DNA from: a bacterium
GTDB taxonomy: Bacteria > Planctomycetota > Planctomycetia > Planctomycetales > Planctomycetaceae
Direction of reading: 5' to 3'
NCBI GenBank assembly: GCA_016124895.1
Contig: WGMU01000098.1
Location: 1 to 64,000 of the forward strand
DNA length: 64,000 nucleotides
Shown here: one piece after another, positions 1 to 64,000 of the stretch
How positions within the stretch are numbered: the first letter of the stretch is position 1
Layout of the letters: each line of letters starts with the position of its first letter
Position numbers and translations under genes: made by a program
Notes under the pieces: model-generated
Database searches by the model: none
Told to the model about the DNA's origin: nothing
The model's input: only the letters and a program-made list of their open reading frames with translations

Positions 1-2
1 AT

Positions 3-710
3 CAGAACATCGGTCGGCTGGTCAGCCACCTGCGCGAACGCGGCGAACTCGACAACACGCTGATCGTGTTCTTCTCGGACAACGGAGCGTGCCCGTACAA
101 CCGGATGCAGTCTCCGAACGTGCCGCCCGGTCCGGCGAACAGCGACATCGCGTACGACGCTCGCTGGGCGAACATGTGCAACACGCCGCTGCGGCTTTAC
201 AAGCAGTACGCCCACGAAGGTGGCTCGTCGACACCGATGATCGCTCACTGGCCGGCAGGCATCCCGAAATCCGCCAACGGCAGCCTGACGCCGTTCACCT
301 CGCACCTGGTCGACCTGATGCCCACCGTCGTCGAACTCGCCGCCACCGAGTACCCGCAGGCCGTCGACGGCAAGCCGATCCTGCCAATGGAAGGCGTCTC
401 ACTGGTCCCGGCCCTGAAAGCCGGCCAGACGGACCGAGGCGACAAACCGATCTTCTGGGAATACGCCGCCAACCACGCCATCCGCGACGGCCACTGGAAA
501 CTCGTCGCCGAACGCTCGAAGGACTGGGAACTCTACGACCTGTCGACCGACCGCAGCGAAACCAACAACCTCGCCGCCGAGCATCCCGGCAAAGTCAAAT
601 CGCTCGCGAAAGCCTACGACACCTGGGCCACCCGAGCCGGAGCCAAAACCCACGCCCAGTGCCTGAAGACCAAACCATCCACCCAGTCCCAGCTTTTCAA
701 ACTGCCGTAG
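3..710 (+). CDS. Sulfatase family protein, C-terminal part (5' end outside window)
   Basis: The open frame runs in from the left edge and ends at TAG 708-710, so only the C-terminal third or so is seen. It contains the metal-site segment FFSDNGA, then a conserved run through GGSSTPMIAHWPAGI. The tail ends with the ELYDLSTDRSETNNLA block that closes arylsulfatase-type enzymes. The family hydrolyses sulfate esters, in planctomycetes mostly on algal sulfated polysaccharides, and is normally exported. The catalytic Cys/Ser motif and any signal peptide lie outside the window. The stop codon is part of a GTAG palindrome described separately. The family call is firm; the substrate cannot be told. 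Confidence 0.93.
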   Translation, partial: QNIGRLVSHLRERGELDNTLIVFFSDNGACPYNRMQSPNVPPGPANSDIAYDARWANMCNTPLRLYKQYAHEGGSSTPMIAHWPAGIPKSANGSLTPFTSHLVDLMPTVVELAATEYPQAVDGKPILPMEGVSLVPALKAGQTDRGDKPIFWEYAANHAIRDGHWKLVAERSKDWELYDLSTDRSETNNLAAEHPGKVKSLAKAYDTWATRAGAKTHAQCLKTKPSTQSQLFKLP

Positions 711-728
711 GTCCGGTTCCCACCGGAC
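707..728 (+). repeat. GTAG-headed palindrome overlapping the sulfatase stop codon
   Basis: GTAG (707-710) is followed by arms GTCCGGT (711-717) and ACCGGAC (722-728) around a TCCC loop. The TAG of GTAG is the stop codon of the sulfatase gene. The same loop and nearly the same arms occur on the minus strand at 1281-1302. Confidence 0.8.
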
Positions 729-909
729 GGGGAGCGCCGCACCGCCGAATTGTAGCTCGTCCGCATCCTCACCATCCCCGGCGCTGTCACTTTGCCGCTC
801 GGTCCGGACTACCTGATTCCTCGACCGATTTCTATTCTACTTTCCTCCCGTCAACTTTTGATTCTGAGCTTGGCACACTTCCATACCACCTTGTCAAAGT
901 TAACGCAGA

Positions 910-1161
910 ATGGAAACTCCAGAGTTCAACGCTGTTGAGCGAAAAGTCATTTCCTTCCTCGCTGAATCGCTAAACAAGGGGCAGACTCGCATCAGGGTGC
1001 GCGAAATTGATAGCGCGACAAACCTGACGACGGTGGACGTTGACTCCGCGCTCGATCGATTGGTGAGTTTGAGAGCCCTGGAATTCGCTGAGGGCACTTC
1101 AGAAGAATCGATCCTTGCTAAACAACTGATCCTGATCTACAACCGAGATCTCAGAGACTAA
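910..1161 (+). CDS. Small hypothetical protein, possibly winged-helix
   Basis: This is an 83-residue frame starting at ATG 910. I do not recognise the family. The alternation of predicted helices (NAVERKVISFLAESLNKG, then TTVDVDSALDRLVSLRALEF) followed by a short beta-like stretch resembles a small winged-helix fold, but this is only an impression. It has no signal peptide or membrane segment. It stands alone between the plus-strand sulfatase and a minus-strand hydrolase. No competing longer frame overlaps it, which supports it being real, though no clear ribosome-binding site is seen. Confidence 0.5.
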   Translation: METPEFNAVERKVISFLAESLNKGQTRIRVREIDSATNLTTVDVDSALDRLVSLRALEFAEGTSEESILAKQLILIYNRDLRD

Positions 1162-1280
1162 GCGTCGTTAACACAGGTTGCCCGCCAACTTGTGGGGCTC
1201 AGAGGAGTCGGCTGGCCTCTTGCGGCTTCGCGGTCTCGGTTAGCGAGCAACTGAGACCACCCGGTGAGTTGCAGCAAATT

Positions 1281-1302
1281 GGCCGGTGGGAACCGGCCCT
1301 AC
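1281..1302 (-). repeat. GTAG-headed palindrome overlapping the SGNH-like gene stop codon
   Basis: Read on the minus strand, GTAG (1302-1299) is followed by arms GGCCGGT and ACCGGCC around a TCCC loop. Its TAG (1301-1299) is the stop codon of the hydrolase gene. Compared with the copy at 707-728, one arm base pair has changed on both sides (T:A to G:C), so pairing is kept. Confidence 0.8.
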
Positions 1303-2084
1303 TCGGGCTTCTGCGTCTGCAGCCGATCGAGGACGGTGTCGAGGTAGGCTTTCAGGTTCGGGTCGAGCTTCTCGAAGCCTCGGTTGGAGCGGGGTTGGCC
1401 GAGGGCGTGGCGCATGGCGTTGTGCATCAGGTAGCGGCCGCTGTCGAGCTTCATGTGGATCGCGTCGCGGTGCAGGTCGACGACGTCCGTCAGCGGGGCT
1501 CGGCCTGCCTGGATATCCGCCGCGATGTGGTCGAGCAGGTCGATGGCTCGGGTCTGCCGGAACTCGCGATCAGGAAACTTCTGCTTCAGTTCGGCCAGCA
1601 ACGCGCCGACATACGCCGGGCTGTGCTGCATCTTTCCGGACGTCTCCGTGCTCGCATACTCGGCGGCCCGCTTCTCGTGATGAGCCCAGCCGGTGTGAAT
1701 CACGATGACCGCTTTCGGCTGCAGTGCAATCCACTTCGAGATCGTCTCAACGTCTTCGGCCAGCGTCGCTCCGTAGTGCGTCTGAAACGACACGATGTCG
1801 TAATGCTTCTCCCGCAACGCCTGCGGCCACAGAGTCGACGTCTTGACGCAGGGCATTTCGGGATTCGCAAAGATGAACGGCAGGCTCTTGCCACAGTCCA
1901 CATGCCACTGCACTTCCCCATCGAGCAGCGACGGCACCGTGTCCCACGTCAGCGAATTACCAATCAGGAAGACGCTCTTTGCTTTGCTGGGCTCGCTCGC
2001 AGCGTCCTGACCAGACGTAGCCTGCGTCATTGAAATCGCCAGAACGGCAAACCGCAGCGGCAGAAGGAATCGGTGGTTCTTCAT
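1299..2084 (-). CDS. Exported SGNH/GDSL-like hydrolase family protein
   Basis: The protein has about 261 residues. It begins with a signal peptide (MKNHRFLLPLRFAVLAISMTQATSGQ). The mature part opens with FLIGNSLTWD, a block I variant of SGNH hydrolases with Asn in place of Asp before the presumed nucleophilic Ser. A DAIH segment near residue 210 fits the C-terminal D-x-x-H block. Family members are esterases or carbohydrate deacetylases, and many planctomycete paralogues are encoded near sulfatases. An in-frame ATG at 2096 is an alternative start; 2084 places the signal peptide at the N-terminus. It is not obviously co-transcribed with a neighbour. The substrate is unknown. Confidence 0.75.
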   Translation of the reverse strand: MKNHRFLLPLRFAVLAISMTQATSGQDAASEPSKAKSVFLIGNSLTWDTVPSLLDGEVQWHVDCGKSLPFIFANPEMPCVKTSTLWPQALREKHYDIVSFQTHYGATLAEDVETISKWIALQPKAVIVIHTGWAHHEKRAAEYASTETSGKMQHSPAYVGALLAELKQKFPDREFRQTRAIDLLDHIAADIQAGRAPLTDVVDLHRDAIHMKLDSGRYLMHNAMRHALGQPRSNRGFEKLDPNLKAYLDTVLDRLQTQKPE

Positions 2085-2271
2085 GAGGATCGCCATCTGT
2101 CGGATGCGTTTGAAAAGCGAGTGGGTGGGGTACCTGGAGCCTCAGGCGACCACATGCGTCTTGACTCACAAGAGCTCCGGCTCGCTGCCCGGCAGCGCGT
2201 CGAGACACATCCTGGAAGTCTGGAGCAGAGTTGACCACGTCCTTTGTACCTTAGGGCACGCTACGCACCCA

Positions 2272-3714
2272 TTACGCAATCAGGCTTTCGACCACGTTGC
2301 CGTGGATGTCGGTCAGGCGGTAGTCGCGACCCTGGAAGCGGTAGGTCAGTTTGAGGTGGTTCAGGCCAAGCAGGTGCAGGATGGTGGCCTGCAGGTCGTA
2401 GACCTCGACTCCGTTTTCGACAACGCCGAAGCCCAGTTCGTCTGTCTGGCCGTACTCGAAGCCGCCTTTGACGCCGCCGCCGGCCATCCACATTGTGAAG
2501 CAGTCCGGGTAATGATCGCGGCCGAGCACCTTGCTCGCGGCAGTGCGGCCTTCGCGGAACGGCGTGCGGCCGAATTCGCCGCCCCAGACGATCAGCGTGT
2601 CTTCCAGCATGCCGCGCTGCTTCAGGTCCTTGATCAGCGCGGCGACCGGTTTGTCCATCGTCGCGCACTTGCTGGTCAGACCGCTGGTCAGGCCGGTGCC
2701 TTCGCCGGTGCCGTGGAAGTCCCAGCCCCAGTCGAAGAGCTGCACGAAACGGACGCCCTGTTCGACCAGACGCCGGGCCAGCAGACAGTTGTTAGCGAGG
2801 CTCGCGCCGCCGGGTTCCGCGCCATAAGCTTCCAGCACGTGTTTTGGTTCCTTCGAGATGTCCATGACTTCGGGGACGGACGCCTGCATTCGGTACGCGA
2901 GTTCGTACTGAGCGATCCGCGTCAGTGTTTCCGGATTGCCGAGTTCCTTTGCCTGGACCTCGTTGAGGTCGCGCAGGGCGTCTAGGCTCAGCCGTCGCAT
3001 CTCGCGGTCCATCCCTTTCGGATCCGATGCGTACAGCACGGGGTCGCCTTTCGAGCGGCACTGGACTCCCTGGTAAACGCTGGGCAGAAAGCCACTGCCG
3101 AATGAGTTCTTGCCGCCGTTGGGCTGCACACCACTGGAGATCAGCACGACGAAACCCGGCAGGTCGGCGTTTTCCGAACCCAGACCGTAAGTCACCCACG
3201 AACCCATCGACGGCCGGCCTGGTCGCGCTGAGCCCGTATAGATCAGCAGTTCTGCCGGAGCATGATTGAACTGGTCGGTGTGCATTGAGTGAACCAGGCA
3301 CATCTCGTCGGCGACTTCGTGCAGATGCGGCACGGCGTCCGAGAGCATCATTCCGGACTTGCCGGCGGGCTTGAATGTCCGCGGTGTCCCCAGCAGCTTC
3401 GGCACACCCGTCGTGAAGGCGAACCGGCGGCCTTCCAGAAACTGCTGCGGGCAGTCTTCGTTCGTATGTTTGACAAGTTCCGGCTTGTAATCCCACAGGT
3501 CAAGATTCGGCGGCGAGCCGGTCATGTGCAGATAGATGACGCGTTTCGCTTTCGGCTCGAAGTGCCCGTCCTTCGGTTCGAGCGGATTGACGACCTGCGG
3601 TCTGGCCTGACTCTCGCCTGCCAGCAGCGAGGCGAACGCGATGCTGCCGATCCCGGCTGCCGAATCACGCAGAAAGTGCCGTCGAGTGCGGTGCTGCAGA
3701 CTGGAAAGATTCAT
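2272..3714 (-). CDS. DUF1501 family exported protein
   Basis: This is a 480-residue protein starting at MNLSSLQHRTRRHFLRD; RRHFLRD is a twin-arginine-type signal, which fixes the start at 3714 even though the frame is open to 3810. It has the usual DUF1501 segments: HMTGSPPNLDLWD, LVHSMHTDQFNHAPAELLIYTG, LLARRLVEQGVRFVQLFDWGWDFHG and IVWGGEFGRTPFREG near the end. The family belongs to the alkaline-phosphatase/sulfatase-like fold and usually pairs with DUF1549/DUF1553 cytochrome proteins; its biochemical role is unknown. Here no PSD1 partner is adjacent, unlike the copies at 31.6 and 57.3 kb. Confidence 0.92.
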   Translation of the reverse strand: MNLSSLQHRTRRHFLRDSAAGIGSIAFASLLAGESQARPQVVNPLEPKDGHFEPKAKRVIYLHMTGSPPNLDLWDYKPELVKHTNEDCPQQFLEGRRFAFTTGVPKLLGTPRTFKPAGKSGMMLSDAVPHLHEVADEMCLVHSMHTDQFNHAPAELLIYTGSARPGRPSMGSWVTYGLGSENADLPGFVVLISSGVQPNGGKNSFGSGFLPSVYQGVQCRSKGDPVLYASDPKGMDREMRRLSLDALRDLNEVQAKELGNPETLTRIAQYELAYRMQASVPEVMDISKEPKHVLEAYGAEPGGASLANNCLLARRLVEQGVRFVQLFDWGWDFHGTGEGTGLTSGLTSKCATMDKPVAALIKDLKQRGMLEDTLIVWGGEFGRTPFREGRTAASKVLGRDHYPDCFTMWMAGGGVKGGFEYGQTDELGFGVVENGVEVYDLQATILHLLGLNHLKLTYRFQGRDYRLTDIHGNVVESLIA

Positions 3715-3756
3715 GGCGGGCCTCGGTGCGAAAAGACGTTGCGGGGGAGAGGGCTC

Positions 3757-3781
3757 ACGCGAAGACGCAAAGCCGCGAAGT
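3757..3781. repeat. GCAAAG-type leader repeat, single arm
   Basis: The segment reads cgcgaagacgcaaagccgcgaag-like, matching the arms of the hairpins at 18378, 19455, 32985 and 49387. It lies about 43 bases upstream of the DUF1501 start codon on the minus strand. Confidence 0.6.
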
Positions 3782-4064
3782 GAAGTCATCATGCCAGCGT
3801 TGAAGCCCATCTTCGTCGACCGAACCTCAACACATACGCCATCAGGAGTTTATGTCTCGATGCGCCACCGTTCCACACCGAAGATTCCGGCCCTTTGACT
3901 GAAGATGCCGTAATCCCGATTGCTTCGCATCGGCATGCCAGCCGTTCACGCCGTCGCCACGCGAACAGGCTTCTGAGCCAGTTCTGGACTGCGGTGTAAC
4001 CCTGACGCGGGAATCCCGCTCCACCTCTTCGTCTGGACTGCGTTTCGAACAGGCAGTCACCCTG
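3782..4064. other. Non-coding stretch upstream of the exported unknown
   Basis: No convincing gene is seen here. The minus-strand open frame of about 126 codons lacks any recognisable protein feature and overlaps the promoter of the next gene. Confidence 0.5.
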
Positions 4065-4093
4065 TTGACATTGAATTCGGCGCTGGAGATAAA
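4065..4093 (+). promoter_or_regulatory. Putative sigma70-type promoter of the 4168 gene
   Basis: TTGACA at 4065-4070 and GATAAA at 4088-4093 are separated by 17 bases, 75 bases upstream of the ATG at 4168. The segment GCTGGAGATAAAC is repeated exactly in the promoter at 5094-5123. Confidence 0.5.
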
Positions 4094-4167
4094 CAGGCGA
4101 CGAGTTCGGCTGCCCGCATTGCCAATGGATACAGACACGTTCCACCTTTGACGCAGAAAGCCTCTCC

Positions 4168-4752
4168 ATGCGCTCCGTTCTTCTTCTCCTTGCTGCGCTC
4201 GTTCCCGTTTCTCCGGCTGTCTTCGCTCAGGATGAAGTCACTCGCCACGGGGGCGTGCCGGATGCAAAGCTTCAATCCTATGTGGTGCAACTGACAGAGT
4301 TCCGACTTAACGAGTCGGCAGATCCCACGATGAAGCCACAGGACATCGTCAAGACGTTTGAAAAGCTCACAAAGGATGGAAAAGTCGATGTGATCGAAAC
4401 CGTTCGACTGTCCGCGCTGGAAAACTATCCGAGCATGGCACAGTTTGGCAGGACGGCGGCGGTGACGACCGGCGTTTCGATCTCACAGCGAGGACGCGTT
4501 CCGCTGAAACAACAGCGTCAAATCGGGACTCTGGTCCAATTCACCGCGACGCCACACAACGAAAAAGTTCTGCTGAAGCTGCAATACGAGGCTTCACGCT
4601 TCGATGGCGCGATTAATGACGAAAGCTCCCCGGACACACTGACCACTCACTTTGAAACGACACTTCTGATCGCTCCCGGAGTTCCATCACTCGTCGGAGC
4701 AACGACAGCGGGGACCACCTCGGTGCTACTGGTGTCGATTACAGAACTGTGA
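4168..4752 (+). CDS. Exported protein of unknown function
   Basis: This is a 194-residue protein with a clear signal peptide (MRSVLLLLAALVPVSPAVFA, cleavage before QDE). The mature part looks beta-rich. It ends with paired Thr/Val strands (TLTTHFETTLLIAPGVPSLVG and then TTSVLLVSITEL), loosely reminiscent of the C-terminal strands of secretin-type proteins, but I see no secretin signature and make no functional claim. Composition is AT-richer than the nearby catalytic genes. It has its own promoter-like sequence (4065-4093), and the following gene has a nearly matching one, so the two may respond together. Confidence 0.65.
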   Translation: MRSVLLLLAALVPVSPAVFAQDEVTRHGGVPDAKLQSYVVQLTEFRLNESADPTMKPQDIVKTFEKLTKDGKVDVIETVRLSALENYPSMAQFGRTAAVTTGVSISQRGRVPLKQQRQIGTLVQFTATPHNEKVLLKLQYEASRFDGAINDESSPDTLTTHFETTLLIAPGVPSLVGATTAGTTSVLLVSITEL

Positions 4753-5093
4753 CTCATCAAGTTACTCCGATGGATAATCCCTCCAGCCTGGCGCGCCGCA
4801 CAGCAGCAGCACAAATTACCCGTCTGATACTCTGAAGGCCGATGCCAGCATCGGTATCGGCTGGAAGATGGTTCGTTCAGGGGCTCAACCGCGGGACGTG
4901 AATCGCCGGACGGGTGGCCCACTCAGCATCGCTATTCGATGGGCGTAGCCCACGCGCTGAATCCAGATCTGCGATATCACAGTTCAACAGCATCTCTGAC
5001 ATGCGTCTCTGGAATCTCCACAGATCTTTCGCCTGTTCCCACCTCGCTCACGCGGGCCTGATGGGATTATCTCACGTTCAAACCTGCATCGCG
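4753..5093. other. Intergenic stretch with hairpin
   Basis: About 340 bases without a supported gene. It contains CATCG-CTATT-CGATG (roughly 4929-4943) flanked by GTGGCCCAC and GTAGCCCAC at 4914-4954, a degenerate palindrome of the kind found elsewhere in the window. Confidence 0.45.
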
Positions 5094-5123
5094 TTGACAT
5101 GACATTGTGGTGCTGGAGATAAA
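5094..5123 (+). promoter_or_regulatory. Putative sigma70-type promoter of the 5162 gene
   Basis: TTGACA (5094-5099) and GATAAA (5118-5123) are 18 bases apart. The -10 region lies inside GCTGGAGATAAAC, identical to the upstream neighbour's promoter. The distance to ATG 5162 is 38 bases, which argues against the earlier TTG at 5135 as the start. Confidence 0.45.
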
Positions 5124-5161
5124 CGACCAGGCAGTTGCCAGCCATTACCGGGTCGCCTGCC

Positions 5162-5875
5162 ATGTTTGCCGATCTCGACTGGACTACGCCAGCCAATAAA
5201 GCGTCGCTTGAGGGGCACTGGCGCGTGATGCTGGGAATGGTTGCCGGCGCAGTCCTGACAACCGTGCTGCTTCACGATTTGTATCCGAATACGTTCTGGT
5301 TCATGAAAATCTGGGCCGGTGTCGCAATCGGGTTTGCAGTCGGGACAGTGGTCATCACTGGATGGCAACTGCATAACAAAGAGCGGCGTCAACGTACGTC
5401 CGGACGCCTGCTCTGCACTTTGATATTCGGCTTTGGCCTGTTCACTACGGTTTCACTGCTCGACGTAGTTCCTGATCTGGCGTCGCAGGAAGCGAAGCTC
5501 AGATCGGTTCGCGCATGGGACGCTCGCGATATTGTGTCATTAGCGGTCGAACTCGAAGATCACTCAACGCTCTGGATCGATGCCCCGTCAGTTATTTCCG
5601 ACTTCGTTACCTGCACACAACAGGCGACGCTGTTTTACCCGGGCCACGAAGGTTCGTTGTCTGAAATTCAGATTACGGTTCACCTGTCGAACGAACAATT
5701 CGAAACATTTCCTGCGCGAATTCCAGAACATCATCAGTTCGACGTTTCCCTGAAGTTTCGTGGCTACTCGCAGCTACTGCGAGATTCTGCTTCCCAATGC
5801 CCCGGACTGGCTCACGGCGCAGGGCTCGCCGTAACGCGGTTCATAAGCCGGTCAGGCAGAACGTCACATGACTGA
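5162..5875 (+). CDS. Membrane protein of unknown function
   Basis: The protein is about 237 residues from ATG 5162. Three hydrophobic segments occupy the first 100 residues (VMLGMVAGAVLTTVLLHDL, IWAGVAIGFAVGTVVITGW and LLCTLIFGFGLFTTVSLLDVV). A soluble C-terminal part of about 130 residues has mixed beta character. I do not recognise the family. A basic stretch, NKERRQRTSGR, between the second and third segments suggests a cytoplasmic loop. A TTG at 5135 would add nine residues but lies only 11 bases past the putative -10 element. It is alone between the exported unknown and the convergent CBS gene. Confidence 0.6.
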   Translation: MFADLDWTTPANKASLEGHWRVMLGMVAGAVLTTVLLHDLYPNTFWFMKIWAGVAIGFAVGTVVITGWQLHNKERRQRTSGRLLCTLIFGFGLFTTVSLLDVVPDLASQEAKLRSVRAWDARDIVSLAVELEDHSTLWIDAPSVISDFVTCTQQATLFYPGHEGSLSEIQITVHLSNEQFETFPARIPEHHQFDVSLKFRGYSQLLRDSASQCPGLAHGAGLAVTRFISRSGRTSHD

Positions 5876-5920
5876 CGTCGCAGGGACTTAACGCCTTCGG
5901 CCACCCGCCAAGCTTGAGCG

Positions 5921-7237
5921 TCACTCATCGTCGTGGCCGACGGGGTTCAGTGACTCGTCGAGTTCCAGTCGAACCTTCAGAACGCGGCGTTCGTTGGCGT
6001 CGAGGACGCGGACGCGTACGCGGCCGAACTCAAAGGATTCGTCCGGCTGTGGGATGCGGCCCAGATGCGAGAAGACGAAGCCGCCGATCGTGTCGTAATC
6101 GCGTTCTTCCGGCAGGTCGTCAAACCCGTAGTCCTCGACCAGATCGTCGATATGCACGCGAGCGTCGACCTCGACAATGTTCTGTGAGATTTCGCGGATC
6201 GGATCTTCTTCCTCGTCGTCGTATTCGTCGACAATCTCACCGACGATTTCTTCAAGGATATCCTCCATCGTGACCAGGCCCGCGACGCCGCCGTATTCAT
6301 CCAGCACAATGGCCATGTGGACGCGTTTGCGGTTCATCGTTTCGAGCAGCTTGTCGACGCTGGTTGTCTCCGGGACGTAGAACGCGTCGCGGCAGATTTC
6401 CCGCAGTTGCGGCATACTTTCGCGCGGGCCGCCGAAGAATCGCAGCAGGTCCTTCGCATACAGAATACCAACGATATCGTCCGTCGATTCGCCGATGACC
6501 GGCATCCGTGTGTGGCCGGCTTCGAGCATGACCTCGCGGGCCTGTTCGAGCGACATGTTGATCTGGATCGAATCCACTTCGGTCCGCGGTGTCATGATCG
6601 AGGCGACGTCAGCGTCTTTGAGGTCCATTACCTGATCAATCATTGAGCCTGCATGTGGTTGAATGGCGCCGAGCAGTTCGCCGGCGTCGACGACCGTGCG
6701 GATTTCTTCGGCCAGAGTCTCCGGGTCGGAGTGGTCCGGTTCTTCGAGTTCGTACAGGCGGTGCAGAATGGTATCGAGCCACGCGGACAGGCCGGTGATC
6801 GGCCGCATGACGAGCACCAGCGTCTGCAGCAGCGGCCAGACTGTCAGCAGATAACGTTCGCCCGTCACCCTGGCCAGAACATTGGGCAGCAGTGTCCCGC
6901 AGAGACCGGCGACTGCCGCGAAACCAATCCACCGGAATACGGCCTCAACAATAAACGCCGCTTGACCGGTTTCCGGGAGTGGCGTCAGCAGTCGCCAGGT
7001 CGGAACAGCGACGGCAATCAGCCCCAGCAGAACCAATAGTGTGACGACGTCGGCCACCAGCAGGGCGTGTCGCCAGTGACGCAGAATATCGAGAAAGACG
7101 TCATTGCAGCCGCGCTCTTCACACAGGCTGCCGAGTCGGCCGCGCGAAAATCCATGCACGCTGTAGCTGATCAGCGACGCGAGCAGCAGCAGCAGCAGCA
7201 GCACTGCGGTCAGAGTGTGCGCGACGACTGGATTCAC
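5921..7237 (-). CDS. CNNM/HlyC-CorC family membrane protein with CBS domains
   Basis: This 438-residue protein has four hydrophobic N-terminal segments (a divergent DUF21 region, about residues 5-150) and a cytoplasmic CBS pair (about 205-330, including MTPRTEVDSIQ and MAIVLDEYGGVAGLVTMEDILEEIVGEI). A C-terminal CorC/HlyC domain follows (about 345-430). The family is implicated in Mg/Co efflux and ion homeostasis; the DEYGG..G..T.EDI.E..VG.I signature is intact. The start is GTG 7237, whose bases overlap the TGA of ybeY (7236-7234) in a GTGA junction, which implies translational coupling. It is the last gene of the phoH-pgpH-ybeY cluster. In many bacteria a CorC-like gene sits in the same place next to ybeY. 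Confidence 0.92.
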   Translation of the reverse strand: MNPVVAHTLTAVLLLLLLLASLISYSVHGFSRGRLGSLCEERGCNDVFLDILRHWRHALLVADVVTLLVLLGLIAVAVPTWRLLTPLPETGQAAFIVEAVFRWIGFAAVAGLCGTLLPNVLARVTGERYLLTVWPLLQTLVLVMRPITGLSAWLDTILHRLYELEEPDHSDPETLAEEIRTVVDAGELLGAIQPHAGSMIDQVMDLKDADVASIMTPRTEVDSIQINMSLEQAREVMLEAGHTRMPVIGESTDDIVGILYAKDLLRFFGGPRESMPQLREICRDAFYVPETTSVDKLLETMNRKRVHMAIVLDEYGGVAGLVTMEDILEEIVGEIVDEYDDEEEDPIREISQNIVEVDARVHIDDLVEDYGFDDLPEERDYDTIGGFVFSHLGRIPQPDESFEFGRVRVRVLDANERRVLKVRLELDESLNPVGHDDE

Positions 7238-7887
7238 GAGTGCCCTCCTGGCGATGGTTCAGTCGCGGCCAGTGAGTCGTCTTTGTCAGGCGGGATGGCA
7301 TGTCTGGTCGCAGCGGCGCTGGCCGCCGGGTCGGCTGAGCGTTCAGTAAGAACAGCGCGATCTGTATTCGCCACGAAGTCCGGGTCGCCGACATGGCCGA
7401 GATCGTCGTCGTCGCGCTGCGGCAGAGGCAGGTTCAGCAGCGTGAAAACAGCCTGCTCGCGCTCGCGCATCAGTGGCAGTTCTTCTGCCGTCAGATCGTC
7501 ATAGCCGCAAAGGTGCAGAACACCGTGGACGATGTACAGAACCAGTTCGTGCAGCGGTTCCCAGTCGTAGTCAGCGGCAAGATCCTGAGCGTACTCGGCA
7601 CTGACGATCACTTCGCCGTCGATAGTTTTTCCGGTACCGCGTGGCTGTCCCGCTATGTGCAGTGAATCGTCAGTCTCTTCGAGCAGAAAGCTCAGCACGT
7701 CGGTTTCGTAATCGTGCTGCAGGTACTGACGATTGAGTTCGTGAATCGTCGGGTTGTCAACGATGGCGATGCTCAGTGACGCGGACGTGACCTGTTCGGC
7801 GTCGAGCGTTGTCCGTACGACCTCCGTGAGGTACCCGGTGTCGAGTGTCAGGCAGTCCTGATTGTCGGAGATTTCGATCTGGTACAT
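7234..7887 (-). CDS. ybeY: Endoribonuclease/rRNA maturation factor YbeY with C-terminal extension
   Basis: A 217-residue protein from ATG 7887 (MYQIEISD), longer than the usual 150-170 residues because of an acidic, Ala-rich tail after about residue 160. The family is a single-strand-specific, zinc-dependent RNase needed for 16S rRNA 3' maturation and ribosome quality control. The zinc motif reads HGVLHLCGYDD. H121 and H125 are present, but the third ligand, normally His (H124 in E. coli), is Asp (D131). LNRQYLQHDYETDVLSF matches the conserved region before it. It sits between pgpH and the CBS gene in the order expected for the Pho regulon-linked cluster. The start at 7887 avoids overlap with the upstream gene's stop at 7901. 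Confidence 0.93.
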   Translation of the reverse strand: MYQIEISDNQDCLTLDTGYLTEVVRTTLDAEQVTSASLSIAIVDNPTIHELNRQYLQHDYETDVLSFLLEETDDSLHIAGQPRGTGKTIDGEVIVSAEYAQDLAADYDWEPLHELVLYIVHGVLHLCGYDDLTAEELPLMREREQAVFTLLNLPLPQRDDDDLGHVGDPDFVANTDRAVLTERSADPAASAAATRHAIPPDKDDSLAATEPSPGGHS

Positions 7888-7900
7888 GGTGTTGTGCGGC

Positions 7901-10285
7901 TCAGCCCGCAGACCGCTGGTCGGGGTATTTGATCCGACCGTGGTAAATGGCACTCAGCGAATGCGTCAACGATTCCTCTACGATGTTGATTTCGGTGAGT
8001 GTCAGGTTGCTCTCCTCGAACTGGCCGTCGAGGAGCTTGTCCATTGTGATCTTGTGGACCAGAGATTCAATGCGTTTGGGCGTCGGCTCGCTGAGGGTCC
8101 GGCTGGCGCTTTCGACGGCGTCGGCGAGCATCATCACACCGGCCTCGCGCGTCTGCGGTTTTGGTCCCGGATAGCGGAACGACGATTCCTGGGCATCTGT
8201 CCGATGATCCGGCTCGGCCTCGGCCTGCTTGAGAGCTTCGTGATAGAAGTACTGGACCAGCGTCGTGCCGTGGTGCTGCTCGATAAAGTCGATGATTGAC
8301 TGCGGCAGGTGGTGTTCGAGTGCCAGGTCGACGCCGTCTTTGACATGCCCGATGATGATCAACGTACTCATCGCCGGAGCGAGATCCTTATGCCGGCTGG
8401 TCTTGCCGCCTTCAGTATTCTCGATGAAATACTGCGGTTTAAGCATCTTCCCGATGTCGTGGAAATAGGCACCGACACGGACCAGCAGACCGTTCGCGCC
8501 GATGGCGTCCGCGGCTGATTCGCCAATGCTCGCCACCGTGATCGAGTGGTTGTAAGTGCCAGGTGCGCGGCGGACGAGTTCCTGCAGCAGCGGGTGCGAG
8601 ATGTCGCTCATTTCGAGCAGGCTGATATCGGTGACGACGCCGAATGCGCGTTCGACATACGGAAGGCTGCCCGCGACAAGGAAACCGGCTCCAAAGCACA
8701 GCGCCGCGCCCTTGACCGCGTCTGAGACAATCTGCCAGTCGTTCCAGACAACGTCGATTGAATGGCTGCGCAGGACGCCGAGCCCGGTGAATACGACGAA
8801 GTAGACCAGCGCCGTGACAAAGCCCACGCGAATCAGTGTCGATCGCGAGGGGACATAGCTCAGCAGGTTGATCGCCGTGACGGAAACACTCATCAGTGCG
8901 ACGAACTGATTCAGGCTGCCGAACGTCGACAGCGTCAGTATCAGGCAGACGGTCAGCGCCGTCAGTGATGCCATGACCTGCGAGTACGCGACGGCAAAGA
9001 TCATCGCTGCGGCGACGACTGGAACGACTTCAACATGCAGAGACTGGAAATGCGCCGCCCAGCGGGACAGAGCGACTGTCAGCACAATGGTGAGCAGATA
9101 AACGGTCAGACGCGGCCACGATCGAACAACGTGCCGTTCGTGCCGCATCAGGTGGTAGCCATTGATTGCTCCCAGCACGATCAGCATCAGGAAGACCGTC
9201 GCTGTGCGAATCAGGCGCTGATACAGCGGTACGTGTTCTTCCGCGGCAAGGTACTCGTCCTTCAGCAGTTCCAGATCATCGGCCTCAATCACTTCGCCCG
9301 GGCCGACGAGAACCTGTCCGGTGTACCAGGATTCAAACACGACATCGACCGAATCGCGTGCGGTGCGGCGGGCGCGTTCGGTTTCGCTGCGATCGTAAAC
9401 GAGTGTCGGCTCGATGCTGGACCTGAGCCACGCTTCAATCGAACTACGAACCCTTCCAAGCAACGGGATGGATTCCCAGACGGAAGCAATCCGGCCGCCG
9501 GGTTTCATCATGGATTCCAGTTCGACGTCGCCCGGACCGACCATCGAACTGATCGCTGAACCCTCGGTTTCAAGCTGCAGACGCATTCCTGGAGTGATAT
9601 TCAGTCGCCTGACATCTTCCCGGTCGATGATTCCCGCCTGCCCGATCACCAGCAGCAGTTGCTGAAACTCGGCAAGCAACCCTTCAACCCGTTCGATCCG
9701 TGTCTGTGCGGCAGACCCGTCCTGTCCCAGGTCGCGGGCGAGTATCAGATCTCTCAGCTTCTCGAAGGCGGCATCATTGCTGGAGCCGCTGGTTGCGTTG
9801 TCGGAACCTGTCGACTCGGGTTTCCGCAGCGCAAACCGCTGTGCGACTTCGTTCGGGAGTTCGCGCAGAAACTCGGTTTCGGCGAGCGTCTGAAAGTCGG
9901 CGCGGAGCTGGTTGGTCAGCGATTCGCCAAGCAGTTCCTGACGCCGGAAATGCAGCGGGACCCGGGTGACGGCCTGCTGGCGACGGCGGTCGGTTTCAAT
10001 GCGGTTGACGCGGCGGAAATCCACAGACGCCTGCACGCCGTGGATCGGGCGGTTGCCGACACGATAGGGGAACGGTGTTCGCCAGGCTTCTGCAGCAATC
10101 GCCAGCAGCGTAATCGCGCACAAACAGAGGACGACGCGCCCCAGAACTGCCCGGTTGCGCAGCGCAGCAACCGCTCGGGCAATAGACCCGTGCGGAGCAC
10201 CAACCGCGAGTCGCGTGCCTCGAAGGCGACGCGGATGCCTCTGGCCAAAAAGTGCCATTGTTCTGAAGCCAGTCAAGTCACGCAT
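7901..10285 (-). CDS. 7TM-HD family phosphohydrolase (PgpH-like, probable c-di-AMP phosphodiesterase)
   Basis: A 794-residue protein. It has an N-terminal membrane anchor (about residues 45-65), a large extracytoplasmic 7TMR-HDED region, a block of seven hydrophobic segments (about 355-545) and a cytoplasmic HD domain. The HD motifs visible are RRAPGTYNHS, GAYFHDIGKMLKPQYFIEN and IIIGHVKDGVDLALEHHLP, then EQHHGT. PgpH of Listeria hydrolyses c-di-AMP to pApA, and the domain order here is the same. Both ATG 10285 and ATG 10258 are possible starts. It lies 32 bases after phoH and 13 bases before ybeY, the classic phoH-pgpH-ybeY order. No diadenylate cyclase gene is in the window, so the nucleotide is inferred. 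Confidence 0.9.
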   Translation of the reverse strand: MRDLTGFRTMALFGQRHPRRLRGTRLAVGAPHGSIARAVAALRNRAVLGRVVLCLCAITLLAIAAEAWRTPFPYRVGNRPIHGVQASVDFRRVNRIETDRRRQQAVTRVPLHFRRQELLGESLTNQLRADFQTLAETEFLRELPNEVAQRFALRKPESTGSDNATSGSSNDAAFEKLRDLILARDLGQDGSAAQTRIERVEGLLAEFQQLLLVIGQAGIIDREDVRRLNITPGMRLQLETEGSAISSMVGPGDVELESMMKPGGRIASVWESIPLLGRVRSSIEAWLRSSIEPTLVYDRSETERARRTARDSVDVVFESWYTGQVLVGPGEVIEADDLELLKDEYLAAEEHVPLYQRLIRTATVFLMLIVLGAINGYHLMRHERHVVRSWPRLTVYLLTIVLTVALSRWAAHFQSLHVEVVPVVAAAMIFAVAYSQVMASLTALTVCLILTLSTFGSLNQFVALMSVSVTAINLLSYVPSRSTLIRVGFVTALVYFVVFTGLGVLRSHSIDVVWNDWQIVSDAVKGAALCFGAGFLVAGSLPYVERAFGVVTDISLLEMSDISHPLLQELVRRAPGTYNHSITVASIGESAADAIGANGLLVRVGAYFHDIGKMLKPQYFIENTEGGKTSRHKDLAPAMSTLIIIGHVKDGVDLALEHHLPQSIIDFIEQHHGTTLVQYFYHEALKQAEAEPDHRTDAQESSFRYPGPKPQTREAGVMMLADAVESASRTLSEPTPKRIESLVHKITMDKLLDGQFEESNLTLTEINIVEESLTHSLSAIYHGRIKYPDQRSAG

Positions 10286-10317
10286 TCCTGACGGAAACTG
10301 ACTTGTGACCCGGCCGT

Positions 10318-11574
10318 TTACTTCCTTCGCGAATGAGCCGCAGGCGGTGATTTCTGGCCGGCATCGTACGCTCGCACGATCTCGCGGACCAGTCGGTGCC
10401 GGACGATATCCTGACCGGACAGCCGCACCGCTTCAACTCCAGGAATTCCCGTCAGCCGGACGATCGCGTCGTCCAGGCCCGAGGTCATGTGTCCCGGCAG
10501 GTCAACCTGCGTCGGGTCGCCGGTCACCACAATTTTCGAATGTTCACCCATGCGGGTCAGAAACATCATCATTTGCGTCGCGGTCGTGTTTTGAGCCTCG
10601 TCGAGGATGATGAATGTGTCGTTAAGTGTCCGGCCGCGCATATAGGCGAGCGGAACGATCTCAATAATGTCGTGCTCCATGTACCGTTTCACCTGGTCGA
10701 AACTGAGGATGTCTGCCAGCGCGTCGAGCAGCGGTCGCAGGTACGGATTGACCTTTGCCAGCAGGTCACCGGGCAGGAAACCAAGCTTTTCGCCTGCCTC
10801 GACCGCCGGCCGGACGAGCACGATTTTCCGAACCTGCTCGGTCCGCAGCGCGTTCAGAGCCATTGCCACCGCGAGATACGTCTTTCCGCAACCAGCCGGG
10901 CCGGTGCAGAAAACGAGGTCGTTTTCGCGGATTGCTTCGACGTACCGCCCTTGTCCCTGAGTTCGCGGCTTCACGCGGCGGGCTTTCTCGAACAGATTGA
11001 TGGCGACTTCCGGTTCCATCGGCGACGTTCCTTTTGACGATCTCACTCGGGCACTCGAGCCACCATTGCGCTGTCCGTTTTCGCGTCGAGCGTCCTCGGA
11101 CTTTGTGGCGGCGCCGCGGGAAGGTGCCTCGAATCGAAACGACGCTGTGTCATGTCCGCCACGCGGGGTCAATTCTTTGCCTCCCGACAAATCCACTTCC
11201 GAAGTCAGGCCGCTGACGGATTCCAGTTCGGCTGCGACGTTAATCTCCGGGACCGATTCGCCGCTCAGCACGTCTCGATCCAGGAGGTCGTTGCCCAAAT
11301 CTTCGGGAACGTCGCACGCGGTGAATCGCCGGACGGCCTGCTCGACGTCGCCGGGAAACAGTTCGCCGTGGCGTTCCAGCGTGAGCTGCAGGTCGCGGAA
11401 GATCTCTGACGCGGCGCTGACCTGCGACTCGGTGCCGCTCAGCCGCAGTTCCTCACCGCGAACGACCACCTGAACACCGAGTCGATTCTTAATCAGCTTG
11501 AGAAACTGGTCCTGGCAGCCAAACAGCGTCCGAATCTGATCCTGGTTTTTGATAGGAAGCGTCTGCTGCACCAT
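10318..11574 (-). CDS. phoH: PhoH family ATPase
   Basis: A 418-residue protein. The N-terminal 80 residues carry a PhoH-associated KH-like region (RLGVQVVVRGEELRLSG). A low-complexity linker of about 100 residues follows, then the PhoH ATPase domain with Walker A GPAGCGKTY, LVRPAVEAGEKLGFLPGD and Walker B FIILDEAQN, ending in GDPTQVDLP. PhoH proteins are nucleotide-binding proteins often linked to RNA metabolism, and their pairing with YbeY supports this. The long linker makes it about 80-100 residues longer than E. coli YbeZ. It is the first gene of a four-gene minus-strand operon (phoH, pgpH, ybeY, CBS/CorC). Confidence 0.94.
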   Translation of the reverse strand: MVQQTLPIKNQDQIRTLFGCQDQFLKLIKNRLGVQVVVRGEELRLSGTESQVSAASEIFRDLQLTLERHGELFPGDVEQAVRRFTACDVPEDLGNDLLDRDVLSGESVPEINVAAELESVSGLTSEVDLSGGKELTPRGGHDTASFRFEAPSRGAATKSEDARRENGQRNGGSSARVRSSKGTSPMEPEVAINLFEKARRVKPRTQGQGRYVEAIRENDLVFCTGPAGCGKTYLAVAMALNALRTEQVRKIVLVRPAVEAGEKLGFLPGDLLAKVNPYLRPLLDALADILSFDQVKRYMEHDIIEIVPLAYMRGRTLNDTFIILDEAQNTTATQMMMFLTRMGEHSKIVVTGDPTQVDLPGHMTSGLDDAIVRLTGIPGVEAVRLSGQDIVRHRLVREIVRAYDAGQKSPPAAHSRRK

Positions 11575-11898
11575 GGGGGTTCTCAGTCGAGAATTCGTTC
11601 AAACTCAGGCAAGGCCGTACCGAACCGCCAGCACACAGCATAAACGAGAGTCCGGCGCCGAACACTCAGTACGAATTTTCGCCGGGGCTTTCCGGGTCGG
11701 TGCCTGAAATTGCCCGGCGGAGTGCGTTTTCGAATCACGAGGCGTCCTGCGACACACAGACCGGTCAAGAGGTTCTCGACTGTGATCAGACTCGTCATCG
11801 CCGGTGTGCCCGAGTGGTTGCACAGCGCCCGGTAACGCCGCTAAACCTCCGCGACTGCCTGTTACCAAACGCTTCCACTGCTTCCGGAGACTGCTTCC
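11575..11898. other. Divergent intergenic region, phoH / SGNH-Dabb
   Basis: 324 bases between divergent starts. It must carry both promoters, but I cannot point to convincing -35/-10 pairs. GGAGA at 11887-11891 is a plausible ribosome-binding site for the plus-strand gene. Confidence 0.5.
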
Positions 11899-12915
11899 AT
11901 GTCGGTTCGATCCTGTCTGACCTCCTGCCTGCTGACCATGACCGTCCTGCTGACTGCCGCGAACTCGTCGGAATCCGCCGAGCCACTGAAAAAGGGCGAC
12001 CGCATCGTCTTCCTCGGCGATTCGATCACGCAGGCTGGCGCTGGTCCGAACGGCTATGTCACGCTGGTTCGGAAAGCCCTTGACGACAAATTGCCTGACC
12101 TGGGCATCGAAGTGATTGGAGCGGGTATCAGCGGTAACCGTGTGCCGAATCTCGAAGCCCGGCTCGACCGCGACGTCATCGAGAAGAAACCGACGGTCGT
12201 TGTCATCTATATCGGAATCAACGATGTCTGGCACTCACTGAATGGCCGCGGGACGCCGCGCGAGGAGTTTGAAGCCGGCCTCAAGCGGATCATCGCGAAG
12301 ATCAACGACGCTGGTGCCCGCGTCATTCTCTGTACGCCGAGCATGATCGGAGAAAAGACGGACGGCTCGAATCCGCTCGACCCGATGCTCGAACATTACG
12401 CTGCGACAAGCCGCAAGGTCGCCGTCGACACGAACGCGCAGCTTTATGATCTGCGCCGTCGTTTCCTGACGCACCTTCGCGACCACAATCCAGAGAACGC
12501 CGAGAAGAACGTTCTGACGACCGACGGTGTGCATCTCAACGCGGCCGGAAACGGGTTCGTCCGGGACTGTATGCTCGAAGCGCTCGGTGTTTACGCCTCT
12601 GAGCAGCGGCAATTGCTGCGGCACGTGGTGCTGTTCAAGTTCAAAGAAGATGTCACGCCGGCTCAGATTGACGAAGTCGTCGATGCCTTTGCTCACCTGC
12701 CAGGCCGGATCGACACGATCGTCGATTTCGACTGGGGCACGGACGTCAGTGTCGAAGGCAAATCCGCAGGTTTCACGCACGGCTTCGTGGTCACCTTCCG
12801 CGACGCCGCCGGCCGCGACGCCTACCTGCCGCATCCCGCGCATCAGGAGTTCGTCTCAATCGTCAAGGACCGCCTGGAAGACGTGCTGGTTTTCGACTTC
12901 AACACAAGCCACTGA
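11899..12915 (+). CDS. Exported SGNH/GDSL hydrolase fused to a Dabb domain
   Basis: The 338-residue protein has a signal peptide (residues 1-24, MSVRSCLTSCLLTMTVLLTA). An SGNH hydrolase domain follows with all blocks: FLGDSITQAG (I), GNRV (II), IGINDVW (III) and DGVHLN (V, D-x-x-H). From about residue 238 comes LRHVVLFKFKEDVTPAQIDEVV, the start of a Dabb (stress-responsive A/B-barrel) domain of about 98 residues ending in VFDFNTSH. The hydrolase part resembles carbohydrate esterases or acetylxylan-type deacetylases. Dabb domains are dimeric alpha-beta barrels found alone or as fusions in planctomycetes. The stop overlaps a half-palindrome at 12912-12928 shared with the convergent gene. Confidence 0.88.
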   Translation: MSVRSCLTSCLLTMTVLLTAANSSESAEPLKKGDRIVFLGDSITQAGAGPNGYVTLVRKALDDKLPDLGIEVIGAGISGNRVPNLEARLDRDVIEKKPTVVVIYIGINDVWHSLNGRGTPREEFEAGLKRIIAKINDAGARVILCTPSMIGEKTDGSNPLDPMLEHYAATSRKVAVDTNAQLYDLRRRFLTHLRDHNPENAEKNVLTTDGVHLNAAGNGFVRDCMLEALGVYASEQRQLLRHVVLFKFKEDVTPAQIDEVVDAFAHLPGRIDTIVDFDWGTDVSVEGKSAGFTHGFVVTFRDAAGRDAYLPHPAHQEFVSIVKDRLEDVLVFDFNTSH

Positions 12916-12928
12916 GCGAGATGGCTAC
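12912..12928 (-). repeat. Half copy of a GTAG palindrome at a convergent gene junction
   Basis: On the minus strand GTAGCCATCTCGCTC matches the left part of the complete hairpin at 17298-17322. The TAG is the stop of the 12925-13707 gene. The second arm is replaced by the end of the convergent SGNH-Dabb gene. Confidence 0.65.
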
Positions 12929-13707
12929 GTTGGCTGAACCGTCGCCGCAAACTGCTCAACAAACCGCAACTGGCTGAATACCCCGTCACAGCCGGTTGCG
13001 GTCAGCTTTCTGACATCAGCGGGAGTCGCCATCTCGGTCACGACGAGCAGCTTCGCCTGCGGATTCTCCGCGCGAAGCCGGGCAACTTCGTGCAAAACGG
13101 CGTCGTCGATCAGCGTCGTTGCGAGCAGTTCGATGTCAGCTCGCGCGCTCGCCACTGCAAGTTGGCCGCCCATTGCTTGAATCGCTTCTTTGAGAAACCG
13201 ACCAAATGGGCGATCGAGCGACTCGATGCGAACGCTTCGTCCCGTCAGCAGACAATCCGAGTCGAGCAGCGTCCGTACGGCTGAACTGACAAAGACTTCG
13301 TCGCGCGAGGCAGTCGGTGGCAGCGGCGGCTCGTCCCGTTGCCAGGCGGCGAGTTCCTGACGCAGTCTGACGGGAGCGTGCTGCAGGGGAACGCACCAGC
13401 CGATCGGCCAGCACTGCTCGGTCCGTCCGATTGATTCGCACCACGGACCGAAGACGACGATGCCACGAGTCAGTGGCACCTGGCCGACAAACGTCTCGAC
13501 ATCCGCCGCGGCAAACTGATCGGGAACTCCCTGGTAAACGATGACGAGGTCCGGGAACCAGCCTCCATCGGCCAGCAGTGCGATTACGGCCGGCAGATCT
13601 GTCGCTGTCTGCAGATCATCTTGAGGCATCGGCCACTTAGTCAGCAGTTCGTCCGGAACAGCGACCGCCAGCGTTTTCATTTTCGCGGCACAGTTCGAAG
13701 TGATCAC
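12925..13707 (-). CDS. Hypothetical protein, possible divergent receiver-like fold
   Basis: A 260-residue protein without signal peptide or membrane segments. Two alpha/beta halves are suggested: LAVAVPDELL..FPDLVIVYQGVP at the start, and VASARADIELLATTLIDDAVLHEVARL..PQAKLLVVTEMATPADVRKLTATGCDGVFSQ at the end. The latter reads like the beta4-alpha4-beta5 part of a response regulator receiver without the phospho-acceptor context. The start is GTG 13707: a ten-base Shine-Dalgarno TAAGGAGGTG (13719-13710) ends two bases before it, whereas ATG 13680 would be 29 bases away. Function unknown. It is encoded just upstream of nothing co-directional and converges on the SGNH-Dabb gene. Confidence 0.65.
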   Translation of the reverse strand: MITSNCAAKMKTLAVAVPDELLTKWPMPQDDLQTATDLPAVIALLADGGWFPDLVIVYQGVPDQFAAADVETFVGQVPLTRGIVVFGPWCESIGRTEQCWPIGWCVPLQHAPVRLRQELAAWQRDEPPLPPTASRDEVFVSSAVRTLLDSDCLLTGRSVRIESLDRPFGRFLKEAIQAMGGQLAVASARADIELLATTLIDDAVLHEVARLRAENPQAKLLVVTEMATPADVRKLTATGCDGVFSQLRFVEQFAATVQPT

Positions 13708-13709
13708 AA

Positions 13710-13719
13710 CACCTCCTTA
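13710..13719 (-). promoter_or_regulatory. Full-length Shine-Dalgarno that decides a GTG start
   Basis: TAAGGAGGTG is complementary to the complete anti-SD end of 16S rRNA. Most genes in this window have weak sites such as AGGA or GAGG. The site fixes translation at GTG 13707, although the very short spacing is unusual. Confidence 0.6.
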
Positions 13720-13732
13720 CGTTGCTCGGCCG

Positions 13733-16084
13733 TCAGTTTGCTTCGGCTGACTGCATTCTGGCTTCGAGGCTCGCTCGCATTTCCAGGACGCGTTCGACAT
13801 CCAGTCCGTCCGGCCGCTTGTTGAGCATCCAGTCGATGTCTTCAATTGCGGCAGCGTATCGTCCCGTGGTTGCCGCGATCTGAATGCGGCGGGCGCGGCT
13901 TTCCAGATGATCAGGATCGATCGTCAGTGCTGTCGTCAGGTAACGCAGGACGGCCGCGGTGTCGTCATCGTCTTCCGCCACGCTGCGCAGGTTTGAGAGC
14001 ATCCGCACCAGAATGCTGCGAGCATCGGCCGGAGCGAGAAACTCCTGCGTGAGGCTGGCGATGCGTTCGTCATCCTCGATCGGAAAGTACTGTCTGACAC
14101 GTTTGAGGATCTCATCGCTGGACAGCACGGCCGCTTTGTCGAAGACGTCGAGCACCTTCCCCGGCACGCCTTCCTGTTCAACACGGACAACAAAGTGCCC
14201 TGGCATGCCGACGCCGTGGACCTTCAATCCGAGCCGCCGGGCGATCTCGATGTAAAGAACCGACAGCGTGATAGGCAGCCCCTCGCGGTCGTCGATCACT
14301 TCGTTCAGATAGCTGTTCGAGCGGTTGTCGTATTCCATTCGGCTGCCGTGAAAACCGAGCTGCTCGAACAGGTACTTATTGAGTGCCGCGAGCAGGTCGT
14401 CAGGAGACGCGTCGTCGGCCAGCGTCGCTTGAATGTCCTCGACCATCAGCTCGACCTCGCGCATGTACGCGTCAACGTCGACCTCAGGATTATCCAGCCG
14501 GGCCAGCAGCAACGCTCCGCGAAGCAAGTCGACCTCTCTGGATTCCGAGCTGAACAACGCACTGAGTTCCCGCTGCGTTTTTTGCGAATGAACTTCTGCG
14601 GCCAGTTCGCGCAGTCGAGCGGCCCGTTGCTCGAGCACCCGCGCTTCCTGTTCCAGAGCCGTCGCTGCGGACAGGCCATCCGGCAGCAGCCGGTCAACAG
14701 CCGACTGTGGTGGCGGGGTGTCGAGCGGCAGCGAATCACTGACTTCGGTAACTCGCTTTGCCACTTCGTCAGGCGGTCGATGCGCGGGGATCGAGGTTGC
14801 GACGCGAAAGTTGCGGAATTCGGCCTCCGTATCGCGGAACTTGGCGAGTCCGACGGCTCCGGCCGCCAGCACATGGTCGGTCGACTCGGTCACCAGTTCG
14901 TCGTTGACAAAGCAGCGCATCCCATTCTTGTCGACGCGGACCTTCAGAAGATTCCATTCACCCGGTCGGTACGCCTTGTGAGACCGTTCGTCGAGCACTT
15001 TCCATGTGTAAACAGACGGGCCATTAAACCGGGTCAGACGCAGTCGATCGTTACTCGGATAAAAGCCGTAGTGGCGGTCCTGCCCGTCCGAGTGGAACAC
15101 CAGACCGGCTGCGCCCTCCGTCGGCGAGAATTTGACCTCGACGGCGACCTCATACGGCTCGTTCGGAACCGAGTGCGTCGAGAGGCACAGCGATCGGCCG
15201 CCGAAACCGCTGCCAGTATCGTCAACGAGAATCCGTCCGGCGCGCTGTCGCCAGTTTGCGCCGAACAGCGGCGTCCAGTCTCGCTCGCGCAGTGCGCCGA
15301 TCGTCTTCCACTGTGAGATCGGCACGGGGTTTGGTTTTTCGAGCAGCGGTTTTAGCGCATTGATCACGACGGCGAAGCCCAGGTTCCGCGTCACGGCCGA
15401 CTTCAACGTGATGATGCCGTACACGCGGCCCTGCATGTCAAGCACCGGACCGCCGCTGTTGCCGCGTTCGATCGGCATTGCCAGTTGGAGCATCGGCTTC
15501 CCGTCGACTTCCCGTTGCTCTGAGACGACACCCGCCACCACACTGTGCCGCAACCCCTGCGGATTGCCGATCGCGACCACTTCTGTTCCAGGGTGCAGCA
15601 TTGACGAGTCGCCCAGTTCCAGCGGCTTCAGCCCGGTCTTGTCGATCCGGATCAGCGCGAGGTCCATTGCCTTTTCCGTCGCGTGGACCGAGACGACGTC
15701 GTGTTTTGAGCCGTCAGCAAACTGTACAGAGATCGGTCGCGCTTCTCCGATCACGTGCAGGTTGGTCGCAATCAATCCGTCTTTCGATACGACGAAGCCG
15801 GTCCCGAGCCCCTGCTGCCTGCCGTCGCGACCATCGAACGTCACGACGACAATCGAGTCACGAACCTCAGCCACCAGTGCGGCGATTCGCGACTCATCGG
15901 ACGATTCGGTCACAGACTCATCGGCTTTGACGTCGCCGTTCGCCGCTTCGCGTTGCTGCTTCGAGTCGTCCGGAGTCGGCTCATCCGCAAGGCCGGAGTC
16001 GACGACTGCCAGATTCAGCAGGAGGGCGACGACGCCCGGAAGCAGAAGCTCAAGCCCGACAGACAGACGTGACGAATTGGGCAT
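13733..16084 (-). CDS. Exported four-domain protein: trypsin-like protease, LamG/DUF1080-like, SirB1-like transglutaminase, TPR
   Basis: A 783-residue protein. The signal peptide spans about residues 1-33. An HtrA-type trypsin-like domain covers about 65-265, with catalytic H110 (ATNLHVIG), D141 (KAMDLALIRID) and S210 (ERGNSGGPV). A concanavalin-like domain similar to 3-keto-disaccharide hydrolase (DUF1080) modules follows (about 280-455, HYGFYPSNDRLRLTRFNG, FRNFRV). A SirB1-type transglutaminase-like domain spans about 540-710 (LPITLSVLYIEIARRLGLKVHGVGMPGHFVVRV). TPR-like helices close the protein. No PDZ domain is seen. The start at 16084 has GGAGA upstream. It is probably envelope-associated; the role is unknown. 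The fusion may reflect localized protein quality control or a peptidoglycan/protein-crosslink function. Confidence 0.88.
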   Translation of the reverse strand: MPNSSRLSVGLELLLPGVVALLLNLAVVDSGLADEPTPDDSKQQREAANGDVKADESVTESSDESRIAALVAEVRDSIVVVTFDGRDGRQQGLGTGFVVSKDGLIATNLHVIGEARPISVQFADGSKHDVVSVHATEKAMDLALIRIDKTGLKPLELGDSSMLHPGTEVVAIGNPQGLRHSVVAGVVSEQREVDGKPMLQLAMPIERGNSGGPVLDMQGRVYGIITLKSAVTRNLGFAVVINALKPLLEKPNPVPISQWKTIGALRERDWTPLFGANWRQRAGRILVDDTGSGFGGRSLCLSTHSVPNEPYEVAVEVKFSPTEGAAGLVFHSDGQDRHYGFYPSNDRLRLTRFNGPSVYTWKVLDERSHKAYRPGEWNLLKVRVDKNGMRCFVNDELVTESTDHVLAAGAVGLAKFRDTEAEFRNFRVATSIPAHRPPDEVAKRVTEVSDSLPLDTPPPQSAVDRLLPDGLSAATALEQEARVLEQRAARLRELAAEVHSQKTQRELSALFSSESREVDLLRGALLLARLDNPEVDVDAYMREVELMVEDIQATLADDASPDDLLAALNKYLFEQLGFHGSRMEYDNRSNSYLNEVIDDREGLPITLSVLYIEIARRLGLKVHGVGMPGHFVVRVEQEGVPGKVLDVFDKAAVLSSDEILKRVRQYFPIEDDERIASLTQEFLAPADARSILVRMLSNLRSVAEDDDDTAAVLRYLTTALTIDPDHLESRARRIQIAATTGRYAAAIEDIDWMLNKRPDGLDVERVLEMRASLEARMQSAEAN

Positions 16085-16130
16085 ATCGTTCTCCAGCCAC
16101 AGGCGGCATCGCCAGGACGAACTGCAGGTG

Positions 16131-16190
16131 TGTGCCACTGGCTCTGCCAGTGTCCGAGGCCCTTAACACACCGGCAGAGCCGGCGGCACA
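16131..16190. repeat. Large imperfect palindrome upstream of the protease gene
   Basis: Arms 16131-16153 (TGTGCCACTGGCTCTGCC...) and 16166-16190 (reverse-complementary, with GCAGAGCC at its core) pair over about 23 bases with few mismatches around a 12-base loop. It lies 47 bases before the protease start and 62 bases after the stop of the upstream co-directional gene. Confidence 0.75.
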
Positions 16191-16251
16191 TGGGGTACCA
16201 GATTTGCGGAATCGGAGTCCTACTCTGTCTCAGCTCAAGGGCGTTGCCCAG

Positions 16252-17184
16252 TCAGGATTTCAGGCCAAACACCTTATCCATGTTCGCCGAGATCTCGGCA
16301 AGACGTTCCGGGCCGCCGCCACCGACCTCGGCGGCACACCAGCCGTAAAAGTTGATCTCGGTCAGGGACTTACGAATGTCGAGCCAGTCGATGTCGCCTT
16401 CGCCGATCTTCGTGAATTTGTTCGTGGCTCGTGAGAAGCCTTTTACGTCGAGTTTGACAATTCGCTTGCCCAGCGCCCGAATCCAGTCACCGACGGCGCC
16501 GTACTTCCAGTGATTGCCAATATCAAACTGCATCCCGACAAACGGCGAGTTCAACTCGTCAACGTACCTGACGAACTTCTCCGCTGACTGGTCGGCTCCG
16601 CCATCGTGGTCGTAGCAGAACTGGTTCCAGACGTTTTCGATCGCGATCGCGATGCCCAGTTCCGCGGCCAGTGGAATCGCCTTCGAAATATTTTCGATCG
16701 AGCGTTTCCAGCATTCCTCTTCGGTTCCGTCAGTTCCGCGGCCGACAACCAGCAGCACCGTTTTCCCACCAACGGCGTTGGTCGTGCGGAGTGCTTCCTG
16801 CAGAGTCGCCAGCGCCTGCGCTCGAACGGCGGGATCGGGATCGGTGTGTCGGACGCCCCAGTGATTCGCACAGACCGAGCCGTCGACCGGCAGGCCGCTC
16901 TCTTTGACGGCGGCGTTGACTTCGTCGATGTTGAACCCTGGAGCGTTCAGCTCGATGGCTCCGAAACCCGCCGCTTTTGCTGCTTTGAACTTGTCGGTCA
17001 ATGAACCTTCGACACCGACCATGCCGATCTTCAGCGTCTTGTAGAGCCGTCCCGCCAGTGGATACTCAACGGGCTCGGCTGCGACAGCGTGGCGCGTCAG
17101 AAGTGAACCGCCAGTCGCGACGGCGCTAACGGCAGCAGAAGCCTGCAGAAACTGGCGTCGCGAAACGATCTCGCTCGGAATCAT
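16252..17184 (-). CDS. Tat-exported sugar phosphate isomerase/epimerase family protein (xylose isomerase-like TIM barrel)
   Basis: The protein has 310 residues, beginning with a twin-arginine signal (SRRQFLQASAAVSAVA). The mature part is an AP endonuclease 2-type TIM barrel: IGMVGVEGSLTDKFKAAKAAGFGAIELNAPG at strand 1, AIAIENVWNQF with the metal-binding Glu, VGMQFDIGNHWKYG with Asp and His ligands, and a closing WCAAEVGGGG. Such exported isomerase-like proteins are abundant in planctomycetes and probably process unusual sugars. AAGGA upstream supports ATG 17184. It precedes the protease gene in the same direction, but the palindrome between them suggests separate units. Confidence 0.88.
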   Translation of the reverse strand: MIPSEIVSRRQFLQASAAVSAVATGGSLLTRHAVAAEPVEYPLAGRLYKTLKIGMVGVEGSLTDKFKAAKAAGFGAIELNAPGFNIDEVNAAVKESGLPVDGSVCANHWGVRHTDPDPAVRAQALATLQEALRTTNAVGGKTVLLVVGRGTDGTEEECWKRSIENISKAIPLAAELGIAIAIENVWNQFCYDHDGGADQSAEKFVRYVDELNSPFVGMQFDIGNHWKYGAVGDWIRALGKRIVKLDVKGFSRATNKFTKIGEGDIDWLDIRKSLTEINFYGWCAAEVGGGGPERLAEISANMDKVFGLKS

Positions 17185-17297
17185 TGTCGGTATCCTTGAA
17201 TCAGCTTTGGAAAAGGGGCAGGTAAGACGAACGGGCCAGCATATCGCCCCGGTCGATCGTTCGGGAAGAAAGCGGCGAGGAGGCCCGGCAACGCAGG

Positions 17298-17322
17298 CAT
17301 CTCGACGGAGCGAGATGGCTAC
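17298..17322 (-). repeat. GTAG-headed palindrome overlapping the ygfZ-like stop codon
   Basis: On the minus strand GTAG (17322-17319) is followed by C, then arms CATCTCG and CGAGATG (17317-17311 and 17304-17298) around CTCCGT. The TAG is the stop of the ygfZ-like gene. A half copy is at 12912-12928. Confidence 0.8.
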
Positions 17323-18332
17323 TTTCGCCGTTCGATAACGCGGGCGGTGCCTCCGGACACAAGCGGCACTTCACTGCCGGGTTGTGCGAACTGGCTGCGA
17401 AGGATCGCCAGACCAACTGCTCTGCCTCGCCCAGGCGTCCAGGCGATAGACGTGAGCGTTCCGATTTCCTTGTCCGGCTTCCCGGGATGCAGCATTTCGG
17501 CTCCGGCGGCGGGAATGTTGTCAGGCGAGGCCGTACCATCGGCCGGCTCGATCTCGACGCAGACCAGTTCGCGGTTGACGTGTCCCATCGCGTGCAGACG
17601 TGCAATGGGCTCCTGGCCGAGATAGCAGCCTTTGGTGAACGAGATCGCTTCGGTGGTGCGATTTGCTTCCTGGGCGAGATTATCGTCGCTCAGATCGCGG
17701 CCGTACTCGGGGAAACCGGCCTCGATCCGCAACGCCGTCAGCGCATCACGACCCGCCGGAGTGATCCCCGCCGCTGTGAAGCGCTGCCAGGTCTCGTCTG
17801 CGGCGTCGACCGGACCGTCGATCAGGAACCCCGTTACGCCGAGCAGATCGACTCGTCGAATCGAGATTCCATCAGCGGCTTGCCAGCCCAAAGGCGGTAG
17901 AGCTGACTGGCAGGGCAGGGCGATGTCGAGCCGGCTGGCTGCCTCGTTGCCGCTGACCAGAAACGCAAACGTTTGAGCTGTCGCGTCAGAGAGTTGGAAG
18001 TCTTCGAGCAGGTGGTACTTCTCCAGATGAGCGATCAGCGAGTCCGCCTGACCGGGAGCTGTATCGATCCGCACGCCGGACTTGCCGACAAACGCGAACA
18101 CGTGGCCGAGAATCCGCCCCTTCACATTGCACAGAAACGCTTCGCAGCCGTGGCCCGGCGGCAGACTCTGCAACTCGTTCGTGCAGAAGCGATGCAGAAA
18201 CGTCGCCGCGTCAGGGCCGGTCATCTCCAGCCGTGTGCGGTCCGAGACGTCAAAGATAGCGGCCGATTCGAGCGCAGCCGTATATTCGTCGTTGACGTTG
18301 CCAAAGCAGGCGGTCTCAAAGCGAGTAGGCAT
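17319..18332 (-). CDS. YgfZ/GcvT-type folate-binding protein (Fe-S cluster/tRNA modification factor)
   Basis: The protein has 337 residues, typical of YgfZ (IbaG-like/COG0354). It carries the family signature KGCYLGQEPIAR near residue 240 (K-G-C-Y-x-G-Q-E), and the N-terminal FDVSDRTRLEMTGPDAATFLHRFCTNE typical of GcvT-like barrels. YgfZ uses tetrahydrofolate and assists assembly or repair of certain 4Fe-4S enzymes such as MiaB. Its presence in the same window as the suf block is suggestive but the two are 22 kb apart. The gene is single and diverges from the aroE-like gene across a GCAAAG-type hairpin. Confidence 0.9.
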   Translation of the reverse strand: MPTRFETACFGNVNDEYTAALESAAIFDVSDRTRLEMTGPDAATFLHRFCTNELQSLPPGHGCEAFLCNVKGRILGHVFAFVGKSGVRIDTAPGQADSLIAHLEKYHLLEDFQLSDATAQTFAFLVSGNEAASRLDIALPCQSALPPLGWQAADGISIRRVDLLGVTGFLIDGPVDAADETWQRFTAAGITPAGRDALTALRIEAGFPEYGRDLSDDNLAQEANRTTEAISFTKGCYLGQEPIARLHAMGHVNRELVCVEIEPADGTASPDNIPAAGAEMLHPGKPDKEIGTLTSIAWTPGRGRAVGLAILRSQFAQPGSEVPLVSGGTARVIERRK

Positions 18333-18377
18333 GAGTGCGGCGCGTGGTCAGTCGGGAGTTCTGGAGATGCAGAAGTG

Positions 18378-18446
18378 CTCGCGCAGAGGCGCGGAGACGC
18401 AGAGGATAACAGCAATCAAAAACTCTGCGCCTTCGCGCCTCTGCAG
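18378..18446. repeat. GCAAAG/GCAGAG-type leader hairpin
   Basis: Left arm 18378-18404 (ctcgcgcagaggcgcggaga...) pairs with right arm 18423-18446 (ctctgcgccttcgcgcctct...). It lies in the divergent region upstream of both the ygfZ-like and aroE-like genes. Confidence 0.65.
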
Positions 18447-18580
18447 GAGAATTCAGCTTGTCGGGGCTGAGCTGGTCACTCTTCGGCTGCGGTGCTGATT
18501 TCCACTCGGTTCAGCGTATCGACTAACCTGCGGCCTCTGTGGACGACACCTTTGATCGACCGGAAGCAGGGATTTGATTG

Positions 18581-19438
18581 ATGGCGCAGGAACTCAATTT
18601 CAAACAGGAACTCACCGGCTGTTTCGGGCAGCCGGTGGCAGAGAATCCGACGCAGGCGATGGTCGAAGCCGCGTACCGACATCACGGGCTCGACTGGCGC
18701 TATCTGACGATCGAGGTCGCACCGGACGATCTGGCCGACGCCGTTCGTGGTGCGCGGGCGATGGGGTTCGCCGGTTTTAACTGCACGATTCCGCACAAGG
18801 TGGCTGTGATCGAGCATCTCGACGGGCTGGGTGAATCGGCCTCGCTGATGGGAGCGGTCAACTGCGTCGTCCGTCGTGGAGGGCAGCTCATCGGTGAGAA
18901 CACCGACGGGAAGGGCTTTGTCGAATCGCTGCGGACGCTGACGGATCCGCAGGGCAAATCGGTGGTCATTTTCGGAGCCGGCGGCGCGGCGCGAGCGATC
19001 AGTGTTGAAGTCGCGCTTGCCGGCGCGACGCGGATCACGATTGTCAATCGCTCGATAGACCGCGGGACGGAACTTGTCGAGCTGCTGCGAGACAAGGTTC
19101 ACGTCGCCGCCGATTTTGTTTCGTGGGCAGGCAATTACTCAGTGCCCGAGGGAACTGACGTCGTCATCAATGCGACGTCGATCGGTCTGTTCCCGGACGT
19201 CGATGCCCGCGTTGCTCTGGATGTCGACACGCTCAAAGCCGGCATGGTCGTCGCCGACGTGATCCCTAATCCGCCGAAAACACAACTGGTCCGCGACGCG
19301 ACGGAACGCGGCTGCAAGGTGATCGACGGTCTGGGAATGCTCGTCAACCAGGGTGTCATCGGCATTCGCTACTGGACCGGAGTGGATCCCGATCCGGCCG
19401 TCATGCGGAACGCGCTGGAAGAAGTTTTCGGAGAGTGA
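18581..19438 (+). CDS. Shikimate dehydrogenase-like (AroE family) oxidoreductase
   Basis: The 285-residue protein contains NCTIPHK with the catalytic Lys (K73), GENTDGKGF with the catalytic Asp, and a Rossmann motif VIFGAGGAARA. INATSIGL and GLGMLVNQG follow near the end. AroE makes shikimate with NADPH in aromatic amino acid synthesis. The shikimate carboxylate-binding motif, normally H-S-x-S-P, reads ENPTQ (residues 21-25), so neither Ser is present. The enzyme may therefore act on a different substrate or tolerate Thr in place of Ser. ATG 18581 is preferred over the immediately preceding TTG. The gene lies upstream of the sulfatase but a GCAAAG hairpin separates them. Confidence 0.88.
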   Translation: MAQELNFKQELTGCFGQPVAENPTQAMVEAAYRHHGLDWRYLTIEVAPDDLADAVRGARAMGFAGFNCTIPHKVAVIEHLDGLGESASLMGAVNCVVRRGGQLIGENTDGKGFVESLRTLTDPQGKSVVIFGAGGAARAISVEVALAGATRITIVNRSIDRGTELVELLRDKVHVAADFVSWAGNYSVPEGTDVVINATSIGLFPDVDARVALDVDTLKAGMVVADVIPNPPKTQLVRDATERGCKVIDGLGMLVNQGVIGIRYWTGVDPDPAVMRNALEEVFGE

Positions 19439-19454
19439 CTGAGTGGATGAGTCT

Positions 19455-19590
19455 CAGTGCAAAGGTGCCAGGACTCAGACTTTCGCAACGGAGTTCAAAT
19501 GCAGAGAACAGGCGTGAGAGCCTCCACATGACGAGGTGACTCGATGACGCGTTTCTTTGCATCACTTTGCGACTCAGTGCCTTTGCGCTG
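19455..19590. repeat. GCAAAG-type leader repeat with distant arms
   Basis: Left arm cagtgcaaaggtgcc (from 19455) and right arm ending gtgcctttgcgctg (19590) are reverse complements in their outer parts, with internal TTTCGCA and TTTGCGA. It sits between the aroE-like stop and the sulfatase start, ending 35 bases before the start codon. Confidence 0.6.
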
Positions 19591-19625
19591 CAGGACCGAC
19601 TGACACACCAATTGAGGAAACCTCG

Positions 19626-21503
19626 ATGAAACGTTTTCTGCTTTCCCTGGTCGTAGCGATGGGTCTTGCGGCAGTCCTGTCGACCGAGCTGCGTGCAGCC
19701 GATCGGCCCAACATTCTGTGGATCACCAGCGAGGACAACGGGCCGCACCTCGGTTGCTATGGCGACGACTACGCGGTGACGCCGCATCTGGACAGGCTGG
19801 CGAAACGCGGAGTGATTTACTCTCACTGCTGGTCGAACGCGCCGGTCTGCGCTCCGGCCCGGACGACGATCATCACCGGCGTTTATCCGACCGCGACCGG
19901 TGCTGAGCACATGCGGAGCAACGTCCGGATGCCGGGTTTCATGAAGATGTACCCGCAGTTTCTCCGCGAGGCCGGCTACTACTGCACGAACAACAGTAAG
20001 GAAGACTACAACCTGCTGAAGCCGAATGGCGTCTGGGACGAATCGTCGAACAAGGCTCACTGGAAGAACCGCAAACCGGGGCAGCCCTTCTTCGCGATCT
20101 TCAATCACACGATCAGCCACGAGAGCCAGATTCGGAACAACATCCCGGCGAAGAACATCATCCACGATCCCGCGAAGGTCCGCATTCCGGCCTACCACCC
20201 CGACACGCCGGAAGTTCGCAAGGACTGGGCACAGTACTATGACCGCGTGACGATGATGGACGACCTCGTCGGGAAGAATCTGAAAGAGCTGGAAGAGGCG
20301 GGACTCGCCGACGACACGATCATTTTCTACTACGGCGACCACGGCTCCGGGATGCCGCGGAGCAAACGCTGGCCGTACAACTCGGGTCTGCAGGTGCCGC
20401 TGATCGTTGTCATTCCGGAAAAGTACAGGCATCTGCGCCCGGCCGAGTGTCAGAACGGTGGACGCACCGAGCGGCTGGTCAGCTTCGTTGATCTCGCGCC
20501 GACACTGCTGAGTCTGATCGGCCAGCAGCCGCCAGAGTGGATGCAGGGGTTTGCGTTCGCCGGTCAGTACGACGCCGGCCCGCAGCCGTTCATCTACGGC
20601 TTCCGCGGACGCATGGACGAACGGTACGACATGGTTCGCAGTGTGACTGACGGCCGTTTCGTCTACCTGCGGCAGTACATGCCTCACAAAATTTACGGGC
20701 AGTACATCGCCTACATGTTTCAGACGCCGACGACGCGGAAGTGGAAGGAACTGTTCGACGCCGGAAAGCTCAACGCCGCGCAGTCGCACTTCTGGAAACG
20801 CAAGCCGGCCGAGGAACTCTACGACCTGCAGAGCGACCCCGACGAAGTCCACAACCTGGCAGGTTCGACTGAGCATCAGGCTGTGCTGAAGAAATTGCGA
20901 GCTGCTCAGGAAGCTCTGGCGTTGCGCATCCGCGATGTTGGCTTCCTGCCAGAGGGGGAACTGCACTCGCACGCTGGTGATTCCTCGACGCCATACGAAG
21001 TCGGACACGACCCGGCGAAATACGACCTGCCGCGAATCATGGAAGTCGCCGGCTACGCCGCATCGGGTGATCCCGCCGCCACAGGAGCCCTGACCAAAGA
21101 CCTGTCCGACTCCGACAGCGCCGTCCGCTACTGGGCCGCGACCGGCCTGCTGATCCGCCAGGCAGCCGGAGTCCAAACCGGACGGCCTGAGCTGCGAGCC
21201 GCCCTGAAGGATGACTCACCGTACGTTCGAGTCGCCGCCGCTCAATCGCTCGCCCAGTTCGGCAATGAGGAAGACGTCAAACTCGCACTGCCCGTCCTGG
21301 CCGAACTGGCTCCCGTCGACAAAAACGGCGTTTACGTCTCGATGTCCGCCCTCGGCGCCATCGACGAACTCGACGATCGAGCCGCACCGCTGGTCGACCA
21401 GCTCGAGGCCATGCCGACAAACGACCCGTCGATCCCGAATCGCATGGGCGCCTACGTTGCGAACCTCTTGAAGAAAACGTTGAGTGACCTGAAGGCGGAA
21501 TAA
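19626..21503 (+). CDS. Exported sulfatase with C-terminal HEAT-like repeats
   Basis: A 625-residue protein with signal peptide (MKRFLLSLVVAMGLAAVLSTELRAAD). The sulfatase domain shows ILWITSEDNGP with metal ligands and C75-A-P-A-R79, the C-x-P-x-R motif whose Cys is converted to formylglycine by FGE. The active-site segment YYGDHGSGMPRSKRW and the ELYDLQSDPDEVHNLAG closing block follow. From about residue 480 a helical region with HEAT-like periodicity appears (AVRYWAATGLLIRQA, PYVRVAAAQSLAQFGNEEDV). The enzyme hydrolyses sulfate esters, probably of polysaccharides. GAGG eight bases upstream supports ATG 19626. The N-terminal part resembles N-sulfoglucosamine sulfohydrolase-like sulfatases. 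Confidence 0.93.
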   Translation: MKRFLLSLVVAMGLAAVLSTELRAADRPNILWITSEDNGPHLGCYGDDYAVTPHLDRLAKRGVIYSHCWSNAPVCAPARTTIITGVYPTATGAEHMRSNVRMPGFMKMYPQFLREAGYYCTNNSKEDYNLLKPNGVWDESSNKAHWKNRKPGQPFFAIFNHTISHESQIRNNIPAKNIIHDPAKVRIPAYHPDTPEVRKDWAQYYDRVTMMDDLVGKNLKELEEAGLADDTIIFYYGDHGSGMPRSKRWPYNSGLQVPLIVVIPEKYRHLRPAECQNGGRTERLVSFVDLAPTLLSLIGQQPPEWMQGFAFAGQYDAGPQPFIYGFRGRMDERYDMVRSVTDGRFVYLRQYMPHKIYGQYIAYMFQTPTTRKWKELFDAGKLNAAQSHFWKRKPAEELYDLQSDPDEVHNLAGSTEHQAVLKKLRAAQEALALRIRDVGFLPEGELHSHAGDSSTPYEVGHDPAKYDLPRIMEVAGYAASGDPAATGALTKDLSDSDSAVRYWAATGLLIRQAAGVQTGRPELRAALKDDSPYVRVAAAQSLAQFGNEEDVKLALPVLAELAPVDKNGVYVSMSALGAIDELDDRAAPLVDQLEAMPTNDPSIPNRMGAYVANLLKKTLSDLKAE

Positions 21504-21532
21504 GTCTCAGCCGAAAGAAGCTCCGTCCTGGA

Positions 21533-21560
21533 GTAGCGGCATGGCGCAAGCCATCCGGTG
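21533..21560. repeat. GTAG-headed short palindrome
   Basis: GTAGCGGC is followed by ATGGC-GCAA-GCCAT (21541-21554), a five-base stem with a tetraloop, 30 bases after the sulfatase stop codon. Confidence 0.5.
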
Positions 21561-21635
21561 TCAGGACTGGAACTGACGCCAAACCGGGCCGCTCGCTCCG
21601 CTGCTGTGTCTGTGCCGACTTCAGAGGCAAGGCAG

Positions 21636-21848
21636 ATGATAACGCTGGCTTTCATTCTGACCGCTGCGGGATCGCTTGCGATGCTCATTGGGCTCGCCAC
21701 AGAAGTCCTTGCTTTCATAGCGATGTCTTCCTGGCACCTCAGGCAGCGACTTCCCGTCAAATCTCCGATTACACTGCAGAGCGCTGGCTGCTCCTGTTTC
21801 TGTCTGGGGCTTGTCCTGCTCGTTATTGGCCAGGCTCTTCCGGGCTGA
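21636..21848 (+). CDS. Small two-TM membrane protein of unknown function
   Basis: This is a 70-residue product from ATG 21636, preceded by AGAGGCAAGG, a fair ribosome-binding site. It has two hydrophobic helices (MITLAFILTAAGSLAMLIGLATEVLAF and SAGCSCFCLGLVLLVIGQAL) separated by a basic loop WHLRQRLPVK. The family is not recognised. It lies in the same direction as the sulfatase and 24 bases before the DUF1552 gene, so co-transcription with the latter is likely. A longer antisense frame exists but has no protein-like features. Confidence 0.55.
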   Translation: MITLAFILTAAGSLAMLIGLATEVLAFIAMSSWHLRQRLPVKSPITLQSAGCSCFCLGLVLLVIGQALPG

Positions 21849-21872
21849 CACCGATCCTCAAGAGATTCCGTC

Positions 21873-23189
21873 ATGAACACTCCGTTCGTTTCGACTCGTT
21901 CCACTCTCTCCCGTCGCAGATTCCTGCGTGGAACCGGTGCGGCACTGCTCGGGCTGCCGTTTCTGGAGTCCATGCTGCCGACGTTTAGCCGGTCAGCGAT
22001 CGGTGCCGACGGAAAACCAGACGAGTCACCAAAACGCTTCGTTGCGGCGTGCGCGACGCTCGGGTTTCACGGACCGTTTCTGTTTCCGGAAAAGGCCGGA
22101 CGCGACTACGAACTGACGCCGTATCTGAGCGTGCTGAAGGAGCATCGCAATGACCTGACCGTCTTCTCGGGGCTCAGCCATCCCGAACAACAGGGCAATA
22201 ACGGACATGCGTCTGAGTTGACGTGGCTGACGGCGGCGCAGCGACCGGGGCTGGCTGGGTTCCGCAATTCGATCTCGCTCGATCAGCTCATCGCGGAGAA
22301 GATCGGGCATCAGACGCGGTATCCGTTCCTCGCTCTCTCGACGAGCGGCCGGTCGATGTCCTGGACGGCCAGCGGCGTCGAGATTCCCGGCGAGACCTCA
22401 CCGGAGAAACTCTTCAAGGCGCTTTTCGTCAACGGCACCGAACAGGAAGTCGCTGCCGAGATGCGGCAACTCCAGCGCGGCCGCAGTATTCTCGACACGG
22501 TGCTCGGCGAGGCAAAGAAGCTCGAACGCGATCTCGGATCGCGCGACCGGGAGAAGCTGAACGAATACCTGGCTGCCGTCCGGGATCTCGAAGGCCGGTT
22601 GCAGCAGTCGCAGGGCTGGACGACAAAGCTGAAACCAAAGCCGAATGCCGACGTGCCGAAAGACGTCGCGGATCGCAACGATGCCATCGCGAAACAGCGG
22701 CTGATGTACGACATGATCGCTCTGGCTCTGCAGACGGACTCAACACGAACCGTCACGTTCCAGCTCAGCGGAATGAACGCCGTGCCAACTCTCTCCGGTG
22801 TCAGCAACGACTGGCACAACCTGTCGCATCACGGTAAGGATCCGGCCAAGATCGACGAGCTGAAGATCATCGAGCAGGCCGAGTTCGTCGCGTTCAACGA
22901 GTTCCTGACAAAGCTGCGCGGGATTGAGGAGAACGGCCGTTCGCTGCTCGATCACTCCGCGATTCTGTTCGGTTCAAACCTCGGCAACGCCAGCAGTCAC
23001 GACTGGCACAACGTCCCGGTGATCGTTGCTGGTGGCGGCTTTAAGCACGGATCGCACGTTGCGCACGACACGAAGAACAACGAGCCCTTGTGCAACCTGT
23101 TCGTGACGCTCGCTCAGCGAATGGGACTTGAAGTCGGTCAGTTCGGCAGTAGTACCAGAGAGAGCATCAGCGGCTTCGAACCGGCATAG
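21873..23189 (+). CDS. DUF1552 family Tat-exported protein
   Basis: A 438-residue protein with twin-arginine signal (LSRRRFLRGTGAALLGLPFLESM), followed by the DUF1552 body: LGFHGPFLFPEKAGRDYELTPYL, SRDREKLNEYLAAVRDLEGRL, and the closing SAILFGSNLGNASSHDWHNVPVIVAGGG, a histidine-rich block resembling DUF1501. DUF1552 genes are usually next to a DUF1592/DUF1588/DUF1585 cytochrome-like gene; no such partner is seen here. The function is unknown but the fold is related to the alkaline phosphatase superfamily. The gene ends before a strong bidirectional terminator. Confidence 0.93.
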   Translation: MNTPFVSTRSTLSRRRFLRGTGAALLGLPFLESMLPTFSRSAIGADGKPDESPKRFVAACATLGFHGPFLFPEKAGRDYELTPYLSVLKEHRNDLTVFSGLSHPEQQGNNGHASELTWLTAAQRPGLAGFRNSISLDQLIAEKIGHQTRYPFLALSTSGRSMSWTASGVEIPGETSPEKLFKALFVNGTEQEVAAEMRQLQRGRSILDTVLGEAKKLERDLGSRDREKLNEYLAAVRDLEGRLQQSQGWTTKLKPKPNADVPKDVADRNDAIAKQRLMYDMIALALQTDSTRTVTFQLSGMNAVPTLSGVSNDWHNLSHHGKDPAKIDELKIIEQAEFVAFNEFLTKLRGIEENGRSLLDHSAILFGSNLGNASSHDWHNVPVIVAGGGFKHGSHVAHDTKNNEPLCNLFVTLAQRMGLEVGQFGSSTRESISGFEPA

Positions 23190-23262
23190 TGAAGTGGTCC
23201 AGATTCCGCGCCGCAGCCGAGTCGCACTCATCGGACGCCTGAGGCTTCGGGGCAAACGATAG

Positions 23263-23314
23263 GAAATCGAAAGCCCGCCACTCGCGATCGACGAGTGGCG
23301 GGCTTTTCGATTTC
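23263..23314. terminator. Strong bidirectional intrinsic terminator
   Basis: A 22-base stem, GAAATCGAAAGCCCGCCACTC and its complement, closes a short loop (23285-23291). It is followed by a T-rich tract on both strands. It separates convergent DUF1552 and the 43-residue membrane gene. Confidence 0.92.
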
Positions 23315-23338
23315 AAATTGACGATCGAACAGGCTGGC

Positions 23339-23470
23339 TCAACCCATCGCCCAGTCGTACTTGTTGAGCTGCATGACCAGAAAGGCGATGCCGGCGGTCA
23401 GAGCTGCCGTCGAGACAAACAGCAGCGCGACCCATACGTCGGGAGCAGGTTTAGAGTTTTGTTGTGACAT
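23339..23470 (-). CDS. 43-residue single-pass membrane protein
   Basis: Reading from ATG 23470 gives MSQQNSKPAPDVWVALLFVS, then a hydrophobic helix through TAALTAGIAFLVMQL and the tail NKYDWAMG, ending in TGA 23341-23339. AGAGGA eight bases upstream is a good ribosome-binding site. The start codon lies inside the end of the coiled-coil gene (18-base overlap), implying translational coupling. The topology is probably N-out/C-in or the reverse with one helix. I do not recognise a family. The conserved operon-like position just before a terminator suggests it works with the two coiled-coil membrane proteins encoded upstream. Confidence 0.75.
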   Translation of the reverse strand: MSQQNSKPAPDVWVALLFVSTAALTAGIAFLVMQLNKYDWAMG

Positions 23471-24308
23471 AGTCTTTCCTCTCGATCACGCCGTTCTTTG
23501 CTTTTTCAACCACGATTCCGACGGCTTTGTCGGGGTGAACCAGTTCGAGCCGAATCTCGCCGAGGTACTGAGCACGGTCGCCCGTGCGGTAAACATACAG
23601 TGTTGAGCCTTCCGTCAGGCCATCGTCACTGCCGATCGAAATCTCAACGTATTCACGACCGCCGCGGCGAGCCTTTTCTGTTTTCAGAACTTCGCCCTGG
23701 ACCAGCGGCAGCGGTGCCAGGTTACGGTCGATCTTCTTCGGATCGGTTTCAAACCCGTTGGCGGCCAGTACGCGACGGTAAGCGCCGGCAGTCTTCAGTA
23801 GTTCGTTGTAGCGGGTGCTGAGATCCTTCAGCTCGACCTGCTGGTTAAAATTCTCATCTTCAAGCTGGCTGACGCGAGCGTTCAGGGCGTTCTGCGCCTG
23901 ATTGAGGCCTTCGTTGATCCGGCGGTGCAGCAACGCTTCGTCACGACGAATGGTGGCTTCGTTACCAGCAATCGTGGCCAGCGATTCCTGCGTGTTGACC
24001 TGAACCTTCAGGCGATCGACCTCCGTTTTCTGCTGATCGAACTGCCGCTGCAGGGCAACGAAGTCGTTGCGGGCATCGTCCGCCTGATTCTTCGTTTCGA
24101 CGAGTTGTTTTTTCAGGTCGTCGATTTCCTTGTTCTTTTCTTCTGTGAGGATCTGCATGTCGCGCGTGTCCTGGTCGACTCGCGTCTGTAGCGTCGCAGC
24201 GGTTGCCTTCCAGTTTGCCTGACTGGTGTAGACCGCTCCGGCCAGCGCCATGAAGCACAGCGTCAGAACAAACTGAATGATGACCAGGAGCTTTCCGATG
24301 AAAGTCAT
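23451..24308 (-). CDS. Membrane-anchored coiled-coil protein with C-terminal beta domain
   Basis: A 285-residue protein with one N-terminal membrane helix (LLVIIQFVLTLCFMALAGAVY). A long coiled coil (about residues 35-185) is rich in Gln, Glu, Asp and Lys heptads. A compact beta domain at the end (about 200-285: VQGEVLKT, REYVEISIGSDDGLTEGSTLYVYR, YLGEIRLELVHPDKAVG) resembles the paired beta-barrels of MreC-like proteins. The homology is only suggested by pattern. AGGA precedes ATG 24308. It is followed by the 43-residue protein and preceded by a similar anchored helical protein (24382-25056). A cell-envelope scaffold role is plausible. Confidence 0.75.
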   Translation of the reverse strand: MTFIGKLLVIIQFVLTLCFMALAGAVYTSQANWKATAATLQTRVDQDTRDMQILTEEKNKEIDDLKKQLVETKNQADDARNDFVALQRQFDQQKTEVDRLKVQVNTQESLATIAGNEATIRRDEALLHRRINEGLNQAQNALNARVSQLEDENFNQQVELKDLSTRYNELLKTAGAYRRVLAANGFETDPKKIDRNLAPLPLVQGEVLKTEKARRGGREYVEISIGSDDGLTEGSTLYVYRTGDRAQYLGEIRLELVHPDKAVGIVVEKAKNGVIERKDYVTTKL

Positions 24309-24381
24309 GTCCGGGAATCCTGATTCGTCAGAGAACTGAATGGAAAGTTGATGTTAGAGCGGGTGTGAAAACCGTCGACCG

Positions 24382-25056
24382 TCACGCTTCCGGGGCGGGT
24401 TGCGGTTTTGCACCGGCATTCAGCAACTGCTGGTGTCGCTGCTGCAGCCGCAGTCGTAGGCCTTCAAGCTGGTGCAGGCGGTCAAGCAGACGCCGCTTCT
24501 GGCCATCCTGGAAGTACTGGTCGGTTTCGATCTGGTCGAGCTCACGCGTCAACCGGAACACAGATTCGCGGCGACGATCTGTTTCAGTTCGAATTGTAAT
24601 TGCCTGTTCGGCGAAGCGGTCACCCTGCAGGCCGGTTGACTTGATCTGTTCGTCGAGTGCGGCGACTTCGTCCAGAAGCTGCTTGTCGCGGACGCCAATC
24701 GCTACGGTGTCCTGCGCAACGAACTGATTGATCGCTTTGGTCCGATCAATCAGTGGCTGGATATTCGGGGTGATGGCGGCCGTCGCGTCTTTGTTGCGTT
24801 TTTCCGCATCAGCATAGGCTTTCACAACGACCGCTCCGAGTTGCGGACTCGGTCCAATCTGCTGCGTATCGTTGCGGTACTTCGCCGTCCAGGTCGGATT
24901 CTCACCGGGCGTGAACGTAAAGGTGTAATCGTCGAGTGCTTCAGCTTCGGCCTGCCAGTTCGGACCGGAATTGTTCAGCGCCAGGGCAAAGCCCATAAAC
25001 GCAACACTGGCGGTCGCTACGAAGACAACGAGTATCTTGCTGAAACGCTGGAGCAT
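24382..25056 (-). CDS. Membrane-anchored helical protein of unknown function
   Basis: The protein has about 224 residues from ATG 25056, with an N-terminal helix (KILVVFVATASVAFMGFALAL) as anchor or signal. A soluble region YTFTFTPGENPTWTAKYRN is followed by long helices (about residues 75-210), highly charged with coiled-coil character toward the end (RRRESVFRLTRELDQIETDQY, RLHQLEGLRLRLQQRHQQLL). The C-terminus is Pro/Ala-rich. No family is recognised. It lies 73 bases upstream of the other coiled-coil gene in the same direction, so a heteromeric coiled-coil complex is plausible. Confidence 0.7.
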   Translation of the reverse strand: MLQRFSKILVVFVATASVAFMGFALALNNSGPNWQAEAEALDDYTFTFTPGENPTWTAKYRNDTQQIGPSPQLGAVVVKAYADAEKRNKDATAAITPNIQPLIDRTKAINQFVAQDTVAIGVRDKQLLDEVAALDEQIKSTGLQGDRFAEQAITIRTETDRRRESVFRLTRELDQIETDQYFQDGQKRRLLDRLHQLEGLRLRLQQRHQQLLNAGAKPQPAPEA

Positions 25057-25484
25057 GGAGTCTGATCCGGTGTTCTGTCTGAGCCAGGCCGCCTGCAATG
25101 GAGTGGCCCATACAGGAGGCACGGAGCCTCGATCACTGTACCGCCGGAATCCCCGCCGACGATGCGATTGTTCTACCCAGACGGGCGACAATTCGCACGC
25201 GTTTCTGCCGGAAAACCGCCGGAAAACCGACCCTCACCCGAACAGCCCGGAACAACGACGCGTTTCAGGCGGAGCGGGCGGACGGCGTAAGGATACCTCA
25301 GACGCAGTCCACACGACCGTCCCGGCATCGACAGGAAAGGACGCTTGTCATAAGCGGCGCGGATTGTACGCGTCGTAAAACCTGGGAGTCTGGCAGGCCG
25401 TTCCGGAAGCAGCGGTCATGCCGACTGGCCTGCCGAGCGTTGCCGATCGGTCGAGCTGACGAATCTGCGCGGCAGGCAGAATCG
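25057..25484. other. Intergenic stretch between murJ and the coiled-coil pair
   Basis: 428 bases without a supported gene. GGCAGGCC (25392-25399) and GGCCTGCC (25427-25434) form an eight-base stem with a 27-base loop about 50 bases downstream of murJ, a possible terminator or processing hairpin. The rest must hold the promoter for the coiled-coil genes. Confidence 0.5.
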
Positions 25485-27167
25485 TCATTTGGCATCGTGT
25501 GTGGCACTGTCGTTCACACCAGCCGAGTCTGCAGATGACGCCTCGCCGGCAGGCGGAGAACCGGGGGACTGGTTGTGATTGTGTCGCCGACGACGGGAGA
25601 GCAGTTCGATTGGTTCCCGCAAGCCCAGCAGAGACGCCGCCGCAAGGAACGTCGCCGCTCCCACGGACACAATTGCAAACAGGCCAAACGCCGAACCGGC
25701 GGCTCCCTTCAATGCAACCTGTATGTAGAGACAGGATACAATCATTGCCGCAGTGGCGATGACTGTTTTCAGAAATGTCACCATGAGCGGCCTCCAGCGA
25801 AAGTCGTTGACGCGGCGAGTCATCAGCCAGGCTGACGCCAACGATTGAAGGTTCGCCGTCAGGCCCGACGCCAGTGCCAGCCCGGCGCCTCCGAGCGACC
25901 AGACGAACGACAGATTCAGCACCAGATTGACACCGACGGCGAGTAGTCCGATCCGCAGTGGACTGCGCCGATCCCCCAGCGCATAAAATGCCCGGTTCAC
26001 GATCAGCAGGCCACACGCTGCCCAGACGCCGAGCGCGTACATCACGATGATCCCGCTGGTTTGAGCTGCGTCGTGTTGATCGAATTCGCCGCGCAGAAAC
26101 AGCACAGACGTCAGTTGCGGCGCGATGACAGCCAGACCGGCACTGGCGGGAACTCCAATTGCCAGAACCATTTTCAGACCGCGTGTCAGGTCGTCACGAA
26201 ACAGCTCGAACTGCTGACGCTCGGCGTGAGTCGCCAGCAGTGGGAAGATGACTGTCCCGAGCGCCGCTCCGAATACGCCCAGCGGGAACTGATACATCCG
26301 CTGGCCGAGATACAGTGCCGCAGCCGTGCCTTCACGCAGCGGATACTCGGCCAGCCAGCCGGTGTTCACCCCGGCAGCCGGAGCGGTGAGAGCCCAGGCG
26401 AGCAGGCTGTCGCACAGTGTGTTGAGCTGTGTGACCGACAGGCCGAGCAGCACCGGCACAATGACGATTGCGATCTCTCGAACCCGCTGCCGTCCAGACG
26501 GCCAGTCCCACTCGAACCGGAACCCGATCTGCCGCAGCGTTGGAATCGACAGCCCGAACTGTACGGCACCAATCAGTACGATCGACCACGAAATCGCGTA
26601 GATGCGTGCTTCGTCGGTCTCGAAGACCTCGCCAGCCAGCCAGATCGAGCCGATCCACAGAATGTTGAGCAGGACCGGAAACCATGCCGGTGCAGTGAAC
26701 TGCCCGAGCCCCTGCATGACGGCGCATGTCTGAGCGAGCAGGCAGACCATCAGCAGATACGGGATCAGAGACGCCAGCAGCCCGAGCAGCAGCTCACCTT
26801 CCGCGCCGACATCCAGCACCACTCGCAGCCCGAGCAGCACCGCTTCCGTAACAGCAACCAGTCCGAGCAGCGCGACTCCCGCTGCTGCAATGACGGCAGA
26901 TGCTGTCCGAAACGCCGTTGCTCGACCGTGCTGCTCGATATCGCGGAGAAAGATCGGCAGAAACGCCGTCGACAGAGCGCCTTCGCCGAACAGTTGCCGG
27001 GCGAGATTCGGGGCACGAAACGCAACCGTAAAGGCATCCATAATGACGCCGTTGCCGAACTGGCGAGCCATTGTCGCGTCGCGAATCAACCCGAGCACGC
27101 GACTGCACAGCGTCAGCAGTCCAACCACTCGAGTCCGCTGAAACAGCTTCTGTCGCGATTCATCCAT
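25485..27167 (-). CDS. murJ: Lipid II flippase MurJ
   Basis: This 560-residue protein of the MviN/MurJ family (MOP superfamily) has 12 to 14 hydrophobic segments. The N-terminal RVVGLLTLCSRVLGLIRDATMARQFGNG is the family signature. GALSTAFLPIF and LREGTAAALYLGQRMYQFPLGVFGAALGTVIFPLLA are also conserved. MurJ moves lipid II across the inner membrane for peptidoglycan synthesis, relevant because planctomycetes were long thought to lack a peptidoglycan wall. It ends with a charged Ser/Gly/Asp tail after about residue 530. The preceding gene is an amidohydrolase (35 bases away) in the same direction; no mur cluster is nearby. Confidence 0.93.
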   Translation of the reverse strand: MDESRQKLFQRTRVVGLLTLCSRVLGLIRDATMARQFGNGVIMDAFTVAFRAPNLARQLFGEGALSTAFLPIFLRDIEQHGRATAFRTASAVIAAAGVALLGLVAVTEAVLLGLRVVLDVGAEGELLLGLLASLIPYLLMVCLLAQTCAVMQGLGQFTAPAWFPVLLNILWIGSIWLAGEVFETDEARIYAISWSIVLIGAVQFGLSIPTLRQIGFRFEWDWPSGRQRVREIAIVIVPVLLGLSVTQLNTLCDSLLAWALTAPAAGVNTGWLAEYPLREGTAAALYLGQRMYQFPLGVFGAALGTVIFPLLATHAERQQFELFRDDLTRGLKMVLAIGVPASAGLAVIAPQLTSVLFLRGEFDQHDAAQTSGIIVMYALGVWAACGLLIVNRAFYALGDRRSPLRIGLLAVGVNLVLNLSFVWSLGGAGLALASGLTANLQSLASAWLMTRRVNDFRWRPLMVTFLKTVIATAAMIVSCLYIQVALKGAAGSAFGLFAIVSVGAATFLAAASLLGLREPIELLSRRRRHNHNQSPGSPPAGEASSADSAGVNDSATHDAK

Positions 27168-27201
27168 GCGGCGACTCTGATGCCAAGTGACTGCTGTAGC
27201 G

Positions 27202-28197
27202 TCAGCCCAGCTCGTAAAACTTCACCGCGTTATCGTGGAACAGCTTCTTCTGAAACGCGGGCGAGCGGTCTCTGACAATCGTCTTCAGAGCTTCGGCCCA
27301 GCTTGCGAACGGGGCGGTCAGAGTGCAGACGGGCCAGTCGCCAGCGAACATGACGCGGTCTTCGCCGAACGTGTCCATGCAGAAATTCATGTTTGGTGCG
27401 AGGTCTGCCGGCGTCCAGTGATCGCGGTTCGCCGTTACGATGATGCCGGAAATCTTGCAGACGACGTTCGGCCGTGCGGCGAGTTCTTTCACGCCTTTTT
27501 CCCACTTCGCCCGCAGGTCGGCGTCCTTGTTCTGCACGCTGAGGTTTCCGCAGTGGTCGAGCACGAAACGCGTCTGCGGACACTTGTCGACGAGTTTTGC
27601 ACCGTCGAGCAGTTCGTCCGGTCTCATGCAGAGGTCGAACCGTTTGCCATGTTCCCCCAGCAGCCGGACACTGTCGACAAACTGCGGCTGAAGACACAGC
27701 CCCTTCGGCCGGTCAGGATCGTGCAGCACAGTACGCACGCCTTTGATGTAATCGTTGTCCGCGAACATCTCGAAGTACGCCTTGAAGCCACTCGACTGCG
27801 GCGAGCCACCGATCACCGCGCCGACCATCGGATTGTCGTCGCGTCGGCAGAGATCAATTACGTACTCGGCTTCGGCCACCTGATGATCGCGAGCAACGTT
27901 GACTTCCATGTAGACAGCTTTGACGACGTTCTGTCCGGCAGTCGCCTCGGCATAATCGCTCAGTACAAAACTGCGGTTGATGCGCTGTACTGCGTCTCCA
28001 GCCAGCCAGGGCAGCTTGAACTTCGAGAGATCCCACAGGTGCAGGTGCGTGTCGCAGATCGGCAGCGTCATCTTTGATTTCTCAGCGAAGGCGGAAGAGG
28101 CAAGAGCGGCCGCACCAAGACCGGCTGAAGCAGCGAGAAATTCACGCCGCGAAATCACGGGATTCGATTCAATTGACGGGACACTCTGCTGCGGCAT
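27202..28197 (-). CDS. Tat-exported amidohydrolase family (TIM-barrel) protein
   Basis: The 331-residue protein has a twin-arginine signal (ISRREFLAASAGLGAAALASSAFA). The mature protein starts with ICDTHLHLWDL, the H-x-H metal motif of the amidohydrolase 2 superfamily. TRFVLDHCGNLSVQ near the middle and MFAGDWPVC with the final metal-binding Asp complete the metal site. The superfamily includes lactonases such as fucono- and rhamnonolactone hydrolases, which fit algal sugar breakdown, but the substrate is not determined by sequence. AGGAG upstream supports ATG 28197. Confidence 0.9.
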   Translation of the reverse strand: MPQQSVPSIESNPVISRREFLAASAGLGAAALASSAFAEKSKMTLPICDTHLHLWDLSKFKLPWLAGDAVQRINRSFVLSDYAEATAGQNVVKAVYMEVNVARDHQVAEAEYVIDLCRRDDNPMVGAVIGGSPQSSGFKAYFEMFADNDYIKGVRTVLHDPDRPKGLCLQPQFVDSVRLLGEHGKRFDLCMRPDELLDGAKLVDKCPQTRFVLDHCGNLSVQNKDADLRAKWEKGVKELAARPNVVCKISGIIVTANRDHWTPADLAPNMNFCMDTFGEDRVMFAGDWPVCTLTAPFASWAEALKTIVRDRSPAFQKKLFHDNAVKFYELG

Positions 28198-28310
28198 GAG
28201 CGGTGACTCCTGACGGTTTCAGTTAAACGGCACGGATGGGCAGGTCCGAGGCGGAATCGGGCCACCAAACTCCAGCCAGATTTGCAGATTCCAAATCTCA
28301 AAGATGACTC

Positions 28311-28640
28311 TCAGAACGACGATTTCGGCACCGGCAGGATGCGGAAACTGCCGGCCCGGAAGAAGATTTCGAGCTTCAGCAGGCTGTTGAGCAGATGCCG
28401 CAGAAACTCGTCTGGAACTTCGTACTCGTGAAGTACGACGTCGCCAGCGATGAATTCCAGTGCGTCGGCGAGATTGTTCGCGTCATCGTGACCGACTTCG
28501 AGTTCCATATCGCCGCGGTAGCAGATCGGCTCGTGCTCCGGCGACCAGCCGTTGTCTTCGGCCCAGTCCAGAATCTCAGACCAGAAATCGGAGGCGATGA
28601 CGTACGAGTCGTCCCTGCCCGCAAGTCGTACGTTGCCCAC
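28311..28640 (-). CDS. Hypothetical acidic cytoplasmic protein
   Basis: A 109-residue product from GTG 28640. AAAGGAGG (28657-28650) abuts ATG 28649 with no spacer, so that ATG is unlikely to be used; GTG 28640 has nine bases of spacing. There is no signal peptide or membrane segment. The sequence is acidic (DFWSEILDWAEDNGWSPEHEP, GHDDANNLADALEFIAGD) and alpha-beta. I do not recognise the family. It is isolated between the amidohydrolase gene (113 bases) and the divergent PSD1 operon. Confidence 0.55.
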   Translation of the reverse strand: MGNVRLAGRDDSYVIASDFWSEILDWAEDNGWSPEHEPICYRGDMELEVGHDDANNLADALEFIAGDVVLHEYEVPDEFLRHLLNSLLKLEIFFRAGSFRILPVPKSSF

Positions 28641-28649
28641 TGCTGTCAT

Positions 28650-28657
28650 CCTCCTTT
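28650..28657 (-). promoter_or_regulatory. Strong ribosome-binding site that decides the start
   Basis: AAAGGAGG directly precedes an ATG without spacing and lies nine bases before an in-frame GTG, favouring the GTG start at 28640. Confidence 0.5.
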
Positions 28658-29063
28658 GAGCGATCACGACAATATCCTTCTGTCGGTGAAAAACAGCAGA
28701 CGGCGAATCCAGCGTCAAAGCAGATCATCCTGTCTGCTGAAACATCCTGCCAATGTCTGCTGCGAATGATTGAATTGAGTTCCAGAACGGAACGAAAAGA
28801 CTCCGGTCGAACGACCGCGTGACAGCTTCGACGAATCGCGTGCGACCTTCAAGCGACTCCGAGGCCGCGTATCAGCCGACTGTACGATTTGCGATGCCAA
28901 CTGAAGAATCTTTTGACGGAGAGATTCCCGCGTTCGATCTTTAAGTATAGATTGATGCGTTCGCGTTGCCTGCCGCTGGCTTTTTCCGTCCCTTGCTCCG
29001 GACGCGCAGATCCAGCACTCCTCGTTCATCCCGCCTGTTTCTCCTCCATGAGGATCGACTCGC
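28658..29063. other. Divergent intergenic stretch before the PSD1 operon
   Basis: About 400 bases. A minus-strand open frame here has no protein-like character. TATAGA near 28945 is a candidate -10 for the PSD1 operon, but no -35 at the right spacing is seen. Confidence 0.4.
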
Positions 29064-31586
29064 ATGAGTCCTGACCGGCTTCCCAATTGCGTGACTTCCT
29101 CAGCCATGTCTGAGCTGAAAATCCCAGCCCGGCGATTGGACATCCAGATCTGCTTTGTCCTGCTGACGGCTCTGATAATTTCGGCTTTGACGGCCGTGAC
29201 AATTGACGCCGCTCCGCCAGCCACAGAACAGCAGTCTGCCAGACCACTCGCCGTGTCACCCGTCAGTGTGACGTTTCGTGACGCCTGGGACCGAACTCAG
29301 TTGCTCGTTTCGGCTGCCGGGCACGATGAAACGTCGGCCGCACATTACGAAACGTCCGACGCGGATATCGTCGAGATCGACAATCGCGGCCTGCTGATCC
29401 CCCGGGGCCGCGGCAAAGCGGTTGTCACGGTTCGAGTCGGCGATGCCTCGCAGCCGGTCAGCGTTGACGTTTCCGACTGGCTGCCCCAGCGGCACGTTGA
29501 CTTCGCAACCGAGGTTGTTCCGCTGCTCTCGAAGTTTGGCTGTAACGCGGGGGGCTGCCACGGTAAGTCGACCGGCAAGAACGGTTTCAAACTGTCACTG
29601 TTCGGCTTCGACACGGAATTCGATTACGCTGCGCTGGTCAATGAGGCTCGCGGTCGCCGCGTCTTTCTGTCGGCTCCACGCGACAGCCTGCTGCTGACCA
29701 AAGCGGTCGCTCAGGTTCCGCACGGCGGTGGCAAGCGGTTCGAGATCGACAGTGAACCGTACCGCATCATTGAATCATGGATCCGGCAGGGAGCTTCTGC
29801 TTCAAGCCCCGACGCGCCGCACATTACCAGCGTTCGGATCGAGCCGGAACAGACGATTCTCGCCGCCAATCAACGTCAGCAGTTACGCCTGACCGCCGTT
29901 TACTCCGACGGCTCAGAACGCGACGTCACTCGACAGGCCGAGTATTCGAGCAACGTCGACGTCGTCGCTCGCGTCGATGAACGCGGCCTCGTTTTCGCCG
30001 GGACGCAGTCTGGCGAAGCTGCCATCATGGCCCGATATATGGGCAACGTGGCCGTTTTCCGAGCCCTGCGTCCGCATGGCCCGTCGCTCAATGAACTGCC
30101 GGAATTCGAGCCACTCACAGAAGTTGATCGGCTCGCCGCGAAACGCTGGATGCAGCTCGGCCTGCGACCGTCTGCCCCGGCTGAGGACGCAACGATTCTT
30201 CGCCGTCTGACCATCGATCTCTGCGGTCGACTGCCGACTGTCGAGGAGACGCGAGCGTTTCTCGAAGACACGTCGCCCGCCAAACGCGTCAAGGTGATCG
30301 ACCGGCTGCTCGACTCGCCTGACTACCCGGCGTACTTCGCGCTCAAGTGGAGTGCCATTCTGCGAAACTCGCGGCTGGCCGGAGCCGATCAGGCGGCGTA
30401 CGCGTTTCACAACTGGATTCGCGACATGATTGCCCGCAACCGGCCATACGACGAATTCGTTCGCGGCATTGTGGCGGCGTCGGGCGAGTGGCAGGACGCG
30501 CCGGCGATCAACTGGTACTGGCAGTCGCGCGACGATCAGCTTCATACGGTGACGGCGGATACCGCGCAGCTCTTCCTCGGACTGCGTCTGCAGTGCGCCC
30601 GTTGCCACCATCACCCGTACGAACGCTGGACTCAGGAAGACTACTTCGGCCTCGCCGGCTTCTTCTCGCGCGTCGGCCGGAAGAGTTTCGGGCAGCCGCC
30701 TCCGTACTACTCGGCAGGGCAGCGAACGACGGGCGAAAAGAATCCTGTCACCGGGAAGCCGATCGAACCGAAGTACCCCGACGGCGAGTACGCGACGTTT
30801 ACTCCCGAGCAGGACCCGCGGCACGGACTCGTTGACTGGATGGCTCAGCCCGACAACCCATTCTTCGCGAAGGCATTCGTTAACCGGATGTGGGCTCACT
30901 TCTTCGGTCGCGGACTGGTCAACGAAGCCGACGATCTGCGGGAAACAAACCCGGCCTCGAATCCGGAAATCCTCGACTGGCTGGCTAACGAATTCGTCGA
31001 CTCGAAGTTCGACATGAAACACATCATCCGGCTGATCGTCAGCAGCCGGATGTATCAGCTCTCGGCTGATCCGCGTCCGGAGAACGAAGCGGACACGCAA
31101 AACTTCGCCCGCTTCTACGCTCGCCGGATGATCGCCGAAGTTTTCCTGGACGCCGTGGATCAGGCCTGCGGAACACGGAGCAACTTCAACAATATGAGTC
31201 GCACCGCGCGAGCCGTTGATCTGCCGCACGAAGGCTTTGGTTCGTTCTTCCTTGACACGTTTGACCGCCCGCAACGGGTTTCCGTCTGCGAGTGCGAACG
31301 CTCACCCGGCGCGACGCTGGCTCAGGTTCTGCTGCTGGCGAATTCGGACGAGGTCGAGAACAAGCTCGCCGCCGGTGATGGCCGCATCGCTCGCCTGATC
31401 AATGAGAAGAAGCCGATACCGGCAATCGTCGACGAACTTTACTCAGCAACGTTCAACCGACTTCCAACCGATGCCGAACGGGCACGCGCCGTCGAGCATC
31501 TCGAAAAAGCCGAAGACCAGCGAAAGGCCGCCGAAGACCTGCTCTGGTCACTGCTCAACTCACGCGAATTCATGTTCAATCACTGA
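29064..31586 (+). CDS. DUF1549/DUF1553 (PSD1) protein with Big2 domain and CX4CH heme motif
   Basis: An 840-residue exported protein. The N-terminal hydrophobic segment (CFVLLTALIISALTAVTIDA) is a signal or anchor. A cytochrome-like motif follows: FGCNAGGCHGKSTG (C-x4-C-H) near residue 165. A Big2-type Ig-like domain lies between about 245 and 330 (ITSVRIEPEQTILAANQRQ). DUF1549 spans about 345-555 and includes CARCHHHPYERW. DUF1553 occupies the rest (FAKAFVNRMWAHFFGRGL). PSD1 proteins always travel with DUF1501 genes in planctomycetes and are thought to form a redox or hydrolytic pair; no activity is established. ATG 29064 has GAGG upstream; ATG 29106 is an alternative. Confidence 0.92.
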   Translation: MSPDRLPNCVTSSAMSELKIPARRLDIQICFVLLTALIISALTAVTIDAAPPATEQQSARPLAVSPVSVTFRDAWDRTQLLVSAAGHDETSAAHYETSDADIVEIDNRGLLIPRGRGKAVVTVRVGDASQPVSVDVSDWLPQRHVDFATEVVPLLSKFGCNAGGCHGKSTGKNGFKLSLFGFDTEFDYAALVNEARGRRVFLSAPRDSLLLTKAVAQVPHGGGKRFEIDSEPYRIIESWIRQGASASSPDAPHITSVRIEPEQTILAANQRQQLRLTAVYSDGSERDVTRQAEYSSNVDVVARVDERGLVFAGTQSGEAAIMARYMGNVAVFRALRPHGPSLNELPEFEPLTEVDRLAAKRWMQLGLRPSAPAEDATILRRLTIDLCGRLPTVEETRAFLEDTSPAKRVKVIDRLLDSPDYPAYFALKWSAILRNSRLAGADQAAYAFHNWIRDMIARNRPYDEFVRGIVAASGEWQDAPAINWYWQSRDDQLHTVTADTAQLFLGLRLQCARCHHHPYERWTQEDYFGLAGFFSRVGRKSFGQPPPYYSAGQRTTGEKNPVTGKPIEPKYPDGEYATFTPEQDPRHGLVDWMAQPDNPFFAKAFVNRMWAHFFGRGLVNEADDLRETNPASNPEILDWLANEFVDSKFDMKHIIRLIVSSRMYQLSADPRPENEADTQNFARFYARRMIAEVFLDAVDQACGTRSNFNNMSRTARAVDLPHEGFGSFFLDTFDRPQRVSVCECERSPGATLAQVLLLANSDEVENKLAAGDGRIARLINEKKPIPAIVDELYSATFNRLPTDAERARAVEHLEKAEDQRKAAEDLLWSLLNSREFMFNH

Positions 31587-31608
31587 AAGCAATTCACAGG
31601 AACCAGCC

Positions 31609-32943
31609 ATGTTCGACATTACCGGTTCTGGAACTCGGATGTGTGACGGCGTCAGCCGTCGAGGTTTTCTGCGTGTTGGAGGGCTCGCTTTCGGCGGGTT
31701 GTCGCTGGCCGGCTGGGCTCAGACTCGCGCGGCTGGCGTTGCAGCCACAGCGGCAGGCGATCGACCGAAGAAGGCCGTGATTCAGGTCTGGCTGGCTGGA
31801 GGACCAAGCCATATCGACATGTACGATTTGAAGCCGACGGCTCCGGCTGAATACCGGGGCGAGTTCCGTCCGATCCCGACGAACGTCCCCGGAATCATGG
31901 TCAGCGAGCATCTGCCATATCAGGCGAAGGTGGCTGATAAGTTCTCGATCCTGCGTTCGGTCTACCACACGAACGCCGGGCATGGGATGGGCTCGCAGTG
32001 GATGCTCACCGGCTGGCAGCCGACGATTGAGGTCAACAACAACATCTTCCCGGCCTGCGGTTCGGTGGTGTCGACTCTGCGAGGCGCGAACGACAAAGAC
32101 CTGCCGGCCTACGTCAACCTGCCACGCTCGCTGGGCCTGGGCAAAGCCGCCTACCTTGGCGCGTCGCACAACCCGTTCTCGCCGGAAGACGATCCGAATC
32201 GGGATGGTTTCGCCGTGCGAAATCTCAAGCTGCCAGGCCGAGTCAGCACCGATCGCCTCGCGAGCCGCCGCTCGCTCCTCGAAGGCGTCGACAACCTGCG
32301 CCGCGATGTCGACGCCGCCGGAGATCTGTCGGAACTCGACAAGTTCTACGCGCAGGGACTGGAGATGGTCACGAACGACAAGACGCTCCGCGCATTCGAC
32401 ATCGCTGCCGAAGATGCTGCCCTCCGCGAACGTTACGGTCGCAACGATCTCGGCCAGAGCTGCCTGCTCGCGCGGCGGCTCGTCGAGTCCGGCGTTTCCT
32501 ATGTGACGATCCAGGCCGGTGGCGGCTGGGACACGCACGGCGACAATTTCAAAGCTCTGAAGGACAATCTGCTGCCGAAGTACGACCAGGCCGTCGCGGC
32601 GCTCGTCGAGGATCTTGCGGACCGTGGCCTGATGGACGACGTTCTGGTCATGACCTTTGGCGAGTTTGGCCGCACGCCGCGCATCAATCCGGGCGCCGGC
32701 CGCGATCACTGGCCGGGAGCAATGTCTGTCTTCATGGCGGGCGGCGGCCTGAAGATGGGCCAGGTCATCGGCGAAACGGACTCGAAAGCGGAAGCCCCGA
32801 ACAGTCGACCGCTCACGCCCGGTGATGTGCTCTCGACGATGTACCACACGGTCGACGTCGATTACCGGCATGTGTTCTATGACCAGGCACAGCGACCGAT
32901 GCCTGTTCTGAACGAGGGTCGCCCGATTGAGGAACTGCTGTGA
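31609..32943 (+). CDS. DUF1501 family Tat-exported protein
   Basis: A 444-residue protein from ATG 31609 (AGGA upstream). The twin-arginine signal reads SRRGFLRVGGLAFGGLSLAGWAQ. Typical blocks are VIQVWLAGGPSHIDMYDLKP, HTNAGHGMGSQWMLTGW, LLARRLVESGVSYVTIQAGGGWDTHG and VMTFGEFGRTPRINPGAGRDHW. It lies 22 bases after the PSD1 gene, and its last codon overlaps the GTG of the next gene. This forms a three-gene PSD1-DUF1501-PPC operon, presumably one exported complex or pathway. Confidence 0.95.
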   Translation: MFDITGSGTRMCDGVSRRGFLRVGGLAFGGLSLAGWAQTRAAGVAATAAGDRPKKAVIQVWLAGGPSHIDMYDLKPTAPAEYRGEFRPIPTNVPGIMVSEHLPYQAKVADKFSILRSVYHTNAGHGMGSQWMLTGWQPTIEVNNNIFPACGSVVSTLRGANDKDLPAYVNLPRSLGLGKAAYLGASHNPFSPEDDPNRDGFAVRNLKLPGRVSTDRLASRRSLLEGVDNLRRDVDAAGDLSELDKFYAQGLEMVTNDKTLRAFDIAAEDAALRERYGRNDLGQSCLLARRLVESGVSYVTIQAGGGWDTHGDNFKALKDNLLPKYDQAVAALVEDLADRGLMDDVLVMTFGEFGRTPRINPGAGRDHWPGAMSVFMAGGGLKMGQVIGETDSKAEAPNSRPLTPGDVLSTMYHTVDVDYRHVFYDQAQRPMPVLNEGRPIEELL

Positions 32944-35219
32944 ACAGATTGCCGTACGGAGCAGGTTCGATCGAGCTGTCTTGTGACGCAAAGACGCAAA
33001 GTCGCGAGGGATCGCAAAGAAATTCTCGATCGAGATTTTCGCTGCAATTCTTTGCGCGGCTTTGTGTCTTCGTGCCTTTGCGTCAGATCGCAGTCGCCTC
33101 CTGTCTGATTGCCGCGACGAATCAGGCCTCACTCGCCGACCTCCCGGCACCGCGGTTTGATCGGCTGAAGCCGCTGGGGGCTGCTGCCGGGACATCGATT
33201 GAGGTTGAGATCGCCGGCGCGGATATCGAAGGCGTCGAGTCCTTGCTGTTTGATCATCCCGGCCTGACGGCGACGCGCGTCGCCGAGAAGGATCGCTTCT
33301 TTCAGATCGCCATCGCGGCCGACGTTTCGCCGGGCACGTATGATGTTTATCTCGTCGGCCGCTTCGGCGTCAGCAACCCACGACTGTTCGCTGTGTCGAG
33401 TGGCCTGACCGATGTTGCCGACAACGGGGATAATCGCGAGCCCGCCAAAGCTCAGTCGATTGAAGTCAACTTGGCGGTCAACGGAACGATCGACGGCAAT
33501 GCCGAAGACTTTTACCGCGTCGCGTTGAAGAAAGGGCAGCGCGTCGTGATCGACTGCCAGGCTCAGCGGCTCGATTCGGAACTCGATGCTACCATGACGC
33601 TGACGTCAGCCACCGGCAGCCCGCTCGCGTCGAGCGGCGATTATTACGGGCAGGATCCGATGATCGATTATGTCGCTCCGTCCGACGGAGACGTCATCAT
33701 CGCGCTGCACGATCTGTCGTATCGAGGGGGTTATCCGTATCGCCTGGTCGTTTCCGACCGGCCGCAGATCGAAAACGTATTCCCGCCCGTTCTTCAAATC
33801 GGACAGCCAGCGACGCTGACGGCGTTCGGTCGCAACCTCGTTTCGATCGGCGGAGTGTCTGGTGACGCTCAGACCGACGGCAGCCTGCCGCTCGATCGGC
33901 TGGAGTTTTCCGTCGCGGCACCGTCGACAGACTTTGCCGCGCTGCGACCTTACGAGTTCATCTCACATCCAACTCACCACTCCGTGTTGCCGACCGCCGC
34001 GACGTGTACGCTCGCTGGGCTGCAGGTTCGGCCAGACAACGTTCGCGGCGTCTGGGACGCTCAGCCGGTTCTCGTGACCGCTGATCCGGTGACACTCGAA
34101 ACCGAGCCGAACGATACGCAGGATGCGGCGCAGGCACTGACTCTGCCTGCGATCGTCGCGGGACGTTTCAACCAGCCGCGCGATGCCGACTGGTTCGCTT
34201 TTCAGGTCGACGAGAACGGACCGCACTCGTTCGACGTCTACTGCGAACGGATTGCCGGCCGGGCCGACGCGTATCTGGTCATTGTTGACGAGAACGGCAA
34301 TCGCGTGCAGGAACTCGACGACTTCGGTCACCGCATGAACGCCTTTGATGGCCACCTGCGCGATCCTTCGCAGGTCGTCAATCTGTCAAAGGATCGCCAG
34401 TACAAGGTGCTCGTTCAGGACCGCTATCAGCGCGGTGGCGAGCGGTATCAGTACGTGCTGGAAATTCGCAAGCCGCAGCCGGATTTCTTTGTCGCGGCGA
34501 TTCACCGCTCGAATCAGAACCCTGCCGGGACAACGGTCTTTACCGGTGGTGCGACGTATGTCGACATTGTCATCCACCAGAAGAGTTACAGCGGACCGCT
34601 GACGATCAGTGCCGAGGGGCTGCCGCCGGGAGTTCACTTCCAGCCGACGGGAGTTCCCAATAACTCGCGCGGCAACTTCGTGCTGTGGGCCGACGAAGAC
34701 GCCGCCGAGTGGACCGGTTTTGTCCGGCTGTTTGCCACCGGCGAAATCGACGGTCAGCAGTTCCGCCGCGAAGTCCGGCCTTACTCGCGCGTCTGGAACA
34801 ATTCCGGCACCAGTCAGCCGCAACGTTCGCTGGCGCTGGCGGTTCGAGCGTCGACACCCTTTAACGTTTCGATCGTGCCAGAGAAGTTTGAGATCGAAGC
34901 CGGCAAGTCGGCCGAGCTGTCCGTCGAACTGAAGCGCCTGTGGCCGGACTTCAAAGAGAAGGTCACCATTCAGCCGCTGAACTTTCCCGGTCAGTTCAAG
35001 CTCGGCAACTTTGACATCCAGGCCAGCGAAACGTCGAAACTGCTGAAGATCGACGTCCAGCCGAACACGCCGCCGGGCGAGTACACGCTGGCTCTGCAGT
35101 GTCAGGCTCAGGTTCCGTTCAACAAGGATCCCGCAGCCAAAAACCGCCCGAACACGCTGGTCACCCTGCCCAGCCGCCCGGTCACGCTGAAGGTTCTGAG
35201 CAGAGATAATACAAGATGA
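32940..35219 (+). CDS. Exported PPC (pre-peptidase C-terminal)-domain protein
   Basis: A 759-residue frame from GTG 32940, which overlaps the upstream stop (GTGA). An alternative GTG at 33072 gives a compact signal peptide (PLRQIAVASCLIAATNQASLA) before DLPAPRFDRL. The first 40 residues of the long form are encoded by a GCAAAG-type hairpin. The mature protein holds several beta domains: two PPC-like modules (around EPAKAQSIEVNLAVNGTIDGNAEDFYRV and EPNDTQDAAQALTLPAIVAGRFNQPRDADW), plus Ig-like regions toward the end. It is secreted and probably binds carbohydrate or partner proteins. It completes the PSD1-DUF1501 operon. Confidence 0.88.
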   Translation: MNRLPYGAGSIELSCDAKTQSREGSQRNSRSRFSLQFFARLCVFVPLRQIAVASCLIAATNQASLADLPAPRFDRLKPLGAAAGTSIEVEIAGADIEGVESLLFDHPGLTATRVAEKDRFFQIAIAADVSPGTYDVYLVGRFGVSNPRLFAVSSGLTDVADNGDNREPAKAQSIEVNLAVNGTIDGNAEDFYRVALKKGQRVVIDCQAQRLDSELDATMTLTSATGSPLASSGDYYGQDPMIDYVAPSDGDVIIALHDLSYRGGYPYRLVVSDRPQIENVFPPVLQIGQPATLTAFGRNLVSIGGVSGDAQTDGSLPLDRLEFSVAAPSTDFAALRPYEFISHPTHHSVLPTAATCTLAGLQVRPDNVRGVWDAQPVLVTADPVTLETEPNDTQDAAQALTLPAIVAGRFNQPRDADWFAFQVDENGPHSFDVYCERIAGRADAYLVIVDENGNRVQELDDFGHRMNAFDGHLRDPSQVVNLSKDRQYKVLVQDRYQRGGERYQYVLEIRKPQPDFFVAAIHRSNQNPAGTTVFTGGATYVDIVIHQKSYSGPLTISAEGLPPGVHFQPTGVPNNSRGNFVLWADEDAAEWTGFVRLFATGEIDGQQFRREVRPYSRVWNNSGTSQPQRSLALAVRASTPFNVSIVPEKFEIEAGKSAELSVELKRLWPDFKEKVTIQPLNFPGQFKLGNFDIQASETSKLLKIDVQPNTPPGEYTLALQCQAQVPFNKDPAAKNRPNTLVTLPSRPVTLKVLSRDNTR
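32985..33084. repeat. GCAAAG-type hairpin inside a coding region
   Basis: Left arm gacgcaaagacgcaaagtc (from 32985) pairs with right arm ending in tgcctttgcgtc (33084) around a central gatcgagat region. It is the most complete copy of the family in the window and lies within the reading frame of the PPC protein. Confidence 0.85.
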
Positions 35220-35280
35220 CTCACAGGTCGGATAACCGATCGACGCTCAATTTGAACGCGCTTTAATGGAGATTAGGCTC

Positions 35281-37941
35281 TTACTTCTCCGGAGACTCCT
35301 TCTGCATGGCCCTCTTCATGACATAGTCTCGATCACCCTGACTCAGGTCACGGTATCTAACATCGAATTCAGTCCCGTCTTTGCCCTTGAGCTTCACAAT
35401 TCCTCGGCGGTACTCAACAAAAGTCGCCACATTCGAAAGAGTGCCGAAGCGGTTTGTCCACGTACGCATTTCTGAAGGATCAGGCTGATCTGGGTCTGCA
35501 GCGTTTACGAGTGGATTCTGATACGAGTCGACGACCGCTGGTCCATCTCCCAGCTTTTCAATCAGAGCAAGAGGTTTCTCGATGCGCTCGCCGTCGCCAT
35601 CTTCCTCGCGTTCCAGAAAGGTAAAAGTAACGAACACGCCAGCGCCCGCCTGAAGACTCATGAACTCCACGATGTCAACCAATTGTTTCTCTGTCGGCGC
35701 CGCGCCGTTCGACCAGCCAACAAGTAGTTCACAGTTGTGAATCAGGGCGTCTGCGTTCGAAACTGCAACTCGCGCAGACCGGACACGATAGTCGACGAGT
35801 TCGGGAAGCCGCCCAACTTCAGGAATTGTGTCAATTTTCAGAAGCGACTTTGCGGTTTCCCTAAGCGCATTTGGCGATAAGAGTTTGCCATCACCGAATT
35901 CGATCAAGTCCCACCGATCAGCAATTCTCAGCATGACGTTGTCTGAGCCCTTGGCTCTCCATCCAAGTGACGCCAGCGTTTTCGCAGCCGACAAAACCTG
36001 TGGGGCACGCGCCAGATACGCCCCACGACGTTCCAATGCACTTGTCAGGGCATCGAGTTCTTTTGTCGAAAGCTCAAGCGGTGTTTCTCGATCGAGAGCT
36101 GCCATCAGTTCCGGAATGAGCAGGCGAGCTCTGTCAGGACGAGATTCCAGTGATTTGATCGCGTTCTTGCGGACATGCCACTCTTTGTCATCCAGTAACC
36201 AGGACATAGTCTTGACAACTGACGAGTCGTTGCTGTTCACATGCATGAAGCTGAGGGCAATTTCGGCGCGGCAAACAGAGCTTTCACTGATTGAGGCCGT
36301 CTCAAGTTGGCGGGCATCGTTGTCAGCAACGACACCTATCGCTTGTCTGGCTACTTCGACCAACTCGATCGTCTGTCGCATTCGTTGAGCTTCGTCTCCG
36401 TAATAAGCGCTTTTGGGTAAATAACTGGCAGGATCAATGCTCTCAAGAACTTCGATTAGCTTTCGAATGGCAATCGGTGCATCCTTCGTAATACTGACGA
36501 CCGAAGCAGATGCCACGTCACGCATTCGGCTATCAGTCGATGCTGCCCTAAGTAAATCTGGGATTGCGGGAATAGCGGCTTCACCACATTTGCCGAGTAG
36601 TTCTGCGGCAGCGAGCTGGCGATCCCTCCGAAGCCGAAATGCGTCGACCTTGGTCTCCGCTGGGTCCGGGCCGACGCCCGTGTCGAACAGAAATGATGTC
36701 AGTCCTCGAATATCCGGTGGTTCGATCAGCTGACCATCATCAACCTGTTTGATCAGACTGATTCGGTGCAACTGCACATCATCGAGCTGGTTATCACTCG
36801 TCCCGAATTGAATCTCGTGTTCAATAACATTGCTGATTGACTGCTCGATTCCGTCCGATTCATTGGCGACCAGAAAAATGCTGACCGGATGCGTCCCGTT
36901 AATGCCATCCAGCGGGTACTTAAGTTCGGAAGAGCGAGGTTCATATTCACCCTGAATCGTATCTCCTGCGACAACTCGGGACACCGCGACAAACTGCAAC
37001 TCCTGCTTATTGGTCGGATCGACCACAGTCATCTGCACCTTGATGTGAAACGGCAGCGAACTGACAGTCGGTTTCGAGAGAAAGTGAATCTCAGGACATG
37101 AGTCCGCATGCTTCACTGGCGAATCGTCGGCCAGCCAGATGGAGTAATGCTTTCCCGGTTCGACATCCTTCCGAATTTCCGAACTGATGCTGGAAGGTGG
37201 CGTGTAGCTCTCGCTGACGGCTCCAGGTTTCTTGATTGGGAATGGGGCAGGCCCTTCGTACGTGGTGTGCTGCGACGTAATGACTACAATCGGTGCAAAT
37301 TGGCGAACAGCATAGACCCACTCCGCCGCTGACCCGATTCCTTCCCAAACGAAGATTTCATCAGAACTCGTCTTCACCTCAATTGATTCGTGGTAATGAG
37401 AGGCACCGCGCACGACGATATCGCGAGATGCACTCTTGAAACTGATCTTATGAACCTCTCCCCAGGGCACACGCTCGCCGGTGAAATGATTCGTGATTCC
37501 CTGTTCGTTGACGGTTATGTACAAGCTCGGCTGCGGTTTGTATGACCAAGCCCAGACTACCCCCGAGAGGGTCAGGAGTCCTAGCGACAGAACACTAATC
37601 GCCAAGATTACTGTTTTCGTGTCGAACTTCTTCGCCGACTCATGGAACAATACCATGACTCCTCCGGCGAATGGGAAGCCACCGAGGGCAAGGCATATCA
37701 CAATGACCACGAATCTAGTTCTTGGATCATCTCTAAAAGTTTTTCCCGTCAATGTCAGCTTAGACCATTTCAGCGAACCATCAGGCTGGAGTGCAGAGCT
37801 TTCGATCTCAGCAGACTCAGGCGGCTCTCCATGCGATACGGCTGAGAAGTAGCCGTTCAGCAGCACCAAAGCGGCGATTGCGGCAATCAAAGCTGTTCGC
37901 AAATTTGGCCGGTTCAGACGATCTGTTTCGTGCAGGTCCAT
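35281..37941 (-). CDS. Large membrane protein with HEAT-like repeats and C-terminal SHD1 domain
   Basis: An 886-residue product from ATG 37941. Three hydrophobic segments lie within the first 130 residues (TALIAAIAALVLLNGYF, FVVIVICLALGGFPFAGGVMVLF, VILAISVLSLGLLTLSGVVWAW), with a PH/DUF-like beta region after them (ITVNEQGITNHFTGERVPWGEVHKISF). A middle region has helical repeat character (RDRQLAAAELLGKCGEAAIPAIPDLL, KEWHVRKNAIKSLESRPDRA), consistent with HEAT repeats. The end (TFVEYRRGIVKLKGKDGTEFDVRYRDLSQGDRDYV) matches the SHD1 (SLA1 homology 1) domain common in planctomycetes. Composition is AT-richer than neighbours. Function unknown; SHD1 domains suggest protein interaction. Confidence 0.78.
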   Translation of the reverse strand: MDLHETDRLNRPNLRTALIAAIAALVLLNGYFSAVSHGEPPESAEIESSALQPDGSLKWSKLTLTGKTFRDDPRTRFVVIVICLALGGFPFAGGVMVLFHESAKKFDTKTVILAISVLSLGLLTLSGVVWAWSYKPQPSLYITVNEQGITNHFTGERVPWGEVHKISFKSASRDIVVRGASHYHESIEVKTSSDEIFVWEGIGSAAEWVYAVRQFAPIVVITSQHTTYEGPAPFPIKKPGAVSESYTPPSSISSEIRKDVEPGKHYSIWLADDSPVKHADSCPEIHFLSKPTVSSLPFHIKVQMTVVDPTNKQELQFVAVSRVVAGDTIQGEYEPRSSELKYPLDGINGTHPVSIFLVANESDGIEQSISNVIEHEIQFGTSDNQLDDVQLHRISLIKQVDDGQLIEPPDIRGLTSFLFDTGVGPDPAETKVDAFRLRRDRQLAAAELLGKCGEAAIPAIPDLLRAASTDSRMRDVASASVVSITKDAPIAIRKLIEVLESIDPASYLPKSAYYGDEAQRMRQTIELVEVARQAIGVVADNDARQLETASISESSVCRAEIALSFMHVNSNDSSVVKTMSWLLDDKEWHVRKNAIKSLESRPDRARLLIPELMAALDRETPLELSTKELDALTSALERRGAYLARAPQVLSAAKTLASLGWRAKGSDNVMLRIADRWDLIEFGDGKLLSPNALRETAKSLLKIDTIPEVGRLPELVDYRVRSARVAVSNADALIHNCELLVGWSNGAAPTEKQLVDIVEFMSLQAGAGVFVTFTFLEREEDGDGERIEKPLALIEKLGDGPAVVDSYQNPLVNAADPDQPDPSEMRTWTNRFGTLSNVATFVEYRRGIVKLKGKDGTEFDVRYRDLSQGDRDYVMKRAMQKESPEK

Positions 37942-38308
37942 ATTGACCTCCGCCACAACGAACACAAAGGCGAGCCACGATAATACGGTGCTGTCTGCAA
38001 CCGGACAATCCGCATGTGACTGTTTCCGTTCGCCACACAATCCAACCCTGAAACGCGCCTGCGCGGAATCGCAGGATTTCTCACTGCCTCCGCGAAGCTC
38101 TAGTCCGAAGCGCTCAGCCACCCGTCAGTGCCCGCAGAGTCTCGCTGACCTGCCGATCTCGACTGGCAACGGCCCCACACTGCGAGGACCATCAGGTTCG
38201 CTGGAGCCGCTGGAATCCGGACGCCGAAACAACTTCAGGAAACGTCGTCTGCCGCTCCAGACGGCTGCTCATCATCCTTGCTGCCCTGTTCATTTCGGTG
38301 AGACCGAC
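37942..38308. other. Intergenic stretch between SHD1 gene and small membrane gene
   Basis: 367 bases. One plus-strand frame stays open through all of it into the 38309 gene, but the translation has low-complexity charged character and no start with a ribosome-binding site, so I leave it unannotated. Confidence 0.4.
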
Positions 38309-38506
38309 ATGGAAATCTTTCAAAACGCATCCGATGACCAGATTGCCCTGATGGGCTGCGCCGCTGCTCTGCTGTTTTCCGGCGGCCTGATGTACGTGAG
38401 CTACTTCGTCGGCCAGGGTCGACGCAGCAGCGAAAGCCAGCCCGCGATCCCGCTCGATCAGAGTCGGGAAACACAGAGCGACAAATCAACCCGCCGCGCT
38501 GCATAG
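38309..38506 (+). CDS. Small single-pass membrane protein
   Basis: A 65-residue product from ATG 38309 (GTGAGACCGAC upstream). One hydrophobic helix (IALMGCAAALLFSGGLMYVSYFV) is followed by a polar tail rich in Arg, Ser and Gln. It is not recognised as a family. An intrinsic terminator lies 37 bases downstream (38544-38576), which supports an independently expressed unit. It could instead be the end of a longer frame open from 37943, but the composition of that extension argues against this. Confidence 0.55.
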   Translation: MEIFQNASDDQIALMGCAAALLFSGGLMYVSYFVGQGRRSSESQPAIPLDQSRETQSDKSTRRAA

Positions 38507-38543
38507 TCGACACTGCTTCGGCTCCTGCCGCAAATACAAATCC

Positions 38544-38576
38544 GAGCCTGCCCGGCCAGAACCGAGCAGGCTCTTT
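38544..38576 (+). terminator. Intrinsic terminator after the 65-residue gene
   Basis: GAGCCTGC (38544-38551) pairs with GCAGGCTC (38566-38573) and is followed by TTTGTCT. Confidence 0.75.
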
Positions 38577-38792
38577 GTCTGCGCAGACTGAGACCTCGGC
38601 CGAACCGGCACAGACCGGACACGCAGCGCGACCGGCGCGACCGCCGCGACGCGACTCGCGAACTCGCCGAACCTCCGATTCCGTACCGACGACACTTCGC
38701 ACCTTGAAATCGCTACTGGCGGTCGCAACTATCTCTGCCATCAGGTCGAGACGAATCGGCCACCAATTGCCGTTGATTTGAGGAATCTCGAA

Positions 38793-39284
38793 ATGCGATC
38801 TCTGCAGAAGACCGCTCTGGCTGCTGTTCTGTTTGGACTGGGATACCTGACCGGCACGACTCAGACCGAACCAGTTGAAGCCGTTCAGGCTCAGGGAACC
38901 GCTGGTGCGAACGCCCCCAGCGACGCAGTCGCCAAAGAAATCAGTACGGTCTACACCGCTCTGCAGTCTGCCAAAGACATCCTCAGTCAGGAAGGCCGCT
39001 ACGTCCCGGCGACGAAGACGCTAAACGTGTCCGCGATCGTGGCTGGCGGCGTTGATGCCGTTGCTGATCTCGAAGCCGGTCGCGGTGTCGACCCCGAAAC
39101 GTTCGCCGCGCTGTACGCCGATCAGGCCAGCGACGACATTCGCCCCGAAATCACGACTGACGAACACGGTCGCCTGATGTACAAGGGGAAAGTCATCCGC
39201 ATGTACTCGGTCGCACGGCTCAAGCAGATGTACCAGGAACGGCTGCGGTACACCGGCGAGACGGAAGCCGAACCGACCTTCTGA
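38793..39284 (+). CDS. Exported hypothetical protein
   Basis: The protein has about 163 residues from ATG 38793, with GAGG ten bases upstream. The N-terminal MRSLQKTALAAVLFGLGYLTG is a signal peptide or anchor. The mature part is Ala/Gly-rich at first (VEAVQAQGTAGANAPSDAVAKEI), then helical (YTALQSAKDILSQEGRY) and polar, ending in YKGKVIRMYSVARLKQMYQERLRY. I do not recognise the family. It is alone, and a strong terminator (39337-39384) separates it from the convergent suf block. Confidence 0.65.
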   Translation: MRSLQKTALAAVLFGLGYLTGTTQTEPVEAVQAQGTAGANAPSDAVAKEISTVYTALQSAKDILSQEGRYVPATKTLNVSAIVAGGVDAVADLEAGRGVDPETFAALYADQASDDIRPEITTDEHGRLMYKGKVIRMYSVARLKQMYQERLRYTGETEAEPTF

Positions 39285-39336
39285 TCGCCATGCCCCGTCG
39301 TCCCCCCTCCTGAGACCGACTCTGCTCAAATTCAGA

Positions 39337-39384
39337 AACAGAAACGCCTCGCGCGACGTTGACGTCACGCGAGGCGTTTCTGTT
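39337..39384. terminator. Strong bidirectional terminator between convergent units
   Basis: Seventeen paired bases (39337-39353 with 39368-39384, core GAAACGCCTCGCG) around a 14-base loop; T-runs follow in both directions. It ends both the exported unknown and the suf operon. Confidence 0.92.
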
Positions 39385-39461
39385 ATCCGGTGCAGTTGGA
39401 GCCGGTCGCTCTCAGCCAATATGTGTGCCGGGTTCTCTATTCTCTATCCGAGTTCAGAAAC

Positions 39462-40211
39462 TCAGAAGATCCCGAGGTGATCCCGCGCTTCGTCAGTCAT
39501 TCGTTCCGGCGACCACGGAGGCGTCATCACCAGCTTGATTTCCGCTTCGTCGACATCGCGCAACCGTTCGAGCGCCATCTTTGACTGTTGAATGATCTGC
39601 GGCCCGGCCGGGCAGGCGGGGCTGGTCAGCGTCATGTCGACATACGCTTTATGGCCGTCGTGATTGATCGAGTAGACCAGTCCGAGATCGACGATATTGA
39701 TCATCAGTTCGGGATCGATCACGTTCCGCAGCGCGTCGAGCATCTTTTCGTCGATCGACCTGTCGGTGTCCTCGACCTCGTCAGCCGTCGCTGAAACCGC
39801 GGCGTCATCTCCAGGCGGAATGCCGGTCGGCAGCGTGGGAGCGCCGGCCATGACCGTGTTGAGCGGTCCGGGATGAGCGCAGCTCGCTGTTTCACCGGTG
39901 GCCAGTCGCAGAAAAATCGAGCCGTCTTCCACCTTGATATCGTAAATCTGGACCGGTTCAGTGGCGGGCATGCACAGTGGCTGCCCGGTCGTCAGATCGA
40001 AACGTGCCCCGTGCCGCTCGCACGTAATCTCGTTGCCGCTGATGGGACCATTGGTCAGCGGCTGCCCGTCATGAGTGCAGACATCGGCGATCGCCGCGTA
40101 ACAGCCGTCGGCTTTCTGAATCAGCAGTACCGGCTCATCATCGACAAACACCGACAGTCGCCCTCCGGGCTGCAGTTCGTCAATAGACGCAACTCGTTCG
40201 TAATCAGACAT
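39462..40211 (-). CDS. Rieske ferredoxin fused to a SufT-like (DUF59/MIP18) domain
   Basis: This 249-residue protein carries a Rieske-type 2Fe-2S domain (residues 1-105). Its ligands are C45-T-H47 and C64-E-R-H67, the soluble Rieske ferredoxin pattern. An acidic linker of about 40 residues follows. The end (about 150-249: LDALRNVIDPELMINIVDLGLVYSI, TSPACPAGP) is a MIP18/DUF59 domain as in SufT and the MRP N-terminus. SufT assists Fe-S delivery to target proteins. This is the last gene of the suf block, 23 bases after sufD. The fused Rieske domain could supply electrons or sense redox state. The individual domains are firm; the joint role is inferred. Confidence 0.9.
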   Translation of the reverse strand: MSDYERVASIDELQPGGRLSVFVDDEPVLLIQKADGCYAAIADVCTHDGQPLTNGPISGNEITCERHGARFDLTTGQPLCMPATEPVQIYDIKVEDGSIFLRLATGETASCAHPGPLNTVMAGAPTLPTGIPPGDDAAVSATADEVEDTDRSIDEKMLDALRNVIDPELMINIVDLGLVYSINHDGHKAYVDMTLTSPACPAGPQIIQQSKMALERLRDVDEAEIKLVMTPPWSPERMTDEARDHLGIF

Positions 40212-40234
40212 GACTTTCTGAACCTCAAACGGCG

Positions 40235-41572
40235 TTATTCGCCGATTCCGAGCTTAACCTCGACAGCCTTATCCAGCGTCTCGCGGACCAGCTCGACCGG
40301 AATCCGGTCCGTGACCGTCTGCAGAAAGCCCTGGACGATGATGTGCATGGCTTCGTGCTCGGTCAGGCCACGGCACATTGCATAAAAAATCTGATCGACG
40401 TCGACACGGCCAGCCGTTGCTCCATGAGTACAGCGTACGTCGTCAGCTTCAATTTCCAGTCCGGGAATCGCGTCACAGCGAGATGTCGGCGAGAGCAGCA
40501 GTGAATCGTTCCGCTGGTATCCGTCGGTTTTCTGAGCTTCGGGTTCGACCTTGATCATCCCCCGCCAGATGACGCGCGACTCGTCCGTGAGCACGTCTTT
40601 GTAGAGCAGATCGGACCGCGTGTCCGGCGCGTTGTGCGTCTGTTGTGTGTAGTAGCTGAGGCACTGCCGGTCTTTCGCAAACGTGACACCGTTGACCTGC
40701 GCTTCAGCTCCGCGGCCATCGAGATGCACGTCCTGATGGATGTGGGCAAGCTTCGAGCCGAGCCCGCCGACTGTCCACTGCAACGACCCGTTACCTTCGA
40801 CACGACCGCACTGATGCGCGAAGTGCCACGACTTCTGATTCCAGTTCTGCAACTGCACGTACCGCAGGCGGGCCTCTTTCCCGACAAGCAGTTCGACCGC
40901 CCCGACGTGAAGCCCGGCAATGTCCGGCGAACCGGACGCCGTTTCTTCCAGCAGCGTCGCCTCGGCGCCATCTTCGAGAATCACCAGCGTGTGGCTGAAG
41001 TCGGCGACGCCGTCCTGAGCCAGAGCGACGAGGCTGTAAAGTGGAGCGTCGACCTGCACCCCTTTCGGCACGAAGAGCACTGTTCCGCCTGTCCAGAACG
41101 CTCCGTGCCAGGCGGCAAAGCGGTCTGTGTCAGGCAGCACGGCCTTCGTGGCAAAGTGAGGCTCAAGCAGGTCCGCTTGCTGACAGAGCACGGTGGCCAG
41201 GTCTCCGAAGATCACACCCTTCGCAGCAAGTTGCTCTGTCAGTCGCGACTCGGTGGCCGAACCGTCAACGTGAACCACCGCGCCTTCAAATTCCGCGCGG
41301 TTCTGCATCAACGGAAGCTGCGCTGTATCGAAGCCAATCGCCGCTTTCCCCGTCAGCGAAAACTTCTCCGGCCGGAACGCTCTCGCCGGGATCCGCTTCC
41401 ACTCTTCCGGATCAAGTTCCTCGGCCGACTTCGCCTGAAACAGCTCGAACGCCACCCGTCGTCGCTGCGTGACCCAAACCGGCTCCACGCGCGACTGCAG
41501 AAATACTTCAAAATCGTCTGACGTGAAGCCTGACGGAAGTGACGGAGCTGAATTCACTGTTACCGTACTCAT
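40235..41572 (-). CDS. sufD: Fe-S cluster assembly protein SufD
   Basis: A 445-residue protein from ATG 41572, which has AGGA seven bases upstream; ATG 41602 would add ten residues. The SufB/SufD core is clear: FWTGGTVLFVPKGVQVDAPLYSLV, then HIHQDVHLDGRGAEAQVNGV, and the C-terminal DDVRCTHGATAGRVDVDQIFYAMCRGL with its conserved H. SufD pairs with SufB and SufC in the SufBC2D scaffold that assembles Fe-S clusters. Here it follows sufB by 42 bases (12 with the longer start). It is somewhat longer than E. coli SufD. Confidence 0.93.
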   Translation of the reverse strand: MSTVTVNSAPSLPSGFTSDDFEVFLQSRVEPVWVTQRRRVAFELFQAKSAEELDPEEWKRIPARAFRPEKFSLTGKAAIGFDTAQLPLMQNRAEFEGAVVHVDGSATESRLTEQLAAKGVIFGDLATVLCQQADLLEPHFATKAVLPDTDRFAAWHGAFWTGGTVLFVPKGVQVDAPLYSLVALAQDGVADFSHTLVILEDGAEATLLEETASGSPDIAGLHVGAVELLVGKEARLRYVQLQNWNQKSWHFAHQCGRVEGNGSLQWTVGGLGSKLAHIHQDVHLDGRGAEAQVNGVTFAKDRQCLSYYTQQTHNAPDTRSDLLYKDVLTDESRVIWRGMIKVEPEAQKTDGYQRNDSLLLSPTSRCDAIPGLEIEADDVRCTHGATAGRVDVDQIFYAMCRGLTEHEAMHIIVQGFLQTVTDRIPVELVRETLDKAVEVKLGIGE

Positions 41573-41614
41573 CGAAATGTCCTGTGTGCTGGCTTCTGCC
41601 ATCGCGTGCCTGAA

Positions 41615-43030
41615 TCAGCCAACTGAACCTTCCATCTGCAGCTCGATCAGGCGGTTCATTTCGACGGCGTACTCCATCGGCAGTTCTTTAACGAGCGGCT
41701 CGATGAAGCCCGTGACGATCATCGACGACGCTTCGGCTTCACTCAGGCCCCGGCTCATCAGATAGAAGAGCTGCTCTTCGGCGATCTTCGACACCGAGGC
41801 CTCGTGTTCGATCGTGACGTCGTCTTCTTCGACTTCGATATACGGGTACGTGTCGCTGCGGCTTTGCGGATCGAGGATCAGTGCGTCGCAGACGACGTTC
41901 GTTTTGCAGTTCGTCGCGCCTTTGACAACCTTTGCCAGACCGCGGTAGCTCGAACGCCCGCCGCCTTTCGAGATGCTCTTAGAAATGACCCGGCTCGACG
42001 TGTGCGGAGCACAGTGAACCATCTTGGCGCCGGCGTCCTGATGCTGGCCGTGATTCGCAAACGCGATCGACAGGGTCTCGCCGCGAGCCCCCGGCTCCAT
42101 CAGATAAATCGCCGGATACTTCATGGTGATTTTCGAGCCGAGGTTACCGTCGACCCACTCCATCAGCGAATCGCCGTACGCCATCGCCCGCTTGGTCACG
42201 AGGTTGTAGACGTTGTTCGCCCAGTTCTGGATCGTCGTGTAGCGGAAGCGTCCGCCGCGTTTAACGATGATCTCGACGACTGCCGAGTGCAGACTGTCAG
42301 CACTCCAGGTCGGAGCCGTGCAGCCCTCGACGTAATGCGCCGAAGCGCCCTCGTCGACGATGATCAGCGTCCGCTCGAACTGGCCCATATTCTCCGAATT
42401 GATGCGGAAGTAGGCCTGCAGCGGGAACTCGATATGCACGCCCGGCGGCACGTAAATAAACGATCCGCCGGACCAGACGGCCGAGTTCAACGCCGCGAAC
42501 TTGTTATCTGCAGGCGGGATGACCGTCGCGAAGTATTCGCGGAAGATCTCCGAATGCTCACGCAGAGCTGAGTCCGTATCTGTGAACAGAACGCCCTTCT
42601 CGGCGAGGTCTTCCTGCAGCGAGCCATAAACCACTTCCGACTCGTACTGCGCCTTCACGCCAGCGAGATACTTTTTCTCGGCTTCCGGGATGCCCAGTCG
42701 GTCGTAGGTCCGGCGAATGTCTTCCGGGACGTCGTCCCAGCTTTGCTCCTGCCGGTCGGACGCCTTCATGTAGTAATAGATATCCTGGAAGTCGATCTGA
42801 TCGAGATCGCCGCCCCAGTGCGGCATCGGCTTCGCGAAAAACATGTCCAGCGACTTCAGGCGGAACTCGGTCATCCATTCCGGTTCCTGCTTCATCTCTG
42901 AAATCTGTCGCACAATCTCGTGGTCGAGCCCCTTGCGACTTTTGAAGGAGTAGAAGTCAGTCGGATCGTGAAACCCGTACTGGTACTCGCCGATGTCCGG
43001 TTCAGCTTTGATCGGGATGTCTGTTGACAT
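41615..43030 (-). CDS. sufB: Fe-S cluster assembly protein SufB
   Basis: The protein is 471 residues from ATG 43030 (GGAG upstream), a normal length. Family segments include [87 protein letters not shown], and the core [27 protein letters not shown]. It is the main scaffold subunit of SufBC2D. It lies 125 bases after sufC. No sufS cysteine desulfurase or sufU/sufE sulfur carrier is encoded in the window, so sulfur must come from an unlinked gene. Confidence 0.95.
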
Positions 43031-43155
43031 GGCAGAACTCCGCGTGCTTGAAAGGTCCGCGACATTGCGCCGCGCGACTGTTCGATCGTTCGTTCCGATT
43101 CGGCCCGCCTCGCTTCGAGCAAGCCGAACCAAACGCTTTTCAATACGAATTCGAC

Positions 43156-43974
43156 TTAGACGGTAGCGAGTGTTTCTTCCCGCTCGGCCTGTTCTTCTGC
43201 CGCTTCCGCCGGGTGTCGTTCGCGAACCGTTGTGTAACCGTTGGCGTGCAGTTCGTGAGCCAGGCTCGCGTCGCCAGTTTCGACGATCCGGCCAGCCAGC
43301 ATCACGTGGGTAAACTGCGGACGATTGAACTCCAGTAGCCGCTCATGGTGAGTGATGATCAGGACGCCCGTTTCTGGACCCGCCAGGCTGCTGAGCCCTT
43401 CGCTGACGACCTTGACGGCGTCGCTGTCGAGGCCGCTGTCCGTTTCGTCGAGGATCGCAAACTTCGGCTTCAGCATGGCCATCTGCAGGATCTCCATGCG
43501 CTTCTTTTCGCCGCCGGAGAATCCGTCATTCAGATACCGGCGGGCGAACTCAGGATCCATGCCGAGTTCGTTCATGCGACCTCGCAGTTCCTGTCGGAAC
43601 TCACGCATCGGCATCAGGTTCTCGCCCTCTTTGCGATCGGGGTCGCGGCGGTTCGTGACCGCGTGTCGCAGGAAGTCGGCAACACGGACGCCGGGAATCG
43701 TGACCGGGTACTGAAAGGCGAGGAACATCCCGAGACGGGCTCGCTCATTTGCGTCCAGCTCGTTGAGCGACGCACCGTCGATCTCAATGTCGCCGCCGGT
43801 GATCTCGTACTTCGGATGCCCGGCCAGGGCGTAAGCGAGCGTGCTTTTGCCGGACCCGTTCGGCCCCATCAGAGCGTGAATCTCGCCCTGTTTGACCTCA
43901 AGGTTGACGCCCTTGAGGATCGGTTTGCCGTCGACTGCAATGTGCAGGTCGGTAATCTTCAGAATGCTGGACAT
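43156..43974 (-). CDS. sufC: Fe-S cluster assembly ATPase SufC
   Basis: A 272-residue ABC-type ATPase. Walker A is GPNGSGKST, the signature [16 protein letters not shown], Walker [17 protein letters not shown], then [10 protein letters not shown]. It also carries LFLAFQYP-type sequence ([15 protein letters not shown]). It powers the SufBC2D scaffold. Compared with typical SufC (about 248 residues) it has an acidic, Ala/Glu-rich extension ([17 protein letters not shown]) at its end. It is first of the suf genes proper, downstream of nuoB by 192 bases. Confidence 0.95.
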
Positions 43975-44166
43975 ACTTGGTCACTGCCTGTTAACAGAAC
44001 CGGCAGACACCGACGTCCGCGCGTCGCAATGATCGCGCGGGCGAACGGGCCGCCTGCATGGCGAACAGTACAATGGCTGCGGTCGTCCGTGACGATCAGC
44101 CATCACTTATGAAACAAGGCTTCTGGTTGCCGCTGGACACGGCAGAAGTCGGAGCTGTTGAGGGGC

Positions 44167-44727
44167 TCAGACTTCGAGGGTGTGAGAAATCGCCGGTACA
44201 GCGGCCATTCCCTGATGGTGCGGGACGGGCGTCACTTCCCGAGCGCTGCGTCCCAGTTTGCGGGCGCGAATCTTGTCCTGGATTCGCATGATGCCTTCGA
44301 GGAGTGCTTCCGGACGTGGCGGACAGCCGGGCACGTAAACATCGACCGGCACAACCAGATCGACGCCCTTGACGACGTGATAGCCGTGCTTGAAGTACGG
44401 GCCGCCGCCGACGGTACAGGCACCCATCGCGATCACGTATTTCGGATCGGGCATCTGCTCGTACAGGCGACGTACGCGGCTGGCCATTTTGAACGTCACC
44501 GTCCCGGCGACAATCATCAGGTCAGCCTGACGCGGGCTGGCCCGAAACGCCCCGGCACCAAAGCGGTCCAGGTCGTACCGGCTGGCACCAGTCGCCATCA
44601 TTTCAATGGCGCAGCAGGCGAGACCGAAGGTCATCGGCCAGACGCTTGATTCCTTGGCCCAGTTCATCGCCTGTTCCAGCGTGGACAGGACCACGTTTTC
44701 CTCAAATCGTCCTTCAATCCAGGTCAT
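44167..44727 (-). CDS. nuoB: NADH-quinone oxidoreductase subunit B (NuoB), 4Fe-4S N2 subunit
   Basis: A 186-residue protein. All four ligands of cluster N2 are present: C38-C39 ([10 protein letters not shown]), C104 (MGACTVGGG) and C135 (VPGCPP). [22 protein letters not shown] is conserved. NuoB carries the last cluster before quinone in complex I. Here it stands alone, without nuoA, nuoC or nuoD, between the SufR-like regulator (156 bases upstream) and sufC (192 bases downstream). It may be the sole nuoB of the organism placed under suf control or a paralogue; the window cannot tell. Confidence 0.95.
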
Positions 44728-44765
44728 CTCTTTTCACCTGTTTCAACAAATCCAGAAGCCTTATT

Positions 44766-44782
44766 TCACTGCTCAGCAGTGA
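44766..44782. promoter_or_regulatory. Perfect 17-bp palindrome upstream of nuoB
   Basis: TCACTGCT-C-AGCAGTGA has eight paired bases on each side of a single centre base, 39 bases upstream of the nuoB start. It looks like an operator, not a hairpin. Confidence 0.5.
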
Positions 44783-44883
44783 CTGGCGGAAACCTTAGCG
44801 GTTGCCGCGCAGCCTGGAAACAAATCAGTCCTCTGGATTCAGGGGATTCCAGTTGCTGCCACTTCGATTTCCGCGGGCGGGAA

Positions 44884-45540
44884 TCACGACTGGCCAGCGC
44901 CCGGAGTGGTTCCTTCCACGGTTTCTCGGACATGAAACTCACAGTGCGCGTGCCCGTCGAGGCAGCACTGAGCCAGCTCGACGTCCGCTTTCAAAATGCG
45001 GCTGAAGACGTCTGCTTCCATCTCACAGATCGACGGATCGACCGCCGCCAGATCCTGATAGGGGCAGTTGTGCTCACGAAGGACCGGCAGGCTGCCGTCG
45101 ACTGCGCAGCCAACGTCGTACCCATGACTCTCCAGCTCGTCAGTAAGCTGCCTCACTCGGTCGTCCAGACTTCCGCCTGAATCAACGCGGCTGAACCGGC
45201 GAACGAATTCGTCACGAATCAAAGAGAATACGGACCGCTTTGCTGACTCGTCTTCAATCTGATGAATTGAGCGCCACAAAATGAGGGCCAGATCGCGATA
45301 ATTCTCGCCCAGGTGTCGCAAGCCAGCGTCACTGACCCGGTAAACATGATGCGGCCGACCTCGACCCGCCCGGACGACTTCGCGAATCACAAGCCCCTGG
45401 CCTTCCAGTCGCGTCAAACGCTGTCGGACAGCCGTCGCCGTGACCCCGACATCGTCACAGATCTCCTGAATCGTCCCCCCGCAGAGCCGGTGGAGCTGCT
45501 CCAGAAACTTCTGATCATTTTTGTCAATTGTGACACGCAT
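44884..45540 (-). CDS. sufR: SufR-like Fe-S cluster transcriptional regulator
   Basis: A 218-residue protein from ATG 45540. The N-terminal winged helix-turn-helix (TIQEICDDVGVTATAVRQRLTRLEGQGLV) is of the DeoR/ArsR-like type of SufR, followed by a helical middle. The C-terminal half contains C159-x12-C172 and the CC-x6-C group (C192, C193, C200), the cysteines that in cyanobacterial and mycobacterial SufR bind a 4Fe-4S cluster. SufR represses the suf operon when its cluster is intact. The gene sits first in the block, upstream of nuoB and sufC, as expected for autoregulation. An inverted repeat at 45608-45640 is the candidate site. Confidence 0.88.
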   Translation of the reverse strand: MRVTIDKNDQKFLEQLHRLCGGTIQEICDDVGVTATAVRQRLTRLEGQGLVIREVVRAGRGRPHHVYRVSDAGLRHLGENYRDLALILWRSIHQIEDESAKRSVFSLIRDEFVRRFSRVDSGGSLDDRVRQLTDELESHGYDVGCAVDGSLPVLREHNCPYQDLAAVDPSICEMEADVFSRILKADVELAQCCLDGHAHCEFHVRETVEGTTPGAGQS

Positions 45541-45607
45541 CAGACAACCTGTGAGGCTGGTCAAAGCGACCACGTTCAATCACTCGGATGCTAGGACGAC
45601 CGCACAT

Positions 45608-45640
45608 TTTTCGCAACTAAAACTGATTAAATTGCGAAAA
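45608..45640. promoter_or_regulatory. Inverted repeat upstream of sufR, candidate SufR operator
   Basis: TTTTCGCAA (45608-45616) and TTGCGAAAA (45632-45640) are perfect inverted copies with a 15-base AT-rich spacer, 68 bases upstream of the sufR start. The position fits an autoregulatory operator; the sequence is not the cyanobacterial CAAC-N6-GTTG site. Confidence 0.5.
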
Positions 45641-45687
45641 TACCTGTCGAGCGGGCCTGTGTCGAGCGGAACAGGGCTGCACTCTGT

Positions 45688-46098
45688 TCAGTCGCGAGTC
45701 TGAATGAAGAGGGCTTTTTTCTCGCCAGGAAGTGTGAAGTCAAAGCCGCAACTGCGGAAGAAGTCTTCAGATGACGTGATGGCCATCACTTCCAGAACGT
45801 TGAGTTCCCTTGCCCGGTCGACGCAAATGCGGACCAGTTCGCGGCCGATCCCGGTTCCCTGCAGCCGCGGAGCGACGGCAAGGCTGCGGATTTCACTGAG
45901 CTTTCGCGAGTAAACTTCCAGCGCTGCAAACCCCACGATCTCACCGTCGATTTCCGCGAGAAATCCGTTGCGCACCAGCTCTTCCAGCTCGTCCCGTGTT
46001 CGGGGCAACAGCTTGCCTGCGGCGACGAATGGCTCGATGAACTCAGCAAGCTGATCGAGATCGTGAAAATCAACGTGACGATAAATGATGTCCGGCAT
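45688..46098 (-). CDS. GNAT family N-acetyltransferase
   Basis: The protein is 136 residues from ATG 46098, of normal GNAT length. It shows AEIDGEIVGFAALEVY, then SEIRSLAVAPRLQGTGIGRELVRICVDRARELNV, with the acetyl-CoA loop R-x-x-G-x-G/A (LQGTGIG). FFRSCGFDF closes it. It resembles the N-acetylglutamate synthase-like (ArgA C-terminal) branch. The substrate cannot be fixed. It is transcribed toward sufR but a 147-base gap with the inverted repeat separates them. Confidence 0.85.
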   Translation of the reverse strand: MPDIIYRHVDFHDLDQLAEFIEPFVAAGKLLPRTRDELEELVRNGFLAEIDGEIVGFAALEVYSRKLSEIRSLAVAPRLQGTGIGRELVRICVDRARELNVLEVMAITSSEDFFRSCGFDFTLPGEKKALFIQTRD

Positions 46099-46232
46099 GG
46101 GGTTCGTCTCGGAGCGGCCGGGTGAAGTGAGATTGTCCCGGAAGAATAACGAGAGACACTTCAGTGGCGGGAGGCTTCTCAGGCACGCCACACTTCGAGT
46201 CTGCTCAAATCCTCCCCTGACAGAGTAGTTTC

Positions 46233-47879
46233 ATGTCGCGACTGGACGTCGACGTTGCCATTGCAGGAAGCGGGTTTGCCGGCAGCATTCTGGCGGCAAT
46301 CCTCCAGCGAAACGGCCTCCGTGTCGCCCTGATCGATCGAGCACGGCATCCGAGGTTTGCGATCGGCGAGTCCTCGACGCCGACCGCCAACCTGATTCTG
46401 CGGGACCTCGCCGACCGATACGACCTCGACTGGCTGCGACCACTCTCGCAGTATGGCACCTGGAAACAGAATTACCCGCATCTGACCAGCGGAATCAAAC
46501 GCGGCTTTGCCTACTTCTGGCACGAGCCGGCCCACGAATTCCTCCCAACGTCTGATCATCGAAGCGAACTGCTGGTCGCAGCCAGTTCGAGCGACGATGT
46601 CTCGGACACGCAGTGGCTGCGCAGTGAGGTTGACGCCTTTCTATTTGAGCGGGCTTGTGACGAGGGTGCCCGACCGTTCGAGTCGACAAAGATTGAATCG
46701 CTGACAGCACTCGCGTCCGGCTGGAAACTCGAATGTCATGCGCCGAACGGTACTGTCGAGATTCACTGCCGGTTTCTGGTCGACGGAACCGGAGCCGGCG
46801 GGCTGGTCAGTCGGCATCTGCAGATTCTCGATGACTCAACTCGGCTGCGGACGAACTCGCGAACGGTGTTTGGCCACTTCGCCGACGTTCCTCGCTGGTC
46901 GAGTCTGCTTAACAAAGTTTCCGAAACGACTGCCCCGGATGCGGTGGTCGACAGTGAAGGGACCAACCAGCAGGAAGAGGTCGGGAGTCTTTTTCGGCCG
47001 GCTGGCTTTCCATCGACGAACGGCCTGGGCCGAAAAAGACTCCCAACCCCCTGCGTTTCACCGATGCACGACCATCCATTCGACTCCGACCATTCCGCAC
47101 TGCATCACCTGTTGCTGGACGGCTGGATGTGGTGGCTGCGTTTCGATAACGACGTCACGAGTGTCGGGCTCGTTGTGGATGGAGCATCGTCGCCGCCCGA
47201 TGGACAGACTGCCGCCGCTGAATTTGCCTCAGCCATCGAGCGAGTTCCGGATCTGAAGCGGGCGTTAAACGGTGCGAAGTTCGTCGCACCGTCGAGCGGG
47301 CTTGTGCGAACCGGCCGGCTGCAACGACTCGCGACCCGGATCGCGGGACCGGACTGGGCCATGCTGCCACACACCGCCGGGTTTATCGATCCACTGCACA
47401 GTTCGGGGATCGCTCATTCGCTGAGCGGCGTTGAACGGCTCGCCGGAATCCTGATCCGCAATCTGCCGCGTGGCAGCGACAGACTCGAAGTCGAACTGCG
47501 TCATTACTCGAACACCGTTCGTGCCGAACTGCTGCTGATCGACCGCCTGGCCAGCGGCTGCTACTCGGCCTTGAGGCAGCGCAGCTTCCGGAAGTTCGTC
47601 GCCTGGTCGATGTGCTACTTCGCAGCGGCGACGAGCTGGGAAAGGCGACGCGTTGAGAACGTCGACGAGCGAGCGGCTTTGTTCCTTGCCGACGATCCTG
47701 CGTTCATTCAGACGATCGAGTCTCTGCAGCCGTGGCTCGAAACTCAAACCGACGCCGTGTTCGCGCAGCTCTGCGAAGAAGGCCTTGCTCCGTTCAATCA
47801 TGTCGGCCTGTTTCACCCGCCGGTTCCGAACATGTATGCGCGGACGGCGGTTCCGGATTCCAACCCGAATCCAGTCTGA
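46233..47879 (+). CDS. FAD-dependent halogenase/oxidoreductase-like protein with palindrome-encoded insert
   Basis: This 548-residue flavoprotein begins with VDVAIAGSGFAGSILAAILQRNG (FAD-binding G-x-G-x-x-G), and has RHPRFAIGESSTPTANLIL. The block GWMWWLRFDNDVTSVGL resembles the W-x-W-x-I motif of flavin-dependent halogenases. GFIDPLHSSGIAHSLSGVERLA fits their later FAD-binding segment. Residues 251-271 are encoded by a perfect inverted repeat (46983-47044) and read as an abrupt low-complexity stretch, probably an insertion tolerated in a loop. The reaction could be halogenation or a related oxidation; the substrate is unknown. It diverges from the GNAT gene. Confidence 0.82.
   Translation: MSRLDVDVAIAGSGFAGSILAAILQRNGLRVALIDRARHPRFAIGESSTPTANLILRDLADRYDLDWLRPLSQYGTWKQNYPHLTSGIKRGFAYFWHEPAHEFLPTSDHRSELLVAASSSDDVSDTQWLRSEVDAFLFERACDEGARPFESTKIESLTALASGWKLECHAPNGTVEIHCRFLVDGTGAGGLVSRHLQILDDSTRLRTNSRTVFGHFADVPRWSSLLNKVSETTAPDAVVDSEGTNQQEEVGSLFRPAGFPSTNGLGRKRLPTPCVSPMHDHPFDSDHSALHHLLLDGWMWWLRFDNDVTSVGLVVDGASSPPDGQTAAAEFASAIERVPDLKRALNGAKFVAPSSGLVRTGRLQRLATRIAGPDWAMLPHTAGFIDPLHSSGIAHSLSGVERLAGILIRNLPRGSDRLEVELRHYSNTVRAELLLIDRLASGCYSALRQRSFRKFVAWSMCYFAAATSWERRRVENVDERAALFLADDPAFIQTIESLQPWLETQTDAVFAQLCEEGLAPFNHVGLFHPPVPNMYARTAVPDSNPNPV
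46983..47044. repeat. Perfect 17-bp inverted repeat inside the halogenase-like gene
   Basis: GGGAGTCTTTTTCGGCC (46983-46999) and its exact complement (47028-47044) flank 28 bases. The element is in frame and adds no stop codon. Confidence 0.92.
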
Positions 47880-47961
47880 CGTCGCCACGATTGGCGATTC
47901 GCTGCCCAACTGTTGATACTTCGCGCATCGCATCGTCAAACCTCAGCCTGGAGATCGAACC

Positions 47962-49356
47962 ATGCGCCTCCTCGTCACTCTGCTGCTCGTCAGCGTTCTG
48001 TCCAGCCCCGCCACCGCTCAATGGGAACGTACTCGCGAGCAGATTCCCAATCTCGATTCGCTTCCCGACCGGACGGCCGAACTGCAGAAGACGATCGACG
48101 ACCAGCACGGCAGCCTGCTGCTGGTCGAGCCGGTTTACCGGATCACGAAAACGCTCGAAGTCGACCTCGCAAAACACGGTGCGATGGCGATCAAGGCGAT
48201 TGGAGGCACGACGGTTGTCATGGACGGCCCTGGCCCGGCGATCCGACTCAAAGGAACTCACCAGGGCACTGCATCGCCGAAGTCGTTCAAACCGGCGACC
48301 TGGAACGAACGGATGCCGATTCTGACTGGCTTCGAGATTCTCGGTGCGCACGCCGAAGCGAGCGGCATCGAGCTGTACCAGACGGTCGGAGCGATCGTCG
48401 AACGCGTGTCCGTCCGCTGGTGCGTCCACGGAATTCATCTGGTTGAACGAAATCGCAACGTTGTCGTCTCGAACACGCACCTGTATGAGAACTCCGGCGT
48501 TGGTCTGTATCTGGACGACCTCAGTCTGCACCAGATCAATGTCTGTAACTCACACATCTCGTACAACCGAGCCGGCGGCATCGTCGTTCGCGACGGCAAC
48601 GTGCGTAATCTGCAGGTCACCGGCTGTGACATCGAAGGCAACATGCCCGACGACGAAACCGAAACGAAGGCGGCGAACATTCTGATCGACCTGACGGGCT
48701 CGCCCGATGACAAGTCGAAGTCGGTCGCCGAAGTCGCGATCACCGGCTGCACGATTCAGCACTCGGCGAATTACTCGGGTTCGGAAGACAAGACCGTCGC
48801 TCCCGGAGGGGCAAATATCCGGCTGGCCGGTAAAGAGATCTATCCAATTGACTCGGTCGCGATCACCGGCAACGTACTGAGCGACACGACAACGAACATT
48901 GACATCGCCTACGCCCATGATGTCGCGATCAGCTCGAACACGTTCTTCGCACCGAAGCCGAACAACCTGGTCGTGTCGAAGAGCCAGCGCGTTGTCGTCA
49001 GCGGAAACACCTTCAATCCTCGACAGTTTGAACGGCCGGGCACGATCAGGTTCACCGACTGCGACGACTGCATTCTGGCGAATTCGACGATTCACCAGTT
49101 CGACACCCCGGCTGGAGCGATCATCCTCGAACACTGCTCGGGTTTCTCGCTGATCGGTCTGGTCCTGACCGACTGCGGATCAGGCATTGTGCTGCAGAAG
49201 ACGTCGAACACAACGATCGCAAACTGCCGGGTTTCGCGGACAGGCCTCGGAGGCGCCGACGTTGCCATCGATTCCAGCAACGAGAAGATTCAACTGGTCG
49301 GCAACGGCTTTTCCGGCGAGGTGCGCGTTGACGAGAAGGCCATTGTCAAACCGTAG
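47962..49356 (+). CDS. Exported right-handed beta-helix protein
   Basis: A 464-residue protein with signal peptide (MRLLVTLLLVSVLSSPATAQ). Regular repeats of about 22 to 25 residues with N/D-rich turns fill residues 110-450 (GIHLVERNRNVVVSNTHLYENSGVGLYLDDLSLHQINVCNSHI, VRNLQVTGCDIEGN, VAITGNVLSDTTTNIDIAYAHDVAISSNTFF), a parallel beta-helix pattern as in pectate lyase-like and NosD-type proteins. No catalytic residues can be assigned with confidence. It probably binds or cleaves polysaccharide outside the cell. It is the only gene between the halogenase-like and MEKHLA genes, in the same direction. Confidence 0.85.
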   Translation: MRLLVTLLLVSVLSSPATAQWERTREQIPNLDSLPDRTAELQKTIDDQHGSLLLVEPVYRITKTLEVDLAKHGAMAIKAIGGTTVVMDGPGPAIRLKGTHQGTASPKSFKPATWNERMPILTGFEILGAHAEASGIELYQTVGAIVERVSVRWCVHGIHLVERNRNVVVSNTHLYENSGVGLYLDDLSLHQINVCNSHISYNRAGGIVVRDGNVRNLQVTGCDIEGNMPDDETETKAANILIDLTGSPDDKSKSVAEVAITGCTIQHSANYSGSEDKTVAPGGANIRLAGKEIYPIDSVAITGNVLSDTTTNIDIAYAHDVAISSNTFFAPKPNNLVVSKSQRVVVSGNTFNPRQFERPGTIRFTDCDDCILANSTIHQFDTPAGAIILEHCSGFSLIGLVLTDCGSGIVLQKTSNTTIANCRVSRTGLGGADVAIDSSNEKIQLVGNGFSGEVRVDEKAIVKP

Positions 49357-49386
49357 CTCTGCCTGCAAACGTCCAGGCAGTCACTC

Positions 49387-49452
49387 GGCGCAAAGGCGCA
49401 GAGTCGCGAAGAATCGCAGAGGCTTTGCGTTTCTTTGCGTCTTTGTGCTGCC
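49387..49452. repeat. GCAAAG-type leader hairpin
   Basis: Left arm ggcgcaaaggcgcagagtcg and right arm tttgcgtctttgtgctgcc form an imperfect stem, ending 46 bases before the MEKHLA start codon. Confidence 0.75.
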
Positions 49453-49498
49453 GTCAGTTCCTCCATCCCAACACGAATCCAGAAAACAATAGCCACCA

Positions 49499-49966
49499 AT
49501 GTCCGCATGGATCGAACATCACTGGGTCGAGCACTCGCAGATTCTGCTCAACTCATATGCACGCTGGGTCGGCGAGGAACTTGTTGACCGCGAAGGTGAC
49601 GTGGAAACTCAGGCGCGGCGGCTGTTTGAAGCTCCCTTTGTCGTCGTTTCGCACGGAACTCAGGCGGATCCGCTGCTGAACTACGCGAATCAGACGGCGC
49701 TCGATCTGTGGCAGGTCGATGTGCCGACGCTGCTGACCATGCCGTCACGCACAACCGCCGAACCGATGCACCGTGACGAACGAGCCCGATTGCTCGAACG
49801 CACGACGCGCGATGGTTATGTCGACGATTACCGCGGCATCCGCATTGCAAGTACCGGTCGGCAGTTCCTCATTGAACGCGCAACTGTCTGGAATCTGCTC
49901 GACAACGACGACCAGTACGTCGGGCAGGCAGCGACGTTTTCCGAGTGGAAGTTTCTCGATGACTGA
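49499..49966 (+). CDS. MEKHLA-domain (PAS-related) protein
   Basis: The 155-residue protein has no signal peptide. It consists mostly of a MEKHLA domain, a PAS-like fold first seen in plant HD-ZIP III proteins and common in bacteria: the helix LLNSYARWVGEEL, VVSHGTQADPLLNYANQTALDLW, PSRTTAEPMHRDERARLLERT, and the sheet YRGIRIASTGRQFLIERATVWNL, AATFSEWKFL. The ligand is unknown. Its stop overlaps the recG start by eight bases (ATGACTGA), implying translational coupling. The link to recG is unexplained. Confidence 0.85.
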   Translation: MSAWIEHHWVEHSQILLNSYARWVGEELVDREGDVETQARRLFEAPFVVVSHGTQADPLLNYANQTALDLWQVDVPTLLTMPSRTTAEPMHRDERARLLERTTRDGYVDDYRGIRIASTGRQFLIERATVWNLLDNDDQYVGQAATFSEWKFLDD

Positions 49967-52178
49967 GCGGTCCGCGTCTGACCAGCGAGCAGCCGGCGAT
50001 CCCGGCCAGACGCGGGATCGTCCTGAACGATCAACGCGCGACGACCCGCTGAACACGCCGGCTCAATTCGTCCGGAGTGTCGGACCGGATCGGGCGCTGC
50101 TGCTGGCAAAGCTCGACCTGCACACGGCCTGTGACATTCTGTTTGACATGCAGCGCGACGTACTCGACCTGAGTGACGTTCGCAAGCCGTCGGAACTGGA
50201 AGCTGGCGAGCGACAGAGTGTCATCGGCACTGTCGTCGATGCGGAGTCCCGACAACTCTCAAAGGGACGAACGCTGACGGCAGTTCTGCTGCGCAGCGGG
50301 CGCGAATTTGTGCGCGGCGTCTGGTTCAACCAGCCGTGGATGCTCAAAAAGATGCGACATGACGACGTTGTGCTGTTTTCCGGCAAGCCCAAACGGAATG
50401 CGGGCCGTTGGGAATTCAGCAACCCGCTCGTTCAGTGGCTCGATGCCGATGATGCGGACGATGAACCGGCTAGCGTGTTGCCGCGTTACGGCCTGACCGA
50501 CGGCCTGAAGATGCAGGCCATGCGACGGATCACAAAAGCCGCCGTCGAGGATTATCTTGAATTCGTGCCCGAACACATCCCCGCCGAACTGCTCGACGAG
50601 TGGAACATTCCCGGCATCCAGGACGCTCTGAAGTTCCTGCACACGCCGAAAAACATGGCCGATTTCAAAGCCGGGCAGCGACGGTTGCTGTTCGAGGACC
50701 TGGTCGAGTTTCAGCTCGCGGTCGCGCTGCGTCGCCGGGCGTGGAAGCAGGCGGCTGCGGCCCCGTCACTGCCGACGACGGCGAAGATCGATTCACGCAT
50801 CCGCCGGCTGTTTCCGTTTCGCTTTACCACCGGGCAGAACCGGGCCGTGCAGGAGATCTCTCGCGACCTGGCCTCTGGCGAGGCGATGCACCGGCTGCTG
50901 CAAGCGGATGTCGGTGCCGGGAAAACGGCGATCGCGCTGTACGCGATGCTGGTCACTGTCGCCAACGACCACCAGGCCGTGCTGATGGCTCCGACCGAAC
51001 TGCTCGCCAGCCAGCACTGGCAGACCATCGACCGGGCTCTCGCACATAGCCGAGTCAAACGGACGCTGCTGACCGGTCAGCTCACAGCAGCGCAGCGTCG
51101 CAAGGCTCTCGAACAGATTCAAGCCGGCGAGGTACAGCTCGTCATCGGCACGCAGGCGTTGATTCAGCAGGGCGTCGAGTTCGCGACGCTCGGGCTGGCG
51201 GTCATTGATGAGCAGCACAAGTTCGGCGTCGGTCAGCGCGCGAAGTTCTCCGCGGGTGAGAGCAACCCACATGTCCTGGTGATGACCGCGACACCGATCC
51301 CCCGCAGTCTGTGCCTGACGCAGTTCGGCGACCTCGACCTGACCGTCGTCAACGAACTGCCCCCCGGTCGGCAGCCCGTCAAAACATTTCGAGTCGACAA
51401 TCCGCCCGCTCGCGGCCGCGCGTGGAAGTTCATCCGCGAGCGTCTGCAGGAAGGCCGGCAGGTCTACATCGTCTGCCCTCGCGTTGGTGAGTCGGAGGAC
51501 GAGGCGCTCGACGACATTCTGGAGCCTGACGCAACGGCCGCTGAGAAAGCTGTCCTCGGCGTCGCCGAAGAACTGACCGGCAGCACCGAGCAGCTCTTCC
51601 GCGAACTGCAGGACGGCGAGCTGAAAGGCTTCCGGCTGGGCATGGTGCATGGCCGGCTGGATGCTCAGCAGAAGACCGACACCATGGACGCGTTCCGCGA
51701 AGGCGAGATTCAGGCTCTGGTCTCGACGACGGTGATCGAAGTCGGCGTCGACGTGCCGAACGCGTCGATCATGATCATCCAGCAGGCAGAACGCTTCGGC
51801 CTGTCCCAACTGCACCAGCTTCGAGGCCGCATCGGCCGGGGCCGGCATCAGGGCTACTGCTTCCTGTTCTCCGACGCGACCGACCCGGCAGTCGTCCAAC
51901 GCCTGTCCGCCCTGGAAGAGCACGCGGACGGCTTCCAGATCGCCGAAGTCGACTTCGAACTCCGAGGCCCCGGCGACGTCCTCGGCACCCGCCAGCACGG
52001 CGCCATCCCGTTAAAACATGCCCACCTGATCCGCGACCGTGAGCTGGTCGAAGAAACCCGAGCAGCCGCCTTCACCCTCGTCGACTCCCACCGCTTTGAA
52101 ACCGAGCCCTTCGCCGCGTTGAAGACGTCAGTCCTCACCCGCTTCGGCGAGTTACTCAGCCTCCCCCGCAGCGGGTGA
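49959..52178 (+). CDS. recG: ATP-dependent DNA helicase RecG
   Basis: The protein is 739 residues from ATG 49959, which overlaps the MEKHLA stop. An N-terminal wedge/OB region (residues about 45-190, LPRYGLTDGLKMQAMRR) is followed by the helicase core: ADVGAGKTAIA (Walker A), DEQHKFGVGQR (DEAH-type box), MTATPIPRSL, then STTVIEVGVDVPNA and QLRGRIGRG. RecG remodels stalled replication forks and Holliday junctions. Upstream starts up to 49773 lie inside the MEKHLA gene and are less likely. The gene is followed by a large GTAG-ended palindrome. Confidence 0.95.
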   Translation: MTERSASDQRAAGDPGQTRDRPERSTRDDPLNTPAQFVRSVGPDRALLLAKLDLHTACDILFDMQRDVLDLSDVRKPSELEAGERQSVIGTVVDAESRQLSKGRTLTAVLLRSGREFVRGVWFNQPWMLKKMRHDDVVLFSGKPKRNAGRWEFSNPLVQWLDADDADDEPASVLPRYGLTDGLKMQAMRRITKAAVEDYLEFVPEHIPAELLDEWNIPGIQDALKFLHTPKNMADFKAGQRRLLFEDLVEFQLAVALRRRAWKQAAAAPSLPTTAKIDSRIRRLFPFRFTTGQNRAVQEISRDLASGEAMHRLLQADVGAGKTAIALYAMLVTVANDHQAVLMAPTELLASQHWQTIDRALAHSRVKRTLLTGQLTAAQRRKALEQIQAGEVQLVIGTQALIQQGVEFATLGLAVIDEQHKFGVGQRAKFSAGESNPHVLVMTATPIPRSLCLTQFGDLDLTVVNELPPGRQPVKTFRVDNPPARGRAWKFIRERLQEGRQVYIVCPRVGESEDEALDDILEPDATAAEKAVLGVAEELTGSTEQLFRELQDGELKGFRLGMVHGRLDAQQKTDTMDAFREGEIQALVSTTVIEVGVDVPNASIMIIQQAERFGLSQLHQLRGRIGRGRHQGYCFLFSDATDPAVVQRLSALEEHADGFQIAEVDFELRGPGDVLGTRQHGAIPLKHAHLIRDRELVEETRAAAFTLVDSHRFETEPFAALKTSVLTRFGELLSLPRSG

Positions 52179-52205
52179 GCCCACCGTGAGCGAGTCCACA
52201 AATTT

Positions 52206-52281
52206 GTAGGGTGCGTGGAGCAAAACGCAACGCGCCGCGGTATCGATGCTGGTGCGTTTCGCTTCGCTCCACGCACCCTAC
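52206..52281. repeat. Palindrome with GTAG at both ends
   Basis: GTAGGGTGCGTGGAGC at 52206 is matched by GCTCCACGCACCCTAC ending at 52281, with shorter internal complementarity (aaaacgcaacgcg / ggtgcgtttcgc). It lies 28 bases after the recG stop and may also terminate transcription. Confidence 0.88.
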
Positions 52282-52368
52282 CTGACTACTCAACCTGCCG
52301 CGCAGCGGGTGAGTCGACTTGACACCGCACGAACGGCCTGAAAAACATTGATGCCGCCGCAGCCAGAT

Positions 52369-53520
52369 TCAAATAACACCAGCGTGCCCCAGGAACCAAG
52401 CTACCCAGGAGGAGAACAACGCGCGTCTCCTCGCGTCACCGGGACCGTTTCCCCAAGAAATCTTGAAGGTCGCGATTCCGTCCGTTGGTACATTCTGAGT
52501 AGCACTGGAATCCGCCACACGATGCTGAAACGACGACGAGAGGAATCGCTCTACCACGGAATCGCACGCAACCCAAGTCACGTGCGCGATGCGCGACCGA
52601 GAATCAACCTCGAACGCAAATCCTCCTGCTTGGCCTAATACTCCATCGGCTGCCATTCCACTGTCAACACAAATCGCGCGCACGTCGCTGATATCACCTC
52701 CGCCAATCTGCTCCTGATAATGTCGAAGACCCCACACATCAGCGGTGGCCGCGATATGCTTCCATTCTGCCAACTCTTTAGGAAAAGCCACATCTGTCGA
52801 CTTGTGCGCTCCATCCAACGCTCGTGCCAGCAACGCCTTACGAGTCGAAATGAGCAGGACGTCACTCCTGGGTACCGCGAGCCAAAAAACATCATCGGGA
52901 TAAAGTGTGGACCGGCTAGTTGGCGGATACTCGATGATGTCGTGCCCCCAGTCTTTGCGCACAGTTCCTCCGTTACGCACAAGGCCATTGAATAGTGCTT
53001 TGTCAGCTGTCTGTACTGCATCGTCAAATCGAATGATATAGACACTTTCCGAAGAAACACTTTCACCACCGACTTCGGCAAACAGTCGGAAGTTAAAACT
53101 TGCTTCAACGAATAGTCGCACCGTGCGCCGGGCCAGTAAGTGGCGTATACTAACCCGACGCCCCCTTACCGCACGGCCCGCCGCAGCCCTCTCACCTCCA
53201 AGGACTCGCGAAAGAAATCGTTCGACAGCGTTTTGCGCAAACTCATTCTCGCAACTGCGACCTGAGGCATGAGGTGGAATCCAGTATTCCTTCCTAACCA
53301 CGGTGAGCGTCTCGGCCTCTGGCGGAATCCAGTCAATGACGTCGACGATCTGGTCGCGCGCACTAATCTCACCATAACCCTGCGCATAACCCTCACGCGC
53401 ATGCAACAATGCCGCACAGATCGCCCCGGCCACGACAAGGCGGACCACCAAACCTGACGAAGGCAGTCCGCATAGAAGCTCCCGCACTCGTAGCCACTTT
53501 GACGTAGTCGTGTGCTCCAT
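52369..53520 (-). CDS. Exported/membrane-anchored hypothetical protein, AT-rich
   Basis: The protein has 383 residues. A hydrophobic segment (LVVRLVVAGAICAALLHA, residues 24-41) suggests a signal or anchor. The rest has mixed alpha-beta composition with no recognised motif (DVIDWIPPEAETLTVVRKEYW; IIRFDDAVQTADKALFNGLV; VLLISTRKALLARALDGAHKS). The base composition is AT-richer and codon choice less biased than in recG or the DUF1501 genes. It is followed on the same strand upstream by the cadherin-like gene (116 bases). Both may be recent arrivals. Confidence 0.6.
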   Translation of the reverse strand: MEHTTTSKWLRVRELLCGLPSSGLVVRLVVAGAICAALLHAREGYAQGYGEISARDQIVDVIDWIPPEAETLTVVRKEYWIPPHASGRSCENEFAQNAVERFLSRVLGGERAAAGRAVRGRRVSIRHLLARRTVRLFVEASFNFRLFAEVGGESVSSESVYIIRFDDAVQTADKALFNGLVRNGGTVRKDWGHDIIEYPPTSRSTLYPDDVFWLAVPRSDVLLISTRKALLARALDGAHKSTDVAFPKELAEWKHIAATADVWGLRHYQEQIGGGDISDVRAICVDSGMAADGVLGQAGGFAFEVDSRSRIAHVTWVACDSVVERFLSSSFQHRVADSSATQNVPTDGIATFKISWGNGPGDARRRALFSSWVAWFLGHAGVI

Positions 53521-53635
53521 CGGACGCCCTGTTGACTATTCACCAAAGGCAAAACACGAACTGATCTCGCGAATAACACCCGGAACTAGACTGTAACAAA
53601 GTCGCTCTCGCAGCGTGCACCTAGTCCAGCGACAC

Positions 53636-54994
53636 TTAAATCCCAAACTCATCCAGAGGAACTGGGACACTCCATCCCGGATGACTCGCCCAATCAACCC
53701 ATGCAGAATACGAAATATCAGGCCGCACGGTCGTTACGGCATCCAATACCCCTCTGACGAAACTGTTTGAGTTGTAGTATCCCGGATGAGATTCAGGAAA
53801 TAAATGGTAGTTGAGATTGTCACCGTATGCCCCCGCGATACCAAGGATCGTGGTAATCATGTCGTTTTGATCGCCACTTGAGATTGACACATCGCTTAAC
53901 GTCCCCCCCTGAGCCTCAAACATCGTCACGCTCTCTGGGACTGGATATCTCCGCAGTTTCCCCAAATTCAGAGGGTTCGTGGGATTCGACGCGTCAGCGC
54001 TTACTATAGTGTAGTGCATCGGCGTGTGCCCCACATACAGAATCTGTGCAAAGGCCGGATCGTTTTTCCACGTCTCTTGATCGTCCGGAACAATAAGAAT
54101 CGCTGTATGGTAGTATTGCGTGCCCAAAACTGGCCGCTCCACAAGAAATACGCCAGTCGCATACCATTCGTCCTCTGGAATTACGCCTACCCCAACTTGC
54201 ACTTTAGCCTCATGCCCTGATTCGTCGATCGCAACAACAATCAAGTCATGGGCGTTTTGGCATTCGTAGTCGACAGTGCCGTATGTCTTAATTACTGCTT
54301 CGCCGTTTTCGTGGTCAGCATAGAAAACGTATGAACTGTCCCATGTCGACGGATCATCAATCGAACCACCCGAGGCGATGTCAATCTCGTAAACTTCTAA
54401 AGACAGATTCGTGTTTGGTTGCGGATCGGTCACCGGGATAGCGCCGAGCACATCGCCCATGTCTGCGACTTCGGAGATTTCAAAGAACCACTCCGTCTCA
54501 GGCGCCGGAGGATCTGAAAAAACTGGATCCTCTGCTACATCATTGACACGGACCACAAGCGTTGCCTGTGCGAACTCCATCATCATCATATCCATCGCCT
54601 CTATGGTCACCTCAATGAGTCGATCGCTGTTCGGATCATTGGGGTCAGAAAGTGGCAAGCTCTCGTAGTCGATTGACATCGGGTTATCCAGAACAAGTTC
54701 TCCGCCACCCATTCCGTCGATCGAAACCGAGAAGGCATATGCTGGGTCATCGACGATGTCCACGTAGTCCCCAGTATACGAAAAGCTGGCCACAACAGAC
54801 CCGTACGGAAGATCCTCATTGATGTCGACTGGCCCCGAAGGAGCGGTGACCGAAACAGTTAGCAGCACCTTCGATTCCAGCTCTTCCGCGGCGACGTGAC
54901 AGGGCACAGCAAATCCGGATCGTGTGGCCCGTCTTCGTGGAGTTGGGAAAAGTGTTTCAGAAAGGCATCGAAATAGACGGGACGCATATCGCAT
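53636..54994 (-). CDS. Secreted cadherin-like protein with LEPR-XLL-like N-terminus, AT-rich
   Basis: A 452-residue protein from ATG 54994; AAGGAG seven bases upstream decides the start. Residues 30-45 read AAEELESKVLLTVSV, a form of the planctomycete LEPR-XLL-type N-terminal motif of secreted proteins. Two cadherin/Ig-like beta domains follow (EDLPYGSVVASFSYTG, VEVTIEAMD.., TLVVRVNDVAEDPVF). The C-terminal 160 residues (GTQYYHTAILIVPDDQ, GYYNSNSFVRGVLDAV) have an H and an N-S-F pattern. That could be a permuted papain/NlpC-like fold without catalytic Cys, but this is speculative. AT-rich; probably an outer-surface protein. Confidence 0.68.
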   Translation of the reverse strand: MRYASRLFRCLSETLFPTPRRRATRSGFAVPCHVAAEELESKVLLTVSVTAPSGPVDINEDLPYGSVVASFSYTGDYVDIVDDPAYAFSVSIDGMGGGELVLDNPMSIDYESLPLSDPNDPNSDRLIEVTIEAMDMMMMEFAQATLVVRVNDVAEDPVFSDPPAPETEWFFEISEVADMGDVLGAIPVTDPQPNTNLSLEVYEIDIASGGSIDDPSTWDSSYVFYADHENGEAVIKTYGTVDYECQNAHDLIVVAIDESGHEAKVQVGVGVIPEDEWYATGVFLVERPVLGTQYYHTAILIVPDDQETWKNDPAFAQILYVGHTPMHYTIVSADASNPTNPLNLGKLRRYPVPESVTMFEAQGGTLSDVSISSGDQNDMITTILGIAGAYGDNLNYHLFPESHPGYYNSNSFVRGVLDAVTTVRPDISYSAWVDWASHPGWSVPVPLDEFGI

Positions 54995-55155
54995 AGGTGT
55001 CTCCTTGGAGTCGTAACAAAAACCACGCAGAGAACGAACTATCCAGAAGGAGACAGACGATACCCACCGTCTCGATCGATACAACGAGAATCTTCGCAAG
55101 ATTCAAGTTTTCGAGATTTTCGTGACAGGACTCCGATTGAAGAATTGCCCGGCTA

Positions 55156-55389
55156 GGTGGCTGGGGTCGAGTGCAGCGAGCCCCAGCTGTTCGAGAGTGA
55201 CTTGAGCCATGACTCCGAAACATCACCATCGCCGAAACTGCAACGAACCGGCTCACGCTCACGGGCTGACGTTTTCGTGTTACCAGCGGTTTCGATTTCT
55301 GCAGGCAGAACGGACCTGTCAATGGCTGCCGGAGGCGATCGATGAGGCGAGGAAACGCTGGGGGCTCGCTGCACTCGACCCCAGCCACC
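55156..55389. mobile_element. REP-like element: two inverted palindromes enclosing a RAYT remnant
   Basis: GGTGGCTGGGGTCGAGTGCA at 55156-55187 recurs as an inverted copy at 55357-55389 (32 of 33 positions). Each arm is itself a hairpin (GCTGGGG / CCCCAGC). Between them is the 5' end of a RAYT-like reading frame. This is a MITE- or REPIN-like structure. Confidence 0.75.
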
Positions 55390-55412
55390 CGTCCGTTCGC
55401 CAAACCACGTAG
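55209..55412 (+). pseudogene. Truncated REP-associated tyrosine transposase (RAYT)
   Basis: The frame reads HAHGLTFSCYQRFRFLQAER, then TCQWLPEAIDEARKRW, the characteristic start of Y1-type RAYT (TnpA-REP) proteins, including the aromatic-rich LTFSCY motif. After EARKRW the sequence runs into the inverted palindrome and ends after about 67 codons. Therefore the HUH and catalytic Tyr regions (residues 60-150 of the family) are absent. It cannot be an active transposase. Its location inside inverted REP-like arms indicates internal deletion of a once complete element. Confidence 0.75.
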
Positions 55413-55504
55413 GCCGGACCAGGCGCAGCGCCGCTCCGGCAATGTCTGCTGAATTTCGATGGGGCTGCCGGAACAGCGTCGCTGCGCTCCTGGGTCCGGC
55501 CTAC
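55409..55504. repeat. Large palindrome with GTAG at both ends
   Basis: CGTAGGCCGGACC at 55408 is matched by GGTCCGGCCTACG ending 55505, with inner arms GCGCAGCG / CGCTGCGC and CTCCGGCA / TGCCGGAA. It lies directly downstream of the minus-strand HEAT gene and adjacent to the RAYT remnant element. Confidence 0.88.
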
Positions 55505-55509
55505 GGGCT

Positions 55510-56103
55510 TCACGGTTTCGATTCCGTTGATTTCAGAAGCTTCAATGCCTCCGCCGCGTTCGCTCGGACGGCTGATGACTCGTCATCGAGTGCGGCGGTC
55601 AATCCGTTGACGACGCTTTCCTCGGCGATGCTGACTTTGCCGAGTGATTCCGCCGCGGCCGCGCGAACGGACTCGTCGGAGTCGTGCAGGGCTACCAGCA
55701 AAGCGGCAGCCGCTCGGCGGTTGTTTGTTCCGATGAAGGCCAGCACGAATGTGGCAACATGGCGATCCTCTGCCTGGATACCTGATTCCAGCTTGCGGGC
55801 CACTTCAGATACAGCCGACCGTCCATGCGGCCCGATGACTGTCAGTAATTCGACGGCCGCCTGGCGATTGCCGTCGTGTTTAAGCACCCAGGGCGTAAGC
55901 TGCTTGAGTACGGCTGGCGTCGCAATTTCTGCCGCACGCGGAGACTGCTTGAGCGTGGCCAGGATATCGGCCTCGGTGTCGTCCATTCCAACGAAAGGGA
56001 AGAACTGGGGCATGAAATCCTGAACGCTCTTCTGAAACACCTGCTGAGCCTGCTGGTGAGCCGAACAGAGCGCAGGATGCTCGCCGAAGGAGATACAGGT
56101 CAA
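55510..56103 (-). CDS. HEAT-repeat protein
   Basis: The protein has 197 residues and no signal peptide. HEAT/armadillo-like helical repeats of about 32 residues fill residues 90-195 (RSAVSEVARKLESGIQAEDRHVATFVLAFIGTNNRRAAAALLVALHDSDESVRAAAAESLGKVSI, then SVVNGLTAALDDESSAVRANAAEALKLL). The N-terminal 80 residues contain LATLKQSPRAAEIATPAVLKQL. It may be a C-terminal remnant of a longer HEAT gene, since upstream starts are poor. It lies 127 bases downstream of the amidohydrolase-like gene and next to the REP palindrome. Confidence 0.65.
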   Translation of the reverse strand: MTCISFGEHPALCSAHQQAQQVFQKSVQDFMPQFFPFVGMDDTEADILATLKQSPRAAEIATPAVLKQLTPWVLKHDGNRQAAVELLTVIGPHGRSAVSEVARKLESGIQAEDRHVATFVLAFIGTNNRRAAAALLVALHDSDESVRAAAAESLGKVSIAEESVVNGLTAALDDESSAVRANAAEALKLLKSTESKP

Positions 56104-56230
56104 GGAGATGCAGGGCTGGCTGGATCAAAGGTAACGCGACAGCCGCTGCAGCTCGGAGGGCATCGGCCGATTCCTCTTCGTACCAGTGCGGCTCTCGACT
56201 GAGGGAGTCACGAGCCTTCGTTCCCGGTGA

Positions 56231-57154
56231 CTACCTGGTCTTTTCCAGCAGAGCCTGAGCATTTCCAGCGAGCACGGCTTGTAAAGCGGCCGAGTTGAGT
56301 TGACTCGACTCGTGTGTTCGGATCAGCGCCGCTTCGGGAATCAGAAACGGAGCGTGCGAGCCGAACAGCACTCGCCCGGACGGAACGTTCTGCACCAGCG
56401 TCGGCACCGCGTCTGTCCCGTCGACGCGGGCTGTGTCGAAGTAGACGCCCGGCAGTTCCCCCAGTTGCGTCAGCAGCGGCGCCCGCAATCTGTGATTGAG
56501 AATCTGGACACGGGCTTTCGAAATACGCGGCAGCAGTCCGACAAGCGGCGTCAGGTCGACGTCAGGCACGCGAACCTGTTCGGACTGCGTGCGCGTGTCT
56601 TCCAGCGACGCCGCAATCTGCACGAATACGCCAGCCTCGGCTGCCTGCTTCAGCAGTTCGGCGAACCGGGCATCGTCGAGCGAGTATCCGTGATAGCCCG
56701 GCAGCAGTCGCACGCCGACCATCCGGAAGTCCTCGACACAGCACCGCAGATCATCTTCCCAGCCAGGCAGCGTCGGGTTGATCGCCCCGATCGGCATGAG
56801 CGCCGGAAAGTCGCGAGACGCGTCAACCAGCCGCTGATTCACACACGTCAGATCACGGTGCAGAATCGCTTCAAAGCTGCCCGCCCAGGCCTGCGTCACG
56901 CCCAGCGACTGCAGCTTGCGAGCCAGAGTTTGCGGCTCATCCAGCGGCAGGCGGCGGAACGGCCATTGGAAGAGACTGACGTTCGTATCGATGATCTCAA
57001 ACGACTCTGATGCACCAGCGTGCTCTCGCTCTTCTGCAGCAGGCAACAGACTTCCGGACAACGCGATGGTCGCACCAGTCGAAGCGGCCAGTTCCAGAAG
57101 CTCCCGACGATTCAGCAGCTCGTCAACTCGTGTCACAGAACCGGCTCCCTTCAA
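56231..57154 (-). CDS. Amidohydrolase-like family protein lacking the H-x-H metal motif
   Basis: A 307-residue protein. The N-terminus (LLNRRELLELAASTGATIALSG) is a Tat-like signal with RR. The first strand, IIDTNVSLFQWPFRRL, has the position of the amidohydrolase H-x-H motif, but both His are replaced (N, S). Later H residues are NHR (residue about 218) and FGSHAPFL (about 267). The TIM-barrel layout (VTQAWAGSFEAILHRD, LMPIGAINPTLPGWEDDLRCCVEDFRMVGVRLLPGY) is kept. It may be non-catalytic or use different ligands. The gene is co-directional with the DUF1501-PSD1 pair. Confidence 0.8.
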   Translation of the reverse strand: MKGAGSVTRVDELLNRRELLELAASTGATIALSGSLLPAAEEREHAGASESFEIIDTNVSLFQWPFRRLPLDEPQTLARKLQSLGVTQAWAGSFEAILHRDLTCVNQRLVDASRDFPALMPIGAINPTLPGWEDDLRCCVEDFRMVGVRLLPGYHGYSLDDARFAELLKQAAEAGVFVQIAASLEDTRTQSEQVRVPDVDLTPLVGLLPRISKARVQILNHRLRAPLLTQLGELPGVYFDTARVDGTDAVPTLVQNVPSGRVLFGSHAPFLIPEAALIRTHESSQLNSAALQAVLAGNAQALLEKTR

Positions 57155-57325
57155 ACCAACCGATCAGATTCAGGTTGCAATCCACTACGGAAACTCTGAC
57201 CGGAGTTGTCACTGATGCAGCCGCTTTTTTGTTCTCTTCTCACCTTCTGTCACCAATGCAGTGATGACGGTTTCGGAACTGAAGAGAAAAAGGCAGCGAA
57301 GGCCTCCCACAGTTGGCCGTTTCGG

Positions 57326-58801
57326 TCAGCTCAGAATTTCGCTGACGACTCGCGCCGGCTTGACGCCGGTCAGACGTTCTTCCAGACCCGCCCGCTCGAA
57401 GAACAGTTTCTGATGATGCAGACCCAGCAGGTGCAGAATCGTCGCGTGGAAGTCATGCACGCTGACGGGGTTCTCGACGACAGCGTGACCGAAATCGTCC
57501 GTCGTTCCGTACGCCGTGCCGCCTTTGATTCCACCACCGGCCATCCACGACGTGAAGGCCTGCATGTTGTGATCCCGGCCCGAGTAACCCGCGGCAGACT
57601 TCTGCGTTGTCGGCGTGCGACCAAACTCGCCGCCCCAGATGACGAGCGTTGACTCCAGCAGGCCACGTTCCTTGAGATCGGCCAGCAATGCCGCCACCGG
57701 CTTGTCGGTCCTCTCGCAGGCGCCGCGGTGATTCGGACCGAGGTCTGCGTGCGAATCCCACGGTTGCTCTTCCATGAAGATCTGCACGAAACGCACGCCG
57801 CGCTCGACCAGTCGACGCGCCAGCAGACAGCGTCGGCCATACGAGTCCGTCAGCTTCTCACCGACGCCGTACATCGACAGCGTGGACCGACTCTCGCGCG
57901 ACAGATCGAGCGCCTCGCCCGCCGAAAGCTGCATCCGCGCCGCCAGGCTGTATGACTCGATGCGCGCGTCGAGGTCCGGGTTGTGCGGCCGCTCCTTCCG
58001 GTGGATTTCGTCAAGTCTGTTGAGCAGTCCGCGGGCGGATTCGGTCACCGCCGACGGCTGATCAAATTGCGGCTTGAGATTGAGAATGGGCGAGCCGGTC
58101 GGGCGGAAGGGCGTCCCCTGATAAACCGGTGGCAGGAATCCAGACGTCCAGTTCCGCGTGCCGTTTTTCGGTGGACCGAGCGGATCGTTCAGCACGACGT
58201 AGGCCGGCAGGTTCTGACTCTCGGAACCCAGCCCGTACACCGTCCAGGCGCCAAAGGTCGGATAGCCCATGAACAGCCGGCCGCTGTGAATCTTGTACAG
58301 CGCGTTGTCGTGATTTGGGTGATCTGTCCACAGCGAATTGATCAGGCAGATGTCGTCGGCCATCTGCGACGTGTGCGGCAACACGTCCGCCATCCACAGT
58401 CCGGACTCACCGTGCCGGGCGAACTTGAACTGCCCACCCATCATCACGCCGATGTCCGCCGTTCCCTGATTGCCGATGTCTTCGACGTTGCCCGGATAAG
58501 GCTGCCCGTCCATCCGGTTAAGCACCGGTTTTGGATCGAACAGGTCCATCTGACTCGGTCCTCCATTCATAAAGAGGTGGATAACCGAGGTCGCTGTCGC
58601 CGGATGATGCGTCTGCTTCGGCTTGAGATTGAACACTCCTGGCGCCGCATGAGCCACGGCGTCTGCCTCTGCCGCAAGCACCGACGCACCGTCGAAGAAA
58701 TCCTGACACAGCAGATGCGTCAGCGCGGCACCGAATAGCCCATCGCTTGTCCGGGCAAAGAAGTCCCGCCGTGTGTCTCTGTTTTCTGAAGGACCAGACA
58801 T
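57326..58801 (-). CDS. DUF1501 family Tat-like exported protein
   Basis: A 491-residue protein. The N-terminal RRDFFARTSDGLFGAALTHLL is a Tat-type signal. Core blocks: SVIHLFMNGGPSQMDLFDPKP, LINSLWTDHPNHDNALYKIHSG, LLARRLVERGVRFVQIFMEEQPWDSHADLGPNHRG, and TLVIWGGEFGRTPTTQKSAAGYSGRDHN. It lies 135 bases downstream of the di-heme PSD1 gene and shares its direction, so they form the usual PSD1-DUF1501 pair. Confidence 0.95.
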   Translation of the reverse strand: MSGPSENRDTRRDFFARTSDGLFGAALTHLLCQDFFDGASVLAAEADAVAHAAPGVFNLKPKQTHHPATATSVIHLFMNGGPSQMDLFDPKPVLNRMDGQPYPGNVEDIGNQGTADIGVMMGGQFKFARHGESGLWMADVLPHTSQMADDICLINSLWTDHPNHDNALYKIHSGRLFMGYPTFGAWTVYGLGSESQNLPAYVVLNDPLGPPKNGTRNWTSGFLPPVYQGTPFRPTGSPILNLKPQFDQPSAVTESARGLLNRLDEIHRKERPHNPDLDARIESYSLAARMQLSAGEALDLSRESRSTLSMYGVGEKLTDSYGRRCLLARRLVERGVRFVQIFMEEQPWDSHADLGPNHRGACERTDKPVAALLADLKERGLLESTLVIWGGEFGRTPTTQKSAAGYSGRDHNMQAFTSWMAGGGIKGGTAYGTTDDFGHAVVENPVSVHDFHATILHLLGLHHQKLFFERAGLEERLTGVKPARVVSEILS

Positions 58802-58936
58802 CGAGAATCAATTTCAATCTGAAGTGATTTGTGACCAGGCGGATCAGTCTTGAACAGGGAAAACCGAGGCAACAGAGAGTCACACCCAGTCGTCAGTTCT
58901 CTCTGTTTTCTCCTGGTCAAGACCTGCCCGGCACAC

Positions 58937-61810
58937 TCAATCCACATACAGAAACGCCGCCGAGTTCAGGATCGTGTGACAGTACGTTTCCAGAGCCGCG
59001 TGCCGGTCGCCCAGCCACTTGTTCCGCAGTTCAGTCAGCGCCTCGACTCCGAGCTGCCGCTCGACATCGCTCGGCAACCGGCTCAACGCGAGTTGATAAA
59101 CGAGATCAATCTGAGCCTTCGGATCGTCGGCATTCGACTCATTCTGCAGGCTTTCGATCCGCGACGCGAACGCCGACGCCAGCTCGCGAACGTGCTCATT
59201 ATTGGTCAGCAGCAGCGACTGCAGCGAGACTGTCGAGACGCTGCGTTCGACACAGTTCGGTCCCATGACCGGATAGTCGAACGTTGCCATCAGTGAGGGA
59301 ATCTCAGTTCGGCGGTACTGCGAGTAAATGCTGCGTCGCCAGCGGCCGGGCGAGGTCGGCACGACGCTGACCTGACCGTCGCGATCGACCGATATCGGAT
59401 CGGGTGGACCGCCAGGCGAGTCGTCCAGCGAGCCCGATACGAACAGCAGCGAGTCGCGCAGTGCTTCGGCATTCATCCGCCGCAGCGGCATCCGCGAGAG
59501 CAGTCGGTTCTGCGGATCGCGCTGCACCCGCTCGTCTGTCACGCGGCTCGATTGCTGATACGTTCGCGAGTTCATGAGCAGCCGGTGCAGTTCCTTGATG
59601 CTCCAGCCGCGGTCGACGAACTCAACGGCCAGCCAGTCGAGCAGTTCCGGATGCGACGGCCGCTCGCCCTTGACGCCGAAGTTTTCGAGCGATCGAACGA
59701 GACCAGTCCCGAAGTGGTGATACCAGACTCGGTTGACGAAGACGCGCGCCGTCAGCGGATGCTCGGGCCGCGTCAGCCAGCGGGCAAAGGCGAGTCGGCG
59801 GCCGGTCTTCGGCGTTCCGTCTGGAAACGGCGGCTCGGAGACAAACGGCGTGCGGCCGTCAGTCAGTACGGAAGGAACACCCGGGCCGACGAGTGGTCCC
59901 GGCTTGTCGTGCTCGCCGCGCCGCAGCAGGTACGTTGGCGACGGCTCGCCGCGATCCCACAACGCGCGGATCGTCAGCGGTGGTTCCATGCGCCGCTTGA
60001 CGTCGATGATCTGCTGTTCGATGTTCGCCAGCTCGCGCCGAGCTGCGAGGGCCGCGGCCGATACCTGCTCGCCCGGCAGGGCCTCGGCCTTCTGCAGCAT
60101 TTCAACCAGCGTTCGCTGTGTGAGCGTGCGGTCGTTGTCGGCGATCTTCAGTGCGGCCAGAGTCGCCAGACGGTCGGCTTCCAGCTGATCGGGATACTGG
60201 CCACGCAGAAGTTCGATCTGCACGTTTGCGATTGCCTGCCGCTGCTGCGCTTCGAGATGCTTCAGCGCGCGCTGCAGCGGCGGGTTGGTCTCGGCGACGC
60301 GCTGCCGGTCTGCAGGGGTGCCGATTTCGAGCTTGCGGTTCTTGAAACTCAGCCAGTCGTGCTCGTCAAACGCGCCTTGAAAGATCGCCTTGAAGCGGTA
60401 GTAATCACGCTGCGGCAGCGCGTCGTACTTGTGCGAGTGACAGCGGCAGCATTCGAGTGTCAGACCCATGACGCTCGAACCGATCACATTGATTGCGTCC
60501 CCAATCACGCCGATCCGTTCGGGCACGAAGTTCATCGTCCGCGAGCCGGTCTGGTCGATCCCCATCCGCAGGAAACCGGTTGCGATCAGGTTGCTGACCA
60601 TCTCGTCATTGACGACGTTGGCGGCCTCGACGTCGATCAACTCATCGCCGGCCAGTTGCTCAATGAGAAACCGGTCGTAGGGCGTGTCCTCGTTGAACGA
60701 TCGTACGACGTAGTCGCGGTACTTCCAGGCGACTTCGCGCACCGGATCGGCCGAAACACCGCCTTCGGAATCGGCATAGCCAGCCAGGTCCAGCCAGTAG
60801 CGGCCCCAGCGTTCCCCGTAATGCGGTGACGCGAGCAGGTGATCGATCATCGCCGTGTACCAGTCGGCATCGCTGCTGCTGTGCCAGCGCTGCCATTCGT
60901 CGAGCGACGGCGGCATCCCGACCAGATCGAGATACGCCCGTCGAATCAGCGTGTCGCGCTCGGCCTCCGGAGACAACATCAGCCCGTGCTCCTGCAGTCT
61001 CGCTCCGATGAACTCATCAATCGATGCGGTCTGCTGATCAGCCACTGGCGACTGAAACGCCCAGTGTTTGCGATCGTCTTCGGTCACCAGCGGATCGGGC
61101 TCGGTCGTCGCGACGTCCGGCTGCACATCGACCACCGGAGCACCCGCCGCAATCCACTTCCGCAGTGTCTCGACATCCGACTGCGGCGGCCGGCGCACGA
61201 AGTATTTCAGCAACTGGTCACGAGGTGGGCAGGCTTCGCTCTCGATCCGCTGGATCATCAGACTGGCATCGGGATCACCTGGCACCAGCGCCGGCCCGTT
61301 CTTTCCGCTCTTGAGCATCAGCTCCGGAGTCCGCAGGTCGACGCCGCCGCGCTGCAGTCGCGACCCATGGCAGGTCACGCAGCGCAGCAACACGATCGGC
61401 AGAACGTCGTGCTGTGTGAGCGGCTTCTCTTCCGGCTCAACCGGCATCTCCGAACGAGATCCACTGCTGATCCAGTGTTTCAGCAGTTCGAGTTCCTGCT
61501 CAGTCAGCGGCGTCTGCCCTTTCGGCGGCATCTCACCGCCTTCGACATACACCCACAGCAGACTCTCATCGAGCGTTTCGCCAATCGCTGCCTCACCAGA
61601 TTCCCCGCCGCGCCGCACGCCGGCCATCGACGACAGATCCAGCCCACCCTTCTGCACTTTCTCGCTGTGACACTTCCCGCACTTCCGAGCAAACACTGGC
61701 CGCACGTGGGTTTCAAACGCCGGGCCAGCCCCACTTGCGGCGCTCCCCGCTCGAAAGGGGAGCCCCAGCACGGTGAACCACAGCAAGACGGTGCCCCATC
61801 GACAGTTCAT
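58937..61810 (-). CDS. PSD1-type protein (PSCyt1-DUF1549-DUF1553) with two cytochrome modules
   Basis: A 957-residue protein with signal peptide (VLLWFTVLGLPFRAGSAAS). Two PSCyt1 cytochrome c-like modules follow: FARKCGKCHSEKVQKGGLDLSS (about 40-115) and LLRCVTCHGSRLQRGGVDLRTPE (about 135-225), each with C-x-x-C-H. DUF1549 spans about 260-450 (SIDEFIGARLQEHGLMLSPEAERD, ECCRCHSHKYDALPQRDYYRF), then a Gln/Arg-rich coiled region (about 495-570), and DUF1553 at the end (ARVFVNRVWYHHFGTGL). The pair with DUF1501 is typical of planctomycetes. It could act in extracellular electron transfer linked to a hydrolase, which is unproven. Confidence 0.94.
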   Translation of the reverse strand: MNCRWGTVLLWFTVLGLPFRAGSAASGAGPAFETHVRPVFARKCGKCHSEKVQKGGLDLSSMAGVRRGGESGEAAIGETLDESLLWVYVEGGEMPPKGQTPLTEQELELLKHWISSGSRSEMPVEPEEKPLTQHDVLPIVLLRCVTCHGSRLQRGGVDLRTPELMLKSGKNGPALVPGDPDASLMIQRIESEACPPRDQLLKYFVRRPPQSDVETLRKWIAAGAPVVDVQPDVATTEPDPLVTEDDRKHWAFQSPVADQQTASIDEFIGARLQEHGLMLSPEAERDTLIRRAYLDLVGMPPSLDEWQRWHSSSDADWYTAMIDHLLASPHYGERWGRYWLDLAGYADSEGGVSADPVREVAWKYRDYVVRSFNEDTPYDRFLIEQLAGDELIDVEAANVVNDEMVSNLIATGFLRMGIDQTGSRTMNFVPERIGVIGDAINVIGSSVMGLTLECCRCHSHKYDALPQRDYYRFKAIFQGAFDEHDWLSFKNRKLEIGTPADRQRVAETNPPLQRALKHLEAQQRQAIANVQIELLRGQYPDQLEADRLATLAALKIADNDRTLTQRTLVEMLQKAEALPGEQVSAAALAARRELANIEQQIIDVKRRMEPPLTIRALWDRGEPSPTYLLRRGEHDKPGPLVGPGVPSVLTDGRTPFVSEPPFPDGTPKTGRRLAFARWLTRPEHPLTARVFVNRVWYHHFGTGLVRSLENFGVKGERPSHPELLDWLAVEFVDRGWSIKELHRLLMNSRTYQQSSRVTDERVQRDPQNRLLSRMPLRRMNAEALRDSLLFVSGSLDDSPGGPPDPISVDRDGQVSVVPTSPGRWRRSIYSQYRRTEIPSLMATFDYPVMGPNCVERSVSTVSLQSLLLTNNEHVRELASAFASRIESLQNESNADDPKAQIDLVYQLALSRLPSDVERQLGVEALTELRNKWLGDRHAALETYCHTILNSAAFLYVD

Positions 61811-62723
61811 TGACTCACCAGTTCCGCATACCCATCAAGCAACAGTAACGGGACGAGTCTACTCAACAGCCCGTCAGCGGGCGAGTTCACATTGCAACCG
61901 CCAATGTCGGACAGGCGGCTACGCATCTGCAGGAAGCCGCAGCGAACTGCACATCTCCAGGAACTTGAGCCACTCCGCATTCCATGTTTGTCCGACACTC
62001 CAGAGTCAGCCCGAGTAGAACCGAAAACACCTGGCTGCGATCAGTCATGTCTGACCATGCGCCGGACCGCTTCTCCTCTGAGGCCCCACTGCAGCACTGC
62101 GTCTGGATCGACTGCTTTCAACAATTCAAATGCCACGCGGTCCTGACTGCCGCAACTTTGGCGAATCCAGACTGGCATGAACAGAGCGAATGCCCGCAGA
62201 CCTGGCGTCCAGGTTCCGAAAGGCAGACTTGATCGCGATCGGTAACGGCGACGGCTCACACATCGATAATTCCGTTACTACGCATCATGTGTCCTCTTAT
62301 CTCTATGTGCCCAATTCAGATAGGGGAAACCCTTGTGTCCATATGAGCCCTTCTTTTTGGCTCGGTGTTTGCCTGACCGACAAGGACATGCAGCCTCTAT
62401 CGAACTCGTCCTTGATGATGCGACATCTGAAAGTTTAGTCGCTCCCGCGATTTAAGCCCGGACCGCATCGATCAGAGGCGAGTCGCCTACCAATTGCGTC
62501 AGCGCCTTCCCGCACTCCATTGCAGATTTCAATGCAGATCACTGCAGACATCCGCATGGCGGCCCTCGTCTCAGCAACGAGCAGGCTGACATTCGGGAAT
62601 CTTCCCGCCTGACGCTCTCACCCATCAATGATTGACTGCCTTCGACTCGACACAGAATCCTGGTTCGTATTCAACGAGCCGCCCGGATCCGAGCCCCGGG
62701 AAAACGACAGTGAGAACAAATTC
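61811..62723. other. Long intergenic stretch before the RND operon
   Basis: About 900 bases without a supported gene. It holds an inverted repeat TGTCGGACA (61905-61913) / TGTCCGACA (61989-61997) spanning about 90 bases, and three TGCAGA repeats at 62521, 62533 and 62543. A local AT-rich dip lies around 62262-62340, possibly a promoter region. Confidence 0.55.
62521..62549 (+). promoter_or_regulatory. Three TGCAGAT-type direct repeats upstream of the RND operon
   Basis: TGCAGAT (62521-62527), TGCAGAT (62533-62539) and TGCAGAC (62543-62549) are spaced 12 and 10 bases apart, about one helical turn, 175 bases upstream of the adaptor start. They may bind a regulator. Confidence 0.35.
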
Positions 62724-63902
62724 ATGAAAATGTCACTGCTGGTAACCATCGCACTGATTCCGTTCCTCCTGACTCTCTCAGGGTGCGACAGCATCGAGGA
62801 GCAACTCCACGCAGAGACTCGCGACGAAACTCACGCGGAGCATTCTGAGGACCACCACGAAGGGCATCACGAACACAGGATTCTGGTCACCAGCCCCGTT
62901 CGCAAAGACGTGACCAGTACGCAGCAGTACGTCTGTCAAATCCATTCGTGTCAGCACATTGAGGTCCGCGCCCTGGAGGGGGGGTATCTCGAGGAGTTAC
63001 CGGTCAAGGAAGGCCAGGCCGTCAGGAAGGGGGAACTGATGTTTAAGATTCTCCCAACTCTCTACAAGGCGAAACTGGACTCCGAGATCGCCGAGGCGCA
63101 ACGAATCCAGATCCAGCTCACGAACGCTGAAGCGTTGTTGAAGAAGAGCATCGTTTCGCCCCAGGAAGTCGCCCTGATAAAGGCCGAACTCGCAAAAGCG
63201 AAAGCGATGGTGGACCTGGCTGAGGCTGAGATGAGCTTTACCAACGTCACGGCGCCTTTCGACGGCATCGTTGACCGCCAGTACGAACAGTTGGGAAGCC
63301 TGATTGAAGAAGGGGACATTCTCACCAGCATGTCTGACAACAGTCAGATGTGGGTCTACTTCAACGTTCCTGAGGCTCTGTACCTCGATTACATGGCTGG
63401 CGGAGCGACGCGCGATCCACAGCACCCGCACAGACTCACGATCCCGGATGCAAATATCGAACTCAAACTGGCGAATGGCGCCATGTTCGATCAATCCGCT
63501 GGCGACACCGTCACGGTCGAGGGCAACTTTAATAACATGACCGGGAATATCCCCTTCCGCGCTGACTTCCTGAACCCCGACGGCGTGCTGCGTCACGGTC
63601 AGACTGGAAAGGTTCTGGTACACCGCACACTCTCCAATGTCGTTGTTATTCCTCAGCGGGCAAAATTCGAGATTCTCGCCAAGCAGTATGTTTTCGTCGT
63701 CGACGAGAACAATGTTGTCCACCAGCGCGACATCACTGTCCAGAACGAGCTCGAGGATATCTTTGTAATCAAGGATGGACTCGATACGAATGACAGGATC
63801 ATCCTGGAGGGGATTCGCCAGGTCCGTGACGGTGACAGGATTGATTACGAGTTTAGTGAACCCGAAGAAGTCCTCAGCAACTTGAAGTACCACGCGGAAT
63901 AG
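62724..63902 (+). CDS. RND efflux periplasmic adaptor (HlyD/MFP) lipoprotein with His-rich N-terminus
   Basis: A 392-residue protein from ATG 62724. The signal peptide ends in LTLSGC, a lipobox-like site with Cys as anchor. A His/Glu-rich stretch (HAETRDETHAEHSEDHHEGHHEH) follows. Then come a biotinyl-lipoyl-like region (VRALEGGYLEELPVKEGQAVRKGELMFKI), a coiled-coil hairpin (about 110-175: KAKLDSEIAEAQRIQIQLTNAEALLKKS), the second lipoyl half and a beta-barrel. It joins an RND pump to an outer-membrane channel. The His-rich segment hints at metal (Zn/Cu/Ni) binding but the organic-substrate class cannot be excluded. The next gene, 14 bases away, is the pump. Confidence 0.92.
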   Translation: MKMSLLVTIALIPFLLTLSGCDSIEEQLHAETRDETHAEHSEDHHEGHHEHRILVTSPVRKDVTSTQQYVCQIHSCQHIEVRALEGGYLEELPVKEGQAVRKGELMFKILPTLYKAKLDSEIAEAQRIQIQLTNAEALLKKSIVSPQEVALIKAELAKAKAMVDLAEAEMSFTNVTAPFDGIVDRQYEQLGSLIEEGDILTSMSDNSQMWVYFNVPEALYLDYMAGGATRDPQHPHRLTIPDANIELKLANGAMFDQSAGDTVTVEGNFNNMTGNIPFRADFLNPDGVLRHGQTGKVLVHRTLSNVVVIPQRAKFEILAKQYVFVVDENNVVHQRDITVQNELEDIFVIKDGLDTNDRIILEGIRQVRDGDRIDYEFSEPEEVLSNLKYHAE

Positions 63903-63915
63903 GCAGCCTTACTCC

Positions 63916-64000
63916 ATGTTCTCAAAGTTTCTGCATCGCCCGGCACTGGCGATCGTCATCTCGCTGCTCATCCTGTTTATGGGCGCGCTGGCGATGAAAA
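63916..64000 (+). CDS. RND efflux transporter, N-terminal fragment (3' end outside window)
   Basis: From ATG 63916 the frame reads MFSKFLHRPALAIVISLLIL, then FMGALAMK, typical of the first transmembrane helix of AcrB/MexB-type pumps. It follows the adaptor by 14 bases, the normal order. Only 28 codons are in the window, so subtype and substrate are open. Confidence 0.85.
   Translation, partial: MFSKFLHRPALAIVISLLILFMGALAMK

Follow-up and report, generated by a model that had tools for sequence, protein, structure and literature searches.

INTRODUCTION

A REP is a palindrome with a GT[AG]G foot (PMC6006769). The genes for RAYTs, the Y1/HUH transposases also called TnpAREP, are described as mostly single-copy, with no evidence that they move (PMC2817692, PMC8266576). 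Nunvar et al. report no sign of IS-like mobility (PMC2817692) and Corneloup et al. no evidence for the mobility of tnpAREP (PMC8266576). The suggested origin of REPINs lies in the palindromes flanking an ancestral IS200-like gene (PMC3116915). Within the Planctomycetes, Di Nocera et al. describe GTAG repeats and, in R. baltica, many tyrosine transposase genes with flanking repeats (PMC3733652).

Here, we analyze the first 64,000 nucleotides (positions 1–64,000, forward strand) of contig WGMU01000098.1 in the Planctomycetaceae assembly GCA_016124895.1, a stretch that we call the window. The genome assembly has 195 contigs totalling 8.13 Mb, with a completeness of 99.78%. The window contains a 234-base element (55156–55389) in which a GTGG-foot REP, a 21-bp leader and the first ~49 codons of a RAYT gene are joined directly to the same REP in inverted orientation (Table 1). 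We conclude, with a probability of roughly 0.86, that the element arose by internal deletion from a REP-RAYT-REP unit ('REPtron').

RESULTS

Two inverted REPs bound the element

The two arms (55156–55184 and 55361–55389) are fully complementary over 29 nt (29/29 bp) across a gap of 176 nt, and simple arithmetic places the chance probability of a perfect 29-bp pair within ~250 bases far below 1e-10. Both arms belong to imperfect palindromes of ~32 nt whose outer ends carry a GTGG foot, which is the GT[AG]G-foot structure of a REP. The inverted palindromes reported in the initial annotation are therefore present, with 29 perfect base pairs and a few differing loop-side bases (left ...CCCCAGC, right ...CCCCCAG) in place of the 32 bases that it gave. 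When folded alone, the left arm forms a hairpin of -9.8 kcal/mol (z -3.2) and the right arm one of -6.7 kcal/mol (z -1.5), while self-folding of the whole element has a z of -7.3. The element consequently has the form of a REPIN, with two inverted REPs, outward feet and a hairpin.

Table 1. Features of the element and its residual open frame (window coordinates)
Feature	Position	Strand	Evidence or remark
Left GTGG-foot REP (GGTGGCTGGGGTCGAGTGCAGCGAGCCCCAGC)	55156..55187	+	Hairpin and pairing of arms; same REP upstream of intact RAYTs L129, L130 and L087
Leader, REP to RAYT start codon	55188..55208	+	L129 and L130 alignments span REP, leader and gene
RAYT 5' fragment, codons 1 to ~49	55209..55357	+	Free of stops and frameshifts; without HUH and Tyr motifs
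Right GTGG-foot REP, inverted	55358..55389	-	32–34 bp identity with dispersed REPs of the same-genus genome G043
Residual 67-codon open frame	55209..55412	+	RAYT N-terminus, then right REP read through; probably non-functional

Long inverted repeats can be chimeric, and the arms might on that account be an assembly or fold-back artefact. The right arm is not a copy of the left, and its match to the G043 REPs includes the CCCCCAG difference; it is therefore a REP in its own right, and we consider an artefact extremely improbable. The 29/29 identity of the arms would fit a recent formation or homogenisation. Taken alone it is weak evidence, because a full unit in a related genome (C103 in G044) also has near-identical arms.

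The open frame begins as a RAYT and ends before its core

The frame starts with an ATG and, from codon ~50 onward, is the right REP read through. The 67-aa fragment ends short of the domain core and for that reason is not matched by the Pfam and NCBIfam profiles. A custom RAYT profile of 190 positions, built from three intact RAYTs with the window sequence left out, matches it at positions 1–52 with E=7.3e-20. The profile search proposed in the initial annotation thus comes out silent with curated families and positive with a profile of intact RAYTs. The fragment has 69–75% amino acid identity to the intact L129 and L130 proteins over 48 residues, and a tblastn search of the locus with an intact RAYT query recovered codons 1–48 alone; the C-terminal part of the RAYT was not found downstream of the element by the same method. 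The full-length relatives score 90.7–96.2 bits against NF047646 (NCBIfam REP_Tyr_transpos; cut-off 80), and the RAYT profile matches the E. coli TnpAREP 4ER8 (E=1.6e-6).

The fragment stops ahead of MPEHVH, and the MPEHVH, WQ and Y---NP motifs are all missing. The N-terminal homology of a RAYT is accordingly present, while the HUH motif and the catalytic Tyr (Y---NP) are absent, and it is the absence of this HUH/Tyr core that makes the element a RAYT relic and not a RAYT. In this respect, the initial annotation had correctly described a RAYT-like start, cut before the core and enclosed by inverted REPs.

The short frame might still encode a functional small protein, such as a REP-binding regulator derived from the RAYT N-terminus. 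Its 49 RAYT codons have remained open, and compared with L130 they show synonymous differences in 18 codons and non-synonymous ones in 12. However, this substitution pattern can date from the time of the whole gene, the C-terminal 18 residues are read from the REP and unique flank, and there is no conserved truncated orthologue, the truncation end points differing between genomes. We judge such a function to be very unlikely.

Intact relatives share the layout

The same GTGG REP lies just upstream of the RAYT start in L129, L130 and L087 (the last from G040), and the window's REP, leader and ATG are collinear with the intact units L129 and L130 at the DNA level. Further REPs follow the RAYT in L129, and in L132 several such REPs precede the gene in + orientation and inverted ones follow it. 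Among the conditions that would refute its reading, the initial annotation had named the absence of full-length RAYTs with matching flanking arms; these relatives possess them, and the element's own genome has none.

These data also bear on the proposal that the arms are independent REP insertions bracketing a decayed, unrelated or chance ORF. Such REPs are dispersed in relatives, where inverted pairs are common. Against this stand the homology of the fragment to RAYTs (E=7.3e-20), the collinearity with L129 and L130 and the fact that the two arms are the only REPs of their family in 8.1 Mb, and we give this proposal almost no credence.

Other RAYT arrangements were seen in the same collection. 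In G040, four matches to RAYT profile positions 131–176 lie ~220 bp apart (C1:572989–573783) beside a full-length match at 572426, and may represent RAYT 3' fragments arrayed in tandem. In G003 (L311, L312) and G157 (L308, L309), RAYT-bearing stretches of ~700–1100 bp are 90–95% identical between sites and partly tandem, in contrast to the single-copy pattern reported for RAYTs.

The element is stranded in its own genome

The GTGG REP has exactly two occurrences in the element's own genome, which are the two arms, and a relaxed pattern found none besides these. The initial annotation had also called for a search for copies of the 234-bp unit, and none was found elsewhere in this genome or in 101 family genomes. 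The genome contains eight Y1 transposase matches, the nearest RAYT having ~40% protein identity, and neither the GTGG REP nor the adjoining GTAG REP is near any of the eight. A close intact RAYT or an intact parent was not found in this genome or in the genus. Because the REP occurs in the arms only and a close intact RAYT is lacking, the GTGG RAYT-REP system is extinct in this genome. The arms do not form a dispersed REP family here (two copies), though the REP is dispersed in same-genus G043, and the element has neither the replicated population nor the cognate RAYT of a REPIN. On sequence grounds, the element is a single-copy, stranded relic. The active or recent RAYT-REP system proposed in the initial annotation is not supported by these results, and the GTAG palindromes invoked in its support are a different, dispersed family.

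Dozens of copies of the GTGG REP are scattered through G043, and some of them form outward-foot pairs 13–32 bp apart, which are REPINs. A profile search of this genome (84% complete) did not find a close intact RAYT. We rejected two candidates: RAYT pieces on contig C590 of G043, which belong to a different, distant Y1 gene, and a DNA match in G049 that apparently ran past the REP into RAYT codons, a weak extension.

A GTAG-foot REPIN lies 20 bp right of the element, at 55409–55440 and ~55473–55508, with outward GTAG/CTAC feet and arms at 55403–55420 and 55493–55510. The GTAG REP is found in at least 20 places in the genome; within the window this REPIN is its sole match. To the left of the element, a 487-codon frame (53636–55099, minus strand) has a weak cadherin-domain match (E=0.002), and to its right are HEAT-repeat and amidohydrolase genes. 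Amidohydrolase and DUF1501-like neighbours are also present in G043, and no homology to the element or to the HEAT gene was found beside them.

Deletion derivatives have multiplied in related genomes

A survey of 170 family genomes, mostly draft assemblies, with an N-terminal RAYT profile identified several broken RAYTs beside many intact ones; candidates were picked by their short open frame, and their counts are not a rate. Several of the broken ones have inverted repeats on both sides, having lost codons ~43–150 (L231), ~42–106 (L277), ~56–125 with an added frameshift (L275) or everything after codon ~24 (L233).

The most extensive series is in G044, a 170-contig draft. Its three full units (C136, C21 and C103) are 81–83% identical in different surroundings, and their homology ends at the REP feet GGGTGGC...GCCACCC, boundaries which suggest that whole units moved. 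In L233 (C18:25446–25651), the REP, the leader and ~24 codons are followed by GCGTTCGTCTGGGGG, which in the full unit C136 is the post-stop flank and the start of the downstream REP. Because this junction keeps the parental post-stop flank, L233 is an internal deletion and not a REP insertion, and the comparison with C136 indicates that its right REP was originally the downstream REP of the parent, placed there by the deletion. A different deletion derivative of one and the same RAYT unit, L290 (28722–28999), lies 3.3 kb from L233 on C18.

On contig C112, another derivative (REP, leader, ~10 codons, short junction, inverted REP) is present in four copies that are 89–94% identical and differ in their flanks, with homology stopping at the REP feet. 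All four lie within 4.4 kb, and a separate, unrelated repeat occurs near two of them. Local duplication followed by a change of flanks retains some probability as the source of these copies, against which their flanks, the extra repeat excepted, share no homology. The amplification is not recent, because the derivative copies differ by 6–11%.

Shorter RAYT 5' pieces are kept at C144, C51 and C21:45993–46165, and minimal REPINs with spacers of ~12 bp are found on C104, C28, C24 and C110. From this gradient, we infer a step from derivatives to minimal REPINs. At L351 (C104), L352 (C28), L353 (C24) and L355 (C110), near-identical GTGG REPINs lie within a larger inverted repeat, AGGCAGTTTCAAAAC...GTTTTGAAACTGCCT, flanked in part by TA; by analogy, they resemble a MITE of the IS630 type that took up a REPIN and dispersed it.

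An independent case, because its repeats belong to another sequence family, is found in G013, a single-contig genome. Two copies of one derivative, 89.7% identical and ~3 kb apart, accompany an intact relative (L303), and the copies have no homology past their inverted repeats. Relative to L303, the derivative has a ~260-bp deletion between two GACTGGCTCGA direct repeats that are visible in L303, a pattern suggestive of slippage or of recombination between short direct repeats. The locus L302, considered as a full gene, was rejected; it is the second copy of the derivative.

An internal deletion best explains the element

The ancestor would have carried a GTGG-REP, a short leader, a RAYT of ~185–190 codons, a short 3' flank and an inverted GTGG-REP, as judged from the relatives. 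Everything between codon ~50 and the edge of the downstream REP, the 3' flank included, would then have been lost in a single deletion. Replication slippage or illegitimate recombination, possibly aided by a REP hairpin, would account for this loss. With two outward-foot REPs around a spacer and no transposase, the product is a REPIN or MITE in its topology, and its movement would depend on a cognate RAYT supplied in trans. In its own genome, the cognate enzyme and all other REP copies are gone, leaving the element stranded. Since neither the genome nor the genus has an intact parent, the exact deletion ends and the parental 3' flank cannot be read from the window copy.

The main rival, which concerns the right arm, is that the RAYT gene received a REP insertion near codon 50 and that the rest of the gene was lost later by separate events. 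The coding fragment runs straight into the right arm, without a 3' flank that can be recognised, and REP insertions within tnpAREP genes (subclass 2.4) are reported (PMC6006769). However, this route requires two events, no downstream RAYT remnant was found, and the comparable G044 junction, with its post-stop flank, records a deletion. We regard an insertion as unlikely and favour an internal deletion.

DISCUSSION

The series in G044 (three full units, 5'-RAYT derivatives, leader-only forms and minimal REPINs) and the pair in G013 are the kind of intermediates predicted by the suggestion in PMC3116915; we found no report of such intermediates in the accessible portions of the open-licence literature searched. 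Sequence comparison of these relatives supports the conclusion that RAYT units, once internally deleted, can give rise to multicopy elements resembling MITEs or REPINs. With gutted copies multiplied in relatives, an old idea on the origin of REPINs becomes directly testable. The initial annotation had called the locus the likely birth form of a REPIN or MITE: the multicopy derivatives in G044 and G013 bear this out for the family, while the window copy is single and its mobility unsupported. Tentatively, and at somewhat less than even odds, REP-RAYT-REP units across the family may still move whole and shed internally deleted derivatives that multiply and erode into REPINs, with the window element as a frozen first step of REPIN birth.

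Like a MITE, it is short, has no working transposase gene and retains terminal inverted repeats after an internal deletion of a transposase unit, the deletion being inferred from relatives. It differs in that its termini are the REP hairpins of an HUH system and in being single; multiple copies at different sites are found for the C112-type derivative and the G013 pair. The TIRtron/TIRYT (PMC3733652) is likewise a unit in which inverted repeats enclose a RAYT-like gene, whereas the bounding repeats of the element are true GTGG REPs. With the REPIN (PMC3116915), the element shares two inverted REPs, outward feet, a spacer and a long self-complementary hairpin. It differs in having a 170-nt leader/RAYT spacer instead of a short, unrelated one, in being present once and in lacking a cognate RAYT within its genome. 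In the REPtron/RAYT (TnpAREP) system (PMC2817692, PMC6006769, PMC8266576), palindromes with GT[AG]G feet surround a Y1/HUH transposase gene, and the element's intact relatives pass NF047646. The window copy differs from this system by the missing catalytic core, and the full units of G044 occupy three sites with ends at the REP feet, in contrast to the mostly single-copy RAYTs of that literature.
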